From Amycolatopsis thermophila (lineage in GTDB: Bacteria > Actinomycetota > Actinomycetes > Mycobacteriales > Pseudonocardiaceae), in assembly GCF_030814215.1 (NCBI RefSeq), contig NZ_JAUSUT010000001.1, forward strand, positions 2,480,001-2,544,000: a stretch of 64,000 nucleotides of DNA, in the 5' to 3' direction. The notes beneath the pieces are model-generated. The model was given only the letters and a program-made list of their open reading frames with translations. It was not told the origin of the DNA and made no database searches. Below are positions 1-64,000 of this stretch, piece by piece. Positions within the stretch are counted from its first letter, which is position 1. Every line of letters starts with the position of its first letter. A program made the translations under genes and the position numbers.

Positions 1-149
1 AGCAGCCGGCCCGGTCCGGGCCGCCGCCGGCGAAGGTGCGCCGCGTGGTGCCGCAGGTCCGCCACCTGCCGGTCTACTGGGTGCTCGGCCTGGCCGCCGT
101 GCTCGGTCTCGCCACGGGCGCCGTCATCGGTCTCATCACGCTGCTGTGA
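1..149 (+). CDS. C-terminal end of a membrane protein (partial)
   Basis: The window opens inside a reading frame that ends at the TGA at 147-149. The visible 48 residues have a basic, proline-rich stretch (PPPAKVRRVVPQ) followed by one strongly hydrophobic segment of about 23 residues that runs to the stop, so the protein ends in or just after a membrane helix. Too little is visible to name a family. The next gene starts about 40 bases downstream on the same strand. Confidence 0.6.
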   Translation, partial: QPARSGPPPAKVRRVVPQVRHLPVYWVLGLAAVLGLATGAVIGLITLL

Positions 150-164
150 GCCCACACAGTGCAC

Positions 165-179
165 ACAGGGTCACCCTGT
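165..179. promoter_or_regulatory. Palindrome upstream of the first dedA
   Basis: Perfect 7-base inverted repeat ACAGGGT-C-ACCCTGT, ending 14 bases before the GTG chosen as start of the DedA gene. It has no T-tract and a one-base loop, so it looks like an operator and not a terminator. No regulator can be assigned. Confidence 0.35.
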
Positions 180-192
180 ACCGTTTTGTGCT

Positions 193-906
193 GTGATTCT
201 CGCCGAGACCGCGACCACGCTCGCTCTGATGCCGAAGTGGTTCAACCCCGAGTACCTGCTGACCCAGTTCGGCGCGTACGTCATCGTCGGGTTGTGCCTG
301 GTCATCTTCATCGAGAGCAGCATCTTCCCGGTGCTCCCCGGTGACTCGCTGCTGTTCACCGCGGGTCTGTTCGTGGCGCAGGGCTCGATCCGCACGCCGC
401 TGTGGCTGGTGTGCCTCGTGGTGACCGTCGCGGCGCTGCTGGGCAACGTCGTCGGGTACCTCATCGGCTGGAAGGCGGGCCCGGCGCTGTTCAAGCGGCC
501 GGATTCGCGGTTCTTCAAACAGGAGTACGTGGACAAGACGCACGCCTTCCTGGAGAAGCACGGCTCGAAGGCCGTCGTGCTGGCGCGGTTCGTGCCGTTC
601 GTGCGGACGTTCATCACCTGGATCGCCGGCATCGGCCGCATGGACCCGAAGAAGTACTTCACCTACACCGTCATCGGCGGCATCCTGTGGGCCGCCGGCA
701 TCACCGCGCTGGGGCACCTGCTCGGCAACATCTCGTTCATCAAGAACAACATCGAGGCCATCTTCATCCTGATCGTGCTGGTCTCGGTGGTGCCGATCGC
801 CATCGAGTGGGCGAAGAACCGCCGCGAGAAGAAGCTGGCCGCCGCCAAGGCGACGTCCGACGCCGACTCGGAAGTCACCCAGCAGATCCCGCGCATCGAC
901 GGCTGA
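193..906 (+). CDS. DedA family membrane protein
   Basis: A 237-residue integral membrane protein of the DedA/SNARE-associated family (PF09335). Members are thought to flip or move undecaprenyl phosphate or other phospholipids across the inner membrane. Family features visible are the FIESSIFPVLPGDSLLF segment (around residues 37-53), the G-x-x-x-G region LLGNVVGYLIGWKAG, and the basic FVPFVRTFITWIAGIGRM segment before the last helices. The C-terminus is a charged cytosolic tail. The GTG at 193 was chosen for length; ATG at 229 is an alternative, and neither has a clear Shine-Dalgarno sequence. A strong terminator follows 14 bases after the stop. A second DedA paralogue lies at 8101. Confidence 0.9.
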   Translation: MILAETATTLALMPKWFNPEYLLTQFGAYVIVGLCLVIFIESSIFPVLPGDSLLFTAGLFVAQGSIRTPLWLVCLVVTVAALLGNVVGYLIGWKAGPALFKRPDSRFFKQEYVDKTHAFLEKHGSKAVVLARFVPFVRTFITWIAGIGRMDPKKYFTYTVIGGILWAAGITALGHLLGNISFIKNNIEAIFILIVLVSVVPIAIEWAKNRREKKLAAAKATSDADSEVTQQIPRIDG

Positions 907-919
907 ACCGTACGAACAA

Positions 920-952
920 GGCCGCCGCACGACAACGGTGCGGCGGCCTTTT
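920..952. terminator. Rho-independent terminator between convergent genes
   Basis: Perfect 11-base stem GGCCGCCGCAC / GTGCGGCGGCC with a 7-base loop, followed by TTTT at 949-952 on the plus strand. It sits between the DedA gene and the convergent flavin oxidase gene and probably serves both. Confidence 0.85.
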
Positions 953-958
953 CGCGTC

Positions 959-2350
959 TCAGGTCAGCGAGAACATCGAGCCCGGGTTGAAGAGGTTCTC
1001 CGGGTCGAGGGCCTGCTTGATCTGCCGGTGCACGCGCATCCCCACCGGACCGATCTCGCGTTCCAGCCACTCCCTCTTGATCTTGCCGACGCCGTGCTCG
1101 CCGGTCACCGTGCCGCCCAGCTTCAGCCCCACGTCGAGGATCTCGTCGAACGCCCGCCGCGCCCGCGCGAACTCGTCCTCGTCGTCCGGCTGGTAGACGA
1201 TCGTCGGGTGCATGTTGCCGTCGCCGGCGTGCCCGACCACCGCGATGCGCAGCCCGACCTCCTCGCTGATCCGCTGGCAGCCCGCGATCAGCTCGGCGAT
1301 CCGGGTCCGCGGCACGGACACGTCGTCGGTCAGCCACACGCCGTACTGCTCCAGCGCCGTCAGCACCACCCGCCGGGCCTGCATCAGCATGCGGCCCTCC
1401 GCGAGGTCGTCCGTTGCGTACGTCATCGTCGCGCCGGCGTCCTGGCAGATCTGCTCGAGCGCGGCCAGTTCGCGCCGCGCCACCTCGCCGCCCGCGTCGG
1501 ACTGGCACAGCAGCAGCGCCTGGCAGTCGGAGCCGGCGCCGAGATCGGTCTTCAGGTACGTCTCGGCCGCCTTGATGGAGCTGGCGTCCATGATCTCCAT
1601 CAGCGACGGCACCAGGCCCTCGCGCACGGTGCGGGCCACCGCGGTGCCCGCCGCCTCGGTGGTGTCGAACCCGGCGACCAGCGTGCCCGGCGCCTGCGGC
1701 AACGGCCGCAACGCCAGGGTCGCCTGCGTGATCACCCCGAGCGTGCCCTCGCTGCCCACGAACAGGCGCGCCAGGTCGTACCCGGCGACGCCCTTGACCG
1801 TCCGCCGGCCGGTCTTCAGCACCGACCCGTCGGCCAGCACGACCTCCAGGCCCAGCACCGAGTCGGTGGTCACGCCGTACTTCACGCAGCACAGCCCGCC
1901 CGCGTTGGTGGACAGGTTGCCGCCGATGGTGCACCAGTCGTAGCTGGACGGGTCCGGTGGGTAGAACAGCCCGTGCTTCTCCACGGCGTTGCGGAAATCG
2001 AGGTTGACCACGCCCGGCTGGACCACCGCGAGCCGGTTGCCCGCGTCGATCTCGACGATCTGGTCCAGCTTGGTCATCACGAGCACGACGCAGCCGTCGA
2101 TCGCGTTCGCCGCGCCGGAGAGCCCGCTGCCCGCCCCACGCGGGACGATCGGCACCTTTGCCTCGGCGCACGCCCGGACCACCGCCTGCACGCCTTCGAC
2201 ATCGCTGGGCAGGACCACCGCCAGCGGACGGCCGGAGGGTGCCAGCGGCATCATGTCGCGGGAGTAGCTGCCGGTGACGTCCGCGTCGGTCAGAACGGCG
2301 TCCCTGCCCAGCTCGGCGCGCAGTTTCGTCAGCAAAGCGTCGGTGCTCAT
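959..2350 (-). CDS. GlcD-like FAD-linked oxidase
   Basis: A 463-residue flavoprotein of the GlcD/D-lactate dehydrogenase family, oxidising a 2-hydroxy acid such as glycolate or D-lactate. The N-terminal FAD-binding domain (FAD_binding_4, about 35-175) has PRGAGSGLSG and GGNLSTNAGG. The C-terminal FAD-oxidase domain ends with the family signature GEHGVGKIKREWL at residues 417-429 and LDPENLFNPG. Length matches single-subunit GlcD proteins. No Fe-S partner (GlcF) is adjacent, so it probably passes electrons to another acceptor. Start ATG at 2350; upstream is the long repeat interval, with a G-quadruplex motif about 55 bases from the start. The exact substrate cannot be told from sequence. Confidence 0.9.
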   Translation of the reverse strand: MSTDALLTKLRAELGRDAVLTDADVTGSYSRDMMPLAPSGRPLAVVLPSDVEGVQAVVRACAEAKVPIVPRGAGSGLSGAANAIDGCVVLVMTKLDQIVEIDAGNRLAVVQPGVVNLDFRNAVEKHGLFYPPDPSSYDWCTIGGNLSTNAGGLCCVKYGVTTDSVLGLEVVLADGSVLKTGRRTVKGVAGYDLARLFVGSEGTLGVITQATLALRPLPQAPGTLVAGFDTTEAAGTAVARTVREGLVPSLMEIMDASSIKAAETYLKTDLGAGSDCQALLLCQSDAGGEVARRELAALEQICQDAGATMTYATDDLAEGRMLMQARRVVLTALEQYGVWLTDDVSVPRTRIAELIAGCQRISEEVGLRIAVVGHAGDGNMHPTIVYQPDDEDEFARARRAFDEILDVGLKLGGTVTGEHGVGKIKREWLEREIGPVGMRVHRQIKQALDPENLFNPGSMFSLT

Positions 2351-2404
2351 GCATCTATGCTAGCGGCGATCGCGTCCGCAGTGCGGAAAAATTTTTCCGA
2401 ACGT

Positions 2405-2425
2405 GGGGGGAGGGGTTGGGGAGGG
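2405..2425 (+). other. Potential G-quadruplex motif
   Basis: Four G runs of 6, 4, 4 and 3 with loops of one or two bases (pattern G6-A-G4-TT-G4-A-G3) lie on the plus strand 55 bases upstream of the GlcD-like gene, in its likely promoter. Formation in the cell is inference only. Confidence 0.5.
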
Positions 2426-2429
2426 TGGC

Positions 2430-2860
2430 TGCGTTCCTGGTGGCTGGGGTGAGCTGAGCAGGGGTTCGGCAGGTCGGTGGCTGTGGTGGGTGGGGTTTGC
2501 CGGGCCTGGTGGCTGCGGTGAGCGGGCACTGTTGGGCCGGGGCCAGGTGTTGCCGGGGCCAGGGGCCATGTGGTGGGGGTTTGTTGGGCCGGGTGGCCGC
2601 GGTGAGCGGCGTTTGTTGGGGCCGGGGTCCCCGGTGGCGGCGGTTTGTTAGGGCCGGGGTCCCCGGTGGCGGGGATGCCAGGCCGGTGCCCTTGGTGAGC
2701 GGGCGCTTGCTGGGCCAGGGCAAGGGCTTTGCCGGGTCTGGCAGCTGAGGGGGAGGGTTTGCCGGCCGGGGCAAGGGGTTCGCCATGGCCTGGTGGCCGC
2801 GGTGGGTGGGGATTGCCGGGCACCGGTGCTTTCCCGGCGGGTAAGGCCTGACGCTCCGGT
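2430..2860. repeat. Degenerate G-rich repeat block, unit about 32-38 bases
   Basis: About nine diverged units with approximate consensus CCnGGTGGCnGCGG followed by TGAGCGGGnTTTGnTGGGCC. The clearest pair is GGGCCGGGGTCCCCGGTGGC at about 2620-2637 and again at about 2652-2670. G greatly exceeds C on the plus strand. Frames that stay open here are repeat artefacts of GC-rich DNA; I see no gene. Confidence 0.6.
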
Positions 2861-2924
2861 GGCTCGGCTGAGCTGGGTTCGGCGCATGGGCAGGTGGCGC
2901 GCGTTCATCGTTGGACCAGTGACG

Positions 2925-3345
2925 CGTCGGTGATAGGACCAGTGGTGCGGTTGCCGGTGGTGGCCGCGCGAAGGGACCGGTGGCGGCTGTGCGAATGGGC
3001 TGATGGTGGCCGCGCGAACGGACGGGTGGCCGCTGCGCGAATGGGCCGATGGTGGCCGCGCGAAGGGACCGGTGGCGGCCGGCGCGAGCGGATCGGTGGC
3101 GGCTGTGCGAACGGACCGGTCGCGGCTGCGCGAGTGGGCGGCTGGTTGGCGTGTGGATGGACCGCTGGCGCCTGTGCGCGTGGGCCGCTGGTAGCCGTGC
3201 CGGCTGACCGCTGGCGGCGTGGTGCACGAGCGGGCCAACCATCTGGCGGTGGGTGGAGCGCTGGTGGTGCGGCGACGGGCCGACGGTGAGGTTCGCCGAT
3301 GGGTCAGTGGCGCGTGCATGAGCGGACCACTGATGTCGCGGCGAC
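2925..3345. repeat. Degenerate tandem array, unit 22-24 bases
   Basis: About 16 units close to GTGGCGGCTGCGCGAA followed by CGGACCG. Good copies are near 2945-3080, where GGTGGCCGCGCGAACGGAC, GGTGGCCGCGCGAAGGGACC and GGTGGCGGCTGTGCGAACGG occur in succession. Units diverge further toward 3345. The core GAACGGACCG recurs in the array at 50.2-50.6 kb. The array has no unique spacers and no cas genes nearby, so it is not CRISPR. No gene is visible between 2351 and 4009. Confidence 0.6.
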
Positions 3346-3554
3346 CGGACCAGCGACCCGGGTGCACGACTCGACCAACGACGCCGCGGCGGGTGGCGCA
3401 CCGGCGCGCATGAGGGGAGCGCTCGGCTCCACACCACATCGACCAGTCGCGCCATGACCCGACCCACCCCCTGTGCCCAAGAAGCACCCGAGCAAGCCCA
3501 CCCCAGCGCTCACAAGAAGCACCCGAACGGCCCAGCGCTGGTGCCGGCTGCGGA

Positions 3555-3850
3555 GGCTGCGGTGCCCGCAACACCCGCCCGCGGGCACGCCCGCGTGCCG
3601 CCGGGTCGCCCGCGAGCCGCCCGCCGCCGCGCCCGCGGCTCGCCCGCCGGGTGCCCGCGTGCCGCCCGCCAGCGCGCTCGCGAGCCGCCCGCGACTCGCC
3701 GCCAGGCGCCCGCCACCCGCCTGCCGGCGCGCCCGCCACCCGCCCGCCGAGCCGCCTGCGAGCGGCCCGCGACTCACCCGCCGGCACGCCCGCGTGCCGC
3801 CCGCCGAGCCGCCAACCACCAGCCCGCTGGCGCGCCCGCCACCCGCCCGC
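3555..3850. repeat. C-rich low-complexity repeat block
   Basis: A block dominated on the plus strand by GCCCGCGTGCCGCCCGCC-like words (three good copies near 3585, 3650 and 3790) and by CGCGAGCCGCCCGC. C greatly exceeds G here, the reverse of the block at 2430-3345. Nothing in it looks like a real gene. Confidence 0.55.
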
Positions 3851-3865
3851 CCCACACCTAAAACC

Positions 3866-3979
3866 AGTTGCCTATGGCAACTAAAGTGTCCTCGACCACA
3901 GAGCGGGTTATTTGAGTGGCGCAACCAACTAGTCAGGGTGCATCCTTGACAAGAGCAAGTAGTTGCTTCGGTCAAATAA
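3866..3979 (+). promoter_or_regulatory. Probable MarR operator region of the marR-MFS-yceI operon
   Basis: Three symmetric elements lie within 145 bases of the marR start. AGTTGCC-tat-GGCAACT (3866-3882) is a 7-base inverted repeat of MarR size. TTATTTGA at 3909-3916 and TCAAATAA at 3972-3979 form a perfect 8-base inverted pair 55 bases apart. Between them GCAACCAACTAGT and AAGTAGTTGC repeat the CAACT/AGTTG half-site. The interval is also locally AT-rich, as expected of a promoter. Autoregulation by the adjacent MarR protein is inferred. Confidence 0.6.
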
Positions 3980-4009
3980 GACATCCCGCACGAAGAGAGT
4001 GATCCGGCC

Positions 4010-4534
4010 ATGCCATCTCCCGTCGAGGAAGCGGCCTTCACGGACACCGAGCTCGACATCGCCGACGAGCTGGGCGTTCAGCTCGTGCGCTTCATGCGAC
4101 TGCTCACCAAGGCCAAGTCCCAGGTCGCCAAGCTCGGACCGGACGGGATCGAACGGGCCGCCTACGCGATCCTGTTCCAGCTCATCCACGACGGGCCTCA
4201 GCGCACCAGCAAGCTGGCCGAGGCGCTGCACTCCGAGATCTCCACGATCAGCAGGCAGAGCAGCGCGCTGGTGCAGCACGGCCTCGTCGAGCGCCTGGCC
4301 GACCCGGAGGACGGGCGCGCCTGCCTGCTGGCCCCGACCGCGGAGGGCATGCGGGTGTTCGAGGAGAACCGCAAGCAGCGCAACCGCTGGCTGGCGGAGG
4401 TCCTCGCCGAATGGCCGGAGGACGAACGCCGGGTCCTGAACAAGCTCCTGGACCGGCTCAACACGGGGATCGAACGACACGCTCCACACCTCGCCGACCA
4501 GGTCTCGGCGCGCATCAAGGGGGACAACGCATGA
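4010..4534 (+). CDS. MarR family transcriptional regulator
   Basis: A 174-residue winged-helix repressor of the MarR family. The helix-turn-helix region (about 60-90) reads RTSKLAEALHSEISTISRQSSALVQHGLVER, followed by the wing DPEDGRACLLAPT. MarR proteins bind short palindromes as dimers and release DNA on binding phenolic or lipophilic ligands. The stop overlaps the ATG of the exporter gene (ATGA at 4531-4534), so the two are translationally coupled and the exporter is the obvious target. A diverged paralogue with the same kind of partner lies at 39905-40399. Confidence 0.9.
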   Translation: MPSPVEEAAFTDTELDIADELGVQLVRFMRLLTKAKSQVAKLGPDGIERAAYAILFQLIHDGPQRTSKLAEALHSEISTISRQSSALVQHGLVERLADPEDGRACLLAPTAEGMRVFEENRKQRNRWLAEVLAEWPEDERRVLNKLLDRLNTGIERHAPHLADQVSARIKGDNA

Positions 4535-7164
4535 CACGCTCCACAAGACAACAACCGGTGCCCGCGGGGGGCGCCGTCGCGGACGAGGGTCCGCGCCTGA
4601 GCCACAAGCAGATCCTGACCATCCTCAGCGGACTCCTGCTGGGGATGTTCCTGGCGGCGCTGGACCAGAACATCGTCAGCGTCGCGATCGTGAAGATCGC
4701 CAACGACCTGCACGGCTTCGACCAGCAGGCGTGGGCGACCACGGCGTACCTGATCACCGCGACCATCGCGACCCCGCTGTACGGCAAGCTGTCCGACATC
4801 TACGGGCGCAAGCCGTTCTACCTGATGGCGATCGCGCTGTTCGTGATCGGCTCGGCCGCCTGCACGTTCGCCACCTCGATGTACGAGCTGGCCGCGTTCC
4901 GCGCCTTCCAGGGCCTGGGCGCCGGTGGTCTGATGTCGCTGGCGATGACGATCATCGGTGACGTGGTGCCCGCCCGCGAGCGGGTCAAGTACCAGGGCTA
5001 CTTCATGATGGTCTTCGGCAGCGCGACCGTGCTCGGCCCGGTGCTGGGCGGCCTGTTCTCCGGGTTCGAGAGCCTGGGCGGTCTCGACGGGTGGCGCTGG
5101 ATCTTCCTGATCAACGTGCCGATCGGCGCCCTCGCGCTCGCGGTCGTCGCCAAGGTGCTCAACGTGCCGCACCAGCGGCAGAACCACCGCATCGACTGGT
5201 TCGGCGCGGTCTCACTGGCCATCGCGGTGGTGCCGCTGCTGCTGGTCGCCGAGCAGGGCCGCACCTGGGGCTGGGGCTCCACGACCGCGGTGATCTGCTA
5301 CGCCGTCGCGGCGTTCGGCGCGGTGCTGTTCCTCTTCGTCGAGTACGTGATGAAGGACGAGGCGCTGATCCCGCTGCGGCTGTTCCGCAACTCGACGTTC
5401 AGCGTCGCGATCGGCGGCGGGACCCTCGTCGGTATCGGCATGTTCGGCTCGATCAGCATGATCCCGCTGTACTTCCAGGTCGTGCGGGGTTACTCGCCGA
5501 CCCAGGCCGGCCTGCTGATGTTGCCGCTGGTGCTGGGCATCATGACCGGCTCCCAGATCTCGGGCCGCATCACCGCGAAGACCGGGCACTACAAGATCCT
5601 GCCGGTCATCGGCACGGTCCTGATCGCCGGCGGTGCCGCGATCTACGCCCAGGTGCACTACGACAGCCCGCTGTGGCAGCCGCTGCTGATCGCGCTGCTC
5701 ATCGGCCTGGGCCTGGGTGGCTGCATGCAGACGCTGATCATCGCCGCGCAGAACGCCGGCCCGCGCCGGGACATGGGCGTGTCGACGGCGTCGGCGACGT
5801 TCTTCCGGCAGATGGGCGGCACGCTGGGTGTCGCGGTCTTCCTGACCATCCTGTTCAACCTGCTGCCGGGCAAGATCGCCGGCGCGTTCGGCGGCCGCCT
5901 GCCGCAGGGCTTCGACCAGAGCCAGCTGGGCGCGCTGCAGGCCGACACCAGCAGCCTGCACAACCTGCCCGACGCGGTGCAGATCCCGATCCTGACCGGG
6001 TTCACCAACTCGATCCACGGGGTCTTCTACGTCGCCGGCGGCGTGGCGCTGCTCGCCGCGATCGTGCTGGCGTTCATGAAGGAGATCCCGCTGACCGGCG
6101 GGCCGGCCAAGCCGGCCCCGCCGATCGAGGGCGGCGAGGCACTGGTGCCGGTCGAGGACACGGCGAAGGCCATCGCGGAGGCCGACACCTGGGCGGACGC
6201 GGACGCCGCGTTCGCCGAGGACCGCGAACCCGTGCTTGTTGGTGGGAGGCATGCAGTGAGTGAAAACGGACACGGCGACTACCAGCTGGCCGCGCAGAGC
6301 GCGCCGATCACGAACGCGGTCGCGAGCGCCGGGACGGACAACGCGCTGGGCACCGGCGGTCAGCCGATCACCGGCACCATCCGCCGCCAGGACGGCACGC
6401 CCGTCGGCGGCGCCGCGCTGACCCTGATCGACCAGCGGGGCCGCCAGGTCTCGCGGGCGTCGGGCAGCGGCGACGGCGGCTACCGCATCGGCGCGCCGGG
6501 CAACGGCACCTACGTGCTGATCGTGTCGGCGGCCGGGCACCAGCCGCAGGCGGCCAGCGTGGTCGTCGCGGACGGGCCGGCGCGACTGGACCTCACGCTC
6601 GTCGGCTCGGGCGAGGTCAGCGGCGTGGTCCGGGTGGCGGGCAAGGGTTCCCCGCTCGCCGGTGCGACCGTGACGCTGACCGACGCGCGCGGTGAGGTCA
6701 CCGGCGCCGCGATCAGCAACGCCGAGGGCGTCTACGTGTTCAACGGGGTCAGCTCCGGCACCTACACGCTGGTCGCCAGCGCCGACCGGATGCGCCCGGT
6801 GGCCTCGCTGATCACCGTGCCGGACAGCGGTGTGCTGCACCAGGACGTCGAGATCGCACCGGCCGTGCTGCTGGCCGGCACCGCCCGCACCGACGGCGGC
6901 CGCCCGGTCCCGGACGCGCGGATCACGGTCCTCGACTCCGAGGGCAACGTCGCCGCGGTCGCCCGGACGGACGAGAACGGCCAGTACGTCGTCAGCGACC
7001 TCCCGGAGGGTGACTACACCGTGGTCGCCAGCGGGTACCCGCCGGCGACGAGCCAGGTGAACCTGCCGGGTGGCGGCGACGTCAGCCACGACGTGCGGCT
7101 GGGCTACGAGCAGGTGCTCGACCAGCTGGGCGACCCGGCGAAGAACGGGGTGGAGCACTCATGA
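4531..7164 (+). CDS. DHA2-type MFS exporter with three C-terminal carboxypeptidase-regulatory-like domains
   Basis: 877 residues. Residues 1-515 form a drug:H+ antiporter of the DHA2/EmrB-QacA type, usually 14 membrane helices, with motif A GKLSDIYGRKPFY and motif C GPVLGGLF. A linker follows (about 515-608), then three carboxypeptidase-regulatory-like (prealbumin/Cna-B-like) beta-sandwich repeats at about 610-690, 692-775 and 780-870. Each has the pattern G-x-(V/A)-P-x-x-(A/G)-x-(V/I)-T-(L/V), then DENGQYVVSDLPEGDYTVVA. Ordinary DHA2 exporters end near residue 500-550, so the tail is an added module. With 14 helices the tail should be cytosolic, whereas such domains are usually secreted. The gene is coupled by ATGA to marR upstream and yceI downstream. 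A possible internal start at 6256 would release the tail alone. Substrate unknown. Confidence 0.85.
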   Translation: MTRSTRQQPVPAGGAVADEGPRLSHKQILTILSGLLLGMFLAALDQNIVSVAIVKIANDLHGFDQQAWATTAYLITATIATPLYGKLSDIYGRKPFYLMAIALFVIGSAACTFATSMYELAAFRAFQGLGAGGLMSLAMTIIGDVVPARERVKYQGYFMMVFGSATVLGPVLGGLFSGFESLGGLDGWRWIFLINVPIGALALAVVAKVLNVPHQRQNHRIDWFGAVSLAIAVVPLLLVAEQGRTWGWGSTTAVICYAVAAFGAVLFLFVEYVMKDEALIPLRLFRNSTFSVAIGGGTLVGIGMFGSISMIPLYFQVVRGYSPTQAGLLMLPLVLGIMTGSQISGRITAKTGHYKILPVIGTVLIAGGAAIYAQVHYDSPLWQPLLIALLIGLGLGGCMQTLIIAAQNAGPRRDMGVSTASATFFRQMGGTLGVAVFLTILFNLLPGKIAGAFGGRLPQGFDQSQLGALQADTSSLHNLPDAVQIPILTGFTNSIHGVFYVAGGVALLAAIVLAFMKEIPLTGGPAKPAPPIEGGEALVPVEDTAKAIAEADTWADADAAFAEDREPVLVGGRHAVSENGHGDYQLAAQSAPITNAVASAGTDNALGTGGQPITGTIRRQDGTPVGGAALTLIDQRGRQVSRASGSGDGGYRIGAPGNGTYVLIVSAAGHQPQAASVVVADGPARLDLTLVGSGEVSGVVRVAGKGSPLAGATVTLTDARGEVTGAAISNAEGVYVFNGVSSGTYTLVASADRMRPVASLITVPDSGVLHQDVEIAPAVLLAGTARTDGGRPVPDARITVLDSEGNVAAVARTDENGQYVVSDLPEGDYTVVASGYPPATSQVNLPGGGDVSHDVRLGYEQVLDQLGDPAKNGVEHS
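6243..6258 (+). promoter_or_regulatory. Possible internal ribosome binding site and in-frame GTG start
   Basis: TGGGAGG at 6243-6249 stands 6 bases before GTG at 6256-6258, which is in frame with the exporter (codon 576) and begins MSENGHGDYQL. Initiation here would give a soluble protein of 302 residues made only of the linker and the three beta-sandwich domains. The sequence is seen; use of the site is inference. Confidence 0.4.
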
Positions 7165-7982
7165 GCGGGTTGCGTGCGCAGATCCGCACGGCCGAGGGCT
7201 GGGCGGTGGAGAACGCGGTTCTGACGGTGACCGACATGAGCGGCCAGCAGGTCGCCCGTGCGGTCGCGGACGCCACGGGCGCGGTGGCCACGCCACCGCT
7301 CCCGCCCGGCGTCTACACGGCGGTCCTCACCGCCGCCGGGCACAGCCCCCTGGCGCGGACCGCGCAGATCGGGTCGGACGGGTCGGGGTCGCTCGGCGAC
7401 CTGGTGGTGACGCCGATGGCCGGTGCCGTCGAGCTGCCGCCCGCCGGGCCGTGGACGATCGACCCGGTGCACTCGAGCGCGGTCGCGACCGCCCGGCACC
7501 TCGGGATCGCGAGCATCAAGGCGCGGTTCTCCGACATCAGCGGCCGCATCGAGGTGGCGCGGCCCGCCGAGCAGTCGCGGGTCGAGGCCGAGATCAAGGC
7601 CGCGAGCATCGACACCGGCATCAAGATGCGCGACGACCACCTGCGGTCGCCGGAGTTCCTGGACGTCGAGTCCTACCCGGTGATCGGGTTCCGCAGCACC
7701 GGGATGCGGCAGCGCGGCACCGACACCTGGGTGCTGGCCGGCGAGCTGACGCTGCACGGTGAGCGCAAGCCGATCGAGATGGACCTGACCTACGGCGGCT
7801 ACGGACCGGACCCGTGGGGTGGCGTGCGCGCCGCGTTCCACGCGGAAACGCAGCTGCACCGGAACGATTTCGCGATCAACTACAACGCGATGGTGCGGGC
7901 CGGGGTCGCCGCGATCGGATCGACGGTGAAGATCGAACTCGACATCGAGGCCGTTCAGGGCGAATCACTGCCCCAGATGTGA
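7161..7982 (+). CDS. YceI family protein with N-terminal carboxypeptidase-regulatory-like domain
   Basis: 273 residues in two parts. Residues 1-75 are a fourth copy of the beta-sandwich domain found in the upstream exporter ([19 protein letters not shown], then LPPGVYTAVLTAAGHSP). Residues about 97-265 are a YceI domain, a lipocalin-like barrel known to hold polyisoprenoid lipids (WTIDPVHSSAVATARHLGI, RMRDD-like HLRSPEFLDVESYP, LTLHGERKPIEM). YceI proteins are often periplasmic, but this one has no signal peptide. The ATG overlaps the stop of the exporter (ATGA), so it is the third gene of a coupled operon, and a strong hairpin follows 11 bases after its stop. Sharing a domain with the exporter tail suggests that the two touch or handle the same lipophilic ligand (inference). 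Confidence 0.85.
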   Translation: MSGLRAQIRTAEGWAVENAVLTVTDMSGQQVARAVADATGAVATPPLPPGVYTAVLTAAGHSPLARTAQIGSDGSGSLGDLVVTPMAGAVELPPAGPWTIDPVHSSAVATARHLGIASIKARFSDISGRIEVARPAEQSRVEAEIKAASIDTGIKMRDDHLRSPEFLDVESYPVIGFRSTGMRQRGTDTWVLAGELTLHGERKPIEMDLTYGGYGPDPWGGVRAAFHAETQLHRNDFAINYNAMVRAGVAAIGSTVKIELDIEAVQGESLPQM

Positions 7983-7993
7983 AAAAACCGGAC

Positions 7994-8029
7994 CGCGGCC
8001 GTGCTCCTTTTCGTGAGGGCACGGCCGCG
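7994..8029 (+). terminator. Hairpin terminator of the marR-MFS-yceI operon
   Basis: Perfect 11-base stem CGCGGCCGTGC / GCACGGCCGCG with a 14-base loop, starting 11 bases after the YceI stop. No long T-tract follows, which is common in high-GC actinobacteria. Confidence 0.7.
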
Positions 8030-8100
8030 TTCGGTAACAGATCACCTCGATTACGTCGATCGGCTGACCGGTCGTTGCGTGCGGCACGTACGCTTTCCGG

Positions 8101-8784
8101 GTGACTTTCACCTACGCCGCGTCCGAAGCCGTCGGCGTGGGCTGGTTGGACACGGCCGGCCCGCTGCTGGTCTGGGTCATCGTGCTCAGCTTCGTGTTCG
8201 TCGAATGCGCCCTGATCATCGGGCTGTTCCTGCCCGGTGACTCGCTGCTGTTCGCAGCCGGTGTCGTGCTCGCCTCGCACGGTGCGCACACCAGCGCGTG
8301 GCTGCTGTCGGTGGCGGCGCTGGTCGTCGCGGTCATCGGCAACCAGGTCGGGTACTACATCGGGCAGCAGACCGGGGTCAGGTTCATCGCCCGGCGCGGT
8401 GGCAAGGTCCTCAACCGGCACAACCTCGAACGAGCCCGCGAGTTCCTCGACCGCAAGGGCTTCTTCGCGATCGTCGCCGCCCGGTGGATCCCGTGGATCC
8501 GCACGCTGGCCCCGCTGATCGCCGGGGCCGCCCGGATGGACTCCCGGCGCTTCCTGCTCGCCACCACCCTCGGCGGCGTGTTCTGGGTGCCGACGCTGGT
8601 GCTGGTCGGCTACTACGGCGCCGGCCTGCTGGACGCGATCCCGTGGGTCAAGACGGTGCTGGTGTGGCTGTCGATCGCGTTCTTCGTGTTCGGCACCGGG
8701 TACGGCTTCGTGCGCTACCGGCAGGAGATGCGCCGCCCGGTCGACGAGGAACCCGACGAGCGCGAATACCCGGCCGCCGCCTAG
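8101..8784 (+). CDS. DedA family membrane protein
   Basis: A 227-residue DedA/PF09335 protein, paralogous to the one at 193. Visible family features are FVECALIIGLFLPGDSLLFAAG (about 25-46), NQVGYYIGQQTG, and the basic ARWIPWIRTLAPLIAGAARM before the final helices. The role is probably lipid carrier translocation at the membrane. GTG at 8101 is chosen as start. The TAG stop (8782-8784) lies inside the 6-base target duplication of an IS481-like remnant inserted immediately after it; because the stop already belonged to the target sequence, the insertion did not alter the protein. Confidence 0.9.
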   Translation: MTFTYAASEAVGVGWLDTAGPLLVWVIVLSFVFVECALIIGLFLPGDSLLFAAGVVLASHGAHTSAWLLSVAALVVAVIGNQVGYYIGQQTGVRFIARRGGKVLNRHNLERAREFLDRKGFFAIVAARWIPWIRTLAPLIAGAARMDSRRFLLATTLGGVFWVPTLVLVGYYGAGLLDAIPWVKTVLVWLSIAFFVFGTGYGFVRYRQEMRRPVDEEPDEREYPAAA

Positions 8785-8785
8785 G

Positions 8786-9128
8786 TGTACTTGGCCAGGA
8801 CGTTGGTGGCGGTTGGGCTGGGTTGACGTGGGGAGGGCCTCCGGTTGGGGTGTGGCTTGTCCAGGACCCACGCCAGGCCGGAGGCTGCGCCGCTTTCCTG
8901 CAGCGGGCGATCGCCTCCTTCGCTGATCGCGGCATCACTCGGATCCAGCGGTTGATGACCGACAACGCCTGGGCCTGCCGCTGGTCACTCCGGCCAATCT
9001 GTGCCGAGCACGGCATCCGACAGACGTTCATCAAGCCCCACTGCCCCTGCCAAACCGGCAAAGTCGAAAGCTGCAACGGCGGCCACCCACCTACCAGCCG
9101 CCTGCCACCAACCTGATGGCCGAGTACA
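8786..9128 (+). mobile_element. Internally deleted IS481-family element with target duplication
   Basis: The left end TGTACTTGGCCA (8786-8797) and right end TGGCCGAGTACA (9117-9128) are inverted repeats with one mismatch. Both are flanked by the direct repeat CCTAGG (8780-8785 and 9129-9134), which fits the NCTAGN target known for IS481. The left 100 bases closely match the left end of the element at 32459, including the hairpin arms GCCTCCGG (8837-8844) and CCGGAGGC (8878-8885). Most of the transposase gene is missing, leaving 343 bases. It cannot move by itself but may be mobilisable in trans. Confidence 0.85.
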
Positions 9129-9133
9129 CCTAG
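8879..9133 (+). pseudogene. IS481-family transposase remnant
   Basis: The frame gives AFLQRAIASFADRGITRIQR, then LMTDNAWACRWSL and CQTGKVESCNGG, matching the part of the rve integrase core that carries the second Asp and the final Glu. The N-terminal half is deleted and the frame shifts near 9080. After the shift the C-terminal frame reads TNLMAEYT and stops at the TAG at 9131-9133, whose bases belong to the duplicated target and not to the element. Confidence 0.75.
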
Positions 9134-9142
9134 GGCGCCCGC

Positions 9143-9886
9143 TCAGCCCTGCCTGGCCGGCCGGATGGTCAGGTCGCCGATTTCCACGTCGTCGGGCTGC
9201 TCGATGGCGAACGCGATCGCGCGTGCCACGGCGTCCGGGCTGATGCCGAGCGCCGCCATGGCCTGCTGGGCCTGATCGCGCTGCCCGGGGTCGGCCACGT
9301 GGTCGACGAGCTCGGTGCGCACGAACCCCGGCGAGATGGCGGTCGTGCGGAGGACGCCGTCGGTGGACTCCTGCCGCAGGGCTTCCAGCAGCGTGCGCAC
9401 GGCGTTCTTGGTGCCCGCGTAGACGGCCTGCGCCGGCACGATCTTGAGGCCCGACGTCGACACCGTGGTGACCAGGTGCCCGTGGCCCTGACGGCGGAAC
9501 ACGGGCAGCGCGGCGGCGATGCCGTGCAGGACACCGCGCAGGTTGACGTCGATCATCGCGTTCCAGTCGTCGACGTCGAGGTCGGCGACCGGCGCGATCC
9601 GGGCGACTCCGGCATTGCTCACCAGCACGTCCAGGCGTCCGAACCGGCGCACCGCCAGTGCCACCATCCGCTCGAGATCGGTGCGTTCGGTGACGTCGAC
9701 CGGTAGCATCTCCGCCCGGCCGCCGCCGTCCCGGATCCGCGCCACGAGCGAGTCGAGCCGGTCGGTGCGCCGGGCGCCCAGCACGACCGCCGCGCCGCGG
9801 CCGGCCAGCTCCAGTGCGGTGGCCGCACCGATGCCGCTGCTGGCTCCCGTGATCGCCACGACCTTGTTCTCCACACTGCTCGTCAC
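9143..9886 (-). CDS. Short-chain dehydrogenase/reductase (SDR)
   Basis: A 247-residue classical SDR. The cofactor motif TGASSGIG is near residues 13-20, SNAGVAR near 88-94 and the catalytic YAGTK near 155-159. ARRTDRL after the second strand suggests NADPH preference. Such enzymes oxidise or reduce alcohols and ketones; the substrate is unknown. GTG at 9886 is chosen because GGGAGAA lies at proper spacing upstream; a TTG four codons earlier is also open. The gene diverges from a TetR gene across two operator-like palindromes, so it is probably the regulated target. Confidence 0.85.
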   Translation of the reverse strand: MTSSVENKVVAITGASSGIGAATALELAGRGAAVVLGARRTDRLDSLVARIRDGGGRAEMLPVDVTERTDLERMVALAVRRFGRLDVLVSNAGVARIAPVADLDVDDWNAMIDVNLRGVLHGIAAALPVFRRQGHGHLVTTVSTSGLKIVPAQAVYAGTKNAVRTLLEALRQESTDGVLRTTAISPGFVRTELVDHVADPGQRDQAQQAMAALGISPDAVARAIAFAIEQPDDVEIGDLTIRPARQG

Positions 9887-9905
9887 GTCTTCTCCCAAGC
9901 TAAGG

Positions 9906-9952
9906 TGACAACTGTCCGGTTACTGCGTTCCACCGTACCGGACAACTGTCCG
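9906..9952. promoter_or_regulatory. Twin TetR-type operator between SDR and tetR
   Basis: GACAACTGTCCGG occurs at 9907-9919 and again at 9941-9952 within CGGACAACTGTCCG (9939-9952), whose arms GGACA/TGTCC are inverted. The two copies are 34 bases apart and fill the short space between the divergent genes, a standard arrangement for a TetR repressor controlling itself and its neighbour. Confidence 0.7.
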
Positions 9953-9979
9953 CTTTGCTGTGCCCGAGGAGGTCGCCCG

Positions 9980-10540
9980 GTGCCGGGTCGTGAGCGGCGG
10001 TCGGACGCGGCCGCCAACCGGGAGCGCATCATCGAGGTCGCGCGGACCGAGCTGAGCCGGTCCAACCGGGCGGCGGCCGACCTCAAGCTGCACGCGGTCG
10101 CCAAGTCGGCCGGGGTCGGGCAGGGCACCCTCTACCGGCACTTCCCGACCCGCGAGCACCTGCTGGCGGAGGTGTACCGCGACGAGCTGACGCAGCTCGT
10201 CGACGCGGTGGCGCCGCTGCTGGCCGAGCATCCCCCGCTGCGGGCCCTGACCTGCTGGCTGGAGCGGCTGGTCGAGTACGCGCGGGTGAAACGCGGCGTC
10301 ATGGCGGCCATCGAGGCGTCGGCGTGGCAGGACCTCTACTCGGGCCAGCACCACCGGCTCGACGAAGCGCTCGGGACGTTGCTCGAGCGCGGCAAAGCCG
10401 CCGGTCAGGTGCGTGACGAGGTCGACGCCGCGGACGTCATCCTGCTCCTGGGCGCGTTGTCACGGATACCCGAGCCGGACTGGGACACCCGCGCCCACCG
10501 GCTCGTCGCGGTCATCGTCGCCGGTCTCCGCCCTCGTTGA
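9980..10540 (+). CDS. TetR family regulator
   Basis: A 186-residue TetR repressor. The N-terminal helix-turn-helix includes RIIEVARTELSRSN and AVAKSAGVGQGTLYRHFPTR (about 35-65). GTG at 9980 is chosen because GAGGAGG stands 9 bases upstream; a longer frame from 9905 would place the operators inside the coding region. It diverges from the SDR gene at 9143-9886 and probably represses it. Its 3' end overlaps the convergent acyl-CoA synthetase gene by 29 bases. Confidence 0.85.
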   Translation: MPGRERRSDAAANRERIIEVARTELSRSNRAAADLKLHAVAKSAGVGQGTLYRHFPTREHLLAEVYRDELTQLVDAVAPLLAEHPPLRALTCWLERLVEYARVKRGVMAAIEASAWQDLYSGQHHRLDEALGTLLERGKAAGQVRDEVDAADVILLLGALSRIPEPDWDTRAHRLVAVIVAGLRPR

Positions 10541-12044
10541 GCAGCCTGCTCTTCTGGATCTTGCCCGCCGGGGTCAGCGGCAGGCTGTCCCGGACCACGA
10601 TTTCCTTGGGTACCTTGTAGTCGGCGATCTTCCCGGCGCAGAACGCCGTCAGCTCCTCGGCCGTCGTGGTGGCGCCCGGGGCGAGGACGACGTAGTAGCG
10701 GCCGATCTCGCCCAGCACCGGGTCCGGGACGCCGATCCCCGCGGCCAGCACGACGTCCGGGTGCGCGGCGAGCACGTTCTCCACCTCGACCGGGTAGACG
10801 TTGAACCCGCCCTGCACGAACATCTCCTTGGCCCGGCCGCGCAGCCGCACCGCGCCGTTGCCGGTCACGCACGCCATGTCGCCGGTGCGCAGCCAGCCTC
10901 CGGCGAGCGTCTCCGCCGTCTCGCGGGGCCGGCCGTGGTAGCCCGCCATGAGCGACGGCGACCGCACGAGCAGCTCGCCCGTCTCGCCGGCCGGGAGGTC
11001 GGTTCCGGCCGGGCCGGCGACGCGGATTTCGACGTCCGGCAGCGGGTGCCCCACCGTCGCCACCGTCGTCTCGAAGTCGTCGTCCCAGGCGGTCATCAGG
11101 ACGGCGCCGGAGGTCTCGCTGAGCCCGTAGAGGTTCATCACGGTGGCGTTCGGGAACCGCGTGGTCAGCCGGTCGAGCAGGGCGGGCTCGGCGTTCGCGC
11201 CGCCGGTGACGACCAGCCGCACCGCCGAGGTGTCGACCGATTCCAGTTCCGGCCGGTTCAGCAGCAGCGTGTGCATCGTGGGCACCCCGACCCACAGGGT
11301 GAGACCGGGACGGGTGAACAGGCCGGCGACCTCGCGGGGGTCGAACGCGGGCAGCAGGACGGCGCGGGCGCGGGCCACCAGTGCCGTCAGGACGCAGCAG
11401 GTGATCCCGCTGACGTGGTTGAGCGGCACGGCGACAGGCAGGACGTCGTGCTCGCCGAGGCGCATGTGCCGGGCCTGCGCCCGCGCCGCCGCGAGCTGGC
11501 CGCGGTGCGTGAGGACGGCGCCCTTGGGCGTCCCGGTGGTGCCCGAGGTGTAGATGATCATCACCGGGTCGTCCGGGGCCACCGCGACCTTGGCTTCCCC
11601 GGGCGGTCCGGCCTCGGCCGACAGCTCGTCGTAGGACCGGTCACCGAAGGACACGACGGTGTCCAGGTGCGGCAGGCGGTCACGCAGGCGCTCGAGGAGC
11701 GCCACGAAGTCCACCCCGTCGTGCGCGGGCACCGTGACCACCAGGCGCGCGCCGGAGTCGCCGAGCATGTGCGCGAGCTCGTTCTCCCGGTAGCGCACGC
11801 TCAGGCCCACCACGACCGCGCCGATCTTGGCCGCGGCGAAGTACACCACGAGCCACTCCGGCGTTGTGGGGCCGAGCACGCCGATGCGGTCGCCGTGCCG
11901 GATGCCGCGGCGCAGCAGCCCGGCCGCGACCCGGTCGGACAGCCGGTCCATCTCGGCGAACGTGATCGCCCGGTCGCCGGTGAGCCAGCCGGGGGCGGAC
12001 GGGACCCCGGCAGCGTCGGCGAGGGCGTCGAAGATCCGGGACAT
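10512..12044 (-). CDS. Acyl-CoA synthetase / AMP-dependent ligase
   Basis: A 510-residue ANL-superfamily enzyme that activates a carboxylic acid with ATP and joins it to CoA. The P-loop motif YTSGTTGTPKGAVLTH spans residues 165-180, the A5-type motif NLYGLSETSG follows, and LRTGD marks the hinge. The catalytic lysine in TPAGKIQKSRLL is Lys495. The length suits medium- or long-chain fatty acid or aromatic acid CoA ligases. ATG at 12044 is chosen; nothing upstream in frame looks coding. A VOC protein gene lies 50 bases upstream on the same strand, which may indicate a shared degradation route. Confidence 0.9.
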   Translation of the reverse strand: MSRIFDALADAAGVPSAPGWLTGDRAITFAEMDRLSDRVAAGLLRRGIRHGDRIGVLGPTTPEWLVVYFAAAKIGAVVVGLSVRYRENELAHMLGDSGARLVVTVPAHDGVDFVALLERLRDRLPHLDTVVSFGDRSYDELSAEAGPPGEAKVAVAPDDPVMIIYTSGTTGTPKGAVLTHRGQLAAARAQARHMRLGEHDVLPVAVPLNHVSGITCCVLTALVARARAVLLPAFDPREVAGLFTRPGLTLWVGVPTMHTLLLNRPELESVDTSAVRLVVTGGANAEPALLDRLTTRFPNATVMNLYGLSETSGAVLMTAWDDDFETTVATVGHPLPDVEIRVAGPAGTDLPAGETGELLVRSPSLMAGYHGRPRETAETLAGGWLRTGDMACVTGNGAVRLRGRAKEMFVQGGFNVYPVEVENVLAAHPDVVLAAGIGVPDPVLGEIGRYYVVLAPGATTTAEELTAFCAGKIADYKVPKEIVVRDSLPLTPAGKIQKSRLLNEGGDRRR

Positions 12045-12094
12045 CCACAGTCCTCCGGGTGCGGTGGGCGGGCCGGAAGGTGATTCTTCGCAGC

Positions 12095-12508
12095 TTAGGA
12101 GTCGAGGTCGGCCCAGACCTCGAGCTGGATCCCGTCCGGGTCGCGGAACACGACGACGGCCGAGCCGGGCAGCGTGCGGGACGCCTTCGCCGGGCTGTAG
12201 GTGACCCCGTACGCGGCCAGCCGCTGCTCCCACTGCTTCAGCTCGCCGAAGCTCGGCACCGTGAAGGCGACGTGGTCGAGCCCGGTTCTGCGCTCGTCGA
12301 ACGGGCCGCGTTCGGTCTCGGGGTGTTGCAGCAGCACCATGGAGAACGCGTCACCGGGGGCTTGGAGGAGGACCTTGCGCAGGCCCGTCTCCGGGTCTTC
12401 GCGCCGCCCGGTCTCCTTGAGTTCGAGCACCCGCTCGTACCACGGAACGCTCCGGTCGACGTCGGTCACCGTGAGGGCCAGGTGGTGCACTCCGGTCAGC
12501 TTCGACAT
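12095..12508 (-). CDS. VOC superfamily (glyoxalase/dioxygenase-like) protein
   Basis: 137 residues with two halves of the vicinal-oxygen-chelate fold: VHHLALTVTDVDRSVPWYERV at the start, DHVAFTVPSFGELKQWEQRL in the middle and FRDPDGIQLEVWAD at the end. The likely metal ligands are His7 or His8, the His of DHVAF and the Glu of IQLEV. Members include glyoxalase I, bleomycin-resistance proteins and extradiol dioxygenases; the function here is not determinable. ATG at 12508 follows AAGGGA at good spacing. Same strand as the acyl-CoA synthetase gene. Confidence 0.8.
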   Translation of the reverse strand: MSKLTGVHHLALTVTDVDRSVPWYERVLELKETGRREDPETGLRKVLLQAPGDAFSMVLLQHPETERGPFDERRTGLDHVAFTVPSFGELKQWEQRLAAYGVTYSPAKASRTLPGSAVVVFRDPDGIQLEVWADLDS

Positions 12509-12625
12509 GCAGTCCCTTCTCACCCGTTCGTGCCCCCTCGTGGGTACAACGTCCTCGACGGGTTCCCGGTTTCCACCGGCGTACCTGTGGACAACTCGAA
12601 GATTCATCCACAGGCTGTGGGCAAG

Positions 12626-13368
12626 TCAGCGACCGCCTCCGACCGGCAGGACCGCGCCCACCGCGTAGGACGCGGCCGGCGAAAGCATCCACAGGACCGC
12701 CTCGGCGATCTCCTCCGGCTCGGCGGCCCTCGCGAGCGGGATCGACGGCGCGATCCGCGAGATCCGGCCGGGCATCCCGGCCGCCGCGTGCAGGCCGGTG
12801 TCCACCAGTCCGGGCGCCACCGCGTTGACCCGCACGCCCTCGGGCGCGACCTCCTGCGCCAGGCCCCAGGTCAGGGTCTCGACCGCGGCCTTCGTGGCCG
12901 CGTAGTGGACCCACTCGCCCGGCGAACCGGTGCGCGCGGCGGTTGACGATACGTTCACCACGGCACCACCGGAGCCGCCGTACCGCGTCGACATGCGCCG
13001 CACCGCCTCGCGGCAGCACAGGAACACGCCCGTCACGTTCACGTCCAGCACGCGCCGCACGACCGACACGTCCTGCGCGTCCAGCCGTCCGGGCGTGTTC
13101 CCGGTGATCGCCGCGTTGTTGACCACAGCCGTGAGGGGCCCCAGCCCGGCCGCGGCGTCGAACAACGCGATCACGTCCTCCTCGTCGGCGACGTCCCCGC
13201 GCACCGCGAGCGACTTCCGTCCGAGGGCCTCCACGCGGGAGACGACCGACTCGGCGGCCGGACTGTCGCTCGCGTAGTTGACGACCACGTCGTACCCGCG
13301 CGACGCGCCCAGGACCGCCACCGCCGCGCCGATGCCCCGGCTGCCGCCGGTGACGACGAGGACACCGC

Positions 13369-13372
<4 letters not shown>
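12626..13372 (-). CDS. SDR family oxidoreductase of the sugar operon
   Basis: A 248-residue classical SDR: TGGSRGIG (8-15), NNAAITG near 90-96, a conserved Ser in VNVSSTAA and the catalytic YAATK. It is the last gene of a six-gene operon. Its ATG overlaps the stop of the P-loop kinase gene (ATGA). In that context it most likely oxidises or epimerises a sugar, polyol or sugar acid brought in by the ABC transporter; the substrate is inferred from context only. Confidence 0.85.
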
Positions 13373-14003
<631 letters not shown>

Positions 14004-14007
<4 letters not shown>

Positions 14008-14843
14008 CGCACTCCCAACTTCCCGACCGGAAGGACCCACGCCCGGGGCCCCACGTGCCGCACCTTCTCCGCGGCCACCTCGTTGGCGAACCGGATCAGC
14101 TCCGGCAGCCCGAACCTCCCGACGCCGTGCACGAGCGCGCCGTGCCAGACGTCCCCCGCGCCCAGTGTGTCGAGCGCCCGCACCTCCGGCACCTCGATCT
14201 CACCGGCATCGTCCGCCGTTTCCCAGCGCACCGGGCGGGGGCCGTTCGTGACGACGACCGTCGGCACCCCGCGCTCGCGCAGGCCGGGCCCGGGCGCCTC
14301 GAAGTGCGCCGAGCAGGCCGCGATGTCCACCAGCGGCAGCAGCTCGTCCAGCACCGGCTTCCAGCTGCCGGCGTCCAGCACGACCGGGATGCCGCGATCA
14401 CGGGCCCACCGCGCGACCCCCAGCGCCAGTCGCGGCAGGTGCCCGTCCACCAGCACGGCTCGGACGCCGTCCGGCATTTCGGACGGCACGGTGCCCGGGT
14501 TCTGCCCGGCGTTGCGGGACACGACGGTCCGCTCGCCGTCGCGATCGCGCACGGCGACGGCGCTGACCGCCGGTGGTTCCGCCTGCTCGGGGGCGATGTC
14601 GACGACCCGGACGCCGTGGGCGGTCAGGTCGGCGCGGGCCAGCTCGGCGAGCGGGTGCCTGCCCAGTGCCGTCACCAGGACGGCCGCTTCGCCGAGGGCC
14701 GCGACCGTCACGGCGGCGTTCGTCGCCGGTCCGCCCGCGGCCACCTCGACGCTCGAGGACTGGACCTTCTCCCCGGGTGACGGGAGCTCCGCCACCCGCT
14801 GCACGAGATCGACCGTGCACAGCCCCGCGAGCAGGACGGTCAT
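14004..14843 (-). CDS. PfkB family carbohydrate kinase
   Basis: A 279-residue ribokinase-like kinase. The signature DTLGAGDVWHGAL sits near the C-terminus, with catalytic Asp231. The N-terminal substrate-binding part has GPATNAAVTVAALG. It transfers phosphate from ATP to a sugar hydroxyl. It is slightly short for the family (about 300). It lies between the ABC ATPase and P-loop kinase genes with 4-base overlaps on each side, so it is probably co-translated with both and acts on the imported sugar. Confidence 0.85.
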
Positions 14844-15646
14844 GCCGACAGTCCGGTGTGGATCGCCGACTCGACTTCCTCCACCTGCCCGTCCGGTCCG
14901 ACGCGCAGGGCGCCGGTGATCAGCCCGACCACCTGGTTCATGCTCGTCGTCTTCGGCGACACCACGCCGACCCGCCTGCCGAGCCGGTGCACGTGGATGC
15001 GGTCCGCGATTTCGAACACGTGCGGCATGTTGTGGCTGATCAGCACGACCGGCAGGCCGCGCTGCCGGATCCGGTCGATCAGCTCCAGCACCTTCGCGGA
15101 TTCGGCGACACCGAGCGCGGCGGTCGGCTCGTCCATGATCACGGCCTTGGTCCCGAACGCCGCGGCCCGCGCCACCGCGACGCCCTGCCGCTGCCCGCCG
15201 GAGAGCGTCTCGACCGGCTGCGTGATCGACTTGATCTTGATGTCCAGCTCGTCCAGCACCCGCTGGGCCTCGGCGCGCATCTTCGCCGTGTCCAGCTTGC
15301 GGACCAGCCCGAACACACCGCCGCGGCGGATCTCCCGGCCCAGGAACATGTTCGTCGCGATGTCCTGCGCGGGCGCGAGCGCCAGGTCCTGGTAAACGGT
15401 CTCGATACCGCAGCGCCGCGCGTCCAGCGGGGTGCGGAAGTGCACCGGTTCGCCGTCGACCCGGATCTCGCCCGCGTCCGGCACCAGCGCGCCGGACAGC
15501 GCCTTGATCAGGCTCGACTTGCCGGCACCGTTGTCGCCGACCACCGCGAGCACCTCGCCCGGTTCGAGGTCGAAGTCCGCGCCGTCGATCGCGGTGACGC
15601 GGCCGAAGCGCTTGACCAGGCCGCGCGCGGAAAGGGTGGGGGTCAT
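14840..15646 (-). CDS. Sugar ABC transporter ATP-binding protein (single NBD)
   Basis: 268 residues with one nucleotide-binding domain: Walker A GDNGAGKSS (37-45), Q-loop in ETVYQDLAL, signature LSGGQ (148-152), Walker B IMDEPTA with DEPTA at 172-176, and the switch His in LISHN. RbsA/XylG proteins carry two such domains in about 500 residues, so this is the short FrcA type, which works as a homodimer. It drives uptake through the permease encoded just upstream. Start ATG at 15646; the longer open frame upstream lies within the permease gene. Confidence 0.88.
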   Translation of the reverse strand: MTPTLSARGLVKRFGRVTAIDGADFDLEPGEVLAVVGDNGAGKSSLIKALSGALVPDAGEIRVDGEPVHFRTPLDARRCGIETVYQDLALAPAQDIATNMFLGREIRRGGVFGLVRKLDTAKMRAEAQRVLDELDIKIKSITQPVETLSGGQRQGVAVARAAAFGTKAVIMDEPTAALGVAESAKVLELIDRIRQRGLPVVLISHNMPHVFEIADRIHVHRLGRRVGVVSPKTTSMNQVVGLITGALRVGPDGQVEEVESAIHTGLSA

Positions 15647-16632
15647 TTCTGCCTCCTGGCCAGCCGGTCCACGGCCACCGCGGCGATCACCAGAGCACCG
15701 GTGGCGACGTCCTGGTAGAGCGAGTCGACGCCGAGCTGGGTCAGCCCGGAGCGCAGCACCGTCACGATCAGCGCACCCATCATCGTCCCGAACACCGACC
15801 CGCGGCCGCCGAACAGGCTGGTGCCGCCGAGCACGACCGCGGTGATCGAGTCGAGGTTGCCGAGCTGGTAGGCGTTCGGGTCGGCGTTGGGCACGCGGCC
15901 GAGCGCCTGCCACGCGGCGATGCCGAAGATCAGCCCGGCCACCAGGTAGACCGACACGATCGTCCGGTTGACCTTGATGCCGGACAGCCGCGCGGCCTCG
16001 GGCGCGTTGCCGACGGCGTAGACGTGCTTGCCCCAGGCGGTCCTGGTCAGCGCGTACCAGAGCACGAGGTACATGACCAGCGCGAGCGTCATGCCGTAGG
16101 TGACCGGGATGCCGCCGAACAGGTAGCGGCGGGTGCCGAGCCAGGCGAGCAGGGAGCCGGGGGCGATGGGCACGGCCTGGCCGCCCGCGACCAGCTTGCC
16201 CGCGGCGGTCAGCATCGTGAACAGGCCGAGGGTGACGATGAACGGCGGCAGCTTGATCCGGGTGACCAGCGAGCCGGTGACCAGCCCGAGCAGCGCCGTC
16301 ACGAGCACGCCGAGAACCAGCGCGAAGATCCCCGGCACGCCGCCGACCAGCAGTTTCGCCATCAGCAGCGTGGCCAGCACCATCGCCGCCGCGTTCGACA
16401 GGTCGATGCCGGCGGTGAGGATGATCAGCGTCTGGCCGAGCGCGAGCGTGCCGACCACCAGCGACTGCTCGACCACCAGCGACAGGTTGTCCAGGTTCAG
16501 GAACGTGCTGGTGGACACCGAGAACACGACGACCGCCACGACCAGCGCGAGCGCGGGCCCGATCGCCGGGGCGCGGAGGAAGAACTCGCCGAGCGTCTCC
16601 CGCTCGGTGCGGTCAACAGTGGTCGCCGTCAT
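15643..16632 (-). CDS. Sugar ABC transporter permease (RbsC/FrcC type)
   Basis: A 329-residue permease of the BPD_transp_2 family with 8-10 hydrophobic helices. Family motifs are TAGIDLSNAAAMVLATL, GNAPEAARLSGIKVNR and TAVVLGGTSLFGGRGSVFGT, the segment that meets the ATPase. ATG at 16632 overlaps the stop of the binding-protein gene, consistent with a binder-permease-ATPase transporter expressed as one unit. Confidence 0.88.
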   Translation of the reverse strand: MTATTVDRTERETLGEFFLRAPAIGPALALVVAVVVFSVSTSTFLNLDNLSLVVEQSLVVGTLALGQTLIILTAGIDLSNAAAMVLATLLMAKLLVGGVPGIFALVLGVLVTALLGLVTGSLVTRIKLPPFIVTLGLFTMLTAAGKLVAGGQAVPIAPGSLLAWLGTRRYLFGGIPVTYGMTLALVMYLVLWYALTRTAWGKHVYAVGNAPEAARLSGIKVNRTIVSVYLVAGLIFGIAAWQALGRVPNADPNAYQLGNLDSITAVVLGGTSLFGGRGSVFGTMMGALIVTVLRSGLTQLGVDSLYQDVATGALVIAAVAVDRLARRQK

Positions 16633-17633
16633 TTCGTCCCCCAGCAGTTCTGCAGGCCCCACGTCGTGTCCTGGCTGGGCACGCCGGGCATCGGCCGGTC
16701 GGTGATGACGACCGAGCCGGTGTCGATGAACCCGCTCGGCTTCTGTCCGGTCTTCGCGTACTGGACGGCCGCGGTGACACCCTCTTCGGCCATCTTGCGC
16801 GGGAACTGCATGACGGTCGCCGCGTAGAGGCCGTCACGCACGTTCTGCACGCCCTGGCAGCCGCCGTCGATCGAGCCCATGAGCAGTCGCAGGCCGCGGG
16901 CCTGCAGCGCGGCGTACGCGCCGCGGGCGGTCGGCTCGTTCATCGTGTAGACGGCGTTGATGTCGGTGGTGCGCTGCAGCAGGTTCTCCATCTTCTGCTG
17001 CGCGATGGACTGGTCGCCGTTGGCGTTGTCCCGGCCGACGATCGCCGGATCGCCGTCCTTGAGCCCGATGCCCTCGAGGAACCCGTTGTGGCGGTAGGTG
17101 TCCACAGTGCTGCCCGCGGTGCCGTCGATCATGATCACCTTGGGTGCGGCGGGCCCGAGCGCGGCCTTCACATAGGCGCCCTGCTGGCGGCCGGCGGCGA
17201 CGTTGTCCGTGGCGTAGGTGGCGTCCACCGCGCTCGCCGGTTCGGTCGCGGTGTCCAGCGCGATGACCATGACGCCGGCCTGGCGGGCCCGCTCGATCGC
17301 GGCGAGCACGCCGGTCGAGGAGTTCGGCGTGATCAGGATGGTGGTCACGCCCTGCTGGACCATGTTCTCGATGGCCCGGACCTGGCCGTCGTTGTCGCCG
17401 TCGAACTGCCCGGCCAGTGCCATGAACTCCGCACCCTGGGCCTGCGCGGCGGCGCTCGCCGCGTTGCGCAGCTCCACGAAGTACGGGTTGGTCTCGGTCT
17501 TCGTCACCAGGCCGACCTTGGCCCGGCCGCTGCCAGCCGGGGCGGAGCTCCCACCCCAGTGGCGTTCCACTGTGCACCCGCTGACGGCCAGCAAGCCGGC
17601 CGTGACGAGGCACAGGAGACTCCGCTGTCTCAC
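16629..17633 (-). CDS. Sugar ABC transporter substrate-binding lipoprotein
   Basis: 334 residues with a lipoprotein signal peptide ending in the lipobox LAVSGC (Cys20), then a periplasmic-binding-protein fold of the RbsB/FrcB class (Peripla_BP_4): KTETNPYFVELRNAA, NSSTGVLAAIERARQAG, VYTMNEPTARGAY, GSIDGG. It captures a monosaccharide outside the membrane. It is the first gene of the operon; the start lies about 66 bases from a perfect LacI-type palindrome. The residues seen do not identify the sugar, although the single-NBD ATPase and FrcK-like kinase suggest a fructose- or ketose-type ligand. Confidence 0.88.
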   Translation of the reverse strand: MRQRSLLCLVTAGLLAVSGCTVERHWGGSSAPAGSGRAKVGLVTKTETNPYFVELRNAASAAAQAQGAEFMALAGQFDGDNDGQVRAIENMVQQGVTTILITPNSSTGVLAAIERARQAGVMVIALDTATEPASAVDATYATDNVAAGRQQGAYVKAALGPAAPKVIMIDGTAGSTVDTYRHNGFLEGIGLKDGDPAIVGRDNANGDQSIAQQKMENLLQRTTDINAVYTMNEPTARGAYAALQARGLRLLMGSIDGGCQGVQNVRDGLYAATVMQFPRKMAEEGVTAAVQYAKTGQKPSGFIDTGSVVITDRPMPGVPSQDTTWGLQNCWGTK

Positions 17634-17698
17634 GCTGCCCTCCCCGTTGAGGCTGATCGTTTGCCGACGGGGACGGTAGGAGGGCTTACACTACTTCG

Positions 17699-17722
17699 GC
17701 AAGCGTTTGCGCAAACGCTTGC
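17699..17722. promoter_or_regulatory. LacI-family operator
   Basis: A perfect 24-base palindrome made of GCAAGCGTTTGC and its inverted copy GCAAACGCTTGC, with the central CG typical of LacI/GalR operators. It lies between the divergent binding-protein gene (start 17633) and lacI gene (start 17752), so one site can control both. Confidence 0.9.
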
Positions 17723-17751
17723 GAATCGCTCGTGCTCGTTGGAGAACTTGA

Positions 17752-18768
17752 ATGCCGTCCAGGCCCACCCAGAAGGACGTCGCCGATCTCGCGGGCGTCT
17801 CGATCACCACCGTCTCACACGTGGTGAACGGGACGCGCGCGGTGGCCCCGGAAACCAAGGCCGCCGTGCTGCGCGCCATCGAGGAGACCGGCTACACCGG
17901 TGACGCGATCGCCCGGTCGCTGGTCACCGGCGGCACCCGGCAGATCGGCGTCGCGATCTCGCTGCTGGCCAACCCGTACTTCGCGGCGCTGATGCAGGCG
18001 ATCGAACGCGAGGCCGCGGCCGCCGGGTACACGGTGCTCCTGGCGGACACCCACGACACGGTCAAGACCGAGCAGGAGACGGTCCGGACGCTGCGGTCGC
18101 GGCGCGTCGAGGGCATGCTCCTGACACCGGCCGCGGGGGACGGCCGCGTGATCAGCGAACTGGTCTCGCTCGGGCTGCCGACCGTCCTGATCGACCGGCT
18201 CACCATGCGGTCCGACGTCGACCAGGTCGGCTCGGAGAACATCCAGTCCACTTCGGCCCTGACCGAGCACCTCGCCTCGCTGGGGCACCGGCGGATCGGG
18301 TTCGTCAGCGGGATGCCCGGGCTGACCACCTCCGAGGAGCGGACGCTCGGGTACCGGCTCGGGCTCGGGCGCGGTGGGTTGTCGTGGAACCCGGAGCTGG
18401 TGGTGTCCGGGCATTCGTCGCGCGAGGGCGGGGCGGCGGCGACGGCGAAGTTGCTGGCGCTGCCCGACCGGCCGACCGCGCTGGTGGTGGCGAACGACTC
18501 GATGATGGTCGGGGTGCTGCACGAGGTCCGGCGCCAGGGGCTGCGGGCGGGGTCCGATGTGGCCCTGGCCGGGTTCGACGACGTCGAGTGGTCGGACCTG
18601 GTGGAGCCCCCGCTGACCACGATGGCCCAGCCGATCGAGGAGATCGGCCGCCGGGCCGTGCGGTTGCTGCTGGCGCGGATCAAGGAGCCGGAACGGCCGT
18701 TCGAGACGGTGCGGTTGCCGCCACGCTTGATGCACCGGTCGTCCTGCGGCTGCGGTCTCCAGATGTAG
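17752..18768 (+). CDS. LacI family transcriptional regulator
   Basis: 338 residues. The N-terminal helix-turn-helix and hinge helix read TQKDVADLAGVSITTVSHVV then NGTRAVAPET (about 6-35). A sugar-binding domain like RbsB follows (QIGVAISLLANPYFAALMQAI, RRIGFVSGMPG, DVALAGFDDVEWSDLVEPPLTT). It most likely represses the divergent sugar operon from the palindrome 30 bases upstream of its start and releases it when the sugar or its phosphate binds. The C-terminus is Cys-rich (SSCGCGLQM), often seen in actinobacterial members. Confidence 0.9.
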   Translation: MPSRPTQKDVADLAGVSITTVSHVVNGTRAVAPETKAAVLRAIEETGYTGDAIARSLVTGGTRQIGVAISLLANPYFAALMQAIEREAAAAGYTVLLADTHDTVKTEQETVRTLRSRRVEGMLLTPAAGDGRVISELVSLGLPTVLIDRLTMRSDVDQVGSENIQSTSALTEHLASLGHRRIGFVSGMPGLTTSEERTLGYRLGLGRGGLSWNPELVVSGHSSREGGAAATAKLLALPDRPTALVVANDSMMVGVLHEVRRQGLRAGSDVALAGFDDVEWSDLVEPPLTTMAQPIEEIGRRAVRLLLARIKEPERPFETVRLPPRLMHRSSCGCGLQM

Positions 18769-18774
18769 TGATCT

Positions 18775-18984
18775 GACAGGTTGTGCGAATTCGGTGATCG
18801 GGTCGATCGCCGACAACGGCGATATGTCGCGACGACGCAGGACGCGGCCCACGACAGAGGCCACCAATCCGAGCTGCCAGCAAGAACACCGCGCCCCGAT
18901 GGCACTGCTGGGGCAACGCCAGGATCGCGGCTTCGGTCTCCGCGGGAAGGCGGGTGGGGCTGTGATGCGGGCGGGGAGTCACGA
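18775..18984 (-). pseudogene. IS481-family transposase N-terminal fragment
   Basis: On the minus strand one frame reads SPTRLPAETEAAILALPQQC and another continues VGRVLRRRDISPLSAIDPIT. Together these match the linker before the catalytic core of actinobacterial IS481 transposases (usual form LPAETEAAILALRR and VGRVLRRHG-xPPLSALDPIT). The fragment is frameshifted and truncated. It begins right after the TAG stop of the GH76-like gene; the junction TCTAGA-TGTCGTGAC fits an NCTAGN target followed by an element tip. No right end is visible before the lacI stop. No other gene is seen between 18769 and 18987. Confidence 0.65.
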
Positions 18985-18987
18985 CAT

Positions 18988-19977
18988 CTAGAGCGTGGCC
19001 GCCGCCTCCAGCAGCATCCACGCGCCGAGCTGTACCGAGAGGTCCCGCGCCGGGTGGTCCTTCGGCAGGGGTGGCGCCGGGGCGGGCTCGCTCCACTCCG
19101 GACTGAACAGCGGGCCGCCGTAGGCGTCGGCGGCGCCCGTCCAGGCGGCTTCCGCCGAGGCCAGCACCAGTGAGCGGGCCGCGTCCGACTCCGGGCCCGC
19201 CGGCAGGCGGCGCGCGGCCAGCGCCAGGTAGCGCGCCAGGATTCCGGCGAACAGGCCGCCGTCGCCACCGCCCTGCCCGCGCAGGACGCCGCCGGGGGCG
19301 CAGTGCGCCGCGACCGCCCGGATCGTGCGACCGGCCCGGTCCATTTCGGACATCTCCAGGCAGGCGCCGAGGAAAACTCCCTGACAGTAGGTGTAAATCT
19401 CCTGCACCAGCTCGTGGCTGTCCACCCGCAACCCGTCCCACACCAGGCCGGTGTCGGGGTCGACCAGCGTCTTCTCCATCCAGTCCAGCAGTTCCCGCGC
19501 CCGTTCGACGTCACCGGCCCTGGCGAACAGGATCGCCGCCGGGCCGTTCGACGGCGCGTTCTTGAACCGGTCCCCGCGCCGCCACCAGATCCCGCCGCCG
19601 CCCTCGGGCGTCCACCCCGACCGCAGCTCGTCCAGGAAGAAGCTCACGTCCCGGCCGGTGCGCTGCAGGGCGAGCCCCAGCCACGCCAGGTCGTCGTAGT
19701 AGTCGTTGCGCCAGTTGCCGAAGTTGCGCACCCGCACCGACGACACGAACCGGTCGATCGCGGCCTCCCGCGCCGACGTCGGATCGCGCTCCTGGGCGTC
19801 GACGAGGCAGTCCAGCAGGTGCGCCTGCCACCAGTAGTTCCAGTGCCAGTGCACCCGCTGGCCGGGCGAGGCCGGCCAGCCGCTCCGGGCGAGCAGCGTG
19901 CCCGGCAGGCCCCAGACGCGGCGCAGGTGCCGGGTGGCGATCGCCCGTTCCGCGGCGGCGGCCCAGTCGCTGTGCAT
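18988..19977 (-). CDS. GH76-like alpha-1,6-mannanase family protein
   Basis: 329 residues, an (alpha/alpha)6 barrel of glycoside hydrolase family 76 type. The hallmark Asp pair is in NDYYDDLAWLGLAL (Asp95-Asp96), and the aromatic-rich HWHWNYWWQAHLLD and TYCQGVFLGA also fit. GH76 enzymes cut alpha-1,6-mannan. No signal peptide is visible with the ATG at 19977, so the protein appears cytosolic, which would suit turnover of short mannosides or a related substrate. It diverges from the molybdopterin oxidoreductase gene 56 bases away. Its TAG stop abuts an IS481 remnant. Confidence 0.78.
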   Translation of the reverse strand: MHSDWAAAAERAIATRHLRRVWGLPGTLLARSGWPASPGQRVHWHWNYWWQAHLLDCLVDAQERDPTSAREAAIDRFVSSVRVRNFGNWRNDYYDDLAWLGLALQRTGRDVSFFLDELRSGWTPEGGGGIWWRRGDRFKNAPSNGPAAILFARAGDVERARELLDWMEKTLVDPDTGLVWDGLRVDSHELVQEIYTYCQGVFLGACLEMSEMDRAGRTIRAVAAHCAPGGVLRGQGGGDGGLFAGILARYLALAARRLPAGPESDAARSLVLASAEAAWTGAADAYGGPLFSPEWSEPAPAPPLPKDHPARDLSVQLGAWMLLEAAATL

Positions 19978-20033
19978 GAACCCATGATGGATTGGCCCTC
20001 GACAGCTCGCTCGGTTCCGTCGACCATCAGGGG

Positions 20034-22214
20034 ATGACAACGGCGCATGTCACTTGCCCGCTCTGCGAGGCCACCTGCGGTCTCCGGGTCACCTTCGACG
20101 ATCGCCGGGTCATCCAGGTGCGCGGCGACGACGAGGACGTCTTCTCGCGGGGTTTCCTCTGCCCCAAGGGCGCCTCCCTCGGCGCGCTGCACCACGACCC
20201 GGACCGCCTGCGCACCCCGCTGGTCAAGCGCGACGGCAAGCACGTCCCGGTCTCCTGGGACGAGGCGTTCGCCGAGATCGACGACCGCCTCCGTCCGATC
20301 ATCGAGACCCACGGCCCGGACGTCGTGGCCGTGTACGCGGGCAACCCGAGCGTCCACAACCTCTCCACCGCGCTCTACGGTCGCGTCTTCTTCAAGGCGC
20401 TGGGGACCACGAACTTCTACACCGCGGGCAGCGTCGACCAGCTGCCCAAGCACTACTCCAGCGGTTACCTGTTCGGCGACGGCATGTCGATCCCCGTCCC
20501 CGACGTGGACCGCACGCGGCACCTGCTCGTGCTCGGCGCCAACCCGCTGGTGTCCAACGGCAGCCTGATGACCGCGCCGGACATGCGCAGCAGGCTCCGG
20601 GCGATCCGCGAGCGCGGCGGGAAGGTCGTCGTGGTCGACCCGCGCCGGTCCCGCACCGCTCAGGTCGCCGACGAGCACCACCCGATCCGGCCGGGCACCG
20701 ACGCGCTGCTGCTGTTCGCTCAGGTCAACGTGCTGTTCGCCGAGAACCGCGTGCACCTCGGCGACCTCGCCGGCCACGTGGCGGGCGTCGAGGACGTGGG
20801 CCGGCTCGCCCGCGACTTCGCGCCCGAGGCCGTCGCTCCGGTCACCGGCATCCCCGCCGGCGAGATCCGGCGGATGGCGCGGGAACTGGCCGCCGCCGAG
20901 TCCGCCGCGGTCTACGGGCGCATCGGCACCACCACGCAGGCGTTCGGGACCCTCACCAGCTGGCTCGTCGACGTCCTCAACGTCCTGACCGGGAACCTCG
21001 ACCGGCCCGGCGGTGCGATGTTCCCGCTCGCCGCGGCCGGTCAGGCCAACAGCGCACCCGGCAAGCGCCGCCCGTTCCGGCACGGCCGCTGGCGCACCCG
21101 CGTGCGCGGGCTACCGGAAGTGCTCGGCGAGGTCCCGGTCGCGACGCTGGCCGACGAGATCCTCACCCCCGGTGACGGCCAGGTGCGCGCGCTGATCACC
21201 GTCAGCGGCAACCCGTGCCTGAGCACCCCGAACGCCGGGCGGCTCGCGGAAGCGCTGGCGCGCCTGGACTTCATGGTGTCGCTGGACATCTACCGCAACG
21301 AGACCACCCGGCACGCCGACGTCATCCTGCCCGGCCCGACGCCGTTGGAACGGCCCCACTACGACGTCGCCCTGTACCAGCTGGCCGTGCGCAACGTGGC
21401 GAACTGGACCCCGGCGGCGATGCCGAGCGACCTGCCGCAGGAGTGGGAGACCATGCTGCGCCTCACTTCCGTCGTCACCGGCCAGGGACCGGCCCCGGAC
21501 CTCGACGCGCTGGACGCGTTCGTCGCCGGGCAGATCGCCCAGCGCTCGGGCCTCGACCCGGCCGTCGCCGGCGATCGGCGCGGCCCGGAGCGGCTGATCG
21601 ACCTGATGCTGCGCGCCGGCCCGTACGACCTGACCCTGGCCGACCTGGAAGCCGCCCCGCACGGCGTGGACCTCGGCCCGCTGCGGCCGCGGGTACCGGA
21701 AATCCTGTCCACCCCGAGCGGGAAGATCGAGCTCGCACCGGAGGCGATCACCGTCGACGTCCCGCGCCTGGCCGCGGAACTCGCGCACGCACCGGACGGC
21801 GAGCTGGTGCTCATCGGGCGGCGGCAGCTGTCGTCGAACAACTCGTGGATGCACAACCTGGAACCGTTGGTGCGCGGCAAGAACCGCTGCACCGCGCAGG
21901 TCCACCCGCACGACGCGGCGCGGCTCGGGCTGGCCGACGGCGAACCGGCGCTGGTCCGGTCGAAGGCCGGGAAGGTCGAGGTGCCGGTCGAGGTCACCGA
22001 GGAGGTCCGGCCGGGCGTGGTCAGCATCCCGCACGGCTGGGGCCACGGCGGGCCGGGCACGCAGACCGCCGTCGCCGCGGCGCACGCCGGCGTGAACAGC
22101 AACCTGGTGGCCGACGAGACGCTGCTGGACGCGCTGTCCGGAACCGCTGTGCTGAACGGGATCCCGGTGGAGGTGACGCCTACCAGGCCGCCGACAGGTC
22201 CGCGTGCTGCCTGA
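20034..22214 (+). CDS. Molybdopterin-dependent oxidoreductase
   Basis: A 726-residue molybdopterin enzyme of the DMSO reductase superfamily. The N-terminus carries a [4Fe-4S] site with Cys8, Cys11, Cys15 and Cys43. The molybdopterin domain follows (VYAGNPSVHN, LLVLGANPLVSNGSL, VVVDPRRSRTAQVAD, VSGNPCLSTPN) and a C-terminal MopB-binding barrel (VHPHDAARLGLADGEPALV, VSIPHGWGHG, GVNSNLVADE). No Tat signal is present, so it is cytosolic, as are assimilatory nitrate reductases and some formate dehydrogenases. No electron-transfer subunit is encoded alongside. The exact reaction is unknown. ATG at 20034; the 3' end overlaps the convergent methyltransferase gene by 35 bases. Confidence 0.85.
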   Translation: MTTAHVTCPLCEATCGLRVTFDDRRVIQVRGDDEDVFSRGFLCPKGASLGALHHDPDRLRTPLVKRDGKHVPVSWDEAFAEIDDRLRPIIETHGPDVVAVYAGNPSVHNLSTALYGRVFFKALGTTNFYTAGSVDQLPKHYSSGYLFGDGMSIPVPDVDRTRHLLVLGANPLVSNGSLMTAPDMRSRLRAIRERGGKVVVVDPRRSRTAQVADEHHPIRPGTDALLLFAQVNVLFAENRVHLGDLAGHVAGVEDVGRLARDFAPEAVAPVTGIPAGEIRRMARELAAAESAAVYGRIGTTTQAFGTLTSWLVDVLNVLTGNLDRPGGAMFPLAAAGQANSAPGKRRPFRHGRWRTRVRGLPEVLGEVPVATLADEILTPGDGQVRALITVSGNPCLSTPNAGRLAEALARLDFMVSLDIYRNETTRHADVILPGPTPLERPHYDVALYQLAVRNVANWTPAAMPSDLPQEWETMLRLTSVVTGQGPAPDLDALDAFVAGQIAQRSGLDPAVAGDRRGPERLIDLMLRAGPYDLTLADLEAAPHGVDLGPLRPRVPEILSTPSGKIELAPEAITVDVPRLAAELAHAPDGELVLIGRRQLSSNNSWMHNLEPLVRGKNRCTAQVHPHDAARLGLADGEPALVRSKAGKVEVPVEVTEEVRPGVVSIPHGWGHGGPGTQTAVAAAHAGVNSNLVADETLLDALSGTAVLNGIPVEVTPTRPPTGPRAA

Positions 22215-22830
22215 TCCAGGTGTGCATCACGATTCCGGCGGCGACCCCGGCGTTGATCGAGCGGGTGGAGCCGAACTGCGCGATCGACACGACCATCGAG
22301 GCGACGTCGTGGGCTTCGCCGGACAGCCCGGGGCCTTCCTGGCCGAACAGCAGCACGCACTCGCGGGGCAGCTCGGCCGTTTCCACGCGTTCCGACCCCG
22401 GGGTGTTGTCGACGGCCACGATCACCAGGTTCCGGGCGCGGGCGAACTCGGCGAGCGACGGCACGTCGGGGTGGTGCTCGAGGTGCTGGTACCGGTCGGT
22501 GACCATCGCGCCGCGCCGGTTCCAGCGCCGGCGGCCCACGATGTGCACCGCGGCGGCGGCGAAGGCGTTCGCGGTGCGGACGACCGTGCCGATGTTGTGG
22601 TCGTGCTGGAAGTTCTCGATCGCCACGTGGAACGGGTGCCGTCGCCGGTCGATGTCGGCGACGATCGCCTCGCGCCGCCAGTACCGGTAGGCGTCGACGA
22701 CGTTGCGGCGGTCGCCCTCGGCGAGCAGCTCCGGGTCGTAGCGCTCGTCGGCGGGCCACTCGCCCGCCCACGGCCCCACGCCGACCGGCTCCCGAACGGT
22801 CCACTCGGTCGGTCCGGCTTCGTCGTTCAT
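22180..22830 (-). CDS. TrmH/SpoU family RNA methyltransferase
   Basis: A 216-residue SPOUT methyltransferase that should 2'-O-methylate a tRNA or rRNA ribose using S-adenosylmethionine. The three family motifs are visible: NIGTVVRTANAF (motif 1), LLFGQEGPGLS (motif 2) and STRSINAGVAAGIVMHTW (motif 3), which forms the trefoil knot. The N-terminal 75 residues are an extra basic segment. It overlaps the next minus-strand gene by ATGA. From memory, Mycobacterium tuberculosis has a similar methyltransferase near pyrE and clpB. Confidence 0.85.
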   Translation of the reverse strand: MNDEAGPTEWTVREPVGVGPWAGEWPADERYDPELLAEGDRRNVVDAYRYWRREAIVADIDRRRHPFHVAIENFQHDHNIGTVVRTANAFAAAAVHIVGRRRWNRRGAMVTDRYQHLEHHPDVPSLAEFARARNLVIVAVDNTPGSERVETAELPRECVLLFGQEGPGLSGEAHDVASMVVSIAQFGSTRSINAGVAAGIVMHTWIRQHADLSAAW

Positions 22831-23411
22831 CGCACCTTCAGACGCTGTGTGAGGTCGGCCAGGAGATCCGCGGTCGCGACGATGACATCCGGTTGCGCGA
22901 GTTCGCCGGGGACCACCGCCGCCACGTGCTCGTCGGTGAAGAACAGGGCACGGCCCTGCATCCGCAGATCACCGGCGAGCTCCTGCGCGAGCGGCGGCGG
23001 CAGCGCGCGCAGCCGGTCGTAGTCGTCCGGTCCACGCAGGACCAGCGACGGGCCGGGTGCCGGACGCGGCACCAGCACCATCGTCGCGGCGTCCGACGTG
23101 GTGTACGCCACCTGGTCCATCCGGTAGCGCAGTTGCAGCACACGCACCGGAACCCCGCGCCACGGCCCGGACAGCCGCAGGGTCACCTGGATGCCGTGGT
23201 GCGCCGACGAACCGAGCACCTCGTCGATGCCGGGGAAGGCCACCTGCGGGTTCGGCACCGGCGCGCGGTCGGACCGCCACCCGGTGCGCGCCGCGAGCGC
23301 CCGCACCTGCCGGGCGTACGCGTCCTGGGCGGCGCGTGCCTTCGGGCGCAGGACCAAGCCCGCGACGACACCGCACGCGAGGATGCCGATCAGGACGAGG
23401 ACGACGACCAC
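22827..23411 (-). CDS. Conserved single-pass membrane protein of unknown function
   Basis: 194 residues: an N-terminal hydrophobic helix (VVVLVLIGILACGVVAGLVL) and a soluble domain of about 165 residues with no motif I recognise. The domain has alternating hydrophobic strands (VRVLQLRYRMDQVAYTTSDA) and ends RLKVR. The first helix could be a membrane anchor or an uncleaved signal. It is translationally coupled to the downstream methyltransferase gene (4-base overlap). Start GTG at 23411. Function not known. Confidence 0.7.
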   Translation of the reverse strand: MVVVLVLIGILACGVVAGLVLRPKARAAQDAYARQVRALAARTGWRSDRAPVPNPQVAFPGIDEVLGSSAHHGIQVTLRLSGPWRGVPVRVLQLRYRMDQVAYTTSDAATMVLVPRPAPGPSLVLRGPDDYDRLRALPPPLAQELAGDLRMQGRALFFTDEHVAAVVPGELAQPDVIVATADLLADLTQRLKVR

Positions 23412-23426
23412 ACCGGCGATTGTGTC

Positions 23427-23816
23427 CTAGGCCTGCGTCATGGCCTGCGCCGACGGGTGCTCACGGTGCTTCCACCGCAGGTACGCGCCGACGTAGGAGA
23501 AGACCACCAGCACCAGTGCGATCGCGGCGACCACCGGGAGCATCGGCCGCGGGAACACCGTGCCGTAGATGTAGTAGGCGTTGAAGCCGCCCGGAAGCGG
23601 ACCCAGCCCCTGCAGGCCGCGGAAGTAGTCCTCGAGCGCCGTGAGCGGGCACGGAATCGGGAAGACGTTGACCACCACACCCCACATGGCGAAGAACACA
23701 TGCACGAATGCGCTTCGTGGCCACCGCCACGCGAAAAACCCGCCGAGACCGATGTAGAGCAGGGCCAGAACGTGCACTCCGACCGTGATGTCGGCCAGTA
23801 CTCGCGCTACCGTCAC
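23427..23816 (-). CDS. DUF2784 family membrane protein
   Basis: 129 residues with three to four membrane helices. The DUF2784 pattern is recognisable: LGGFFAWRWPRSAFVHVFFA, then the conserved PCPLTALEDY and the Y-x-x-G-T segment before the last helix. Function unknown in the family. It ends 15 bases before the next minus-strand gene and may share its transcript. Confidence 0.75.
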   Translation of the reverse strand: MTVARVLADITVGVHVLALLYIGLGGFFAWRWPRSAFVHVFFAMWGVVVNVFPIPCPLTALEDYFRGLQGLGPLPGGFNAYYIYGTVFPRPMLPVVAAIALVLVVFSYVGAYLRWKHREHPSAQAMTQA

Positions 23817-23929
23817 GCCGCCCCCTTCCAGCGAATCCCCTGGTACCGAGATTACTCCTGATCACCGCAGGAATGTCATCTCGAATTCCGGAGATCACTT
23901 CGGGGATTACCCTTAGGGGCCGGGGCGAA

Positions 23930-24493
23930 TCAGGCCAGACCCAAGTCGTCGAGGTCCAGCAGGTAGCGGTAGGCCAGCCCGTCCTTCTCGATGGCTTCGC
24001 GCGCGCCGGTGTCGCGGTCGACCACCGTCGCGACGCCGACGACGGTGGCGCCGGCCTCGTTGAGCGCCTCGACCGCGGTCAGCACGCTGCCGCCGGTGGT
24101 CGAGGTGTCCTCCACGGCCAGCACCCGCTGCCCGGCGACCTCGATGCCCTCGATGCGCCGCTGCATGCCGTGGGACTTGGTGTTCTTGCGCACCACGAAC
24201 GCGTCGAGGACCTTCCCGTCGGCGGCGGCGGAGTGCAGCATCGCGGTGGCCACCGGGTCCGCGCCCAGGGTGAGCCCGCCCACGGCGACGTAGTCCCAGT
24301 CGGCGGTGAGCTGCCGCATGAGCCGGCCGATGAGCGGGGCCGCGGCGTGGTGCAGGGTGGCCCGCCGCAGGTCGATGTAGTAGTCGGCCTCCTTGCCGGA
24401 GGCCAGGGTCACCTTGCCGTGCACGACGGCGAGCTCGGTGACGAGCCGAGCCAGTTCGAACTTCGCTGCCTGATCCAACGCCGGGTTTGCCAC
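23930..24493 (-). CDS. pyrE: Orotate phosphoribosyltransferase
   Basis: A 187-residue PyrE, which joins orotate to PRPP to form orotidine 5'-phosphate in pyrimidine synthesis. The PRPP-binding motif VLAVEDTSTTGGSVLTA spans about 124-140. YIDLRRATL near 39 and the flexible loop region VRKNTKSHGM (101-110) also fit. GTG at 24493 is the start: its frame gives the standard family length, and longer upstream frames run into unrelated DNA. It is a lone pyrimidine gene here; the order TrmH - small protein - pyrE - clpB is also remembered from mycobacteria. Confidence 0.92.
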   Translation of the reverse strand: MANPALDQAAKFELARLVTELAVVHGKVTLASGKEADYYIDLRRATLHHAAAPLIGRLMRQLTADWDYVAVGGLTLGADPVATAMLHSAAADGKVLDAFVVRKNTKSHGMQRRIEGIEVAGQRVLAVEDTSTTGGSVLTAVEALNEAGATVVGVATVVDRDTGAREAIEKDGLAYRYLLDLDDLGLA

Positions 24494-24561
24494 GCCCGGA
24501 AGTCTTACACACACCCCCGGCGGTCCCGGGTGCCGTCGGGACTCCGCGGCGGTGCGCGCCC

Positions 24562-25443
24562 TCACGGCGTGCGCCCCAGTCCGATCAACTCCTCCGCCAC
24601 CTCCGCCACGACCGTCCGGGTGGAGCGCTGCCACGCCAGCCACGTGACCAGCTCCAGCTCCGGCTCCACGAGCGGCCGCCACGGCCAGCTGGTCAGCAGG
24701 CGCGTCGCCGAGTGTTCGGTCAGCAGGACCGCGTCGGCCTTGGTCGCTTCCGCGCACGCCAGCGCGTGCTCGGCGAACTGGGCGAACTGCCACCGCGGCA
24801 CCGCCCCCGCGTCGTGCGCCGCGAGCACCAGGCGGTCGTGCGCGACGGGCACCTGCTGGCTCCCGTGCGCGAGGATCCGCACCCCGTCCAGCTCCCGCAG
24901 CCGGCACGCCGGGCCGTCGGCGAGCGCGTGACCCGGCCGCACGGCGACCCCGAACGGCTGCGCGAACAGCCGCGCCCCGCGCAGGCCGCCGAGCGGCTGC
25001 TCGTGCACCAGGCCCAGGTCGAGCCGTCCGGCGCGGACCATCTCCAGCTGCTCGGTGCTGCTCGCCTCGGTCAAGGTCACCGCGGCGTGCGGCACCGCGG
25101 CGTCGATCCCGGCGAGCGCCGGCAGCAGCCAGTCCGTGGACAGGCCGGGCGGGATGCCGATGTCGACCACCTCCCGCGTCTGGCCGGCTGCGGCGTGCGC
25201 GGTGTCGCGGGTCGCGTCGGCCAGGCGCAGCAACAACACCGCGTGCGCGTGCAGCGCGACACCGGCCGGGGTGAGCGTCGTGCCCGTCGCCGCACGCTCC
25301 AGCAGGGGCGCGCCGACGTCCCGTTCGAGCTGGCGGATCTGGCGGCTCAGCGAGGGCTGGGTGAGGTGCAGCCGCTCCGCGGCACGCGTGAGCGAGCCCT
25401 CCGCGGCGACCGCGACGAAGTACCGCAGGTGGCGCAACTCCAC
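24562..25443 (-). CDS. LysR family transcriptional regulator
   Basis: 293 residues. The N-terminal winged helix is canonical (LRHLRYFVAVAAEGSLTRAA, ERLHLTQPSLSRQIRQLE), followed by a periplasmic-binding-protein-like effector domain. GTG at 25443 has GGGGAGGA upstream at good spacing. It diverges from an MFS transporter and FAD oxidoreductase pair across two TGCCTGTnAGGCA palindromes, so it is probably their activator, responding to the substrate that the transporter imports. Confidence 0.88.
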   Translation of the reverse strand: MELRHLRYFVAVAAEGSLTRAAERLHLTQPSLSRQIRQLERDVGAPLLERAATGTTLTPAGVALHAHAVLLLRLADATRDTAHAAAGQTREVVDIGIPPGLSTDWLLPALAGIDAAVPHAAVTLTEASSTEQLEMVRAGRLDLGLVHEQPLGGLRGARLFAQPFGVAVRPGHALADGPACRLRELDGVRILAHGSQQVPVAHDRLVLAAHDAGAVPRWQFAQFAEHALACAEATKADAVLLTEHSATRLLTSWPWRPLVEPELELVTWLAWQRSTRTVVAEVAEELIGLGRTP

Positions 25444-25455
25444 GACGTCCTCCCC

Positions 25456-25540
25456 TGCCTGTGAGGCATGCCCCACCTGATTAACCGGCATTGGACAGCG
25501 CCGCGTCAAGCCACGTGTACTACTCCCTGCCTGTCAGGCA
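25456..25540. promoter_or_regulatory. Paired LysR-type operator
   Basis: TGCCTGTGAGGCA (25456-25468) and TGCCTGTCAGGCA (25528-25540) are 13-base palindromes with identical arms, 72 bases apart, between lysR and the MFS gene. The T-N11-A style symmetry and twin arrangement fit a recognition site next to lysR and an activation site near the MFS promoter. Confidence 0.7.
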
Positions 25541-25569
25541 CCGGAAGAAGTGAGAAGGGATGCTCAACG

Positions 25570-26784
25570 ATGAGTCGAACCCCCGGCCGGCACCCCTACC
25601 GCTGGGTCGTGCTGGTGCTGTCCTGGGCCGCGTTCACGATGACGTCGGTGGACCGGTCGACGTGGGGACCGGCGTCGGTCGCGGTGGGCGAGCACCTGGG
25701 GGTCTCGCTCGCCGGGCTGGGCGTCTTCGCCACCGGCTACTACGTCGGCTACGTCATCTCCAACGCGGCGGGCGGTGTGCTCACCGACTGGCTGGGGGCC
25801 CGCGTCGTGATGAGCGCGTCGCTGTTCCTCGCCGGCGGGTTCATGATCGCCTTTGGCGAGACCGACTCGGTCGCGATGGGCATCGCCTTCCAGGCCGCGG
25901 TCGGGATCTTCGCCGGGTGTGACTACTCCGCCGGTGTGAAGCTGATCGCGCAGTGGTTCACCCCGAAGGACCGCGGGTTCGCGATGGGCGTGTTCATGAC
26001 GGCCACGTCACTGGGCACGGTCATCGCCAACGCGGTGGTGCCCCGGCTGCTCGAGGCGTCCGGGTGGCAGACCTCGTACCACTTGTTCGGCGGGGCGTCG
26101 ATGGTCATCGCGCTGCTGTGCCTGCTGCTGGTGCGCGGACGGACCGCCGAGGACGCGACGGCCCGCGCGGTGCCGGACCTGCGACCGCTGGCCCGTTCGC
26201 GCGATCTGTGGCTGCTCGGGCTCGCCGGGTTCGGCGGGCTGTGGGGCACCTACGGCTTCATCACGTGGTCGAACGCGCTGATGATCAAGGGCAGCGGGCT
26301 GACCGCGGTGCAGGCCGGGAGCGTCGTCGCGATCTTCGGCATCGCCGCCATCGCGGCCAAGCCGTTCATCGGGGTGGTGTCCGACCTGCTGGGCGGGCGG
26401 CGGCGGACCCTCACGGTGGTGGTGCTCGGTGCGTTCGTGGTGGCGCTGCTGGTGTTCGGCACGCGCGGCAGCCTGGCCGGGTTCCTGTGGGTGGCGCCGT
26501 TCCTGGGCGTCACGGCCTACGTCTACAGCCCGCTGATGGTCGCGATGATCCCGCGGATCGCCGGGGTGGGGCTGGCCGGTTCGGCGGCGGGCGCGACGAA
26601 CGCGTTCTGGCAGCTGGGCAGCACGGTCGTGCCGGTGGTGCTCGGCGCGGTGTTCCAGGCGACCCATTCGTTCTTCGCGGCGTTCGCGACGCTGGCCGCG
26701 GGCCCGCTCGCCGGGGCGCTGCTCATGCTCGGTGTCCGCGAACGGGAGGCGGAGCCGGTGGCGCGCGAGAAGGAGACGGTGTGA
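25570..26784 (+). CDS. MFS transporter, ACS-like (organic anion) type
   Basis: 404 residues with 12 predicted helices. The start of helix 1 (WAAFTMTSVDRSTWGPASVA) resembles anion:cation symporters, where this region reads Y-x-DR-x-x-x-x-x-A. Motif A-like GGVLTDWLGARVVM and GVVSDLLGGRRR are present. It probably imports an organic acid. ATG at 25570 with AGAAGGGA upstream. Its stop overlaps the GTG of the next gene (GTGA at 26781-26784), so it is coupled to an FAD oxidoreductase, suggesting uptake followed by oxidation of the same compound. Confidence 0.8.
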   Translation: MSRTPGRHPYRWVVLVLSWAAFTMTSVDRSTWGPASVAVGEHLGVSLAGLGVFATGYYVGYVISNAAGGVLTDWLGARVVMSASLFLAGGFMIAFGETDSVAMGIAFQAAVGIFAGCDYSAGVKLIAQWFTPKDRGFAMGVFMTATSLGTVIANAVVPRLLEASGWQTSYHLFGGASMVIALLCLLLVRGRTAEDATARAVPDLRPLARSRDLWLLGLAGFGGLWGTYGFITWSNALMIKGSGLTAVQAGSVVAIFGIAAIAAKPFIGVVSDLLGGRRRTLTVVVLGAFVVALLVFGTRGSLAGFLWVAPFLGVTAYVYSPLMVAMIPRIAGVGLAGSAAGATNAFWQLGSTVVPVVLGAVFQATHSFFAAFATLAAGPLAGALLMLGVREREAEPVAREKETV

Positions 26785-28025
26785 GCGAGGCGTACGACGT
26801 GATCGTGGCCGGCGGCGGGTCGGCCGGGATCGCGGCGGCGATCGGTGCCCGGCGCGCTGGGGCGCGGACCCTGCTGATCGAGCGCGGCCCGTGCCTGGGC
26901 GGCGCGGCGACGCTGCGGAACGTGGTGACCTACTGCGGCCTCTACACGCGGGACGACCGCGAGCAGGCGGTGTTCGGCGTGGCCGGGGAGATGCTCGAAG
27001 GGCTGCGCGAACTCGGCGCGGTGAGCGAGCCGACGCGGTTCACCGCGGTGGCGGTGGTGTTCGACCCGGAGGCGGTGAAACGCGTCGCCGACGACCTGTG
27101 CGACGCCGCCGGGGTGGACGTCCTGCTGCACTCGCACCTGCTGGACGCGTCCAGAGTGGACGATCGGGTGCGCGCGGTGCGGGTGGCGGACCATTCCGGG
27201 GTGCACGAGTACCGGGCCGAGGTGTTCGTGGACGCGACGGGCGAGGCCGATCTGGCGCAGCACGCCGGCGCCGAGGTCCGGTACGGCAACGACGGCTGGG
27301 TGCAGAACGGCACGCTCGGCGTGCGCTTCGGCGGCATCCCGGCGAGCGCGGACGTGTCACGCGAGACGGTCCGGGAGGCGGTGCGCGCGGCGAAGGCGGC
27401 TGGGGCGACCGGGTTGACCGCGGAGACCGGCCTGATCGCGCGGATGCCGGTGTCCGGCGACCTGATCACCTACCTCGCCGACGAGGGCTACGACGCCCGC
27501 GACGCCGCCGACACGAGCCGCGCGGAACGGAGCGCGCGCCGGCAGGCCGCGGCGTACCTGCGGGTGATCCGGTCGCTGCCCGGTTGCGGCGGCGCCTACA
27601 TCGTCAGCACGGGGCCGGAGATGGGCACGCGCGAATCGCGCCACCTGGTCGGCCGGGCGCAACTGTCCGAAAAGGACGTCCTGGAGCCGGGCCCGGTGGG
27701 CGACGCGGTCGCAATCGGCGCCTGGCCGATCGAGTACCACCCCGGGGTGGGGGTGCCGTCGGAGTGGCGGTTCATCGGCGGGCCCGGCTACTACGGGATC
27801 CCGCTGGACGTGCTGTGGAGCCGCAACACGCCGAACCTGTTCTGCGCCGGGCGGACGGTGGACGGCGACCGCGGGGCGGGCGCGTCGCTGCGGGCGATGG
27901 GAACGGCCTTCGCGACCGGGCACGCCGCCGGCGTCGCCGCGGCACTCGCGGTGTGGAACGGGGACGTAAGCGCTTCCCAGGTGCGCGACGAACTGCAGCG
28001 ACAGGGCGCCCGCCTGCCGGACTAG
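26781..28025 (+). CDS. FAD-dependent oxidoreductase (FAD_oxidored family)
   Basis: A 414-residue flavoprotein. The dinucleotide-binding fold is at the N-terminus (VIVAGGGSAGIAAAIGARRA, about 8-27), followed by LLIERGPCLGGAATL, VDATGEADLAQHAG, and a C-terminal FAD site NLFCAGRTVDGDRGAGASLR. It matches PF12831-type enzymes, whose substrates are poorly known. GTG at 26781 overlaps the transporter stop. A LysR regulator diverges upstream. The TAG stop lies in ACTAGG, directly followed by an IS5-family remnant. Confidence 0.8.
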   Translation: MSEAYDVIVAGGGSAGIAAAIGARRAGARTLLIERGPCLGGAATLRNVVTYCGLYTRDDREQAVFGVAGEMLEGLRELGAVSEPTRFTAVAVVFDPEAVKRVADDLCDAAGVDVLLHSHLLDASRVDDRVRAVRVADHSGVHEYRAEVFVDATGEADLAQHAGAEVRYGNDGWVQNGTLGVRFGGIPASADVSRETVREAVRAAKAAGATGLTAETGLIARMPVSGDLITYLADEGYDARDAADTSRAERSARRQAAAYLRVIRSLPGCGGAYIVSTGPEMGTRESRHLVGRAQLSEKDVLEPGPVGDAVAIGAWPIEYHPGVGVPSEWRFIGGPGYYGIPLDVLWSRNTPNLFCAGRTVDGDRGAGASLRAMGTAFATGHAAGVAAALAVWNGDVSASQVRDELQRQGARLPD

Positions 28026-28027
28026 GG

Positions 28028-28665
28028 CATGTCTGACAAAGAGCGCGGCTGGTTCTGACATCCGATCCGGACCTGGCATCGCCGGATGGCTGGTGACGGC
28101 ACGTGGGACACCGTGCTGCAGCGCCTGCTCGCCACCGCGGATCCTGCCGGGCAGATCGACTGGGCGAGCTCAGTCGATTCCATGATCGCGGGCACATCAG
28201 CACTCCACCAACATCACCCGCCCCACACGGGGCTGGGTCGAATGACCCGGATCTGCCGACCGAGCCGTCTGACCATGCGATCGGTCGGTCCCGGGCAGTA
28301 CTGCGACGCGCCGATGTTCCCGCACCTCCTGCGGCATCTGCGCGTCGCCCGACCGCGTCCGTGGCGATACGGCCTACTCCTCGAGGGCGATCCGCAGGCA
28401 GTTGCGCGCGCGTGGCATCACTGCGGTGATCGCTGAACCTGCCGACCAGATCGGGCATCGCAAGGGCCGCGGCTCCGCGGCGGCCGGCCACCTGCATTCG
28501 ACCCGGTAGACCACCGCGGCCGCAATGTCGTCGAACGCCGCTTCAACCTGCTCGCACAATGGCGCGGCCTGGCCACTCGCTACGACGAACTCGCCATCAT
28601 CTACCGTTCCGCGGTCGTCCTCCACGCCGTGATCACCTCGCTGTCGCGCGGGGTGCCGCGGGCGA
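28028..28665 (+). pseudogene. IS5-family transposase, multiply frameshifted
   Basis: Three plus-strand frames in turn match an IS5-family DDE transposase. DGTWDTVLQRLLATADPAGQ then IDWASSVDSMIAG is at about 28090-28190. AYSSRAIRRQLRARGITAVI then AEPADQIGHRKGRGS is at about 28370-28470. RNVVERRFNLLAQWRGLATR then YDELAIIYRSAVVLHAVIT is at about 28510-28640. The middle, including one catalytic Asp, is deleted or scrambled. The likely left tip GGGCATGTCTGAC begins at the TAG stop of the FAD oxidoreductase. It fills the gap to 28684, where an IS481-like element starts. Confidence 0.8.
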
Positions 28666-28684
28666 CCCACCTTGGCCGACTAGC

Positions 28685-29795
28685 TGTTGCGGGTCATGAC
28701 GTTGGTGTCGGCTGGCGGGGTCTGAGACAGGGGGACGGGTCTTTCGGCGGCAGGATGAGAAGTGCGACCCACTCGTCCGCCGAGTAGAAAGACCCGTCCA
28801 TGCACCACCGTAATGCCCCCTTGTCGCTTGAGGGCCGCCGCCGGCTCGTCGCGCGTTGCCAGACTCGCCCGATCGCCCACGTCGCCGCCGAGATGGGCAT
28901 CTCCCGCCAATGCGCCAGCAAGTGGGTCAACCGCTGGCGCCGTTATGGCGAAGCCGGCCTGCGCGACCGGCCCAGTGTCCCGCACCGCCAGCCCACCGCC
29001 ACCCCAGCCGAGGTGGTGGCCCGGATCGAGCAGCTGCGCCGACAGCACAAGTACTCCGCCCGGCGGATCGCCACCGAACTGGCCGCCGAAAGCATCACCA
29101 TCTCGGTCCGCACCGTCGGCCGATACCTGCTCCACCTCGGCCTGAACCGGCGCCGCTTCATCGATCCCACCGGCCAGAACAACCGGCAACCACAGCGGAT
29201 CACCGCCCGCTGGCCCGGACACATGATCCACCTGGACGTGAAAAAGACCGGCCAGATCCCCGACGGCGGTGGCTGGCGGATCCACGGCAAAGGCAGCGAC
29301 CAGGACCGGCAGGTCGCCCGCGGCAAAACCCGAGGCCAGCGAGCCCGCTACACCTACCTGCACTCCGCCATCGACGGCTACTCACGCCTGGCCTACACCG
29401 AAGCCCTGCCCGACGAGAAAGCCCGCACCGCGATCGCCTTCACGCACCGCGCGCGGGCCTTCTTCGCCCGCCACGGCATCACCCACATCCACCGCCTGGT
29501 CACCGACAACGGCGCCTGCTACCGCGCCCGCGACTTCACCACCGTCCTGCGCGGCGCCCGCCACCAGCGGATCACCCCCTACACCCCACGCCACAACGGC
29601 AAAATCGAACGCTACAACCGGATCCTGGCCGAAGAATCCTCTACGCCCACGGCTGGACCAGCGAGCGGGAACGCACCGCAGCCCTGGCGATCTGGAACAT
29701 CCACTACAACTACCATCGACCACACACTGCCGCCGGAAACCAGCCACCAGCATCCAAGCTCCACACCGGCGTCGCCAACGTCATGGCCTCATACA
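28685..29795 (+). mobile_element. IS481-family element, nearly complete
   Basis: 1111 bases with imperfect terminal inverted repeats: left TGTTGCGGGTCATGACGTTG and, read inward, right TGTATGAGGCCATGACGTTG, sharing CATGACGTTGG. The 6-base direct repeat ACTAGC flanks it (28679-28684 and 29796-29801), an exact NCTAGN duplication. It carries one transposase gene with a single frameshift. The right-hand target copy supplies the TAG stops of both the transposase (plus strand) and the host TetR gene (minus strand). It belongs to a different subgroup from the elements at 8786 and 32459. Confidence 0.9.
28733..28799 (+). promoter_or_regulatory. Hairpin immediately before the transposase start codon
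   Basis: Perfect 13-base inverted repeat GGACGGGTCTTTC (28733-28745) / GAAAGACCCGTCC (28787-28799). The second arm ends exactly at the base before the ATG at 28800. In RNA read in from outside, this stem would cover the ribosome entry region, a known way for IS elements to avoid activation by outside promoters. The element at 32459 has the same layout. Confidence 0.7.
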
Positions 29796-29800
29796 ACTAG
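28800..29800 (+). pseudogene. IS481-family transposase with one frameshift
   Basis: The N-terminal helix-turn-helix (HVAAEMGISRQCASKWVNRW) and rve integrase core are intact, with catalytic Asp146 (IHLDVK), Asp236 (VTDNGAC) and Glu270 (GKIERYN). The frame breaks near 29636: after ILAEE a single missing base moves the true C-terminus (LYAHGWTSERERTAALAIWN, ending VANVMASYN) to another frame, which stops at TAG 29798-29800. The catalytic residues all precede the break. Unless the frameshift is a programmed one, the gene is probably dead. The stop codon lies in the target duplication outside the element. Confidence 0.85.
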
Positions 29801-30363
29801 CTGTCGCGGACCACGGGCACGTCCCGGAACAGCATTCCGGCCACCGAGCGCGCCGAGGATTCGAGGTCCTCGGTCACCTCGGCCGGCAGTGCGCCTGTGA
29901 TCCACAGTGACGCGAAGCCGTGCACGAGCGACCAGGCCGCCACCTGCGCGAGCTGTCCCTCCGCGACCGGCCGCACGGCCGCCGCCAGCACGTCTCCCGC
30001 GCGCCGCTGGGCGGCGGCCAGCGCCGGGTCGTCCGGGCGGTGCAGGTCGGGCCGGAACATCACGTCGAAGTGCGCGCGGTGCGCGACCGCGAACCGCACG
30101 TAGGCCACCCCGGTCTCCACGAGGCCGGCGTCCCGGCGCGCGGCCAGAGCGTCGGCCAGCAGCGCGAAACCCTCGGCCGCCAAGGCGGTCAGCACACCCG
30201 CCTTGTCGCCGAAGTGGTGCACCGGCGCGGCGTGTGACACCCCCGCCCGCCGGGCCACGTCGCGCAGGCTGAGTGCCGTCGCGCCGTGCTCCGTGATCGC
30301 CTCGGCGGCCGCGGTCAGGATCGCCCGGCGCAGATCGCCGTGGTGGTAGGAGCCCTTCGCCAT
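29797..30363 (-). CDS. TetR family regulator (WHG-type C-terminal domain)
   Basis: A 188-residue TetR protein starting MAKGSYHHGDLRRAIL, typical of the group with a TetR_C_13 (WHG) ligand domain. The helix-turn-helix is LSLRDVARRAGVSHAAPVHHF (about 38-58). It diverges from a DoxX-like gene across a perfect 15-base inverted repeat and probably represses it and itself. Its TAG stop (29797-29799 on the minus strand) lies inside the target duplication of the IS481-like element, whose insertion stopped exactly at its 3' end without altering it. Confidence 0.87.
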   Translation of the reverse strand: MAKGSYHHGDLRRAILTAAAEAITEHGATALSLRDVARRAGVSHAAPVHHFGDKAGVLTALAAEGFALLADALAARRDAGLVETGVAYVRFAVAHRAHFDVMFRPDLHRPDDPALAAAQRRAGDVLAAAVRPVAEGQLAQVAAWSLVHGFASLWITGALPAEVTEDLESSARSVAGMLFRDVPVVRDS

Positions 30364-30384
30364 GCGGGTCAGTCTAGACGCAAT

Positions 30385-30432
30385 CTTTCCATTGACAAGT
30401 TCGGGTCGGGCCGGCATCTTGTCAATGGAAAG
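30385..30432. promoter_or_regulatory. TetR/DoxX operator
   Basis: CTTTCCATTGACAAG (30385-30399) and CTTGTCAATGGAAAG (30418-30432) are perfect 15-base inverted copies, 18 bases apart. The first contains TTGACA (30392-30397), a good -35 box for the plus-strand gene, and the second lies just before the DoxX Shine-Dalgarno AAGGAGA. Each arm may be one operator; bound TetR would block both promoters. Confidence 0.8.
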
Positions 30433-30446
30433 ACAAGGAGATCCCC

Positions 30447-30926
30447 ATGGCACCGATCGTCATCCTGGTTGTGGTCACGCTGGTGCTCGCGGGCGCCGGA
30501 GCGGCCGGCGTCCCGTGGCTCCGGCCGTGGCAGGTGGCCCTGCGCGGTGGCGTCGCCGCGATGTTCACGGCCACCGGCGTCGCGCACTTCGTCGGCCTGC
30601 GCGAGCAAATGATCAGCATGGTCCCGCCCGCGCTGCCCGCGCCGGGCCTGCTCGTGACCCTGACCGGCATCCTCGAACTCGCCGGCGCCGCGGGCGTTCT
30701 GTGGCCGCGCACGACGAAATGGGCCGCGGCCGGGCTCAGCGCCATGCTCGTGCTGATGTTCCCGGCGAACGTCCACGCCGCGGTCGACCACGTCCTCACC
30801 GCGTGGCACGACCAGCTCGTGCCGCGAACCCTGATGCAGGTGGTGTTCCTCGCCGCCACGCTCACGGTGTCCGGGCACGCGCGCCGGTCACGCACGGCCG
30901 AACCGGTCCGCCCACTCGCGCAGTAG
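30447..30926 (+). CDS. DoxX family membrane protein
   Basis: 159 residues with four hydrophobic helices, matching DoxX-like proteins (ALRGGVAAMFTATGVAHFVG, TGILELAGAAGVLWP, ANVHAAVDHV). Members act in the membrane and are sometimes linked to thiol or redox stress defence; the role here is unknown. AAGGAGA lies 9 bases before the ATG. Regulated, by inference, by the divergent TetR. Its last 39 bases overlap the convergent WYL regulator gene. Confidence 0.8.
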   Translation: MAPIVILVVVTLVLAGAGAAGVPWLRPWQVALRGGVAAMFTATGVAHFVGLREQMISMVPPALPAPGLLVTLTGILELAGAAGVLWPRTTKWAAAGLSAMLVLMFPANVHAAVDHVLTAWHDQLVPRTLMQVVFLAATLTVSGHARRSRTAEPVRPLAQ

Positions 30927-31841
30927 GTCCCGCAGCTCCTGCGGCCGGACGACCTCGAACTCCGCGCCGAGCCCGCCCAGCGCGAGCGCCGGCCAGTCCA
31001 GCGACGCGACCGTCATCCGCAGGCGGCACCGTTCGTCGTCGACCGGCTCGATCGTCGCCCACCGGCCGATCTGCTTGCGCGCGACCGCGGCCGGGACGGC
31101 GACGACGACCTCGACCTCGTGCGGGCGGGGCAGCGCGCCGAGTCCTTCGCGCACGAACTCCGCGGCGTCGGCGGCGGGCAGCTCGCGCGGCCGGAACCGG
31201 GCGCCGGTGGTCTCCGGCTTGCTCACCCGGTCGGCCCGGAAGCTGCGCCAGTCGTGTCGGGCGAGGTCGTAGGCGACCAGGTACCACTGCCGCCCCAGCG
31301 ACACCAGCCGCAGCGGTTCGACGTGCCGGTCGGTCTTCCGGCCGGCCGCGTCGGTGTAGGCGAAGCGGAGGCGCTCCGTGTCTCGGCAGGCGAGGGCGAG
31401 CGCGGTCAGCACGCCGGGGTCGACGCGGGAGACGGCGGCGCCCGGCCAGGTCGTCGGCACGGTCATGGTCCGCAGCGCCTCGACCCGCCGACGCAGCCGG
31501 GCCGGCATCACCTGCACGACCTTCGCCAGCACCCGCACCGACGACTCCGCCACACCGTCGACCGAACTCTGCGCGGCGGTCTGAAGCCCGACGGCCAGCG
31601 CCACCGCCTCCTCGTCGTCGACCACGAGCGGCGGCAGCGACGCGCCCGGCGCGAGCTGGTAGCCGCCGTCGACCCCGCGCTGCGCCTCGACCGGATACCC
31701 CAGTTCGCGCAGCCGGTCGATGTCCCGCCGCAGCGTCCGGGCCGACACGCCCAGCCGCTCGGCCAGTTCGCCACCCGGCCAGTACCGGTGCGTCTGGAGC
31801 AGCGACAGCAACCGCAGCGTCCGCGAGCTCGTGTTCGCCAT
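30888..31841 (-). CDS. YafY-like HTH/WYL-domain regulator
   Basis: 317 residues: N-terminal HTH_11 winged helix (RLLSLLQTHRYWPGGELAER, LGVSARTLRRDIDRLRELGY), then a WYL ligand domain (DRHVEPLRLVSLGRQWYLVAY, RSFRADRV) and a C-terminal WCX extension. WYL proteins sense small molecules or nucleic acid. ATG at 31841 is chosen with GGGAGG 9 bases upstream; an ATG at 31850 abuts that sequence. It diverges from a DinB-family gene across a 7-base inverted repeat and is probably its regulator, a pairing often seen in actinobacteria. Confidence 0.85.
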   Translation of the reverse strand: MANTSSRTLRLLSLLQTHRYWPGGELAERLGVSARTLRRDIDRLRELGYPVEAQRGVDGGYQLAPGASLPPLVVDDEEAVALAVGLQTAAQSSVDGVAESSVRVLAKVVQVMPARLRRRVEALRTMTVPTTWPGAAVSRVDPGVLTALALACRDTERLRFAYTDAAGRKTDRHVEPLRLVSLGRQWYLVAYDLARHDWRSFRADRVSKPETTGARFRPRELPAADAAEFVREGLGALPRPHEVEVVVAVPAAVARKQIGRWATIEPVDDERCRLRMTVASLDWPALALGGLGAEFEVVRPQELRDLLREWADRFGRA

Positions 31842-31860
31842 GTTTTCCATCCTCCCGCGG

Positions 31861-31885
31861 ATTGCGGACGGAAAGTGGCCGCAAT
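31861..31885. promoter_or_regulatory. Operator-like inverted repeat between WYL regulator and dinB-like gene
   Basis: ATTGCGG (31861-31867) and CCGCAAT (31879-31885) are perfect 7-base arms 11 bases apart, centred in the 91-base space between the divergent genes. Confidence 0.65.
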
Positions 31886-31932
31886 GGGTCCTACCGTGGT
31901 TTTCACAGGGACAACGACGAAGGGCGAAGGCC

Positions 31933-32457
31933 ATGAACACCATCGAGAAGACCGTCACCGGTGAGCGCGCCGACCTGCTGGCCATGCTGGCCAAGAGCCG
32001 GTTCTTCCTGACCTTCACCGCGCGCGGCCTCACCGACGACCAGGCGCGGCAGCGCACCACGAAGAGCGAGCTGTGCCTGGGCGGCCTGATCAAGCACGTC
32101 ACCTCGGTCGAGCGGCACTGGGCGAACTTCATCGTGGAGGGGGCGTCCGCGATGCCGAACTTCAACGAGATGACCGAGGAGGACTTCGCGCAGCGCGAAG
32201 CCGAGTTCCAGTTACTGCCGGACGAGACGCTGGCCGGCGTGATCGCCGAGTACGAAGAGGTCGCGCGCCGCACCGACGAGCTGGTCGCGACCGTCGACCT
32301 GGACGCGGTCCTGGAGCTGCCGGAGGCGCCGTGGTTCAGCGACCGGGCCTGGTCGTCGCGCCGGGTGCTGATGCACATCGTCGCCGAGACCGCCCATCAC
32401 GCCGGGCACGCCGACATCATCCGCGAATCGCTCGACGGCCAGAAGAGCATGGGCTAG
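31933..32457 (+). CDS. DinB/DUF664 family protein
   Basis: A 174-residue four-helix-bundle protein of the DinB/mycothiol-dependent enzyme superfamily. The three metal His typical of the fold can be placed at KHVTSVERHW (about 56-65) and AETAHHAGHADIIRE (about 153-167). Actinobacterial relatives act as mycothiol- or bacillithiol-dependent transferases or isomerases; the substrate is unknown. Probably controlled by the divergent WYL regulator. The TAG stop (32455-32457) lies in GCTAGG, directly followed by the left end of an IS481 remnant. Confidence 0.82.
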   Translation: MNTIEKTVTGERADLLAMLAKSRFFLTFTARGLTDDQARQRTTKSELCLGGLIKHVTSVERHWANFIVEGASAMPNFNEMTEEDFAQREAEFQLLPDETLAGVIAEYEEVARRTDELVATVDLDAVLELPEAPWFSDRAWSSRRVLMHIVAETAHHAGHADIIRESLDGQKSMG

Positions 32458-32458
32458 G

Positions 32459-33171
32459 TGTGTTGTTCGGTGAGGTTGGTGGCGCCGGGTTGGTGTTGAC
32501 GTGGGGAGAGCCTCCGGTTGGGGTGTGGCTTGTCTAGGACCCACGCCAAGCCGGAGGCTCTCGTGTCCCACCGTCATGCGCGCACGACGTTCTTGGGCAG
32601 GTTGCTGATGTTCAGCGGCATCGCCGCGGCGGACCAGTGCCGAGACCGAGCGGCGGATTGTCGAACTGCGGGAGCGAGAGCGTCGGGGCCCGGACTGGGT
32701 GGGGGCGCAACTGGGCGTGCCGACGCGGACGGTGTCGCGGGTGCTGGCCCGCAACAACGTGCCTCGCCTGTCGGCTCTGGACCCACTCACCGGGCAGGTC
32801 ATCCGGGCCAGCAAGACCACCGCGGTGCGGTGTGAGCGCGACCGGCCGGGCGAGCTGGTGCACATGGACGTGAAAAAGGATCGGCCGGATTCCGGACGGC
32901 GGCGGGTGGCGAGCGCATGGCCGCGCTCACCGGGACGCCACCCGCGACCGCAACGCCAGAATCGGTTTCGACTACGTCCACTCGCTGGTCGATGACCACT
33001 CCCGGCTGGCCTACTCCGAGATCCCTGCCCGATGAGAAAGGCGCGACTTGCGCTGCCTTCCTCGCCCGAGCGATCGCCCACTTCGCCGAGTGCGGCATCA
33101 CCATGATCGAGCGTCTGATGACCGACAACGCCTGGGCCTACCGCTGGTCACTCCGGCAGATCTGCGCCGAG
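32459..33171 (+). mobile_element. Decayed IS481-family element
   Basis: The left end begins TGTGTTGTTCGGTGAGGTTG directly after the NCTAGN sequence GCTAGG (32453-32458). Its first 100 bases closely match the element at 8786. Arms GAGAGCCTCCGG (32506-32517) and CCGGAGGCTCTC (32551-32562) form a perfect 12-base hairpin that ends exactly before the GTG start at 32563. The right end is deleted; at the junction CCTAGG (33172-33177) remains, one base different from the left target. Bases 33178-33248 hold nothing I recognise. Confidence 0.8.
32563..33171 (+). pseudogene. IS481-family transposase, deleted and frameshifted
   Basis: Pieces in different frames include SHRHARTTFLGRLLM at the start, WVGAQLGVPTRTVSRVLARN and SALDPLTGQVIRASKTTAVR (linker), LVHMDVKKDRPDSG (first catalytic Asp), FDYVHSLVDDHSRLAYSE, and FLARAIAHFAECGITMIERL followed by MTDNAWAYRWSL (second Asp). 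The helix-turn-helix is deleted after LLM, and the C-terminus with the final Glu is missing after ICAE. It cannot encode a working enzyme. Confidence 0.8.
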
Positions 33172-33248
33172 CCTAGGGGCGGCCACCCCCGACGGCGCGT
33201 CGGCTGGCGAGGCGGGCTACGGGCGGCGAGCGGGGACGAGGCCGGCCG

Positions 33249-34013
33249 TCAGGTGCGGTCGCGGCCGGCGACGAGGCTGGAGATGCGCCGCAGCAGTCCG
33301 CGCGGCAGCAGCCCGCCGATCGCCACCACGGCTTTGTACTGCGGTGACGGGATGGAGATGACCTTGCCGCGCCGCAGGTCGGCCAGGCCCTCGGCGACCA
33401 CGCGGTCGGCCTTGAGCCAGAACGCCTTCGGGCCCGGCTTCTCCAGCCCGGCGCGCTCGTGGAACTCCGTCTCGGTGAAGCCGGGGCACAGTGCCATCAT
33501 CCGGATGCCGGACGGCAGGGCGGCGGCGATGCCCTCCGTGAACGACGTGACCCAGTTCTTGCTCGCGGTGTACGTCGAGCCGCGGCCGGAGAAGAACCCG
33601 GCGACGCTGGAGACGTTGATGACGTCCCCGCGGCCCCGCTCGATCATGCCGGGCAGGGCCGCGCGGGTCAGCCGCAGCACGGCGGTGACGTTCACGTCCA
33701 GCTGCGCCTGCAACTCGTCCACCGGCGCGATCCAGAACTCGCCGGCCAGGCCGAACCCGGCGTTGTTGACCAGCAGGTCGACCGGTTCCGCGGCCAGCCG
33801 CGCCTCCACGGCCGCCCGCCCGTCCTCGGTGGCCAGGTCCGCGGGCAGCGGAACGGCCTCGATCCGGTGCCGCTGCGACAGCTCCCCGGCAAGCGCTTCC
33901 AGCCGTTCGGCGTTGCGCGCGACGAGAACCAGGTGGTAGCCCTCCTCGGCCAGACGGCGGGCGAACGCGGCGCCGATGCCCGCGGTCGCGCCGGTGACCA
34001 GCGCGGTGCTCAC
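33249..34013 (-). CDS. SDR family oxidoreductase (DltE/YohF-like)
   Basis: A 254-residue [22 protein letters not shown] (about 8-26), [31 protein letters not shown] with the catalytic Tyr-x-x-x-Lys, and a C-terminal basic helix ([20 protein letters not shown]) often seen in membrane-associated members. The group reduces ketones or long-chain aldehydes; the substrate is unknown. GTG at 34013 overlaps the stop of the next minus-strand gene (GTGA), so it is coupled to a small membrane protein. Confidence 0.83.
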
Positions 34014-34741
34014 TGCGCGGGTTCGCTCGGGGGCGGCGTGCCCAGGCCCGGCTGATCGGCCCGGCCGGGCTGCCAGTGCTGGCCACCCGTGCCGGCCGCG
34101 TACTCGTCGTCGAACGGGTCCACGATGTCGGCGATCTCGCCGAGGTCCCGCAGCAGGCGCTCCAGCCGCGACGGCCCGGCCTGCGGCGCGACGCTGGCGA
34201 GCACCCACTCGTTCTCCAGCCAGGCCACGCCGACGTCACCGCCGAGCGCGTCGGCGGCGTCCACGAGCTCCTGGGTGATGACCGCGCGGGCGCCCTCCGG
34301 GTCGTCGGCGAACGCGTAGCGCTGACCGACGGGACCGAGCAGTTCCGGCATGTCCGCCCGCTGGAACGGCACGCTCGCCAGCCACAGCTCGACCAGCACC
34401 GGGTGCACGCGGTTGCAGCGCACGGCGACCACGACCGCCGGGATCTGGCCGTCGGCCTCGATGTCGAACACGAACACCGGGCGGCGGCCGTCGGCGGTGA
34501 AGGTCGAGCCGACGACGACGTTCACCGCCGTCTCGGCGCGGAAGTAACCGAGCGCGCCGCCGGACCACTGCCGGACCAGCCGCTCGTCCTCCTCCACGAA
34601 CTGCCATCCGCGCAGGTCGGACCAGCGCATCCGCTCCCGGTTGCGGGAGCCTTCCCTGGTCCGGTCCACGGCGAGCAGCAGCAGACCCGCCACCAGAGCG
34701 ACGGCGGCGATGACGAACCAGACCCACGCCGGAATACCCAC
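34010..34741 (-). CDS. Conserved membrane-anchored protein of unknown function
   Basis: 243 residues: one N-terminal membrane helix ([21 protein letters not shown], about 5-25), a soluble domain with beta-rich character, and a proline/glycine-rich acidic tail. No recognised motif. From memory, mycobacteria have a similar small membrane protein between pyrE and clpB. It ends up coupled to the SDR gene downstream and lies 60 bases from the clpB stop. Its product probably faces the cytosol through the C-terminal part, judging by Arg/Lys following the helix. Confidence 0.7.
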
Positions 34742-34801
34742 GAGGGTGAGGGTAGCGCGCTGGGCCGCTGAACCAAGGTCAGCGGCCCGTGTCGCACCCC
34801 G

Positions 34802-37405
<2,604 letters not shown>

Positions 37406-37475
37406 CCCACACTCCATGTCGCATGCCTGCCGGAGACCTTCCTCCAGGTCCCTCGACATGTACAACGGCAACAAA

Positions 37476-37496
37476 CTTGAGTGTGTTCCGCTCAAC
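37476..37496. promoter_or_regulatory. HAIR operator (HspR site) of clpB
   Basis: CTTGAGT-N7-GCTCAAC, matching the HAIR consensus CTTGAGT-N7-ACTCAAG at 12 of 14 fixed positions. The HspR repressor gene is in this window at 42880-43317. Confidence 0.88.
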
Positions 37497-37517
37497 CCCG
37501 ACTTCTTCCGAAAAGCA

Positions 37518-37553
37518 CGAAGGCCGCCCCCCGGGGGACAGGGGCGGCCTTCG
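37518..37553 (-). terminator. Terminator of the second marR-MFS operon
   Basis: Perfect 13-base stem CGAAGGCCGCCCC / GGGGCGGCCTTCG, 13 bases after the exporter stop on the minus strand, followed on that strand by TGCTTTTCGG. Confidence 0.8.
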
Positions 37554-37565
37554 CGAGTCGCTGCG

Positions 37566-39908
37566 TCAGCGGGTGGGGTGCGTCAGCTCCACGTCGCGGG
37601 ACAGCGGGGTTCCGGCGATCACCTCCAGCGGCGCGGCCACTGGCGCGTATCCGCTGGTCACGAGGGTGTAGTCGCCCGCGGGGAGGTCGGTGAAGGAGTA
37701 CCGGCCCTCCTCGTCGGTCAGGGTCGTCGCGACCACCTCACCGGCCGGGTCGAGCAGGGTCACCTGAGCCTCGGCCACCGGCCGGTCCTCGCGGCCCGCC
37801 CGGACGACCCCGGCCAGGCGGGCGGTCCGCACCAGCTCGACGTCGTGCGTGGCCTGTTCGCCCTCGGTGGTCACCAGCGGTGTCGCGGAGGGCTGGTGGC
37901 CGGCCGCCGTGACGGTCAGGGTGTGAACCCCGCCCCCCACGTCGTCGAAGTGGTACCAGCCGTCGCCGCCGGTGATGCTCGACGCGACCACCTCGCCGCG
38001 CTCGTCGGTCAGCACGAGCGTCGCCCCGCCGACCGGCTGCCCGCCCGCGGTCCGGACCACGCCGCTCAGCCCACCGGCGCCGGCCATCTCGACGTCCCGC
38101 CGCACCGGCTTGCCGTTGAGCGTCACCATCACCGCACTCGGCTGGAACGACCCGGCGGAGGTGATCAACAGGTAGCTCGCGTTCGACGGCGCGGGCAGCC
38201 GGTAGCTGCCGTCCGCGGCGGTGAGTGCCCGCGCGACCTGCTGGCCCGACGTGTCGGTGAGCGTCACCGCGACACCGGCGAGGGGGCGGCCCGACGGGCC
38301 GGTCACCACGCCGTGCACGGCCGAACCGGTGACCGGACCCGGGACCCCAGCCGGCGCGGCCTCGGCGTTCTCGCTGGTCAGGTCGATGCTGCGGCGCAGC
38401 GGCACGTCCTTGATGAACAGCACCGCGATCAGCGTGACCACCGCGATGATGCCGCCGGCGAAGAACACCGAGCCGATGCTGTCGCCGTAGGCGGCGCGCA
38501 CGATCGACTGGAACGGCTCCGGCAGCGCGCCCAGGTTCAGGCTGCCGCCGCCGGTCGGCGCCGAACCGGCGTTGATGCCCAACGCGGACAACGCACTGGT
38601 CACGTGGCTGCTGACCTTCGCGGCGAGCAGGGCGCCCAGCGCGGAGACACCGGCCGAACCACCCAGCGTGCGGAAGAACGTCACCGACGACGACGAGGAC
38701 CCCATGTCCTTCATCGCGACGGTGTTCTGCACGACCAGCACGAGGTTCTGCATCAGCGCACCGACACCGATGCCCAGCAGGGCCAGGTAGATGCCCATCA
38801 GCACCAGGTTCGTGTGGTGGTCGATGGTGCTCAGCAGGAACAGGCTGGCCACCAGCAGGATCGCGCCGCCGACCATCCACGGCTTGGTCCGGCCGGTGCG
38901 CGAGATGAACTGCCCGGCGATCGTCGAGGAGAGGAACAGGCCGAGCATCATCGGGATCGTCATCAGGCCGGCGTGCGTCGGCGAGTACCCGCGGGCCAGC
39001 TGGTAGTACTGCCCGAGGAACACCGCGCCACCGAACATCGCGGTGCCGACCGACAGGCTCCCGATGATGGCGAGCGTGAAGGTGCGGTTGCGGAACAGGC
39101 GCAGCGGCACCACCGGGGCGGACACCTTGGTCTCGACGAACACCGCCAGCGCCAGCGCGGCCACGCCGCCCGCCACGTAGCACAGCGTCGACCACGACCA
39201 CCAGGCGAAGCTGCCGCCCGCCAGCGAGACCCAGATCAGCAGCAGCGACACGCCGCCCACGAGCAGGGTCGCGCCCAGCCAGTCGATCTTCACCTTCTGC
39301 TTGAAGACCGGCAGGTGCAGGGTCTTGCCCAGGACGATGAACGCGACCACCGCGACCGGGACCGTGATCCAGAAGTTCCAGCGCCAGCCCAGCGGAGAGT
39401 CGACGATCAGGCCACCGAGCAGTGGGCCGGCGACCGTAGCCAGCGCCATGACCGCGCCGATGTAACCGCTGTAGCGGCCGCGGTCACGCGGCGAGATCAT
39501 CGCCGCGATGACGACCTGGACCAGCGCCTGCATGCCACCGAGGCCCAGGCCCTGAACCGCGCGGAACGCGATCAGCTCGGGCATGGACTGCGAGATGCCG
39601 CCGAGCACCGAGCCGAGCGTGAAGATCACGATCGACAGCTGGTACAGCATCTTCTTGCTGAACAGGTCCGACAGCTTCCCCCAGATCGGGGTGCTCGCCG
39701 TGGACGCCAACAGGGTGGCGGTGACCACCCACGTGTACTGACTCTGCGAGCCGTTGAGGTCGGCCAGGATCGTCGGGAGTGCGTTCGAGACGATCGTGGA
39801 CGACAGCATGGCGACCAGCAGCGCCAGAAGGAGGCCGATGAAGGCGCGCCCGACCTGGCGCGGCGTCATCGCCTCCTGGTTCGCTGTCGTGCTCACTTCG
39901 GGGATCAC
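37566..39908 (-). CDS. DHA2-type MFS exporter with three C-terminal carboxypeptidase-regulatory-like domains (second copy)
   Basis: 780 residues, same plan as the protein at 4531. Residues about 1-505 form a DHA2 exporter (motif [34 protein letters not shown], motif C GPLLGGLI). Three beta-sandwich repeats follow at about 530-610, 613-693 and 696-778, starting [40 protein letters not shown] and [23 protein letters not shown] at 39908 overlaps the marR stop (GTGA); GTG at 39896 is an alternative. There is no YceI partner here. Its tail repeats are as close to those of the first exporter as that protein's repeats are to one another, suggesting duplication of the whole cassette. Substrate unknown. 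Confidence 0.85.
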
Positions 39909-40399
39909 TTCCTCTTCTCCGCCGGTTCCGGCGGGCAGGTGACCGGCGCTTGCCCGAGGGCCTCGCGCAGTCCTTCGTTCATCAGGGTCAGCCGGGCGGT
40001 GAGCGACTCGATCTCGTCGTCGGTCCAGTCCGCCAGTGCGCGTTGCATGAAGGCGACGTGCAGCTCGCGCCAGCGTTCGAGCTCGGCGCGGCCCGCGTCG
40101 GACAGGCTGATCAGGCTGGCGCGCCCGTCCTCGGGCGCGGGCCTGCGGCTGACGAGGCCGGCGGCGGTCAGCTGGGCGATCTGCCTGCTGATCACGGAGA
40201 CGTCGACCATCTTGCGTTTCGCCATGTCCGACGGACGGCTCTCGCCGTGCACGTTGAGGTCGGACAGCAGCATGGCGGCCGCGGGGTGCAGACCGTCGTG
40301 CTCGCGCTGCCACGACTGGTTGATCCAGGCGTGCTGCAGCTGCCCGGCCGTGCGCAGCTCGCGCATCAGTTCAACGGCCTTCTCGTCGCAGTCCCCCAT
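39905..40399 (-). CDS. MarR family regulator (second copy)
   Basis: A 164-residue MarR protein; helix-turn-helix [20 protein letters not shown] with [14 protein letters not shown] (about 55-88) and wing [16 protein letters not shown] at 40399 is chosen because GGAGGTG lies just upstream; a TTG 20 codons earlier would run through the operator. It is coupled to the exporter gene downstream. CAACT/AGTTG half-sites in its own promoter also occur upstream of the first marR, so the two repressors may recognise related DNA. Confidence 0.88.
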
Positions 40400-40424
40400 G
40401 GACCCACCTCCCGGTTGGTTGTCA

Positions 40425-40471
40425 CATACAACTATAACGCGGGTAGTTGTATGCCACAACTATCTAAGTTG
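40425..40471. promoter_or_regulatory. MarR operators of the second marR-MFS operon
   Basis: CATACAACTA (40425-40434) and TAGTTGTATG (40444-40453) are perfect 10-base inverted arms, 9 bases apart. Next to them CAACT-atcta-AGTTG (40457-40471) forms a second symmetric site. Both lie within 75 bases of the marR start in an AT-rich island. Confidence 0.8.
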
Positions 40472-40605
40472 GTGACGTGTCCCACTGGTCGAGCGATTTC
40501 GGCGAACCACCCGGAAGGAGCAACTTCGCGAAGAAAGGGCCCGAGACGGTTACCCTGCGACGGATCGTGTTCGCATTAGAGGGTTGCGACTGACTGGATA
40601 GGGTG

Positions 40606-40693
40606 GATTATTCATGATCAATTCACGCTGTGACGGGCCCTCTGGCCTGCTGTTGCGTGGCGCGCTCCTGCTGTTGCGCGTTCGTGAATAATC
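40606..40693 (+). promoter_or_regulatory. Distant inverted pair upstream of the flavohemoglobin gene
   Basis: GATTATTCA (40606-40614) and TGAATAATC (40685-40693) are perfect 9-base inverted copies 70 bases apart; the second ends 42 bases before the start codon. Both are AT-rich islands in GC-rich DNA. They could be two binding sites for a dimeric regulator that loops the DNA. The rest of 40472-40735 shows no gene. Confidence 0.5.
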
Positions 40694-40735
40694 GACGGCG
40701 AGCATGACCGAGCATCCCGGAGCAGCCCCGATCCC

Positions 40736-41908
40736 ATGACCGCCGACCCCGTCAGTCCCGTACCCCGGTCCGTGCACCGGGAGGCGCCGCCTGCCGTCGC
40801 CGCGATGGTGCGCCTGATCCGGGAATCGTGGGCGAAGGCCGAGCCGTACCTGCCCGAGGTGACGCAGTTCTTCTACGGCATGTTGTTCACCCTGGCGCCG
40901 GCCACGCGGGACTTCTTCCCGATCAACATGGAGGTGCAGCGCAACCGCATGGTGCGGGCGCTGGTCCACGTGTGCCAGATGGTCGACCAGCCCGACGACC
41001 TGGTTCCGTTCCTGCGGCAGCTCGGCCGCGACCACCGCAAGTTCGGCGTCGTGCCCAACCACTACGAGGCGGTCGGCACGGCGCTGCTGGCGGCGATGAA
41101 GACGCACCTCGGGCCGGACTGGACCGCCGACGTCGAGCGCGCGTGGGCCGAGGCGTTCACGATCGTGGCCCGGCAGATGCAGGAGGCCGCGGCCACCGAC
41201 GCGAACCCGCCGAACTGGACGGCGCGGGTGGCCGAGCACCGGCGGCTGAGCTGGGACCTGGCGATGGTGCGGCTGGAACCGGAGCGGCACGTCCCGTTCC
41301 GGGCCGGGCAGTACCTGAGCGTCGAGGTGCCGCAGCGGCCGCGGCTGTGGCGGTACCTGTCGCCGGCGAACGCGCCGCGCCCGGACGGGTCCCTGGAGTT
41401 CCACATCCGGGCGGTCGACGGCGGCTGGGTGTCACGGGCCATCGTGAGCCACACCCAGCAGGGTGATGTGTGGCGGTTCGGTCCGCCGCTGGGAACGCTG
41501 GACGTGGACCGGGACAGCGGCCGGGACGTGCTGATGGTCGCGGGCGGCACGGGTGTCGCGCCGATGCAGGCGCTGCTCGACGAGCTGAGCCAGTGGGCCG
41601 AGAACCCGAAGGTGCACCTGTTCTACGGCGGGCGCACGCGCGACGACCTGTACGCGCTGGAGGGGCTGCGCATGATCGCGGCGTGCAACCCGTGGCTGAC
41701 CGTGACGCCGGTTGTGGAGAACGGGCCCGGTCTGGTCAGCGGCGAGCAGGGCACCCTGGCCGACGTCGTGACGCGGTACGGCGCGTGGCCCGGTCACGAC
41801 GTGCTGGTGTCGGGTTCGCCGGCGATGATCCGCGCGACCGTGTCCCGGATGCTCGTGGCGGGAACGGCGCTCGATCAGATCAGGTACGACCCGTTCACGA
41901 TCGACTAG
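40736..41908 (+). CDS. Flavohemoglobin-like globin/FAD/NAD(P) oxidoreductase
   Basis: 390 residues. The globin domain (about 20-150) has a B10-type Tyr47 in FFYGMLFTLAP and the proximal His100 in RDHRKFGVVPNHYEAVG. A ferredoxin-reductase-type FAD domain (about 165-270, RPRLWRYLSPANAP) and an NAD(P) domain (VAGGTGVAPMQALLDEL) follow. Classical flavohemoglobins oxidise NO to nitrate. The FAD motif here is RYLS in place of RxYS, closer to the actinobacterial type II group also found next to clpB in mycobacteria (from memory), whose role may differ. The gene is preceded by a distant inverted AT-rich pair. Confidence 0.88.
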   Translation: MTADPVSPVPRSVHREAPPAVAAMVRLIRESWAKAEPYLPEVTQFFYGMLFTLAPATRDFFPINMEVQRNRMVRALVHVCQMVDQPDDLVPFLRQLGRDHRKFGVVPNHYEAVGTALLAAMKTHLGPDWTADVERAWAEAFTIVARQMQEAAATDANPPNWTARVAEHRRLSWDLAMVRLEPERHVPFRAGQYLSVEVPQRPRLWRYLSPANAPRPDGSLEFHIRAVDGGWVSRAIVSHTQQGDVWRFGPPLGTLDVDRDSGRDVLMVAGGTGVAPMQALLDELSQWAENPKVHLFYGGRTRDDLYALEGLRMIAACNPWLTVTPVVENGPGLVSGEQGTLADVVTRYGAWPGHDVLVSGSPAMIRATVSRMLVAGTALDQIRYDPFTID

Positions 41909-41917
41909 CCTGCGCCG

Positions 41918-42613
41918 ATGGACATCCCTGTCGCTGACGGAACCATCCGGGGTTATCTGGCCGCACCGCAGGAAGAGGTGTCCGGCCCGCCGCCGTGGCC
42001 CGGCGTCGTGATCGTGCACGACGTGGTCGGCCTGTCGTACGACGTGCGCAACACCACCGACCGGTTCGCCACCGCGGGGTACCTGGCGCTGTCCCCGGAC
42101 CTGTACTCGCGGGGCGGTTTCGTGCGGTGCGTGAAGTCGGTGTTCAAGGAGCTGACCGCGGGTAGGGGCCGGGCGTTCGAGGACCTGGACGCGGCGCGGT
42201 CGCTGCTGGCGTCGCGGGAGGACTGCACGGGCAAGGTCGGCGTGGTCGGGTTCTGCATGGGCGGCGGTTTCGCGCTGGTCGCCGCTTCACGGGGGTTCGA
42301 CGCGTCGGCCCCGTACTACGGCCGGCTCCCCGCTGATTTGTCCGTTCTGGACGATGCGTGCCCGGTCGTGGCGTCGTACGGGAAGAAGGACTTCTCGCTG
42401 CGCGGGGCCGCGGACAAGCTGGAGCGGGAGCTGACCGCCCGCGGGGTGCCCCACGACGTCAAGGAGTACCCGACGGCGGGCCACAGCTTCGCCAACCAGT
42501 TCCACGGCCCGGTCAACGTGCTGCTGAAGATCGCCGGCATGAGCTACAACCGCGAAGCGAGCGAGGACGCGTGGCGCCGGGTGATGGCCTTCTTCGCCGA
42601 ACACCTGCGCTAG
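41918..42613 (+). CDS. Dienelactone hydrolase family protein
   Basis: A 231-residue alpha/beta hydrolase. The nucleophile is Cys113 in GFCMGGGFAL, as in dienelactone hydrolase where Cys replaces Ser; the Asp and His partners fit YGKKDFSL and TAGHSFANQF. Such enzymes open lactones in chloroaromatic breakdown, but many actinobacterial members are general esterases. It starts 9 bases after the flavohemoglobin stop and probably shares its transcript. The 266 bases downstream hold only a terminator for the convergent operon. Confidence 0.87.
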   Translation: MDIPVADGTIRGYLAAPQEEVSGPPPWPGVVIVHDVVGLSYDVRNTTDRFATAGYLALSPDLYSRGGFVRCVKSVFKELTAGRGRAFEDLDAARSLLASREDCTGKVGVVGFCMGGGFALVAASRGFDASAPYYGRLPADLSVLDDACPVVASYGKKDFSLRGAADKLERELTARGVPHDVKEYPTAGHSFANQFHGPVNVLLKIAGMSYNREASEDAWRRVMAFFAEHLR

Positions 42614-42842
42614 CGGAGCGCCGTGCGCTACGGAGAGCCGGGATCACCACAGCGACCACCCGGCGAAGGCGACCTGACAACCCCCGTCATCCCGGAGCCT
42701 GCCCGTCCGGCGAGGGCATTTCTTGATCTTTTCGCCGCTTCGCGGCGCCGACCACAGGCGGGCTGGGGATCGGGGCGGGGGAGGTCTGGGAAGGTCCCGG
42801 GACGGCTTGTGTTGCCGGGTTCCGGGGCGTGGCGCAAAGAAA

Positions 42843-42869
42843 ACAGGCCCCGCCGTTGGCGAGGCCTGT
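42843..42869 (-). terminator. Terminator of the dnaK operon
   Basis: Arms ACAGGCC / GGCCTGT with inner CGCC/GGCG pairing. Read on the minus strand the stem is followed by TTTTCTTT, 11 bases past the hspR stop. Confidence 0.85.
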
Positions 42870-42879
42870 GGATCTTGTG

Positions 42880-43317
42880 CTAGCGCTTCCGCCGTGGTTT
42901 CCACACGACGAGCGCCGTCTCCTGCTTCAGTGGTACGAGGTCTTTGCGGTAGGACCGGTGCACCGCGGCTGCGGCTTGTTCGGCCGCCGCGTAGGCCGCG
43001 GCCAGCTCCTCCGTCAGCTCGTTGACCCGCGACTGGAGTGCCTCGACCTGGTTTTCCAGCTCGATGATCCGCTTGATGCCCGCCAGGTTGACGCCTTCCT
43101 CCTGGGACAGGCGCTGCACCTCACGCAGCAGCGCGATGTCCCGCATGGAGTAGCGTCGCCCGCCGCCGGAGGTCCGGCCCGGCGACACCAGGCCCAGTCG
43201 GTCGTAGGACCGCAGGGTCTGGGCGTGCAGGCCGGACAACTGCGCGGCCACGGAGATCACGAAGACCGGGGTCTCCTCGTCGGCCCCGTGCGGCAACCCG
43301 CCGAACACCTCGATCAA
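42880..43317 (-). CDS. hspR: Heat shock repressor HspR
   Basis: A 145-residue MerR-like repressor. The DNA-binding part (about 20-85) reads [40 protein letters not shown], followed by a coiled coil ([20 protein letters not shown]). HspR binds HAIR sites, with DnaK as co-repressor. It is the last gene of the dnaK operon; the TTG start overlaps the dnaJ stop (TTGA). Its expected targets in this window are the dnaK promoter (47128-47203) and clpB (37476-37496). Confidence 0.93.
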
Positions 43318-44495
43318 CTCCTCTCACGGAGCAGTTTCGTGATCTCCGGACGCGGGTCGTGCTTCTCGGCGACCTTGGCGTACGCCTCGAGCGCCTCCCG
43401 CTCCGAAGACTCCAACCGCGACGGCACGGCCACCTGCAGCGTCACCAGCAGGTCACCCTGCGAGCCGTCCCGCTTCTTGATGCCCTTGCCGCGCACCCGC
43501 AGCACCCGCCCGCTGCCGGTGCCCGCCGGCACCTTCACCGACACCTTCCCGTCCAGCGTCGGCACCGTGATCGTCGCACCGAGGGCCAGTTCCGGGTAGC
43601 TCACCGGGACCGTGATCGTCAGATCATTACCCGACCGGCCGAACACCGGGTCCGGGTTCACGTGCACCCGCACGTACAGGTCACCGGCCGAGGCGCCACC
43701 GCGGCCCGGCTCGCCCTGACCGGCCAGCCGGATGCGCTGGTTGTCGTCGACACCCGCGGGCACCCGCACGGTCAGCGTCCGCGTCTGGGTGCTGATGCCC
43801 TCGCCACCGCACTCGGGGCACGGGTCGTCGATGATCCGGCCGCGGCCACGGCAGTCGCGGCACGGCTCGGAGAACGCGAACGCGCCCTGGCTGCGGCTCA
43901 CCAGCCCCGACCCCTGGCAGGTCGGGCAGGTGCGCGGCGAAGTGCCCGGACGGGCGCCGTTGCCGTGGCACGTCGAGCAGGTCGCCGGGCTCGACAGCCG
44001 CAGCGGCAGGGTCGCGCCCTTCACCGCCTCGGCGAAATCGATCCGCACGTCCGTCTCGACGTCGGCGCCGCGCTGGCCGCGCGCCGCCGTGCTCTGCTGG
44101 CCCCGGCGGCCGAACAGGCCACCGAGGATGTCGCCGAGCCCGCCGAAACCGCCCTGCGCGCCCGCGCCCGCGGTCTGGCCGAAGATGTCGCCCAGGTCGA
44201 AACCGCCCGCACCGCCGCCGGCGCCGGGGAAGCCGAAGCCGCCCGGGCCGCCGCCGGAGCCGAACAGCCGCCGCGCCTCGTCGTACTCCTTGCGCTTGGC
44301 CGGGTCCGACAGCACGCCGTAGGCCTCCGACACCGCCTTGAACTTCTGCTCGGCGTCGGTGTTGCCGGGGTTGGCGTCCGGGTGGTTCGCCCGCGCCAGC
44401 TTCCGGTAGGCCTTCTTGATCTCGTCCTGCGAAGCGTCGGAGGAGACGCCCAGCTCACGGTAGAAGTCCTTACCGATCCACTCCCGTGCACTCAC
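43314..44495 (-). CDS. dnaJ: Chaperone protein DnaJ
   Basis: A 393-residue type I Hsp40. The J-domain carries the DnaK-stimulating HPD at 38-40. A Gly/Phe-rich region (about 75-125) is followed by four zinc-finger repeats ([32 protein letters not shown]) and the C-terminal peptide-binding domains. It delivers unfolded proteins to DnaK. GTG start at 44495. It is the DnaJ1 type typical of actinobacterial dnaK operons. Coupled to hspR by TTGA overlap. Confidence 0.96.
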
Positions 44496-44524
44496 GGACG
44501 TCTCCTCCTCTCACCACATACCTC

Positions 44525-45207
44525 TTACTGCTGTGTGTTCTCATCCGACAACTGCTCGACCGGTAGCTCACCCTCGACCGGGGCGTCGCCCGGCTCGTGG
44601 TCGGTGACGCCCACCAGCGCGGCCCGCAGGGCCCGGTCGCCGAACTTGTAGCCGCGGCGCAGCACCGTGGTCACCGTCGGTCCGGACACGTCCGGCGAGG
44701 TGGTGTGCTGCACGGCCTCGTGCACGCTCGGGTCGAAGGGGTCGCCCTCCGCGCCGAACGGCTCGAGCCCGATCCGCTGCAGGCTCGCGACCAGCTTGTC
44801 CGCCACCGCCTTGAACGCGCCGGTGAGGTCGCCGTGCTGCTCGGCCCGCTCGAAGTCGTCGAGCAGCGGCAGCAGCTCACCGACCACCGACGCCTTCGCC
44901 GCGGTCACCACGGCCTCGCGGTCGCGTTCCACGCGCTTGCGGTAGTTCGCGAACTCCGCCTGCAGGCGCTGCAGGTCGGCCGTGCGCTCCGCGAGCTCCT
45001 TCTCGACGTCGGACGGGGCGGCGGACACCGCCTCGTCGACGATCGTGTCGCCGAGCGACGGGCCGGCGTCGGCCTCGGCGTCGGGCGCCTCCGCGGGCGG
45101 CGGCGTCCGCAGCTCGCCGGTCTGCGGGTCGATCTTGCGCCTGTCCCGCACGACCAGGGGCTCGGTGACCGGCTCCTGCTGTTCCGTGTCGTTCGAGTGG
45201 CGTCCCG

Positions 45208-45211
<4 letters not shown>
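44525..45211 (-). CDS. grpE: Nucleotide exchange factor GrpE
   Basis: 228 residues. The long acidic N-terminus (about 1-70) is followed by a coiled coil ([30 protein letters not shown]) and the beta-domain with the family pattern [15 protein letters not shown] and [11 protein letters not shown]. It releases ADP from DnaK. The GTG start overlaps the dnaK stop (GTGA at 45208-45211), keeping the two proteins in proportion. Confidence 0.95.
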
Positions 45212-47064
<1,853 letters not shown>

Positions 47065-47127
47065 GGTGATGTTCCCTCCTGGTCAATGCCTGGTGCGCAG
47101 CTCTCCGAGCTGCGGTTTCGCGCCCGC

Positions 47128-47203
47128 GTTGAGCGGGTTCTACTCAAGTTCTATCTCGGGCGCGTCTGGTGCGTCAATCAGACTTGAGTGGTGCTCGCTC
47201 AAC
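47128..47203. promoter_or_regulatory. Two HAIR operators of the dnaK operon
   Basis: GTTGAGC-N7-ACTCAAG (47128-47148) and CTTGAGT-N7-GCTCAAC (47183-47203), each 12 of 14 matches to the HspR consensus, 55 bases apart. The upstream site overlaps the stop codon of the secreted hydrolase gene (TGA at 47199-47201), so that stop codon lies within the HspR-bound region. Confidence 0.9.
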
Positions 47204-48578
47204 CTTTCTGACAGGGTAACGAGCGGGTCTGCGGTGTTGTTCCCGGCGTACCCGAAATCAGGTAGGCGGCTTCGTGGCGGCGCACACAGGCGGAGTTGTA
47301 GACGCCGGTGTGCCCGTCCTCGTCGTGGGTGAGCAGCACGCTGCCGTGGATCCGGGTACTCAGCGAGTGGGCCCAGGTCAGCGGTGTCGCCGGGTCGTGC
47401 TCGCCGCCGACCACCAGGATCGGCGGGGCGCCCCGGACCGGCTCGGGGTGCGGCGGGTTCTCGGCCGGCACCGGCCAGCCGAGGCAGCCCGTGGCGAAGT
47501 CCCAGAACTCGGAGTAGCGCCAGCTGTGCGGCGCGACCTGCCGGACCCGGTCGGCGAGCCGCCGCAGGTCGGCTGGGCCGGTGAACGGCGCCGGGAAGTC
47601 CTGGCAGCCGACGGACCGGTAGGCGGGGTACTCCGGCGAGGTGAACGGCATCGCGGCGGTCAGGGCGCTCGCGTCCTCGGGTGCGGCGCGGACGGCCTCG
47701 GCGAGCCGCGGCCACAGCTGCGGGAAGTAGAGGTGGGCGTAGACGCCCGCGGCCAGTTCCTCCGGGGTGGCGCGACGGCCGAGCTGCCTCGATGGTGCGC
47801 CGTGGGCCATCAGGTCGTCGTAGCGGGCGAGCAGGTCGTCGCCGCACACGCCGGGCCCGGCGCACCACTGGGCGAAGCGGAGCAGGCCGTGCTCGGTGGC
47901 GGCGGCCTCGTCCAGGATCGCGCGGCGCATCGGCAGGCCGTGGTCGACGGCGCCGTCCAGGACCATCGCGCGCACGTGTTCCGGGTGGCGGGCGGCGTAG
48001 AGCGCGCCGATCTCGGTGCCGTACGACACGCCCAGCCAGGAAATTCGTTCCTCGCCCAGCGCGAGCCGGATGCGCTCGACGTCCTCCGCGACCGTGCCGG
48101 TGTCCGGGTTCCGGGGGCCGCTGCAGGTGAGGCCGACCTCCCGGTTGTGGGCGACGAGCCGCTCGTAGCCGGCGTCGTCGGCGGGGAACCGGCTGACGGC
48201 CGGGTCGTGCATGGGGCCGCATTCGATCGCCGGGCTGCTGCCGCCCACGCCGCGCGGGTCGAAGCCGACGATGTCGAACCGCTGGTTGAGCTGCGCGAAC
48301 TCCGGGGTGGCCAGGCCGAGACCGCCGTAGCCGACCACATCGGCGCCGGAACCGCCCGGACCGCCCGGGTTGACCAGCAGCGAGCCGATGCGCTGTGCCG
48401 GGTCGAGCGCGGGCAGCCGGGTCAGCCGCAGCCGCGCGCCCGGGACCGGCAGCTCGGCGCACTGCAGGCGCTTGGCGGTATCCGGGGTGGCGCAGTCGTG
48501 CCAGGTCAGCGCGGGTGCGGCCGGTGCGGTGACCGGGGTGAGCAGCAGGGCGGCGGCGAGGGTGAGCGCGGGGATCAC
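47199..48578 (-). CDS. Secreted alpha/beta hydrolase (TAP-like peptidase)
   Basis: 459 residues. An N-terminal signal peptide (about 1-21: LTLAAALLLTPVTAPAAPA) is followed by an alpha/beta hydrolase with oxyanion region VNPGGPGGSG, FDPRGVGGSSP, nucleophile Ser in LGVSYGTEIGALYA, and a C-terminal TAP-like domain with the Asp/His pair in VVGGEHDPATP and HDEDGHTGVY. This is the tripeptidyl aminopeptidase-like family of actinobacteria, acting outside the cell. GTG start at 48578 overlaps the stop of the upstream gene. The 3' end runs into the dnaK HAIR region. Confidence 0.88.
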   Translation of the reverse strand: MIPALTLAAALLLTPVTAPAAPALTWHDCATPDTAKRLQCAELPVPGARLRLTRLPALDPAQRIGSLLVNPGGPGGSGADVVGYGGLGLATPEFAQLNQRFDIVGFDPRGVGGSSPAIECGPMHDPAVSRFPADDAGYERLVAHNREVGLTCSGPRNPDTGTVAEDVERIRLALGEERISWLGVSYGTEIGALYAARHPEHVRAMVLDGAVDHGLPMRRAILDEAAATEHGLLRFAQWCAGPGVCGDDLLARYDDLMAHGAPSRQLGRRATPEELAAGVYAHLYFPQLWPRLAEAVRAAPEDASALTAAMPFTSPEYPAYRSVGCQDFPAPFTGPADLRRLADRVRQVAPHSWRYSEFWDFATGCLGWPVPAENPPHPEPVRGAPPILVVGGEHDPATPLTWAHSLSTRIHGSVLLTHDEDGHTGVYNSACVRRHEAAYLISGTPGTTPQTRSLPCQKG

Positions 48579-49246
48579 CGGTTGGTCACCGTGACGTCCC
48601 CGCTGAGGGTGCTGAGGTCGAGGGCGTGCTGGGCGGCCGGGTCCTGCGCCACGTCGATGTGCCGGTCGCCGCTCTTGGTGTCCCCGCGGACGCGGTAGCG
48701 GCCCGCGGGAACGACGACGCGGATGTCGCCGCTGGCGGTTTCGGCCCGCACGTCCTGCGGGTCGCTCGACCACACCTCGATGTCGCCGGACTTGGCGTTG
48801 GTGGTGACCGGGCCGGTGACGTCGCGGACCTCGATGTCGCCGGAGCTGGTGCGCAGATCGACCGAGGCGGCGCCGTAGACGGTCAGGTCGCCGGAGCGGA
48901 CCTCGCCGTTCACGGTGGTGCCCCGGGGCACGACGATGTCGTAGTCGACCGTGCAGTCGCGGCCGCATCCGCTGAGCCGGAGCCGTCCACCGTCGACGGT
49001 GAAGGTGTCGCCGGGCCGGTCGCCCCGGTAGTGGAACGTCTGGCGCACCGAGGTCGTGGCCGTGTCCTCGATGCGGACGTGCACGTCCCCCGAGTCGTTG
49101 TCGACCTGGACCACCGAGACCGGCTGGGTGACGTCGGCGCTGGCTTCCGCGCGGGCCGAGTTCGGCCACCAGTTCCACCCCAGTGCGATCCCGGCTCCGG
49201 CGACGATGAGGGCGACCCCGCCGATCGCGAGTGCCGGTTTGCCCAT
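48575..49246 (-). CDS. Membrane-anchored DUF4097 beta-strand repeat protein
   Basis: 223 residues: an N-terminal membrane helix (ALAIGGVALIVAGAGIALGW) and a right-handed beta-helix-like DUF4097 domain made of repeated SGD motifs (RSGDLTVYG, SSGDIEVRDV, KSGDIEVW, ASGDIRVV, KSGDRHIDV, LSGDVTVT). Function unknown; such proteins are often surface-exposed adhesin-like domains. ATG at 49246 with GGGGAGGA upstream. The stop overlaps the start of the hydrolase gene (GTGA), so the two exported proteins are made together. Confidence 0.83.
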   Translation of the reverse strand: MGKPALAIGGVALIVAGAGIALGWNWWPNSARAEASADVTQPVSVVQVDNDSGDVHVRIEDTATTSVRQTFHYRGDRPGDTFTVDGGRLRLSGCGRDCTVDYDIVVPRGTTVNGEVRSGDLTVYGAASVDLRTSSGDIEVRDVTGPVTTNAKSGDIEVWSSDPQDVRAETASGDIRVVVPAGRYRVRGDTKSGDRHIDVAQDPAAQHALDLSTLSGDVTVTNR

Positions 49247-49393
49247 TGCGTCCTCCCCAGTCCTGTGTGCTGTGCGGGTCACGCTATGGCGTGGGAGTGG
49301 GCGCCGGTATCGGGGAAGCCCCCGGTTCATCCCGGGGGCCACCCCGAATCGCACTAGGGTGATCAGCGGCCACTTCGTGACGAGGAGGAATCG

Positions 49394-49930
49394 ATGCCAC
49401 AGCCACCGAACCCGTACGACTTCCTGCCCTCGGTGCCGGCCTTCACCGTGCGCAGCGATGATGTCGCCGACGGGGAGACGCTCGCGGCCCCGCAGCTCAG
49501 CGGGATGTTCGGCGTGCCCGGGGGTGAGGACCGGTCGCCGCACCTGGCGTGGGAGGGCTTCCCCGCCGAGACGAAGAGCTTCGCGGTGACGTGCTACGAC
49601 CCGGACGCCCCGACCGCCAGCGGCTTCTGGCACTGGGCGGTGTACAACATCCCCGCCTCGGTGACGTCACTGCCCTCCGGCGCCGGTGACGGCTCCGGGC
49701 TGCCGTCCGGAGCCGTGACGCTGGCGAATGACGGCGGCGTGAAGAACTTCCTGGGTGCGGCGCCGCCTCCCGGGCACGGGCCGCACCGGTACTTCTTCGT
49801 GGTGCACGCGCTGAACGTCGAGTCGCTGGACCTGCCCGAGGGCGCGACCCCGGCGTTCCTGGGGTTCAACATGTTCGGCACGACCGTGGCACGGGCGACG
49901 ATCACGCCGGTGTACGAGAACAAGGGCTGA
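49394..49930 (+). CDS. YbhB/YbcL-type PEBP family protein
   Basis: A 178-residue phosphatidylethanolamine-binding-like protein (Raf kinase inhibitor-like). The ligand-pocket motifs [19 protein letters not shown] (about 76-94) and [15 protein letters not shown] (about 128-142) are clear. Bacterial members bind small anions or lipids; the role is unknown. AGGAGGAA precedes the ATG. No signal peptide. A 700-base gene-free repeat interval follows. Confidence 0.88.
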
Positions 49931-49981
49931 GGTTTGTCCCTTGGTCCGTTGGCGGGGCGGGGCCTTCGGGCTCCGTCCCGC

Positions 49982-50030
49982 GGCTGAGTCCAGCTGCCGG
50001 GGCTGAGTCCAGCGGCTGGGGCTGGGTCCT
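49982..50030. repeat. Three tandem 19-base repeats
   Basis: GGCTGAGTCCAGCTGCCGG (49982-50000), GGCTGAGTCCAGCGGCTGG (50001-50019) and a shorter GGCTGGGTCCT (from 50020). They start about 50 bases after the PEBP stop. Confidence 0.65.
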
Positions 50031-50141
50031 GCTCGTGGGGCGGGCCCTGGGCTCCGTGGGTGAGAGCTGGGTTCCGCAGGTAAGAGGTGAAGAGCGCCTC
50101 GGCGGGCGGGCCCGCGAGGCTCCGCCCGCGCCCGGTTCGCG

Positions 50142-50640
50142 CAGAAGGGCGTTCGGTGCATTCGACCAGAAGGCCCTCGGTGCTGTCGTTCAGAAGGGCC
50201 ATCGATGCTCGCGGATGCCCAGGCCTTCCGATGCAAGTGCCCGCTTGCACCCCCGCGAACGGACCATTCGCGCGGCGATGAACGGACCGTTCATCACCAA
50301 TACGCACCGGCCCGTCAACCTCAGCCGTTAGCGGACCGCTTAACCGCGGTCATGAGCCGACGCCCAACCCCGCCATCAACAGACCGCTCAACTTGGTTGT
50401 GAATGGTGCGTTCAACCAGCCCTGAACGGGCCGTTCAACCGGTGATGAGCGGGCCGGCCGCACCCCGCTATTAGCGGTCAGCCCGATTGGTCGTGAGCGG
50501 TCGGTTCGGCCGGTTATGGATGGTCCGCTCAACACGATGAACGGCCGTTCAACCGGTGATGAACGGACCATCCAACCCCGCCACCGACGGACCGCCCCAC
50601 CGCGCACACGAAACGACCGTTCGACCGCCCAACCCCGCTA
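50142..50640. repeat. Degenerate array of 22-25 base palindromic units
   Basis: It begins with three CAGAAGGGC-type units (50142, 50167, 50191) and continues as about 16 units near GGTGATGAACGGACCGTTCA plus ACC. The best copies contain TGAACGG-A-CCGTTCA, a symmetric 15-mer (near 50280 and, with changes, 50430, 50545, 50560). Spacing stays close to two helical turns. There are no unique spacers and no Cas genes. The core GAACGGACCG matches the array at 2925-3345. No gene is visible between 49931 and 50649. Confidence 0.65.
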
Positions 50641-50649
50641 TCCCGCCGA

Positions 50650-51213
50650 TCACCGTGGCTTGAGCAGGTACTCCACCGTCGGCCGGAGTTCTTCCGCCGT
50701 GGGCGGCTCGTCGTCGATCAGGCCTTGGATCAACAGGCCGTCGATGCCGGCCAGGAAGACCCGCAACGCCACCAGGTCGTCGGGCCGCACCATGGACGTC
50801 AGTACGTCCAGCCACCGTCGCGCGGCGGGCCTCAGCTCCGGCCGGCGGGCGGCCAGCAGGTACAGCTCGTACTCGGCCATGGTCCGGCCCCGCCGCGGCC
50901 CCAGGGCCTCGGCCAGCAGCGTTGCCACTTCCGAAGCTCCCCGGCTGCCGCGCGAGCGTGCCCGGTCGATCGTCCAGTACACCTCGGTCGCCATGTCGCG
51001 CGCGCACGAGATCAGCGTCGCGATCAACAGATCGTCCAGGGTCTCGAAGTGGTACGTCGTCGAGGTCGTGGGCACCCCGGCCTCGGCCGCCACCGTCCGG
51101 TGGGTCACCCCCGCGACCCCGTCCCGCTCGATCACCCGGAGCGTCGCGTCGATGATCTCCTGCCGCCGCTTCTCGCCCCGCGCCCGGCGGCCGTCGCGTT
51201 GCGGCTTCACCAC
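50650..51213 (-). CDS. TetR family regulator
   Basis: 187 residues. Helix-turn-helix GVAGVTHRTVAAEAGVPTTS with TTYHFETLDDLL (about 32-65). The C-terminal domain is of the TetR_C group seen with small multidrug exporters. It lies 10 bases downstream of an SMR exporter gene on the same strand, so the two probably form an exporter-repressor operon. The start is the GTG at 51213; the second codon is also Val. The repeat array lies directly past its stop. Confidence 0.85.
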   Translation of the reverse strand: MVKPQRDGRRARGEKRRQEIIDATLRVIERDGVAGVTHRTVAAEAGVPTTSTTYHFETLDDLLIATLISCARDMATEVYWTIDRARSRGSRGASEVATLLAEALGPRRGRTMAEYELYLLAARRPELRPAARRWLDVLTSMVRPDDLVALRVFLAGIDGLLIQGLIDDEPPTAEELRPTVEYLLKPR

Positions 51214-51223
51214 GTACCTCCCG

Positions 51224-51547
51224 TCACGCCGACCCCACCTCGATCAGCACCACGCCCCCGATGACCAGCACCAGCCCGGCCACTATCGTCAGGTTCACCG
51301 GCTCCCCGAGGAACAGCACGCCGATCACCGCGACCGCCGCGACACCCACCGCCGCCCAGATCGCGTACGCCACGCCGACCGGCATGCCGCGCTTCAGCAC
51401 GCTCGCGAGTGCCGCGAACGCCACGAGGTACCCGGCCACGACGACCAGCGAGGGCCACAACTTCGTGAACCCCTCGGACAACTTCATCGAAACAGTGGCG
51501 GTGACCTCGGCGGTGATGGCGAGAGCGAGCAACAAATAGGCGACCAC
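51224..51547 (-). CDS. SMR family multidrug exporter (EmrE/SugE-like)
   Basis: 107 residues with four membrane helices, the full SMR length. The conserved membrane Glu is Glu14 in LALAITAEVTATVSMKLSEG, and the GVAYAIWAAVGV helix 3 motif is standard. Members export cationic drugs or guanidinium in exchange for protons. GTG at 51547. The TetR gene just downstream probably controls it. Confidence 0.9.
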   Translation of the reverse strand: MVAYLLLALAITAEVTATVSMKLSEGFTKLWPSLVVVAGYLVAFAALASVLKRGMPVGVAYAIWAAVGVAAVAVIGVLFLGEPVNLTIVAGLVLVIGGVVLIEVGSA

Positions 51548-51694
51548 CGGGCCAAACTACCGGTACGATCGTCCCGATATCCAGGGAGTCCTACGCCACA
51601 CTCGTGGGACTCAACTCGCGCCGATCGGTTACTCATGGGTAAATCCACATAGGCTCCCGCCAACCCACCACATCACGGACGAAAGGCCCCGATC

Positions 51695-53980
51695 ATGGGT
51701 GCACTGCAGATCACGCTGGGCGTGGTCGGCGTCGCCGTAAGCATCGTCGCTTGGATCATGTTCGGCACCGGCGTGTACCGGATGGTCCGGATCATCCGCC
51801 TCGGACAACCGGACGCGACCCGGAACGGTCCGTTCGGGCCGCGCATCACGACGCTCATCAAGGAGTTCGCCGCCCACACGCGGATGAACAAGTTCCGCCA
51901 TGTCGGCCCGTGGCACTGGCTGGTCATGTGGGGCTTCCTGATCGGCTCGCTGGCCTGGTTCGAGGCCTACGGCGAGACGTTCGACCCGCACTTCCACTGG
52001 CCGATCATCGGCGCCTGGAGCATCTGGCTGCTGCTGACCGAACTGCTCGGCCTCGGCACCGTCGTCGGTGGCCTGGTCCTGGTGGTCATCCGCCAGCTGA
52101 ACCACCCGCGCCGCGCCGACCGGCAGTCGCGCTTCGCCGGGTCGAACTTCAAGCAGGCCTACTTCGTCGAGACCGTGGTGATCGTCGAGGGGCTGGGCAT
52201 CCTCGGTGTGAAGGCGTTCAAGATCTCCAGCGGCATCGAGGACCCGGCGCTGTGGACGAGCTTCGTGACGAAGCCGCTCGCCGAGATCCTGCCGGCCAGC
52301 ACGGTCGCGGTCACGATCACCGCGCTGGTCAAGCTGCTGTCGGGCATGATCTGGCTGTACGTCGTCGGCCAGACGCTCACCATGGGTGTGGCCTGGCACC
52401 GCTTCAGCGCCTTCTTCAACATCTACTTCAAGCGCGAGGCGGACGGCGGCACGGCGCTGGGCGCGCTCAAGCCGATGATGAGCGGGGGCAAGCCGCTCGA
52501 CTTCGAGGAGGCCGACCCCGAGAAGGACGTCTTCGGGGCGGGCCAGATCGAGGACTTCAGCTGGAAGGGCTGGCTCGACTTCACCACCTGCACCGAGTGC
52601 GGCCGCTGCCAGTCGCAGTGCCCGGCGTGGAACACCGGCAAGCCGCTGTCGCCGAAGCTGGTCATCACGCAGCTGCGCGACCACGCGTACGCGAAGGCGC
52701 CGTACCTGCTCGCCGGCGGCAAGAAGGACGTCACCGGTGAAGAGGTGGGCCTGACCGGCGAGAACCCGTACGCGGGCATCGACGTCCTCGCCCTGGCCGA
52801 GGCCGAGCGGCCGCTGGTCGGCGACGACGGGGGCGTCATCGACCCGGACGTGCTGTGGTCGTGCACCACCTGCGGCGCCTGCGTCGAGCAGTGCCCGGTG
52901 GACATCGAGCACGTCGACCACATCGTCGACATGCGCCGCTACCAGGTCATGATCGAGTCGAACTTCCCGAGCGAGCTGAACGGGATGTTCAAGAACCTGG
53001 AGAACAAGGGCAACCCGTGGGGCCAGAACGCCAAGGACCGGATGGCCTGGGCGGAGGACCTGGACTTCGAGGTGCCGGTGTTCGACGGCGAGCTGGGCGA
53101 CACCGAGTACCTGTTCTGGGTCGGGTGCGCGGGCGCGTTCGAAGACCGCGCGAAGAAGACCACGCGCGCGGTCGCGGAGCTGCTGCACATCGCCGGCGTC
53201 AAGTACACCGTGCTCGGCCCGGAGGAGTCGTGCACCGGTGACCCCGCCCGCCGCGCCGGCAACGAGTTCCTGTTCCAGATGCTCGCGCAGCAGAACGTCG
53301 AGGTGCTGAACTCGGTGTTCGAGGGCCGCGAGCAGGGCAACCGGAAGATCGTCGCGACCTGTGCGCACTGCTTCAACACGCTCGCCAACGAGTACCCGGA
53401 CCTGGGCGGGAAGTTCGAGGTCGTGCACCACACCCAGCTGCTCAACCGCCTGGTGCGGGAGAAGCGGCTGGTGCCGGTCGCGCCGATCGCGGACGACGTC
53501 ACCTACCACGACCCGTGCTACCTCGGCCGCCACAACAAGGTGTACGAGGCGCCGCGTGAGCTGGTCGGGGCGTCGGGGGCGCAGTTCCGCGAGATGCCGC
53601 GGCACGGCGACCGGTCCATGTGCTGCGGTGCCGGTGGCGCCCGCATGTGGATGGAGGAGAAGATCGGCAAGCGGATCAACATCGAGCGCGTCGACGAGGC
53701 GCTCGGCACCGCGCCGTCGAAGATCGCGACGGGTTGCCCGTTCTGCCGCGTCATGCTCACCGACGGCGTCACCGCGCGCCAGAACGACGGCAAGGCGAGC
53801 GAGAAGGTCGAGGTCGTCGACGTCTCGCAGCTGCTGCTCTCGGCGGTCAAGCGCCGTCCGCAGCCCGCGCCGGCGCCGGGCGCGGAGTCGCTGCCGGCGA
53901 CCGAGTCGGACCCGTTGTCGGCCGACGCGGCCACCGACAAGGTGCCCACGGGGACGTCTCTGCCCGCCGAGGACAAGTAA
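51695..53980 (+). CDS. Membrane-bound Fe-S oxidoreductase (HdrD/GlpC-like, CCG domains)
   Basis: 761 residues. An N-terminal membrane part of about 6 helices (to about residue 250) is followed by two [4Fe-4S] ferredoxin sites (CTECGRCQSQCPAW near 300 and CTTCGACVEQCPVD near 390) and two CCG domains (EESCTGDPARRAG and HDPCYLGRHN...MCCGAGGARMWMEE). This matches the large actinobacterial Fe-S protein that I recall as Rv0338c, essential-like in mycobacteria and thought to pass electrons to the quinone pool. Its donor is unknown. The C-terminus is a 40-residue Pro/Ala/Asp-rich tail. A strong terminator follows. Confidence 0.9.
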   Translation: MGALQITLGVVGVAVSIVAWIMFGTGVYRMVRIIRLGQPDATRNGPFGPRITTLIKEFAAHTRMNKFRHVGPWHWLVMWGFLIGSLAWFEAYGETFDPHFHWPIIGAWSIWLLLTELLGLGTVVGGLVLVVIRQLNHPRRADRQSRFAGSNFKQAYFVETVVIVEGLGILGVKAFKISSGIEDPALWTSFVTKPLAEILPASTVAVTITALVKLLSGMIWLYVVGQTLTMGVAWHRFSAFFNIYFKREADGGTALGALKPMMSGGKPLDFEEADPEKDVFGAGQIEDFSWKGWLDFTTCTECGRCQSQCPAWNTGKPLSPKLVITQLRDHAYAKAPYLLAGGKKDVTGEEVGLTGENPYAGIDVLALAEAERPLVGDDGGVIDPDVLWSCTTCGACVEQCPVDIEHVDHIVDMRRYQVMIESNFPSELNGMFKNLENKGNPWGQNAKDRMAWAEDLDFEVPVFDGELGDTEYLFWVGCAGAFEDRAKKTTRAVAELLHIAGVKYTVLGPEESCTGDPARRAGNEFLFQMLAQQNVEVLNSVFEGREQGNRKIVATCAHCFNTLANEYPDLGGKFEVVHHTQLLNRLVREKRLVPVAPIADDVTYHDPCYLGRHNKVYEAPRELVGASGAQFREMPRHGDRSMCCGAGGARMWMEEKIGKRINIERVDEALGTAPSKIATGCPFCRVMLTDGVTARQNDGKASEKVEVVDVSQLLLSAVKRRPQPAPAPGAESLPATESDPLSADAATDKVPTGTSLPAEDK

Positions 53981-53990
53981 CCCGGGTCCG

Positions 53991-54026
53991 CGAAGGCCAC
54001 CTCGTCCACGGACGGGGTGGCCTTCG
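53991..54026 (+). terminator. Terminator after the Fe-S oxidoreductase
   Basis: Arms CGAAGGCCACC (53991-54001) and GGTGGCCTTCG (54016-54026), perfect 11-base stem with a 14-base loop, 10 bases past the stop; no long T-tract. Confidence 0.75.
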
Positions 54027-54125
54027 TCGTTCCCGCCGTGGGGGTATCGACAACCGGGTTATCCTGTTCGTCACGCTGCCGACGCTGCCCGCGGATGATG
54101 CTGACGCACGCGAACGGGGCCGAGC

Positions 54126-54845
54126 ATGGGAGAACCCGGCGAGACCGGACCGGCTGGAGAGCCGTCGGTCGTGCGCGCCGGTGCCCGGTTCCCGTCCGCG
54201 ACGCGGCTGAGGAAGCTGACCGGCGAACACGCCGAAACCACGGGTCCGGAGCCACAAGCCCCGGCTCCACCACCCGCCCCTGCCGAGACCGCGAAAACCC
54301 AACGGGCCGCCGGCGCCCGGTTCCCCACCGAGAAGCAGCTCGCTCGGTACACCGAAGCCGCCGAACCCCAGCCTGTGCCTGAACCGGAGCCCGAACCGTT
54401 GCCGGACCCCGAAGCGCGCGAGGAGTTCAAGCCCTCGCCGCGGCCCCGTCCCGAGCCCGCCGCCGTCGAGCCGGACCCCGCCGAGGTGCTCGACCCCGAC
54501 GAGGAGAACCGGCTGCGCGTGCGGCCGTACGTGCTCACCAAGGGGCGCACCCACTCGGCCTACGAGCTGGCCATCGAAACGCTCGTCTCCGTGCGCGCGG
54601 ACGCGAAGTGGACCGGGCCCGCGCTGAACGCCGAGTACCAGCCGGTGCGGGCCATCGTGGACAGCCCCCGGTCGCTCGCCGAGGTCGCCGCGCGGATGTC
54701 GATCCCGCTCGGCGTGGCCCGGGTGCTGTTGTCCGACATGGCGGAGCTGGGCCTGCTGCACATCCACGGCATCGAGCGGACCGCCGAGGGGCGGCCGCCG
54801 CTCGAGCTCATGAAGCGCGTCCTGGACGGCCTGCAGCGGCTCTGA
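54126..54845 (+). CDS. Orphan DUF742 domain protein
   Basis: 239 residues. The C-terminal 105 residues are a DUF742 domain (VRPYVLTKGRTHSAYELAIE, then SLAEVAARMSIPLGVARVLL and DMAELGLLHIHG), a winged-helix-like fold. The N-terminal half is Pro/Glu-rich and contains a duplicated motif, ARFPSATRLRKLTGEH and ARFPTEKQLARYTEA, about 45 residues apart. DUF742 proteins are normally the third gene of conservons, with a histidine-kinase-like protein, a roadblock protein and a small GTPase; none of those is next to it here. Probably a regulatory adaptor, function unknown. Confidence 0.82.
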   Translation: MGEPGETGPAGEPSVVRAGARFPSATRLRKLTGEHAETTGPEPQAPAPPPAPAETAKTQRAAGARFPTEKQLARYTEAAEPQPVPEPEPEPLPDPEAREEFKPSPRPRPEPAAVEPDPAEVLDPDEENRLRVRPYVLTKGRTHSAYELAIETLVSVRADAKWTGPALNAEYQPVRAIVDSPRSLAEVAARMSIPLGVARVLLSDMAELGLLHIHGIERTAEGRPPLELMKRVLDGLQRL

Positions 54846-54865
54846 CCCACTCGTAGGATCGGCCG

Positions 54866-55870
54866 GTGAGCGAGGAAACGGAGCGCCCGGACGCCGGGGG
54901 CGAAAGCACCCTGACCGTGCTGCTGGCCGGTGGTGTCAACCTGGCGATCGCGATCATGAAGGCGATCGCCGGAGTCATCACCGGTTCGGGCGCGATGCTG
55001 TCCGAGGCCGCGCACTCGGTCGCCGACACGTTCACCGAGATCCTGCTGCTCACCGCGCTGCGCCGCTCCGGCAGGCCGGCCGACGTGATACACCCGTTCG
55101 GCTACGGCAAGGAACGCTACTTCTGGTCGCTGCTGGCGGCGGTGTCGATCTTCGCTTCGGGCGCGACGTTCGCGCTGTACGAGGGGATCTCGACGGTCCT
55201 CGGCGAGCCGGTGGAGCAGAGCAGCCCGATCGTCGGCTACATCGTGCTGGCGCTGGCGTTCGTGATGGAGTCTGTGTCCTGGACGCAGGCGTTCCGCCAG
55301 GTGCGCGCCGGCGCGGCGGAGCAGAACCGGACCATCTGGAAGTTCCTGCGCTACATCGACGACCCGGCGCCGAAGACGGTGTTCCTGGAGGACTCCGCGG
55401 CCCTGATCGGCCTGGTGCTGGCTTTCGCCGGGTTGTTCCTGCACCAGGTGACGGGGTCGGAGGTGTACGACGGGGTCGCGTCGATCCTGATCGGCCTGCT
55501 GCTGGCGGGCGTGGCCTACATCCTGGGCCGCACCAACCTGCGGCTGCTGATCGGGCGCCAGGCGGACCTGACGGTGGTGCGCGGCGTGCGTGAGCACCTG
55601 GCGTCGGCGCCGGAGATCGAGGCCGTCGTCGACCTGCAGACGATGCTGCTCGGAACGGACCACGTCCTGGTGTGCGCGCGGGTCGACTTCGACGACGCCC
55701 TCGGGGCCTCCGATGTGGAACGCGCGTGCGTCCGCCTCGCGGCCGAGCTGCACGAGGAGTTCACCGACGTGACCGAGGTGTTCATCGAACCGGTCCCGCG
55801 CAGCGACCCCGAACTGCGTGCCGCCGTGCTGGCGCGGTACGGCGAAATCGCGAAGCGCTACGGGCGGTAG
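54866..55870 (+). CDS. Cation diffusion facilitator (CDF) transporter
   Basis: 334 residues, with membrane helices in the first 210 and a soluble C-terminal metal domain. The usual site A Asp pair appears as AHSVADTFTEI in helix 2 and FLEDSAALIGLVLAF in helix 5, so each helix has an Asp plus a polar partner, as in the actinobacterial subgroup. It exports a divalent metal such as Zn, Fe or Mn in exchange for protons. GTG at 54866 starts 20 bases after the DUF742 stop, so co-transcription is possible. Confidence 0.85.
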   Translation: MSEETERPDAGGESTLTVLLAGGVNLAIAIMKAIAGVITGSGAMLSEAAHSVADTFTEILLLTALRRSGRPADVIHPFGYGKERYFWSLLAAVSIFASGATFALYEGISTVLGEPVEQSSPIVGYIVLALAFVMESVSWTQAFRQVRAGAAEQNRTIWKFLRYIDDPAPKTVFLEDSAALIGLVLAFAGLFLHQVTGSEVYDGVASILIGLLLAGVAYILGRTNLRLLIGRQADLTVVRGVREHLASAPEIEAVVDLQTMLLGTDHVLVCARVDFDDALGASDVERACVRLAAELHEEFTDVTEVFIEPVPRSDPELRAAVLARYGEIAKRYGR

Positions 55871-55897
55871 CCGGCGCACGGCCCCTTGCGTGAAGCC

Positions 55898-55914
55898 GTG
55901 AATCAGTGGTTCAC
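55898..55914. promoter_or_regulatory. Palindrome upstream of the tetR-aidB operon
   Basis: GTGAA-N7-TTCAC, ending 8 bases before the TetR start; further GTGAA and TTCAC words lie on either side. A likely autoregulatory TetR site. Confidence 0.55.
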
Positions 55915-55922
55915 TTCTTCAC

Positions 55923-56519
55923 GTGCCCTACCGACGCACCCCGCAGGTCCAGGCGCGCCTCGACGCCCAGCGTGAGGCGATCCTGACCGCCGCCGCCGAG
56001 CTCCTGGCCGAGCGCGGCTACGCGGGCTGTTCGGTGAGCGCCGTCGCGGAGAAGGCCGGCGTCGCCACGGGCACCGTCTACAAGCACTTCCCCGGCAAGG
56101 CCGAGCTGGTCGTGGAGCTGTTCCAGAACATCGTCAACCACGAGGTCGCCGCGGTGCGCAAGGCCGCCGAGACGCCCGGCGAGCCGGCCAAGCGGATCGT
56201 CACGATCATCGAGACGTTCGCCGAGCGGGCGCTGAAGGTGCCCCGCCAGGCGTACGCGCTCCTGGCCGAGCCGGTCGACGCCCCGATCGAGGCCGAGCGG
56301 ATCGTGTTCCGGCGCGTGTTCCGGGACGAGGTCGCCCGGCACGTCCGCGAGGGCGTCCGCACCGGCCAGCTGCCCCCGCAGGACGCCGATCTCACGGCGG
56401 CGGCCCTGGTCGGGGGCGCCGCCGAGGTGCTCATCGGACCATTGACCACCGACAGCGCCGACGCCGTCGGCGCGCTCCGCACGTTCATCTTCCGCGCGCT
56501 GGGAGGCCGCCATGCCTGA
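55923..56519 (+). CDS. TetR family regulator
   Basis: 198 residues. Helix-turn-helix: GYAGCSVSAVAEKAGVATGT with VYKHFPGKAELVVE (about 33-65). GTG at 55923, with little room for a Shine-Dalgarno sequence, so it may be translated from a leaderless mRNA. The last 8 bases overlap the start of an AidB-like gene, making that gene the probable target. Confidence 0.85.
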   Translation: MPYRRTPQVQARLDAQREAILTAAAELLAERGYAGCSVSAVAEKAGVATGTVYKHFPGKAELVVELFQNIVNHEVAAVRKAAETPGEPAKRIVTIIETFAERALKVPRQAYALLAEPVDAPIEAERIVFRRVFRDEVARHVREGVRTGQLPPQDADLTAAALVGGAAEVLIGPLTTDSADAVGALRTFIFRALGGRHA

Positions 56520-58125
56520 CACCCACGAGGTCCTCAACCAGGTCCCGCCGCTGGTCGGCTACGACGTCGCCGAGGACGCCGCCCTGCTGGACGGCCTGCG
56601 CCGCGAGGGCGGCGGCTGGGCCGAGGACGAGGTCCACGAGCTGGGCCGCCTCGCCGGCAGCGCGAAGGGCCAGGAGTGGGGCCGGGTCGCCAACGAGAAC
56701 CCGCCGGTCCTGCACACGCACGACCGCTACGGCCACCGCATCGACGAGGTCGAGTACCACCCGTACTACCACGAGCTGATGACCGTGGCGGTCGAGCACG
56801 GCCTGCACGCGGCGCCGTGGGCGTCCGACCGCGCCGGCGCGCACGTCGCGCGGGCGGCGAAGGTGCTGGTGTGGAACCAGGCCGAGGGCGGGCACGTCTG
56901 CCCGATCTCGATGACCTACGCCGCGGTCCCGACGCTGCGGCACAACCCGGAGCTGGCCGCGGTGTACGAGCCGCTGCTCGCCGCCACCGAGTACGACTTC
57001 GGCCTGCGCGTGCCGACGACCAAGCGCGGGCTGATCGCCGGCATGTCGATGACCGAGAAGCAGGGCGGCTCGGACGTCCGCGCCAACACCACGACCGCGC
57101 AGCCGTCCGGCGACGGAACGTACGTGCTGACCGGGCACAAGTGGTTCACCTCGGCGCCGATGTCGGACATGTTCCTGACGCTGGCGCAGGCGCCGGGCGG
57201 GTTGTCCTGCTTCATGCTGCCGCGCGTGCTGCCCGACGGCTCGCGCAACCGCATCTTCTTCCAGCGCCTGAAGGACAAGCTCGGCAACAAGTCGAACGCC
57301 TCGTCGGAGATCGAGTACGACGGCGCGGTCGGCTGGCTCGTCGGTGAGGAGGGCCGCGGGGTCCCGACGATCATCGAAATGGTCAACAACACCCGCCTCG
57401 ACTGCGTGCTGGGCAGCACTTCGCTGATGCGCCAAGGGGTCGTGCAGGCCGTGCACCACGCGCGGCACCGGTCGGCGTTCGGTGCCCGGCTGGTGGACCA
57501 GCCCGCGATGGCGAACGTGCTGGCGGACCTGGTGGTGGAGTCCGAGGCCGCGACGACGGTCGCGTTGCGCCTGGCCGGTGCGACGGCCGATCCCGGACAG
57601 CAGGCCTTCCGGCGGCTGGCGCTGGCGGTGACGAAGTACTGGGTGTGCAAGCGCGGCGCCGCGCACACCGCCGAGGCGCTGGAATGCCTGGGCGGCAACG
57701 GTTACGTCGAGGACTCCGGCATGCCGCGCCTGTACCGCGAGGCGCCGCTGCTGTCCATCTGGGAGGGTTCCGGCAACGTCGCGGCGCTGGATTCCCTGCG
57801 CGCCATGGGCAAGCAACCGGAGTCGGTCGAGGCGTTCTTCGCCGAACTCGACCTCGCCGCCGGCGCCGACGCCCGGCTGGACGACGCGATCGCCCGGCTG
57901 CGGAAGGAACTGTCCGACCTGGAGGACCTGCCGTACCGGGCGCGGCGGCTGGCCGAGATGATGGCCCTGGTGCTGCAGGGCTCGCTGCTGGTGCGGTACG
58001 CGCCGAAGGCCGTGGCGGACGCCTTCTGCGCGTCCCGGCTGGGCGGTGACTGGGGCATCGCCTTCGGCACGTTGCCGACCGCGGTGGACACCAGGGCCAT
58101 CATCGAGCGGGCGTTCGTCAGCTGA
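56512..58125 (+). CDS. aidB: AidB-like acyl-CoA dehydrogenase family flavoprotein
   Basis: 537 residues, the AidB length (about 540). Strong AidB features are the N-terminus (FNQxPPL-like LNQVPPLVGYDV), GMSMTEKQGGSDVRANTT, HKWFTSAPMSDMFLTLAQ, FQRLKDKLGNKSNASSEIE and the C-terminal IWEGSGN. E. coli AidB is induced by alkylating agents and binds DNA as a flavoprotein with little acyl-CoA dehydrogenase activity; the same role here is by family. It overlaps the TetR gene by 8 bases, unlike the Ada-controlled E. coli gene. Confidence 0.9.
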   Translation: MPDTHEVLNQVPPLVGYDVAEDAALLDGLRREGGGWAEDEVHELGRLAGSAKGQEWGRVANENPPVLHTHDRYGHRIDEVEYHPYYHELMTVAVEHGLHAAPWASDRAGAHVARAAKVLVWNQAEGGHVCPISMTYAAVPTLRHNPELAAVYEPLLAATEYDFGLRVPTTKRGLIAGMSMTEKQGGSDVRANTTTAQPSGDGTYVLTGHKWFTSAPMSDMFLTLAQAPGGLSCFMLPRVLPDGSRNRIFFQRLKDKLGNKSNASSEIEYDGAVGWLVGEEGRGVPTIIEMVNNTRLDCVLGSTSLMRQGVVQAVHHARHRSAFGARLVDQPAMANVLADLVVESEAATTVALRLAGATADPGQQAFRRLALAVTKYWVCKRGAAHTAEALECLGGNGYVEDSGMPRLYREAPLLSIWEGSGNVAALDSLRAMGKQPESVEAFFAELDLAAGADARLDDAIARLRKELSDLEDLPYRARRLAEMMALVLQGSLLVRYAPKAVADAFCASRLGGDWGIAFGTLPTAVDTRAIIERAFVS

Positions 58126-59548
58126 CGTCCTCGATCGCGGTGCCCTTGGTCTCGCGGACGAACTTCAGCGCGAACGGGATCGACAGCAGCGCGAACGCGG
58201 CGTAGATCCAGTAGGTGACCGACAGGTTCCAGCCGGCCATGCTCGGGAAGCTGACCGTGACGGCCCAGTTGGCCACCCAGTTCGCGGCGGTGCCGACGGC
58301 GAGCGCGGCGCCGCGGATGCGCAGCGGGAACATCTCGCCGAGCATGACCCACAGGATCACGCCCCAGGACATCGCGAACGAGATGACGAACAGGTTCGCG
58401 AACACCAGCGCGACCGGGCCCCACGCGCCCGGCAGGGTCAGGTCGCCGTTGACGGTCTGCGCGTTGCCGAACGCGATGGCCGCGACGCCGAGGCCGACGA
58501 GCATGCCGACCGAGCCGATCAGCAGCAGCGGCTTGCGGCCCACCCGGTCGATGAAGGCGATCGCGATGAACGTGCCGATGATGTTGATGACCGGGCTGAC
58601 CATCGAGATCAGCAGCGAGTCGGTGTTCTGGCCGACCGAGTGCCACAGCGTGTCGCTGTAGTAGAAGATCACGTTGATGCCGACGAACTGCTGGAACACC
58701 GCCAGCGCGATGCCCACCCAGACGATCGGCAGGAGGCCGAACCTGCCGCCGACCAGGTCGCGGACCTTGGAGCGCTGCTCGGTGCGCAGGCTGCGGCGGA
58801 TGTCGGCGAGCTTGGCGTCGAGGACATCAGCGGTCCCGCCCTCGACCTCGCGCAGCACCTTGCGGGCCTTCTCGATCTTGCCGTTGGCCAGCAGGAAGTG
58901 CGGCGACTCGGGGATGATCGAGGCCAGCACGAAGTAGATCACCGCGGGCACGGCCGCGGCGCCGAGCATCCACTGCCAGGGTTCGATGCCGCCGAGGTTG
59001 CCGTTGAGGTCGTGCGAGCCGTCCGCGCCGGCCGGCGCCAGCGCCTTGATGACCCAGTTGACCAGCGCCGACACCCCGATGCCGAGGACGATGGCCAGTT
59101 GTTGCAGCGACGCGAGCCTGCCGCGGTAGGCGGGCGGGGCGACCTCGGCGATGTAGGCCGGGCCGATCACGGACGCGACGCCGATGGCGATGCCGCCGAT
59201 CACGCGCCAGATCGCCAGGTCCCACACGCTGAACGGGAACATCGCTCCGAGGGCGCTGACCAGGAACAGGACCGCCGCGAGCTGCATCGTCCTGATCCGG
59301 CCGATCCGGTCGGACAGCAGACCGCCGAACCACGCGCCGACGGCCGAGCCGATCAGGGCGCTCGACACGGTCAGCCCGGTCACCCCGTCACCGACCTCGA
59401 AGTGCCGCTGGATGCCGAGAACGGCACCGTTGATGTTCGAGCTGTCGTAGCCGAAGAGGAACCCGCCGACGGCGGCCGCGCCGGCGATGAACACGACATG
59501 GGCGAGATGTTGCTGACCGGCTCGCTCCCCGGTCGTCGTCGAACTCAC
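58118..59548 (-). CDS. MFS sugar porter
   Basis: 476 residues with 12 helices of the sugar porter family. FGYDSSNINGAVLGI near the start, GGLLSDRIGRIRTM (motif A), the PESPHFLL of the central loop, and the helix 7 QQFVGINVIFYYSDTLW sugar motif are all visible, as is PLRIRGAALAVGTAANW. It imports a monosaccharide or polyol with protons. GTG at 59548 is chosen because AAGGAG stands 8 bases upstream; an ATG 12 codons earlier has none. The 3' end overlaps the convergent aidB gene by 8 bases. Confidence 0.88.
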   Translation of the reverse strand: MSSTTTGERAGQQHLAHVVFIAGAAAVGGFLFGYDSSNINGAVLGIQRHFEVGDGVTGLTVSSALIGSAVGAWFGGLLSDRIGRIRTMQLAAVLFLVSALGAMFPFSVWDLAIWRVIGGIAIGVASVIGPAYIAEVAPPAYRGRLASLQQLAIVLGIGVSALVNWVIKALAPAGADGSHDLNGNLGGIEPWQWMLGAAAVPAVIYFVLASIIPESPHFLLANGKIEKARKVLREVEGGTADVLDAKLADIRRSLRTEQRSKVRDLVGGRFGLLPIVWVGIALAVFQQFVGINVIFYYSDTLWHSVGQNTDSLLISMVSPVINIIGTFIAIAFIDRVGRKPLLLIGSVGMLVGLGVAAIAFGNAQTVNGDLTLPGAWGPVALVFANLFVISFAMSWGVILWVMLGEMFPLRIRGAALAVGTAANWVANWAVTVSFPSMAGWNLSVTYWIYAAFALLSIPFALKFVRETKGTAIEDVS

Positions 59549-59659
59549 GACCCGTGCTCCTTTTGCCTGAGGTGATTCCGCCATTCGGGGCAACCTACAA
59601 AATGGTCCAGTCCATGCCGTACCGCTGGGTGACGTGGCCCACCCGAGCATGGGACGTGA

Positions 59660-60103
59660 GTGACTCGCGGGCGACGGGCACGGCCCGCGGCGGACCTGCG
59701 GAGAGTGGGAGCGTCGGGGCCCGGACCGGTTGAAGCCCGAGCCGCTGATGCCGTGGAGGAGGTCGAGGAACGCGCGCACGTCGTGACGTTCGGACGGCAG
59801 GTGCGCTCACGGGCATCGTCGGCGGGGTCCGGAGAAGCCGGACGGCACATCGGCTACCTGACGAAGTCCACCGGCGAGATGGTCGAGGCGACCTCGGCGA
59901 GGCAGCGGGAGCACCACGACCAGCTCCACGCCGAGTCGGCGATCACCCCGTGCCCGCCGCGTTACGCGATGCGAGGCCATGGCGGATCGCGGACGGGCCC
60001 TCCCGGCTCCTGGAGGAGCACCGGAACGGCAGGTGCCGTAACGGCCCGCCAATGGTCCGCGACCGAGTTGATCAAGAGACGACGAAGGCCAGGTCCGGAG
60101 TAG
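59660..60103 (+). CDS. Doubtful hypothetical ORF upstream of tRNA-Gly
   Basis: A 147-residue frame. Its middle part (about residues 30-95, HIGYLTKSTGEMVEATSARQ) has the high G/C third-position use of real genes here, while both ends do not. No motif is recognised and no Shine-Dalgarno precedes the ATG. It may be a decayed gene or chance. The rest of 59549-60082 shows nothing else. Confidence 0.25.
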   Translation: MTRGRRARPAADLRRVGASGPGPVEARAADAVEEVEERAHVVTFGRQVRSRASSAGSGEAGRHIGYLTKSTGEMVEATSARQREHHDQLHAESAITPCPPRYAMRGHGGSRTGPPGSWRSTGTAGAVTARQWSATELIKRRRRPGPE

Positions 60104-60126
60104 ACAGCCGCTGACCTGGGCCTTCG
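60083..60126 (-). terminator. Terminator downstream of tRNA-Gly
   Basis: CGAAGGCCAGGTC (60083-60095) pairs with GACCTGGGCCTTCG (60113-60126) with one bulged base. It lies 8 bases beyond the 3' end of the tRNA on the minus strand and is followed there by TCGTCTCTT. Confidence 0.7.
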
Positions 60127-60133
60127 CGCGAAG

Positions 60134-60204
60134 AGCGGATGACGGGAATCGAACCCGCGTTCTCAGCTTGGGAAGCTGATGTTCTACCATTGAACTACAT
60201 CCGC
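60134..60204 (-). tRNA. tRNA-Gly (anticodon CCC)
   Basis: Minus strand. Acceptor arms GCGGATG/CATCCGC, D-stem GTTC/GAAC, anticodon stem TCAGC/GCTGA with loop TTCCCAA, and T-arm GCGGG-TTCGATT-CCCGT. All stems pair apart from one G-T in the T-arm. The CCA end is not encoded. Confidence 0.95.
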
Positions 60205-60308
60205 AGCGACGCACAGCATACACAACGTCGCCCCCGCTGCCAGCCACCCCCTTGACTCCGTGGCCCGCAAGTGACAACACTCGTTGCCAAAAGGGGAGGT
60301 GGGTGTGC

Positions 60309-61526
60309 ATGGACGAGCGGCTCCCGGATCCCGAGCTGTTCCGTCAGGGCGGCTTCCGCTTGGCGCAGAAGCTCTTCGTGAAGGACGACATCCGCGGGAC
60401 GGAGCGCCAACTGCGCCGGTTCCGCGCGTTCGCCCAGGCCGAGGATCCCCCAGCCGACGCCGTCGTCGCCCTGTTCCACCGGCTTCCTCCCGGGCAGGGG
60501 CGGCGGCTGTTCGAGACTGCGCTCCGCCAGGGCGTCGCCGCGCTCGACAACCCGCCTCGGGAACTCGTCGACTTCTTCGAGACCGTCGAGGCCACCCCGT
60601 ACTGGGTCGATCCCGCCCGCCTCGACCGCGGCGCCAAGGCGATCATCCGCACCGGGGTGCTCGGCCTGTTCCCCCTTGGCGACATGTCGCTCATGGGCGG
60701 CTACCTCGCCTCGCGCGCGACGAAATCGCTCGTCGGGACCGGGGAGATCGAGCGCATGGCCAGCCAGCGCCTCGTCGAGACCGCCCTGTGGTGGATGGAC
60801 GTCACGACGCCCGGCGCACTCGCCGTCCACAGCACCGGCTACGCGTCCGCCCTGCGGGTCCGGCTCGTGCACGCCCACGTCCGCGCCGCCATGCACCGGC
60901 GCCCCGACTGGGACTACGACGAGTGGGACAAGCCGATCAACCAGGTCCAGACCGCCGGTACGCTCCTGCTGTTCTCCCTCGTCTTCGTCCACGGCACGCA
61001 ACTGCTCGGCATCCGCTTCAGCGAGCGCGAGCGGGCCGACATCCTGCACCTGTGGCGCTACGTCGGCTGGCTGCTGGGCATCGACGAGGCACTCCTGCCG
61101 GCCACCGAGGACGACGCGTGGCGCCTGTTCTGGCTGCTCGCGTCCACCGAGTTCATACCCGACGAAGACTCCAAGCGCCTCGCCAAAGCCCTGATCGACT
61201 CGCACGCCGCGATCGGCGAGGGGCGCGGCGCCGTGGGCAAGGTCCTGTCGCACCTGTCCGTCGCCGTGCACTCCTCGATCAGCCGCCTGGTCCTCGGCAA
61301 GGTCAACGCGGACTTCCTCGAGATCCCCAACGACCCGATCGCGCAGGGCGCCGTTCTCGCTGTCGCCGCGGGCAACTTCGCCGCCGAGACCGCCCGGCGG
61401 CTCATCCCCGGCGCGACGGCGTTGCAGGAGTACCTCGGCACGCTCGAACGCCGCCGCTACGTCGAGCGCCTCGGCAAGATCTTCAAGGTCGATCCCACCT
61501 ACGCCCGGCACATGCGAGCGGCCTAG
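60309..61526 (+). CDS. Oxygenase MpaB family protein (DUF2236)
   Basis: 405 residues, mostly helical, matching the MpaB/latex-clearing-protein-like family, whose studied members bind heme through conserved His and Arg and cleave isoprenoid chains. Visible family features are LMGGYLASRATKSLVGTG, WWMDVTTPGALAVHSTGYAS, RVRLVHAHVRAAM, and WDYDEWDKPINQVQTAGTLL. Likely ligands include the His in RLVHAHVR. ATG at 60309 has GGGAGGTG upstream; GTG at 60303 is possible. Substrate unknown. The dcd gene starts 13 bases after its stop. Confidence 0.82.
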   Translation: MDERLPDPELFRQGGFRLAQKLFVKDDIRGTERQLRRFRAFAQAEDPPADAVVALFHRLPPGQGRRLFETALRQGVAALDNPPRELVDFFETVEATPYWVDPARLDRGAKAIIRTGVLGLFPLGDMSLMGGYLASRATKSLVGTGEIERMASQRLVETALWWMDVTTPGALAVHSTGYASALRVRLVHAHVRAAMHRRPDWDYDEWDKPINQVQTAGTLLLFSLVFVHGTQLLGIRFSERERADILHLWRYVGWLLGIDEALLPATEDDAWRLFWLLASTEFIPDEDSKRLAKALIDSHAAIGEGRGAVGKVLSHLSVAVHSSISRLVLGKVNADFLEIPNDPIAQGAVLAVAAGNFAAETARRLIPGATALQEYLGTLERRRYVERLGKIFKVDPTYARHMRAA

Positions 61527-61539
61527 TTAGGGTTAGCGC

Positions 61540-62124
61540 GTGCTGCTCAGTGACCGTGACCTTCGCAAAGAGCTCGAAGCCGGCCGGCTCGGCATCGACC
61601 CGTTCGACCCGGCGATGCTCCAGCCGTCGAGCATCGACGTGCGGTTGGACCGGTTCTTCCGGGTGTTCAACAACAGCCAGTACACCCACATCGACCCCAA
61701 GCTGCAGCAGGACGAGCTGACGTCGCTGGTGGAGAAGGACGGCGAGGACGCGTTCGTCCTGCACCCCGGCGAGTTCGTGCTCGCCTCGACGTTCGAGCTG
61801 GTCACGCTGCCCGACGACCTCGCCGGGCGGCTCGAGGGGAAGTCGTCGCTGGGCCGGCTGGGGCTGCTCACGCACTCCACCGCCGGGTTCATCGACCCCG
61901 GGTTCACCGGGCACATCACGCTGGAGCTGTCGAACGTCGCGAACCTGCCGATCACGCTGTGGCCGGGCATGAAGATCGGGCAGCTGTGCCTGTTCCGGCT
62001 CACCAGCCCGGCGGAGAACCCGTACGGCTCGCCCGCCGTCGGATCCCGCTACCAGGGACAACGCGGCCCCACGCCGTCGCGCGCGTACCTGAACTTCCAC
62101 CGGGTGGACACCACCCAGCGCTAG
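61540..62124 (+). CDS. dcd: dCTP deaminase
   Basis: A 194-residue Dcd. The motif [19 protein letters not shown] (about 28-46), the catalytic Glu region [20 protein letters not shown] and [16 protein letters not shown] are all present, as is the C-terminal [11 protein letters not shown]. It deaminates dCTP; actinobacterial members also hydrolyse the dUTP formed (family knowledge from M. tuberculosis). GTG at 61540; probably co-transcribed with the MpaB gene. Confidence 0.95.
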
Positions 62125-62244
62125 CGGCGCTGCGCGCCCAGCCGCGGTCGCGTCGTCGATCCCCCGGCGGGCCTTGCGCTGGTCACCGGCCGAGCACGTT
62201 CTTGCGTGCCGAATTCCGCTGCCTTGGCGGTAGCCGGGGCCGGC

Positions 62245-62967
62245 TCAAGAAGTGATGGCGCGGAGCGGCCCGGACAGGCGGGCCGCGAGAGCAGCGTCCA
62301 CGAATCGGGCCTCCGTGAGTAGCAGCGTGGCCACCACGCCGCACGCGCGTCGCAGTTCGGTGGGGTCCGTGGTCCTGACCAGGGCTTCCGAGAACGGCGC
62401 CACGACGTGCGCGGGCAGGTCGTCCATTCCCCGGCCTTGCACGGCGGGGACGTCGTGCCGCAGGCATGCCAGCGCCAGCACCTGGTCGCGCATGCCGCTG
62501 ATCATGTACTCCGCCTGCCACACCCGGCCGCGGGCGAGACTCGATCGGGCGTGCAGCGCGTAGAGCCACGCCCAGCCGATCAGGTTCTCCGCGTCGGGCG
62601 GCGGCGTCTGCGGCAGCTCGTTCGACTCGCCGAACAGAGCCCGAAATTTCGGACCACGGGCGCCGAACTCGGACTCCGGCCAGAACGCGATGTCGACCTG
62701 CAGCGTGTCCGCCAGCAGGAACACCCGGAACACGTCCAGGTCCAGGTGGTGAACGGCCCCGTACGACCGGTACATCCGGTCGGTCCACTCGGCCCGGACC
62801 TCGTCCCGGTCGGTGACCACGGCGAGCGCCAGGTCGATGTCCGACCAACGGTCCGTTCGTCCGACCGATGCCGACCCGGTCAGCGCCGCGCCGCTGATGC
62901 GCGAGTCGGCGCGGGCCGCGGCGACCAGGTCGGCGAGCACGCGGTCACGGCTTTCCGGGGTGAACAC
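62245..62967 (-). CDS. Nucleotidyltransferase-fold protein
   Basis: 240 residues with a Pol-beta-type nucleotidyltransferase motif GSASVGRTDRWSDIDLALAV (about 31-50), where G-S plus the paired Asp in DID bind metal, and a third acidic residue in LQVDIAF. Such proteins include aminoglycoside adenylyltransferases and minimal toxin-antitoxin nucleotidyltransferases. No resistance role can be claimed. It lies 1 base from a Nudix-like gene on the same strand. The interval 62125-62244 shows nothing. Confidence 0.75.
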   Translation of the reverse strand: MFTPESRDRVLADLVAAARADSRISGAALTGSASVGRTDRWSDIDLALAVVTDRDEVRAEWTDRMYRSYGAVHHLDLDVFRVFLLADTLQVDIAFWPESEFGARGPKFRALFGESNELPQTPPPDAENLIGWAWLYALHARSSLARGRVWQAEYMISGMRDQVLALACLRHDVPAVQGRGMDDLPAHVVAPFSEALVRTTDPTELRRACGVVATLLLTEARFVDAALAARLSGPLRAITS

Positions 62968-62968
62968 C

Positions 62969-63967
62969 TCAACCTCCCGCCGATGGCTGTGCGCCGACCT
63001 TCCACAGCGCCCCCGCGCGCAGGCCCAGCAGCAACGGCACCGAACCGCTGCCGTGGATCAGCTCGGGCAGGGCCGGCGAGAACAGGTCCGCCCCCGCGGC
63101 GAGTTCGCGGCCGAACGCGTCGAGGTCGATCTTCTCGAACCGCACCGCCGACGTGAAGTCCCGCTCGGCCCGGCTCGGACGGCGGTCGACGAGCTCCTGA
63201 CGCGTCACGGACAACTCGGTCAGCCCGAAGAACTCCGGCTTCGCGCCCCGCTCCATCCACCGGGCGAACCCGACGACCGTGGTGCGCGTGATCTCCGATC
63301 GCCGCAGCCCCGTCTCCTCGCACAGTTCCCGCTCCATACCCGCGCGCATGACGTCGTGCAGGTCGTCGCCGACGAGGTCGCGCGGCTCCAGCGAGCCGCT
63401 GCCCGAGGGCGCCAACAGCGACTGGCTCGCCGAATTCCGGTTCGACTGGACCACCAGCAGCACCCACCCGTCGGTCGTGACCGCCACCGTCGACACGCCC
63501 ACGATGTCCGCGAGCGGGCTCTCGGCGAGCGTCCGCAGCCGGCCCGCGGCGTCGACCATCATGCGCCGCCGCAGGTCGAACACCACACCGGTGTCCCGGC
63601 GGGAGACCCGCAGCGTGGCCAGCTCGTTCGAGCACTGCCCGTCGAAGAACCGCGTGCGGTGCAGACGGATCGGCGCGCCGCGGCCGACCGAGGGCAACGG
63701 CTCACCGCGCATGCCCACCACCGTGCCGTTGAACAGCAACCGGCCGTGCGCGCGCAGCGGCAGCACGTGCGGCGCGGTGGCCTTGAGCTCGGCGGGCAGG
63801 TGGTAGGGGTCCGCGGCGACGTCGACCGGGAACTCCGCCGTCCACAGTGCCCGGTCAACCGCGTCGCTGACCAGGCCGGTTCCGCGTCCGGGCAGCTCGA
63901 GGTAGCGGGCGCCGGGGTAGCTCGCGGGCGGTGGGACGTCCACGTGGGGGAAGGGCGCGGCGATCAC
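62969..63967 (-). CDS. Nudix-like hydrolase domain protein
   Basis: 332 residues. The first 140 have no recognised domain. The centre has a partial Nudix box ending ERELCEETGL, preceded at the right distance by Asp in place of the usual Glu; the upstream Gly is also shifted. VVQSNRNSASQSLLAPSGSGS resembles the strand and loop before a Nudix box. The C-terminal 90 residues are unassigned. It may hydrolyse a nucleotide-linked substrate or have lost the activity. GTG at 63967 overlaps the stop of a further minus-strand frame. Confidence 0.6.
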   Translation of the reverse strand: MIAAPFPHVDVPPPASYPGARYLELPGRGTGLVSDAVDRALWTAEFPVDVAADPYHLPAELKATAPHVLPLRAHGRLLFNGTVVGMRGEPLPSVGRGAPIRLHRTRFFDGQCSNELATLRVSRRDTGVVFDLRRRMMVDAAGRLRTLAESPLADIVGVSTVAVTTDGWVLLVVQSNRNSASQSLLAPSGSGSLEPRDLVGDDLHDVMRAGMERELCEETGLRRSEITRTTVVGFARWMERGAKPEFFGLTELSVTRQELVDRRPSRAERDFTSAVRFEKIDLDAFGRELAAGADLFSPALPELIHGSGSVPLLLGLRAGALWKVGAQPSAGG

Positions 63968-64000
63968 GGTGAACTCGTACGCAGCCCAGCGGCCGCGGAG
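63964..64000 (-). CDS. Possible C-terminal end of an upstream gene (partial)
   Basis: A minus-strand frame enters from beyond the window and ends at TGA (63964-63966), overlapping the GTG of the Nudix-like gene in the GTGA manner common in this genome. Only 11 codons are visible (ending GLRTSSP), so it may be chance. Confidence 0.3.
   Translation of the reverse strand, partial: SAAAGLRTSSP

Follow-up and report, generated by a model that had tools for sequence, protein, structure and literature searches.

An actinomycete marR-exporter-yceI cassette with apparently exchanged pumps and a tail that may dock a lipocalin-like protein

The cassette in the Amycolatopsis thermophila window

The window, a stretch of 64,000 nucleotides of A. 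thermophila (contig NZ_JAUSUT010000001.1, positions 2,480,001 to 2,544,000), carries three + strand genes for a MarR-family regulator, a DHA2 exporter and a YceI protein, joined by ATGA overlaps at 4531-4534 (marR/exporter) and 7161-7164 (exporter/yceI). Gene coordinates and Pfam matches bear out this layout, which had been proposed in a first-pass annotation together with three prealbumin-like domains of the carboxypeptidase-regulatory type (CPD; in threefold form CPDx3) on the exporter and a fourth at the head of the YceI protein; these too are present, as judged from Pfam, homologues and AlphaFold2 models.

3866..3882, no strand: probable (putative) MarR operator, 17-bp palindrome AGTTGCCTATGGCAACT, one mismatch against the cross-species consensus AGTTGCCTNAGGCAACT
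3961..3977, no strand: second operator-like site AGTTGCTTCGGTCAAAT, degenerate, two mismatches against AGTTGC-n5-GCAACT
4010..4534, +: MarR-family regulator, 174 aa (ATG 4010, TGA 4534; PF01047 51 bits, cut-off 24.6)
4531..7164, +: DHA2 exporter with CPDx3 tail, 877 aa (ATG 4531, TGA 7164; MFS_1 185.8 bits)
4603..6072, +: pump part of the exporter, 14 long helices, residues 25-514 (AlphaFold2 model, motif A, loop charges)
6100..6357, +: linker, low-confidence and probably disordered, residues 524-609 (AlphaFold2 model), exchange breakpoints nearby
6358..7104, +: tail of three CPD domains, residues 610-858, predicted cytosolic (Pfam, model)
7161..7982, +: CPD-YceI protein, 273 aa (ATG 7161, TGA 7982; PF04264)
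7170..7412, +: N-terminal CPD domain of the YceI protein (Pfam sub-threshold, homologues, AlphaFold2 model)
7452..7952, +: YceI lipocalin-like barrel, residues 98-264 (Pfam; closest solved folds 1wub, 1y0g, 7bwl)
7987..8035, +: strong hairpin directly 3' of yceI, a possible transcript end (-42 kcal/mol, z -7.0)

The exporter scores 253.3 bits on the DHA2 14-helix model TIGR00711 (cut-off 230.2), carries motif A (GKLSDIYGRK) at residue 85 in the 2-3 loop and, by our reading of the secondary structure of its AlphaFold2 model, has 14 long helices, with termini predicted to be cytosolic. Lysine and arginine are richer in the predicted inner loops of all 33 aligned exporters, a positive-inside bias. 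By sequence the protein belongs to the DHA2 14-helix family, with proton-coupled drug export as its putative activity. Its tail matches CarboxypepD_reg (PF13620) over three stretches, above the cut-off, with 136.5 bits.

The YceI protein reaches 142.7 bits on PF04264 (cut-off 23.7), and its barrel superposes on 1wub, 1y0g and 7bwl with TM-scores (target length) of 0.84-0.89. Its N-terminal domain stands just under the PF13620 cut-off (32.1 against 32.3 bits), and AlphaFold2 models it as a separate beta domain; its weaker fold matches include a solved structure, the transthyretin-like domain of human carboxypeptidase D. A CPD domain is found in 11 of 11 compared sequences, the window's included, and that of a second CPD-YceI protein of the same genome scores 36.1 bits, above the cut-off. 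Descent of this domain from one particular tail domain is unsupported, identity to each of the three being 32-35%.

CPD domains are mostly regarded as extracytoplasmic. Judged by hydropathy only, the CPD-YceI protein has no hydrophobic start that could serve as a signal peptide, three residues preceding the CPD domain, and its hydropathy peaks at 1.07 (19-residue Kyte-Doolittle); values above 1.6 occur in 10 of 83 YceI homologues and 7 of 83 tails, always within domains and never at the start. The protein is predicted to be cytosolic from the absent export signal. The earlier proposal that tail and YceI share a compartment is thus supported by prediction, both falling in the cytosol on the strength of 14 helices, loop charges and the missing hydrophobic start, and the extracellular tail named there as a refutation is not what is predicted.

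With up to four mismatches allowed, the operator consensus is matched 5' of marR in 64 cassettes out of 73, the window excluded; among 219 random segments taken from these loci, 6 match. The consensus was itself derived from a few of the loci on which it was scored. The palindrome occurs with both common pump types and is conserved across cassettes by sequence; binding of MarR to it is putative. The hairpin downstream of yceI has no T-run and is absent from the terminator-scan list.

Recurrence and gene pairing

Conserved pairing of exporter and YceI genes, on which the first-pass annotation had staked its model, is what the survey finds. A tailed exporter lies upstream of CPD-YceI at 73 of the 80 named actinomycete loci, 71 of these 73 within 356 bp, although the named loci are biased to close relatives because the best 80 of 589 confirmed matches were kept. 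The architecture is found again in Amycolatopsis, Nocardia, Streptomyces and others, many soil actinobacteria among them. Ten of the 296 genomes in the phylum sample, that of A. thermophila being one, hold a cassette-type CPD-YceI, and in each of the ten a CPDx3 sequence lies immediately 5' of it; the even phylum and class samples overlap in some genomes, and both include the window's own.

Three batches of 20 loci, fixed beforehand by the order of match scores and not complete lists, were compared with one another. A CPDx3 neighbour occurs at 19 of 20 cassette-like family loci (41-59% identity), against 1 of 20 loci of a second CPD-YceI type (34-39% identity, plus L152, a partial match at 50%) and 0 of 20 plain YceI loci, in which the CPD part is missing. 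One locus in each of the first two batches crosses over, L151 of the cassette-like batch behaving as the second type and L152 as a cassette.

Where an MFS gene lies within 1.2 kb upstream of YceI, the tail is present on 79 of 80 exporters, that of L113 sitting in a separate frame. At L113, where one continuous frame leads from the tail on into CPD-YceI, a natural tail-YceI fusion was considered but not accepted: the exporter is broken by a long hairpin, the start of yceI comes with a ribosome-binding-like sequence of its own, and by our reading of the sequence the continuous frame seems to reflect a missing stop. A single-chain model of tail and YceI from this frame was likewise discarded, the alignments putting exporter tails onto the CPD-YceI part.

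Tail and pump do not always occur together. Certain lineages have lost the pump, and there a stand-alone, soluble CPDx3 protein without a hydrophobic start adjoins CPD-YceI directly upstream, which also speaks for one shared compartment. Among the matches listed for the class sample, many related exporters match the pump part of the model only, and 3 of 16 full-length CPDx3 exporters have no YceI neighbour. One exporter of this kind lies in the window itself, behind a marR gene of its own:

37566..39893 (start approximate), -: paralogous exporter with CPDx3 tail and no YceI beside it, pump type 1, best identity 69%
39905..40459 (start approximate), -: marR directly upstream of the paralogous exporter

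The CPD domain itself is widespread: 11 of the 14 control genomes contain matches to it. Single CPD-like domains sit on DUF1275 and ABC-2-like membrane proteins.

Exchange of the pump beside tail and YceI

Comparison across loci indicates repeated exchange of the pump part, the breaks falling close to the linker, while tail and CPD-YceI stay paired. The correlations, the YceI tree and the CPD identities use 83 cassettes, namely the window and 82 of 100 loci; the other 18 loci were dropped for contig ends, split genes, frames too long to parse or an exporter that is not adjacent and tailed. Pairwise identities of tail and YceI correlate with r 0.914, those of pump and YceI with 0.707 and those of pump and tail with 0.819, and identity steps up near the linker, between pump part and tail. 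Six pump types are present, three of them single loci, and pumps less than 45% identical adjoin closely similar YceI proteins. At least seven changes of pump type fall on the best YceI tree, a quick tree of the 83 cassettes; its well-supported branches alone force fewer, three for pump 1 and two for pump 2.

In the tail tree, which holds 50 of the 83 cassettes and 12 further tails, the Nocardia cassettes cluster with one another whichever of the two pump types they carry. In AU tests on 38 sequences, with pump groups drawn from identities known before the tests, a Nocardia clade of pumps is rejected (p 5e-45), as is a pump-1 clade of tails (p 3e-5). Over the 56 Nocardia pairs between pump types, identity is 28% for MarR, 34% for the pump, 64% for the tail and 78% for YceI, a pattern unchanged at matched YceI identity. 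That marR follows the pump is seen for Nocardia only, because over the 70 cassettes with a marR gene the identity of MarR correlates about equally with that of tail (r 0.940) and pump (0.931). The earlier suggestion that MarR senses the YceI ligand is nonetheless weakened, since in Nocardia, the one comparable exchange, marR travelled with the pump rather than with YceI.

Linkage alone would keep an adjacent tail and yceI together in part; a break inside the exporter gene is not something that linkage predicts. The mosaic and the pump-less versions therefore favour the tail as a dock for CPD-YceI, and the first-pass idea of a docking site is likely by prediction, given the co-inheritance of the two and the pump-less pairs of CPDx3 and CPD-YceI proteins.

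Known systems and readings of the cassette

The best barrel matches of the window YceI are the polyisoprenoid-binding TT1927b (1wub) and E. coli YceI (1y0g), although the match spans the barrel only and these proteins have no CPD domain. E. coli YceI is periplasmic. P55 (Rv1410) is a mycobacterial DHA2 exporter in an operon with LprG, an outside-facing, lipid-binding carrier lipoprotein whose fold is other than that of YceI. The window cassette resembles this pair as a DHA2 exporter and lipid-binding carrier in one operon, and differs in that its carrier is predicted to be cytosolic and CPD domains are common to carrier and pump. The secreted YceI lipocalin BcnA is genetically linked to LcoA, an inner-membrane cytochrome b561; tethering is proposed, and the two are fused in some bacteria (PMC9113575). 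The window shares with them a YceI lipocalin linked to an inner-membrane protein; here, however, the YceI protein is predicted from hydropathy to be cytosolic and not secreted, the adjacent partner is an MFS-type DHA2 exporter and not a cytochrome b561, and the link is the shared CPD. The tetracycline exporters OtrB/Tcr3 and CtcR answer to the MarR regulators OtrR and CtcS, ctcS being divergent from ctcR, and are thus also MarR-controlled exporters, although passages on them mention no YceI neighbour (PMC6905112). The window pump reaches 443 bits on the OtrB model and 424 bits on that of Tcr3, far under the curated cut-offs of 999 and 1000 bits, and the window marR is not divergent.

We favour, as the probable reading, an efflux cassette that is conserved among actinomycetes and has a modular dock, in which the tail binds CPD-YceI, the pump is exchangeable and MarR answers the pump substrate. 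The three-domain tail would bind the YceI protein through the latter's CPD and hold the docked lipocalin at the inner membrane face; the lipocalin might bind a lipophile in the cytosol, either a lipophilic drug or a lipid of the polyprenyl or quinone-like kind, and keep it soluble near the pump. The pump would export its own, lineage-specific substrate class, and MarR would repress the operon at the palindromic operator, responding to the pump substrate rather than to the YceI ligand. Hand-over of the ligand from YceI to the pump is the most uncertain step of this reading. Tail and CPD-YceI also occur without an attached pump, and same-chain hand-over is therefore not obligatory everywhere. 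The second CPD-YceI type, which lacks a CPD neighbour, and the YceI-less CPDx3 exporters, including the window paralogue, count against the dock model.

Direct hand-over, with CPD-YceI passing a lipophilic ligand to the exporter and MarR sensing that same ligand, fits the shared predicted compartment and the conserved pairing, and the solved relatives of the pump include, going by PDB titles, EfpA with lipids and an Rv1410 homologue. It is nevertheless rather improbable in view of the dissimilar pumps beside near-alike YceI proteins, the marR gene that moves with the pump in Nocardia, and the tails that accompany YceI without a pump attached. Exchangeable pumps and pump-less versions fit cytosolic scavenging or membrane protection, in which CPD-YceI would sequester toxic lipophiles or oxidised lipids near the membrane, the tail only anchoring it and the pump acting in parallel, and for which BcnA and LcoA, a YceI lipocalin and its membrane partner that are fused in some cases, offer a precedent (PMC9113575). 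A gene of the PNPOx fold, found by direct search in 41 of the 80 named loci (best 80 of 589) and directly downstream of yceI in many Streptomyces loci, also speaks for it. This account is unlikely, though by a little the least so of those set against the dock: BcnA is secreted and its partner a cytochrome b561, and direct search finds no PNPOx-fold gene in the 64-kb A. thermophila window.

That CPD is a generic solubility module, inherited with its neighbour by linkage and docking nothing, would agree with a tail end and yceI that overlap or sit close and with the commonness of the domain. The breaks inside the exporter, the pump losses that retain CPDx3 with YceI, and a tail present on nearly all exporters beside YceI while many related exporters (among the matches listed) match the pump part only make it quite improbable. 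Slighter still are the chances that tail and CPD-YceI form a lipid-sensing gate or a stability factor of the exporter, for which the long low-confidence linker between pump and tail and the related exporters that match the pump part only (among the matches listed) can be adduced; one conserved tail on dissimilar pumps makes a specific gating contact less likely.

A broader extension of the dock reading, which we hold only tentatively, takes CPD as a general cytosolic plug-and-socket through which DHA2 pumps, DUF1275/ABC-2-like proteins, CPDx3 scaffolds and CPD-lipocalins would assemble, with pump and regulator as a cartridge that can be exchanged while the lipocalin dock stays constant; if true, it would describe a cytosolic carrier-exporter machine of an undescribed type. 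YceI proteins are widespread, and partners for cytosolic ones were not found described in the open PMC library. The same library, whose scope leaves aside subscription papers and preprints, yielded no description of the cassette, and a pump-swapping cassette with a docking device appears undescribed there. The cassette is a testable case of whether a bacterial exporter can draw its substrate from a soluble inside carrier, and a natural one in which a single tail is grafted on dissimilar pumps; were the idea true, the annotation of a group of exporters in antibiotic-producing bacteria would change.

Extra cassette genes were sought by clustering the neighbours across 100 loci. For the second CPD-YceI type this clustering gave no common neighbour, no cluster other than YceI itself exceeding 10 of its 20 loci. 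Four gene clusters besides marR occur in 25-36 of the 100 loci. Sigma factor and YkcB-like clusters are mostly distant from yceI; a TetR-type gene lies within 1.5 kb of it in 15 of 30 loci and the PNPOx-fold gene in 19 of the 25 loci of its cluster. The PNPOx fold often binds flavin or F420. In the direct search the 20 cassette-like family loci (L132-L151) all lack this gene, and one weak match falls at a plain-YceI locus (L180). The VTT gene that lies downstream in the window has relatives in 10 of the 100 loci.

The three-gene cassette and its conserved pairing

The marR/exporter and exporter/yceI junctions are both ATGA overlaps, and the layout and coordinates stand as the first-pass annotation had read them:

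4010-4534, marR
4531-7164, exporter, an MFS part followed by three CarboxypepD_reg (CPD) domains
7161-7982, yceI, with a CPD domain at the start of the protein

The three exporter CPDs (CPDx3) and the fourth on the YceI protein, also claimed there, are seen, the fourth lying marginally below the Pfam cut-off and being supported by homologues and fold. The operon likely ends at a strong hairpin 3' of yceI (7987-8035, z -7.0), a reading kept at that strength because the hairpin has no T-run and is absent from a consensus terminator/promoter scan, which also listed no sigma-70-type promoter. GC-rich imperfect tandem repeats (periods 11, 23, 34, 46, 57 and others) occupy 2570-3851 on the 5' side, with several open frames and no clear gene. 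Between the downstream VTT and short-chain dehydrogenase genes, a frame at 8800-9120 (+) contains TDNAWACRWSLRPICAEHGIRQTFIKPHCPCQTGKVES, which we take to be an integrase-like stretch; it gave no Pfam match and is perhaps an insertion-sequence remnant.

Pairing was examined in the best 80 of 589 confirmed close CPD-YceI relatives, fetched with their surroundings from Amycolatopsis, Prauserella, Nocardia, Streptomyces, Kutzneria, Actinomadura and others. In 73 of these 80 loci a CPD-tailed exporter precedes yceI on its strand, within 356 bp in 71, the exceptions being L087 (545 bp) and L082 (1242 bp), where marR and a soluble CPDx3 protein intervene. In three further loci, L113 and two at contig ends, the frame that holds the tail contains no pump, and four (L065-L067, L122) have no such neighbour. 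A long hairpin breaks the L113 exporter (5940-7120), after which the tail continues in frame into CPD-YceI; the break is an assembly fault or recent damage. Same-strand marR accompanies 65 of the 73 tailed exporters.

In the window's family, compared in batches of 20 loci per class fixed beforehand by match score, a CPDx3 protein adjoins 19/20 cassette-like CPD-YceI, 1/20 distant CPD-YceI and 0/20 plain YceI loci. In a phylum-wide sample (296 genomes including our own, searched at E 1e-45), cassette-type CPD-YceI occurs in ten genomes, own counted. Nine of them have a full-length tailed exporter no more than about 400 bp away; in the tenth the adjoining CPDx3 part extends past the contig end. 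CPDx3 is thus directly upstream in 10/10, and the gene pairing whose conservation the first-pass annotation had proposed to check holds in both samples. All phylum-sample matches covering the CPD part fall within the window's class. Among the matches listed for 148 genomes of that class, own included, CPD-YceI adjoins 13 of 16 full-length tailed exporters, those in G384, G288 and G468 standing apart from it. In three genomes (L194-L196) marR comes after yceI rather than before the exporter. A second CPD-YceI type (L013 3131-4009 (-); L151, L153-L171) is 34-41% identical, and no CPD-bearing neighbour was seen beside it.

Predicted topology

The window exporter scores above the cut-off of the DHA2 model TIGR00711. 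Its AlphaFold2 model (mean pLDDT 79.7) has 14 long helices up to residue 514, a low-confidence linker at 524-609 and then three beta domains, its nearest solved folds being EmrB and EfpA. Because the model has 14 helices, motif A falls in the helix 2-3 loop and predicted inner loops exceed outer loops in K+R in 33/33 aligned exporters, a cytosolic tail is predicted. CPD-YceI lacks a hydrophobic start, three residues preceding its first domain, so the earlier proposal that tail and YceI share a compartment holds at the level of prediction.

Exchange and loss of the pump

The pump parts of 83 cassettes form six types that share less than 45% identity (55, 23, 2, 1, 1 and 1 members). The best CPD-YceI tree implies at least seven changes of pump type; counting its well-supported branches alone, the minimum is three for type 1 and two for type 2. 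Identities correlate more closely between tail and YceI (r 0.914) than between pump and YceI (0.707) or even pump and tail (0.819), despite the last two being one protein. Nocardia cassettes with both pump types form one group in the tail tree (support 100/99), where tails of the odd-pump L086, L087 and L091 fall among Streptomyces-type tails. AU tests, with groups picked after the identities had been seen, rejected a single Nocardia cassette clade in the pump tree (p 5e-45) and a single pump-type-1 clade in the tail tree (p 3e-5). Nocardia pairs of unlike pump type (56) average 34% identity in the pump, 28% in MarR, 64% in both the tail and the YceI CPD, and 78% in the barrel; two cassettes in one strain of Streptacidiphilus fuscans share 41%, 82% and 98% in pump, tail and YceI. 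In the pairs examined, sliding identity rises stepwise near the linker.

The pump may also be lost. A separate CPDx3 protein lies directly upstream of CPD-YceI in 6/20 cassette-like family loci (L132, L138, L145, L146, L148, L149), without a hydrophobic start except in L138, where a pump remnant is retained; no pump was seen upstream of the CPDx3 protein within the fetched stretches of L145, L146 and L149. In Kutzneria-type L082 and L132 the soluble CPDx3 clusters with cassette tails (88/92, not strong support), and the tail of the farther-upstream exporter clusters with another YceI-less exporter (100/100). Four genomes of the pump-less type (G050, G082, G042, G005) encode a tailed MFS exporter elsewhere, and putative docking in trans is therefore possible.

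Linkage alone could keep cassette neighbours together, but it leaves unexplained both the breaks inside the exporter that spare the tail and the fact that CPDx3 stays with CPD-YceI where the pump is gone. These patterns are best read as a tail that would serve as a cytosolic dock for CPD-YceI, with the pump as an exchangeable cartridge. Hand-over of a ligand from YceI to the pump may occur. That pumps changed while the YceI proteins beside them stayed similar speaks for a broad ligand, or for CPD-YceI acting as a scavenger or anchor. The closest precedent is BcnA/LcoA, in which the YceI lipocalin is, unlike here, secreted and its linked partner is a membrane cytochrome, in some cases fused to it (PMC9113575). 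The cassette's parts belong to known families; its arrangement and mosaic evolution appear undescribed, no description having been found by full-text search of open-access literature. A yceI gene is reported inside actinobacterial sulfonamide-degradation clusters, in a setting that differs from the present one (PMC6868719).

Regulation and wider use of the domain

A 17-bp palindrome at 3866 opens the reported finding. Its consensus AGTTGCCTNAGGCAACT, at up to four mismatches, lies upstream of marR in 64/73 cassettes vs 6/219 random segments, a count that is not independent, given related loci and a consensus derived from a few of them. At equal YceI identity (70-89%), MarR proteins share 61-70% identity within a pump type and 27-28% across types. 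These comparisons show marR moving together with the pump for the Nocardia exchange only, because in this set marR accompanies types 1 and 2 alone and MarR identity over all pairs correlates equally with tail (r 0.940) and pump (0.931). CtcS, a MarR-type regulator serving a related tetracycline exporter, is released by tetracyclines and binds an inverted repeat differing from the present palindrome (PMC6905112). By analogy, the cassette's MarR more likely responds to the pump's substrate than, as had been suggested, to a YceI ligand.

In 41/80 named loci (within L085-L131, Streptomyces, and L055-L060, Amycolatopsis and Prauserella) a PNPOx-fold gene is present, immediately 3' of yceI and co-oriented with it in many Streptomyces, and divergent ahead of marR in several Amycolatopsis and in Prauserella; it was not found in the window or in L132-L151, and may be an additional component of the Streptomyces version.

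In the own genome, 20/27 CPD matches are on exporters, on genes directly beside exporters or on the window YceI; besides the present cassette they include:

37566-39893 (-), window paralogue, exporter with CPDx3 tail, pump type 1
L014, MFS exporter, then a soluble CPDx3 frame
L015, MFS protein with two CPDs
L016, MFS gene with adjoining CPD domains, at a contig end
L019, ABC-2-like membrane protein with one CPD

The paralogue's pump averages 56% identity to type 1, the type common among Streptomyces cassettes, and 37% to type 2. With its own marR the paralogue spans 37566-40459 (-), YceI being absent, and there are palindrome-like AGTTGT-n5-ACAACT sites where that marR begins (40417, 40445). 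L014 (3159-6793 (-)) has a three-CPD exporter and then a separate three-CPD frame with no hydrophobic start by eye, and is a parallel pairing without YceI. In L149 a single CPD-like domain, below the Pfam cut-off in all three cases, forms the C-terminus of one MFS protein and of two DUF1275 membrane proteins, an arrangement that L148 matches by CPD and size. In both loci, the MFS gene and the two others form one gene group adjoining the CPDx3/CPD-YceI pair.
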